Assembly (NCBI GenBank): GCA_016193065.1 | Contig: JACPSX010000258.1 | Span: 1-6,124, forward strand | DNA from: Candidatus Tectimicrobiota bacterium | GTDB lineage: Bacteria; JACPSX01 | DNA: 6,124 nucleotides | Reading direction: 5' to 3' | Part shown: positions 1 through 6,124 of the stretch, piece by piece | Layout of the letters: each line of letters opens with the position of its first letter | How positions within the stretch are numbered: position 1 is the first letter of the stretch | The notes under the pieces: generated by a model | Seen by the model: only the letters and a program-made list of their open reading frames with translations | Told to the model about the DNA's origin: nothing | Database searches by the model: none | Program-made: the position numbers and the translations under genes

Positions 1-201
1 CGCCCGCTTCCAGGCATCTTCCCGGTAAGTCCCCTTGAAGGTGGCGGAAGGGTCGGGCTCGGGACGCAGGGCAAAAGGTTTCCACTGGATCTCAAAAGCA
101 TCTCCGGATTTTTCCCTGAGCCTGGCCAGCCGCACCGCGGTGGGGTAGCACCAGGGTCAGAGGTAGTCGGAGATTTCAAGCACCGTGATTTTTTCGCTCA
201 T
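1..201 (-). CDS. FrnE/DsbA-like thioredoxin-fold oxidoreductase, probable selenoprotein (U-P-W-C active site), 3' end outside window
   Basis: Not a conventional ORF, because codon 15 is TGA (159-157). The 67 codons in the window read MSEKITVLEISDYL-U-PWCYPTAVRL, then a stretch containing FEIQWKPFALRPEPDP (residues 36-51). This is the N-terminus of the FrnE/2-hydroxychromene-2-carboxylate isomerase branch of DsbA-like proteins: a beta strand ending in S-D, a C-P-W-C-Y active site, an amphipathic helix, then the W-x-P-F-x-L-x-P strand. The TGA replaces exactly the first, nucleophilic cysteine; the resolving Cys18 is kept. With Sec inserted, the protein would be a thiol/disulfide oxidoreductase, usually cytosolic in this branch; no signal peptide is visible. 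Start ATG 201 has GGAGGGGGA at 219-211, nine bases upstream. An in-frame ATG at 237 would add 12 residues but is less family-like. It lies 42 bases after the HEPN gene and may share its transcript. The alternative is a pseudogene or a Cys-to-stop base error, made less likely by the position and the hairpin that follows. Confidence 0.85.
121..155 (-). promoter_or_regulatory. Candidate bacterial SECIS hairpin just downstream of the UGA
   Basis: Read on the minus strand, the RNA after UGA (159-157) can fold into one long imperfect hairpin. Five lower pairs join CCUGG (155-151) to CCAGG (125-121). After a two-base UG bulge come three pairs (148-146 with 128-126, one G-U) and a C/C mismatch. Two G-C pairs (144-143 with 131-130) and a bulged C at 132 follow, then three pairs (142-140 with 135-133) closing the loop CGCG (139-136). 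The loop has a G at its second base and begins 17 bases after the UGA, within the range I recall for bacterial SECIS elements. I folded it by hand; no energy was computed. In GC-rich coding DNA some hairpins occur by chance. Confidence 0.6.
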
Positions 202-210
202 GGGAATCTG

Positions 211-220
211 TCCCCCTCCA
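211..220 (-). promoter_or_regulatory. Ribosome binding site of the selenoprotein gene
   Basis: TGGAGGGGGA on the minus strand leaves nine bases before ATG 201. It is strong and decides in favour of that start over the in-frame ATG at 237, which has only GAGG four bases upstream. Confidence 0.65.
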
Positions 221-243
221 CTATTGCTATTCTTCATTTAGCC

Positions 244-654
244 TCAAGTCTTCAGGAGACTAAGGGCCCAGCTTCGGAAGCGCTCCAAAAGCTTGGATAG
301 GCGGGTCGTGTCAGCCCGGGTGTAGACATGGCCGCTATACGAGACGAGGTTTTTCTCGTCGATCAACCGGCGCAGATGATTCACGGCCGTCTTACCCTGA
401 CTATCCAGGGCCACTGTCTCCTCGATCAGGTCCACAAGGTCACGGTGATCCTCTCCGCGGGATTTCGTCCCCGCGACCTTGATAGTAATCGCATCGGCGT
501 AAGCGATGGCGGCATGGATGATCAACACGCCGGCCGCGTTCCAGTATTCGAACTCCCGTGCGACCTCCGCCCCCTCGTAAAAGTTTTCCGCTACCCGGAG
601 ATGGTCCCGGCTTCGGTGATGATCCACACGGACTCGCTTAGTCCTTCTGGTCAT
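244..654 (-). CDS. HEPN-like small helical protein, partner of the nucleotidyltransferase
   Basis: A 136-residue, nearly all-helical protein. The block from N39 to I77 (NAAGVLIIHAAIAYADAI, then G62, H70 and DLVDLI) matches the HEPN-like proteins commonly encoded beside minimal nucleotidyltransferases. The later K101-NLVSYSG-H109 block also fits. In characterised HEPN/MNT pairs the HEPN protein is an RNA-targeting toxin that the MNT partner silences by AMPylation. This copy lacks a clear R-x4-6-H catalytic motif; the closest is R66-x3-H70. RNase activity is therefore doubtful, and it may be a structural or substrate-binding subunit. The start at 654 has GGAG seven bases upstream inside the end of the upstream gene, and the 17-base overlap suggests translational coupling. 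The N-terminus is very basic (MTRRTKRVRVDHHRSR). Confidence 0.75.
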   Translation of the reverse strand: MTRRTKRVRVDHHRSRDHLRVAENFYEGAEVAREFEYWNAAGVLIIHAAIAYADAITIKVAGTKSRGEDHRDLVDLIEETVALDSQGKTAVNHLRRLIDEKNLVSYSGHVYTRADTTRLSKLLERFRSWALSLLKT

Positions 655-1264
655 CCAAGTACTCCGTGAGCCGGCCGCCTACGAATGAGTCAGCCTCACG
701 CAGTAGATTCCGGACCAAGGGGTCTCTCCTGGCGTTGCGACGCCGGAGATCGTTTCGGGTCAGGATAACGGGTGCAAGCCGTGCGCCGTAACGTTGCCAG
801 ATGGTCGGTGCCAGCTCTTGGGCCAGCGTGTGTGCCTTTTCCTTTGCATGTAACGAGGCAACAACCAAGCAGACGTCCAGGTCGCTCCCTGGTGCCTCTT
901 CTCGGCGGGCAACGCTGCCGAAAATTGCGCCCGAGAGCACCACCCCTTGGAACTTCCGGCGGAGCATCTCTTTCAACTGTTCCCTGAATTCTCGCTCGAT
1001 TCGAAGCAGCGGGACAATCCCCTTGGCCATAAGCTCGTGGTCTCGATTGATGGTGAAGAGGTGAGCTCGGCCACCTCGCTGGCGCCGCAAAAGGCCCAGG
1101 GTTTCCAGTCGGGTGAGAGCTTCGATGCAGGCTTGGTGGTTCATGCCGGCTTGCCGGGCAATCTCGCGCCCGGTCAGGCCGTGTGCAGAGTCAAGGAGCA
1201 CCCGGAGGACGGCGACCTGACTTCGCGCTGAGAAGATATGATCAAGCGGACGATGGAGGATCAT
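638..1264 (-). CDS. Winged-helix/minimal nucleotidyltransferase (MNT) fusion protein
   Basis: 208 residues in two parts. Residues 1 to about 75 form a winged helix-turn-helix: LTGREIARQAGMNHQACIEA (30-49) is the HTH, and GLLRRQRGGRAHLFTIN is the wing. Residues about 85-208 form a pol-beta-type nucleotidyltransferase with the hallmark GS (116-117) followed by D128-L-D130 in SDLDVCLVV. The usual third acidic residue on the next strand is not evident (RLAPVILT, 162-169). This is the architecture of wHTH-MNT proteins paired with HEPN partners, where the MNT acts as antitoxin and nucleotide transferase and the wHTH probably autoregulates the operon. Start ATG 1264 is preceded by AGGGG with a seven-base spacer. 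The next gene overlaps its 3' end. DNA repeats just upstream (1298-1325) are candidate binding sites. Confidence 0.85.
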   Translation of the reverse strand: MILHRPLDHIFSARSQVAVLRVLLDSAHGLTGREIARQAGMNHQACIEALTRLETLGLLRRQRGGRAHLFTINRDHELMAKGIVPLLRIEREFREQLKEMLRRKFQGVVLSGAIFGSVARREEAPGSDLDVCLVVASLHAKEKAHTLAQELAPTIWQRYGARLAPVILTRNDLRRRNARRDPLVRNLLREADSFVGGRLTEYLDDQKD

Positions 1265-1297
1265 TCCCCAACCCCTAGCATTTGAGTGCCTACTTTA

Positions 1298-1325
1298 CCA
1301 GACACTTGTCCGTTTTTCCAGACAA
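1298..1325 (-). promoter_or_regulatory. Candidate operator: TGTCTGG direct repeat with inverted TTGTC/GACAA arms
   Basis: On the minus strand TGTCTGG occurs twice, at 1324-1318 and 1304-1298, 20 bases apart (about two helical turns on the same face). An inverted pair, TTGTC (1306-1310) and GACAA (1321-1325), separated by ten bases, is embedded. The site lies 34-61 bases upstream of the wHTH-MNT start, a natural place for autoregulation by that protein. A weak -10-like TAAAGT (1297-1292) is adjacent. The repeats are seen directly; the operator role is inferred. Confidence 0.35.
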
Positions 1326-1391
1326 ACATTTGAGGAAATCCCTCTGCCTCCTTTGGGCCTTTCCGGAGAGCTCGGAGATGGCACGAAAAGC

Positions 1392-1419
1392 TTGACTTTG
1401 ATCAGGTTGGAGTTATAGT
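1392..1419 (+). promoter_or_regulatory. Sigma70-like promoter of the four-gene operon
   Basis: TTGACT (1392-1397) and TATAGT (1414-1419) are separated by 16 bases. It predicts transcription from about 1426 and a leader of roughly 100 bases before the nitroreductase start at 1529. It is the best promoter-like match I found in the divergent region, and it is correctly oriented. Confidence 0.5.
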
Positions 1420-1515
1420 TCGTGAAACGAAAGTACCCTTTTCAGCTTCCTTCATGACGCGAGTTATAACCGGTCTGAGCGCCGGAGAAAGCGGTCTTCT
1501 CACACGCTTTCCCGC

Positions 1516-1522
1516 GGAGGAG
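1516..1522 (+). promoter_or_regulatory. Ribosome binding site deciding the nitroreductase start
   Basis: GGAGGAG lies six bases before ATG 1529. It selects this start over the in-frame ATG at 1454, which would add 25 residues that do not resemble the nitroreductase family. Confidence 0.75.
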
Positions 1523-1528
1523 TCTAGC

Positions 1529-2056
1529 ATGGAAGCGTATCTGGCGATCGTGAGCAAGCGCGAGGTCCGGGACTATTTGCCGGATCCGATTCGCGAGGAG
1601 GAAATGAATCAGATCCTGGAGGCCGGCCGGGCGAGTGGCAGCAGCCGGAACCGGCAGCACTGGCGCTTCATCCTGATGCGCGATCGCAAGCGCCTGCGTG
1701 AGTTGAGCGTTCTGGTGACCCGTCCGGCAAATCTGACGGGGTGTGCGGCCGCGATTGTGGTTGTTCTCACGAATCCGCGCGCCCAGTTTGACGCCGGGCG
1801 GGCCGCGCAGAACATGATGCTGGCCGCCTGGAGCCTCGGGATCGGGTCTTGTCCCAACACGCCGGCCGATGAACCCGGACTGAAAACAGCGCTCCGTGTG
1901 CCAGGGGAGGCGGGCATTCCCACGATCATTTCTCTGGGATATCCAGCCCCGGGTGCTCCGCGCCCCCGACCCCGCGCCAAGCCCGAGGAAGTGCTTGCCC
2001 GCATTGACCGCCTGCCGCTCAAGGACCTGGTGTACAGGGAGGTCTACGGGGGCTAG
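1529..2056 (+). CDS. Nitroreductase-family FMN protein
   Basis: 175 residues, at the short end for the family. Order of motifs: the opening helix with K10-R11-x-V-R14-x-Y16, which in relatives contacts the FMN phosphate; SGSSRNRQHWRF (36-47), the counterpart of the usual S-x-x-N-x-Q-P-W; D88-AGRAAQNMMLAAWSLGIGSC (88-108), the conserved dimer-interface helix; and IISLGYP (133-139) near the flavin. Members reduce nitroaromatics, quinones, enones or iodotyrosines, oxidise thiazoline/oxazoline rings, or remodel flavin, using NAD(P)H. The exact reaction is unknown here. The protein is cytosolic, with no signal peptide. It is first in the operon, 86 bases before the ligase gene, with a palindromic repeat in the gap. 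The C-terminal lid after about residue 140 is short and rich in Pro and Arg. Confidence 0.88.
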   Translation: MEAYLAIVSKREVRDYLPDPIREEEMNQILEAGRASGSSRNRQHWRFILMRDRKRLRELSVLVTRPANLTGCAAAIVVVLTNPRAQFDAGRAAQNMMLAAWSLGIGSCPNTPADEPGLKTALRVPGEAGIPTIISLGYPAPGAPRPRPRAKPEEVLARIDRLPLKDLVYREVYGG

Positions 2057-2087
2057 CGGGGGACCTCGCGAAGGCGGCCCCTCACCC

Positions 2088-2118
2088 TCCCCTCTCCCCC
2101 TCGCAGGGGGAGAGGGGA
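2088..2118. repeat. Palindromic intergenic repeat (REP-like), 14-bp stem
   Basis: A perfect inverted repeat with arms at 2088-2101 and 2105-2118 and a three-base loop CGC lies between the nitroreductase and ligase genes. The stem is C/T-rich on one side and G/A-rich on the other, preceded by CCCCTCACCC. It resembles the CCCTCACCC...GGGAGAGGGG intergenic palindromes scattered in many GC-rich genomes. No T-tract follows directly on either strand, so it is not a standard intrinsic terminator. In RNA it would form a very stable hairpin that could stabilise the upstream message or dampen transcription into the ligase gene. Confidence 0.7.
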
Positions 2119-2142
2119 AAAGCGAGAGTAGAGTTTTTCGAA

Positions 2143-3753
2143 ATGTCCGAGGACCCGCAAAAACTCGCGCGGGAGATATCGCGCACCATGCCGCTTATGA
2201 CGGCGGCAGACTTCTGTGATCGCCATGCCCGGGAAATCGGTCACCAGGAGGCTCTAGTGGATCGCTGGCGCCGCCTGAGCTGGTCTCAAGTCAAAGATCT
2301 CTCGGACCGGCTTGCCCTGCGTCTTCTTGCTCTGGGACTTCAGCGGGACGACCGGGTTCTGGTGCAGCTCCCCAACGGAGCGGAACTCTTTCTCGCCCGC
2401 CTGGCCTGCGAGAAGGCGGGGCTTCGCCTGCTTACCGTGACTCCTACATTCCGCCGGGCCGAGCTTGCTCCCATCGTTCAGTTTACGAAACCCGCGGCTG
2501 CTATCATTCCCCGGGAATATCGTGGGTTCAACCATCACGAACTTCTGGAGAGCATTCGCACGCCGGAGCTCAAGCATCTTCTGGTGGCGGGAGAGTATGT
2601 TCCTCCCGGGACTCTGTCTATGGAAGAGATTTTCTCCGCGCCGACGGAGAAGAATGGTGGCGTGGAGAGGCTCCAGAAGACCCGCTATACGGTCCTCGCT
2701 GTCTGCCAGGCGGCGACGACCAGCGGCTCCACGGGAACTCCCAAGTGCGTCGAGGTTCCCCTGTACACCCGCCTCCTCACCGGTTGTATTCATTTGAGAC
2801 GCTTTCGGCTGAATTCAGGGGACACGCTGGCCGCCGTGACCTCCATCGTGAGCGGCTCCGCGGATGCTTTAGCCTACAATGGGGGCTGCCAGTCCGGCGC
2901 GCGCGTCGTCCTCCTGGATCATTTCACTCCGGAGGAAACCTGCGCTGTCCTGGAAAGGGAGCGGGTCAACGCGATTCCGCTCGTGCCCACGATGATGGCC
3001 CGTCTTATGGCCATTCCGAATCTTTCCCGCTACGATCTCCGGTCCCTGCGGGTTGTTGTGAGTCACGGCTCCATCCTCCCTTACGCCCTGGGAGCAGAGT
3101 TCGAAGAACGCATGGGGTGCCGCATCACCCAGGGGTACGGGAGCGTCGATTGCGGGGGCATCTGCGCGAACTCCTGGGACGATCCACCGGAGGTTCGCCT
3201 CGGGACCGTGGGGCGCCCTCTGGACGGGAACGAGGTCAGGATCGTGGACGAAGAGGGGAGAGATGTTTCCCCCGGGGAAGTGGGACGGTTGCTCGTGCAC
3301 GGTCCCCACGCGGATGCTCACTTTTTCAACAATCCCGATCTCAACGCCCGCAGCCGCCGCGAGGGTTACTTCGACCTGCAAGAGCTGGGCCGGCTGGACG
3401 GGATGGGGAATGTGATTCTGATGGGCCGGGAGAAGGACCTGATCATCCGCGGCGGGCAGAACATTTTCCCGTCCGACGTGGAGGGGTTGTTGACCCAACA
3501 CCCGAAGGCTCTGGAGGTGTCCGTCGTCGGCATCCCGGATGAGGAAATGGGGGAACGGGTCTGTGCGGTAGTCGTGTGCCGTGAGGGCCAATCTCTTAGC
3601 CTCGCCGAGGTGAGATCCTTTCTAGAGGAAAAGGGAGCGGCCCGCTTTAAATGGCCGGAACGGATCGTACTCGTCGATTCCCTGCCCAAGGTGGCGGCGG
3701 GCCACAAGATCGACAAGAAAAAACTAAAAGAAGATCTGAGGAGGACCGTATGA
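2143..3753 (+). CDS. Aryl-acid-type adenylate-forming ligase (AMP ligase or CoA ligase)
   Basis: 536 residues, full length for class I adenylate-forming enzymes, which activate a carboxylate with ATP to an acyl-AMP. Resemblance to DhbE/EntE runs from the N-terminus: VLVQLPNGAELF (72-83), then AAAIIPREYRGF (118-129) and HLLVAGE (145-151). Motifs: A3 TSGSTGTPK (193-201), A5 QGYGSVD (330-336), A8 GREKDLIIRGGQN (428-440), and A10 LPKVAAGHKIDKK (514-526), whose K522 is the likely catalytic lysine. Deviations: the A7 Thr-Gly-Asp is Leu-Gln-Glu (412-414), A10 has an extra residue between Gly and Lys, and the position matching the substrate-binding Asn235 of DhbE seems to be Ser237. So 2,3-dihydroxybenzoate is unlikely. 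No carrier protein is in the window, so CoA may be the acceptor. The start at 2143 has only a weak Shine-Dalgarno site; Met16 or Met19 are alternatives. It ends in an ATGA overlap. Confidence 0.88.
   Translation: MSEDPQKLAREISRTMPLMTAADFCDRHAREIGHQEALVDRWRRLSWSQVKDLSDRLALRLLALGLQRDDRVLVQLPNGAELFLARLACEKAGLRLLTVTPTFRRAELAPIVQFTKPAAAIIPREYRGFNHHELLESIRTPELKHLLVAGEYVPPGTLSMEEIFSAPTEKNGGVERLQKTRYTVLAVCQAATTSGSTGTPKCVEVPLYTRLLTGCIHLRRFRLNSGDTLAAVTSIVSGSADALAYNGGCQSGARVVLLDHFTPEETCAVLERERVNAIPLVPTMMARLMAIPNLSRYDLRSLRVVVSHGSILPYALGAEFEERMGCRITQGYGSVDCGGICANSWDDPPEVRLGTVGRPLDGNEVRIVDEEGRDVSPGEVGRLLVHGPHADAHFFNNPDLNARSRREGYFDLQELGRLDGMGNVILMGREKDLIIRGGQNIFPSDVEGLLTQHPKALEVSVVGIPDEEMGERVCAVVVCREGQSLSLAEVRSFLEEKGAARFKWPERIVLVDSLPKVAAGHKIDKKKLKEDLRRTV
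3738..3745 (+). promoter_or_regulatory. Ribosome binding site at the ligase/cyclodeaminase ATGA junction
   Basis: GAGGAGGA lies four bases before ATG 3750, which overlaps the ligase stop (ATGA, 3750-3753). It fixes the start of the downstream gene and implies translational coupling. Confidence 0.75.
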
Positions 3754-4844
3754 CCCTGCTTCTCAGCAATGAGGACGTGGAAAAAGTTTTGACGATGGAG
3801 GTGTGCCTGGAAGCCCTGGAGACCTTGTACCGTGAGGTTGGAGAGGAGAGAGCGGTAGCCACCCCTAGAATGGATGTGCACTTACCAACCCCTCGATCTG
3901 AAGGAACCGAGGTGCCCATGGCCCATTACCTCAAGACCATGAGCGGTGGCACTCCTTCCTTTGGTGTGGCGGCTCTGAGGCTCACTTCGGACATTGTGGC
4001 CTGGAAGAAAGTCGGAGATCTGATCCGGCGCGAGAAAATTCCTGCCTTGCCCGGCAACCGCTGGCTGGGGCTCGTGCTCCTGTTCAGTTCGGCCAACGGG
4101 GAACTGCTGGCGATCATGAACGATGGGGTCTTGCAGAGAATGCGGGTCGGAGGGACAAACGGTTTGGGGATCAAGTACCTCGCCCGGCGGGATTGCCGCA
4201 GCGCCGGTCTTTTCGGGTCGGGCTGGCAGGCGGGCTCTCAGCTCATGGCCCTGTGCGCCGTCCGCTCCGTGACAACGATCAAGGTGTACAGCCCGACCCG
4301 GGAGCATCGGCAGGCCTTTGCCCAGGAGATGAGCGGCAAGCTCCGGGTGAAAGTGATCCCCGTGGATAGTCCCGAAGAGGCGGCTCGAAATGTGGACCTC
4401 ATCGTTACCGCCACGAACAGCCGACAGCCGTTTCTGAAAGGTCTCTGGCTCAAGCCGGGGATGCATCTAAGCTGCATGCAGCGCGACGAGGCGGAAGACG
4501 ATGCCTACGGGAAGAGCGACGTCCTGGTCATCCACACTCACGCGATGGAACACAACTTCGTCTCCAGAGATCTGGTGGAGCGCCACGGCCGGGACGGCTT
4601 CGAAGTCCGGGATCACCCGATTCCGCGCCGGATCGATTGGAGCCGGCTGCCGACCCTGGGGGACCTGGCGGCAGGCCGCATTCAAGGGCGCACCTCGGAC
4701 GAGCAGATCACGTGCTTCGTGAACAACATCGGCCTGGGGGCCCAGTTCGCCGCCGTCGGAGCCCGGGTGTATGAGCGAGCCCGCGCGCAGGGGCTGGGCC
4801 GGGAGCTGCCCATCGACTGGTTTGTGGAGTCCGTCCACCCTTGA
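3750..4844 (+). CDS. Ornithine cyclodeaminase/mu-crystallin family NAD(P)-dependent protein
   Basis: 364 residues, slightly longer than ordinary ornithine cyclodeaminases. The substrate half shows PRMDVH (39-44), FGVAALRLTSD (71-81), PGNRWLGLVLLFSSANGELLAI (101-122) and RMRVGGTNGLGIKYLAR (130-146). The Rossmann fold starts with LFGSGWQAGSQ (154-164), the dinucleotide-binding loop, and VTATNSRQP lies further on. The family includes cyclodeaminases, alanine dehydrogenase, ketimine reductases and SbnB-type amino acid synthases. The lysine that binds the substrate carboxylate in ornithine cyclodeaminase seems to be Arg77, and the usual G-D-x-P-G-K catalytic segment is replaced by SCMQRDEAEDD. A classical ornithine cyclodeaminase is therefore unlikely; imine or keto-acid reduction, or another amine-linked reaction, fits better. 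The gene is coupled to the ligase and ends 22 bases before the transporter. Confidence 0.85.
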   Translation: MTLLLSNEDVEKVLTMEVCLEALETLYREVGEERAVATPRMDVHLPTPRSEGTEVPMAHYLKTMSGGTPSFGVAALRLTSDIVAWKKVGDLIRREKIPALPGNRWLGLVLLFSSANGELLAIMNDGVLQRMRVGGTNGLGIKYLARRDCRSAGLFGSGWQAGSQLMALCAVRSVTTIKVYSPTREHRQAFAQEMSGKLRVKVIPVDSPEEAARNVDLIVTATNSRQPFLKGLWLKPGMHLSCMQRDEAEDDAYGKSDVLVIHTHAMEHNFVSRDLVERHGRDGFEVRDHPIPRRIDWSRLPTLGDLAAGRIQGRTSDEQITCFVNNIGLGAQFAAVGARVYERARAQGLGRELPIDWFVESVHP

Positions 4845-4866
4845 GATTCTAAAAAGGGAAGTTCTA

Positions 4867-6042
4867 GTGAAATGGCGCGTTCTGGCTCTGTGCAGTCTGG
4901 CCTTTTCCATCTGCCACGCATACCGTGTCATTCTGTCCGTCCTCCTGCCTGCTCTCAAGGAGGACTTCCAGATGAAGTACGCTTCTCTTTCGGTCCTGGC
5001 TTCGGCCTACGATTTCGGCTATTTCTTGACCCTCGTCCCCGGAGCGTATATGGCGGGGAAGCTGGGCAGAAAGAAAGCGGTCTGGTTCGGAATCTCCCTG
5101 GTTGGTATGAGCAGCCTCCTTTCCGCCGCGACCGGCGGGAGTCCCCTCTGGCTGATGATCTACCGGATGTTGGGGGGGCTGGGTTTCGGCCTTTATTTCC
5201 CCGCGGGTTGGTCCTTGCTGGCATCCTTTTTCCCTCCGGAGGAGCGGGGGCGGGCTTTTGGATTCCACACTTCCGGATCCGCCATCGGGCGCGTCTATGG
5301 CCCTCTTCTGGTCGGAGCTCTCATTGGCGTGGGAAGCTGGAGGTTGCCTTTCTTGAGTTTCGGTCTTTTCGCTTTGGCGGCGGTCTTCTTGCTCATTTGG
5401 GGTTTGCCGGGATTTGATGATACTCAACAGAAAGCCGGGGTTGCTCTTGGTGGAAGTTTTGATTTCTTGTCGGAAAAAATGTTTCTCGTGTTCTGCGGCC
5501 TGAATATTTTGACTTCATTATTTTTTTTCGGCACCGTGAATTTTTTCCCCCTGTTCCTCTCGCGTCAGTTGGGGCTGCCTAACGCGAGCGTTTCCTGGCT
5601 CGTCTCCTTCCTCTCCGTGGTCACCCTTTTCAGCAACCCCCTGGTCGGACACATTTCGGACAAGGCAGGCAGATGTCGTATGATCCCGGCGGCTTACGGC
5701 TTTGGTGGTCTGGCCTTGCTGGCCCTGCCGCTGTTTGGAATCCATGGCCCGATCCTCCTGTACTCGGGACTCCTCGGAATCTCGATTACCGCCAACGTCT
5801 CCATGGTGATCTCATACATGACGGAATTCGACCCCCGATTTGGTCACCCTCTGGCTATCGCCGTTTATAACATGGTGGGGGTGCTCGGCGGCCTGCTGGT
5901 CAATGTTATCCTTGGAGTCGTGGCCGATTCCTTCGGCCTGAACAGCGTCTTTCTCGTGATGGCCCTTCCTCTGTTGGTTGGAAGCGTCGTTGCCGCCCTT
6001 CTCTTGAAGATTCCCCCTCTTTCTCAGCCAGCGATCGAATAA
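4867..6042 (+). CDS. Major facilitator superfamily (MFS) transporter
   Basis: 391 residues with about 12 hydrophobic segments, full length for the MFS. The first helix spans residues 5-30. The loop between helices 2 and 3 carries the family motif as GKLGRKKAVWFG (64-75), and its pseudo-repeat GHISDKAGRCRM (261-272) follows helix 8. EERGRAFGFHTSGSAIGRVYGP marks helices 4-5. It should move a small solute across the inner membrane by H+ symport or antiport; direction and substrate are not readable. I chose GTG 4867 because AAGGGA (4854-4859) sits seven bases upstream and the protein then starts directly at helix 1. The longer in-frame start at 4771 would overlap the cyclodeaminase by 74 bases. 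As last gene of the operon it probably carries the substrate or product of the three enzymes. An eight-T run (5521-5528) lies inside the gene. Confidence 0.9.
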   Translation: MKWRVLALCSLAFSICHAYRVILSVLLPALKEDFQMKYASLSVLASAYDFGYFLTLVPGAYMAGKLGRKKAVWFGISLVGMSSLLSAATGGSPLWLMIYRMLGGLGFGLYFPAGWSLLASFFPPEERGRAFGFHTSGSAIGRVYGPLLVGALIGVGSWRLPFLSFGLFALAAVFLLIWGLPGFDDTQQKAGVALGGSFDFLSEKMFLVFCGLNILTSLFFFGTVNFFPLFLSRQLGLPNASVSWLVSFLSVVTLFSNPLVGHISDKAGRCRMIPAAYGFGGLALLALPLFGIHGPILLYSGLLGISITANVSMVISYMTEFDPRFGHPLAIAVYNMVGVLGGLLVNVILGVVADSFGLNSVFLVMALPLLVGSVVAALLLKIPPLSQPAIE

Positions 6043-6124
6043 CGGGAATCCGCAGTAAGTTAAATTCGAAAACTGCTTGCCCACCCCCACTTTTGCGACA
6101 GTATAGTGGTGAGGCCGCCCTCCC
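6043..6124. other. Intergenic tail, no gene seen
   Basis: 82 bases after the transporter stop. There is no clear hairpin plus T-tract terminator. A TATAGT (6102-6107) resembles the -10 used upstream of the operon, but the only -35-like TTGCCC is 19 bases away, too far for a confident promoter. The final bases (6108-6121) recall part of the sequence flanking the palindromic repeat near 2070-2090, in inverted orientation. Confidence 0.4.

Follow-up and report, generated by a model that had tools for sequence, protein, structure and literature searches.

The minus strand of positions 1–201 of the window, by which we mean the entire 6,124-nt contig analysed here, in all likelihood carries the 5′ part of a gene encoding a cytoplasmic FrnE/DsbA-like oxidoreductase, with a U-P-W-C active site whose selenocysteine (Sec, U) is decoded by SelB and tRNA-Sec by way of an mRNA hairpin. 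Translation from ATG 201 to base 1 gives MSEKITVLEISDYL*PWCYPTAVRLARLREKSGDAFEIQWKPFALRPEPDPSATFKGTYREDAWKRA, and confirms the claim of the preliminary description that the only stop in this frame is the TGA at codon 15 (bases 159–157). This TGA occupies the position of the first Cys of CPWC in FrnE/DsbA proteins (motif U/C-P-W-C), and most likely encodes Sec at the catalytic site. The start codon of relatives corresponds to ATG 201; an alternative in-frame ATG, 36 bases upstream, reads MKNSNSGGGQIP-. The features of the gene are as follows.

1–201, minus strand: 5′ part of a predicted FrnE/DsbA-like selenoprotein gene, 67 codons (translation; PF01323; identity to locus L043)
157–159, minus strand: in-frame TGA, predicted Sec codon, the U of U-P-W-C (TGA at the equivalent codon in relatives)
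148–150, minus strand: TGC, resolving Cys of U-P-W-C (column C19, invariant in alignment A3)
114–156, minus strand: putative bacterial SECIS hairpin whose apical loop, GGU, lies some 20 nt after the TGA (fold; published bSECIS limits; covariation in the clade)
212–219, minus strand: possible ribosome-binding site GGAGGGGG, upstream of ATG 201 at a rather long spacing (sequence)

With the TGA read as Cys, residues 6–48 match the DSBA domain PF01323 (E 3.5e-9; 37.2 bits versus a Pfam cut-off of 25.6), which is the sole PF01323 match in the genome. The same model is matched by all 36 members of alignment A3, and the best PDB match of the family profile is Deinococcus radiodurans FrnE (E 3.6e-20), so that the FrnE/DsbA N-terminus recognised earlier is upheld. 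Base 1 is the edge of the contig, and the frame can be read no further: the 5′ part is covered, the remaining two thirds of the gene lie outside, and a search of the assembly with a full-length relative returned no C-terminal part elsewhere, the sole match being the window. The expectation that the frame stays open to a natural stop holds for full-length relatives (about 190 codons), with the window's own copy cut at base 1. In L043 and the 30 nearest relatives (L101–L130), 187–192 open codons follow the TGA before a natural stop.

A contig scan of genomes yielded 57 loci, the nearest of which is L043 of NC10 bacterium SPGG6; it carries TGA at the equivalent codon and is 63% identical to the window gene in the search, 61% over the shared part of the alignment. 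Across 109 loci including the window, the codon at the nucleophile column is TGC in 51, TGA in 40 and TGT in 18, and no other codon occurs. The TGA at this codon is not there by chance, and its reading as Sec in place of the nucleophilic Cys stands, with TGA or Cys codons at the column and never an unrelated residue or stop. All 30 of the nearest relatives have the TGA, as do L022, L023, L024 and L043; distant relatives mostly have TGC or TGT. Further TGA forms (L022–L024, L026, L027, L032, L040 and L042) were found among 145 relatives across the domain, each from a different family and tied to the window genome at domain level only. In the Methylomirabilota-containing phylum of genome G084, which includes SPGG6 and a genome, G153, 100% identical to L043, 66 of 95 genomes have a match and, by our own count, 63 of these 66 have at least one single-TGA match.

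This recurrence bears on two alternatives. A nonsense mutation could have cut short a former Cys-type DsbA-like gene, and the position of the fragment at a contig edge, as well as the failure to find selA and tRNA-Sec in the MAG, would suit such a pseudogene; yet the same TGA stands in dozens of genomes with never another stop or residue at the column, the 52 codons after it retain the conserved residues of the family in the alignment, and the genome holds many further TGAs at redox-site codons. We consider a pseudogene very improbable. That an error of sequencing or assembly turned TGC or TGT into TGA might be argued from the single MAG contig that is the source, but the identical TGA is present in independent relatives and the tree places the window in the TGA clade, apart from Cys relatives, leaving this explanation a negligible chance. 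Both are disfavoured because the TGA recurs in independent genomes.

In an IQ-TREE tree of 86 proteins, the window falls within a Sec-only clade of 32 rows (support 100/99) that adjoins NC10-type sequences (support 90/82), although its exact place is less sure because it fills 31% of the columns. The Sec/Cys label requires about four changes on the tree versus 28 with shuffled labels. Cys-type homologues from Myxococcota, Binatota, Chloroflexota and Rokubacteria share SDYLxPWCY...VRL and ...LRP... with the window family, but have TGC or TGT in place of TGA, occupy separate branches and lack the coupling between codons +7 and +8 described below. The gene neighbourhood of relatives (TonB, acyl-CoA dehydrogenase, EamA, FtsX, DNA polymerase B and DNA ligase) varies between groups and gives no functional clue.

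Decoding of the UGA as Sec, by SelB with tRNA-Sec, would be directed by a hairpin immediately 3′ of the UGA in the mRNA. Starting at the window TGA, a stretch of 50 nt is predicted to form a hairpin (−22 kcal/mol; z −1.2, not clearly more stable than shuffles) whose GGU loop lies 20 nt past the TGA. It falls within the published bSECIS limits (loop of 3–9 nt, G in the first two loop positions, 16–37 nt from the UGA, MFE ≤ −7.5; PMC13188914), but many synonymous recodings do likewise, and 7 of 30 are at least as stable. Hairpin z-scores differ weakly between the Sec and Cys groups (p 0.077), RNAalifold returned no supported helix, and the region near the TGA shows no significant codon conservation as a whole (p 0.31); codons +6 and +9 by themselves are highly conserved at the synonymous level.

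A sharper signal comes from the third bases of codons +7 and +8, which flank the loop GU. These are pairable in 32 of 32 Sec-clade genes (C-G 13, G-C 12, G-U 6, A-U 1), counts that kinship inflates, as it does equally for the other 195 pairs, and their mutual information ranks first of 196 adjacent codon pairs, a rank taken against all 196 for a pair chosen after viewing the alignment. Among 45 Cys relatives, the same bases are pairable in 33% and show no coupling. Judged from these alignments, the coupling is a SECIS-like RNA constraint at synonymous sites in the Sec clade. The pair resembles one in the published bacterial SECIS consensus, which has a base pair inside the apical loop around the G (PMC13188914). 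In the window, codons +7 and +8 read GCG GTG and are not pairable, making it the one clade member seen without the covarying pair; its hairpin would instead, as inferred from the fold, close the neighbouring GGU loop by a C-G pair, and presumably serves as the SECIS in this copy.

We give about an even chance to a broader proposal, that of a cytoplasmic Sec-DsbA subfamily of FrnE type, very common both in one phylum and in the surroundings of that phylum, with SECIS loop covariation at synonymous codons and, in the window copy, a shifted loop. If true, the shifted loop would amount to a natural experiment on the SECIS loop geometries that SelB can accept. The clade offers a well-populated set for the study of how SECIS loops are constrained and how Sec and Cys replace each other in a cytoplasmic disulfide oxidoreductase.

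The window genome, a MAG of 2.90 Mb in 294 contigs that is 86% complete, contains part of the machinery for Sec. The sel genes that the preliminary description had called for were found in the case of selB (370.6 bits versus a cut-off of 242) and of two divergent selD genes (410 and 382 bits), both of which contain a single in-frame TGA, at a U-x-x-K site (contexts ...GAGUGCK... and ...CAGUAGK...; loci L017, C120, and L018, C175). The second selD, L018, shares its contig with selB. Neither selA nor tRNA-Sec was found in the MAG: searches with the selA family model and a relative's protein gave a sole match of 14.6 bits, which is probably unrelated, no selA remnant was seen by eye upstream of selB on the selB contig, and all the RF01852 matches inspected are tRNA-Ser, -Leu, -Trp, -Gly or neighbours. 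In the phylum of the relatives, selA scores above the cut-off in 83 of 95 genomes, and several relatives with the TGA gene also have no selA match (G153 and G156, for example). Because about 14% of the genome is absent and some TGA-gene relatives likewise have no selA match, the missing selA and tRNA-Sec are not decisive.

Other genes of the MAG also have in-frame TGAs. Among 11 matches to AhpC-TSA (peroxiredoxin), seven have a single TGA that falls on the active-site motif or adjacent to it, in the contexts WUPSC, TUDSC, WUHSC, GUIFC, GUPYC, TUPYC and TGGU (loci L135, C184; L138, C245; L139, C145; L141, C254; L142, C287; L144, C239; L145, C104). With ten candidates from the three families searched, the genome seems rich in selenoproteins. 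Several in-frame TGAs in one genome would also be expected if TGA had been reassigned to a standard amino acid in this organism. However, TGA terminates three genes of the contig (HEPN, AMP-ligase and ornithine-cyclodeaminase-like), and each in-frame TGA that we inspected coincides with the redox motif of its family or adjoins it. As TGA is an ordinary stop on the window contig, the code is not reassigned, an alternative to which we attach next to no probability, and Sec remains the preferred reading. In a relative's genome (G137), the more distant DsbA/thioredoxin-like genes L040 and L042 have TGA at the same active-site Cys (UPFC, UPYC), and, counting L023, this genome has at least three such TGA genes. 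L032 (genome G031) is DsbA-like, with TGA and without a resolving Cys (UPFV), and resembles the 'DsbA 3, UxxV' class (PMC2398784).

For the fold of the full-length protein we used an AlphaFold model of L043 in which C replaces U (pLDDT 92.9). The top Foldseek matches were YjbH and FrnE, followed by DsbA-like SCO1869, kappa GST and HCCA isomerase. YjbH/SpxH (PDB 6ghb, 6gho), at ≤26% identity, is an Spx adaptor in Gram-positive bacteria, a role of which the window family gives no sign. D. radiodurans FrnE (DR_0659; PDB 5cnw, 5cp1) shares its fold with the model (TMq 0.80–0.84) and has a Cys, in a CP(W/F)C site (PMC8945050), where the window family has Sec. Full-length relatives have FrnE as their nearest neighbour in sequence and among their nearest folds, and their N-terminus lies at the first strand. 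FrnE is described as a disulfide oxidoreductase of the cytoplasm, and its mutant shows sensitivity to both cadmium and diamide (PMC8945050); a cytoplasmic location is likewise inferred here because there is no room for a signal peptide ahead of the first strand. By analogy, the window protein may reduce or isomerise disulfides in the cytoplasm, with a selenolate as its nucleophile. This selenolate would attack a substrate disulfide, or be oxidised by one, as in FrnE, and the Cys three residues on would resolve the mixed selenide-sulfide; Sec incorporation itself, the substrate and the direction of the reaction are all predictions. FrnE also has a C-terminal CxxxxC that serves regeneration, although some FrnE proteins are without it (PMC8945050). 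No such motif is present in the alignment of full-length Sec relatives, which end near 205 residues, and regeneration would therefore probably differ from that of FrnE.

Selenoproteins of this kind have a history. DsbA-like UxxC selenoproteins were described in 2005 from the Sargasso Sea (PMC1088965), appear in GOS under the name DsbA 1 (PMC2398784) and are catalogued by a 2026 review (PMC13188914) under 'DsbA-like protein form 1'. The review mentions in addition a MAG of Methylomirabilota for which 63 selenoproteins have been predicted. Compared by description (PMC1088965, PMC2398784, PMC13188914), DsbA-like form 1/DsbA 1 (PF01323, UxxC) has a DSBA domain, Sec for the N-terminal Cys and TGA/Cys pairs, as in the window family; on this likeness, the window gene is a new member of the established predicted family 'DsbA-like, PF01323, UxxC'. 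The preliminary description was thus right that the UxxC class is an established one, and since DsbA-like UxxC proteins have long been known, an unannotated selenoprotein in the window is no sign of a new kind; the range of selenoproteins known to exist is unchanged by it. Ordinary gene calling would truncate the window selenoprotein to 14 residues or miss it, and, as no NCBIfam model matched L043 at its cut-off, annotation pipelines probably miss the Sec-DsbA subfamily.

The rest of the window holds genes on both strands. At 244–1264, on the minus strand, a HEPN-domain protein and a MarR-like HTH/nucleotidyltransferase protein are encoded by overlapping genes, a HEPN/MNT-like pair that ends 42 bases ahead of the start codon of the selenoprotein gene. 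At 1529–6042, on the plus strand, nitroreductase-like, AMP-ligase, ornithine cyclodeaminase/mu-crystallin-like and MFS transporter genes follow in a row, with the AMP-ligase and cyclodeaminase-like genes overlapping at ATGA.
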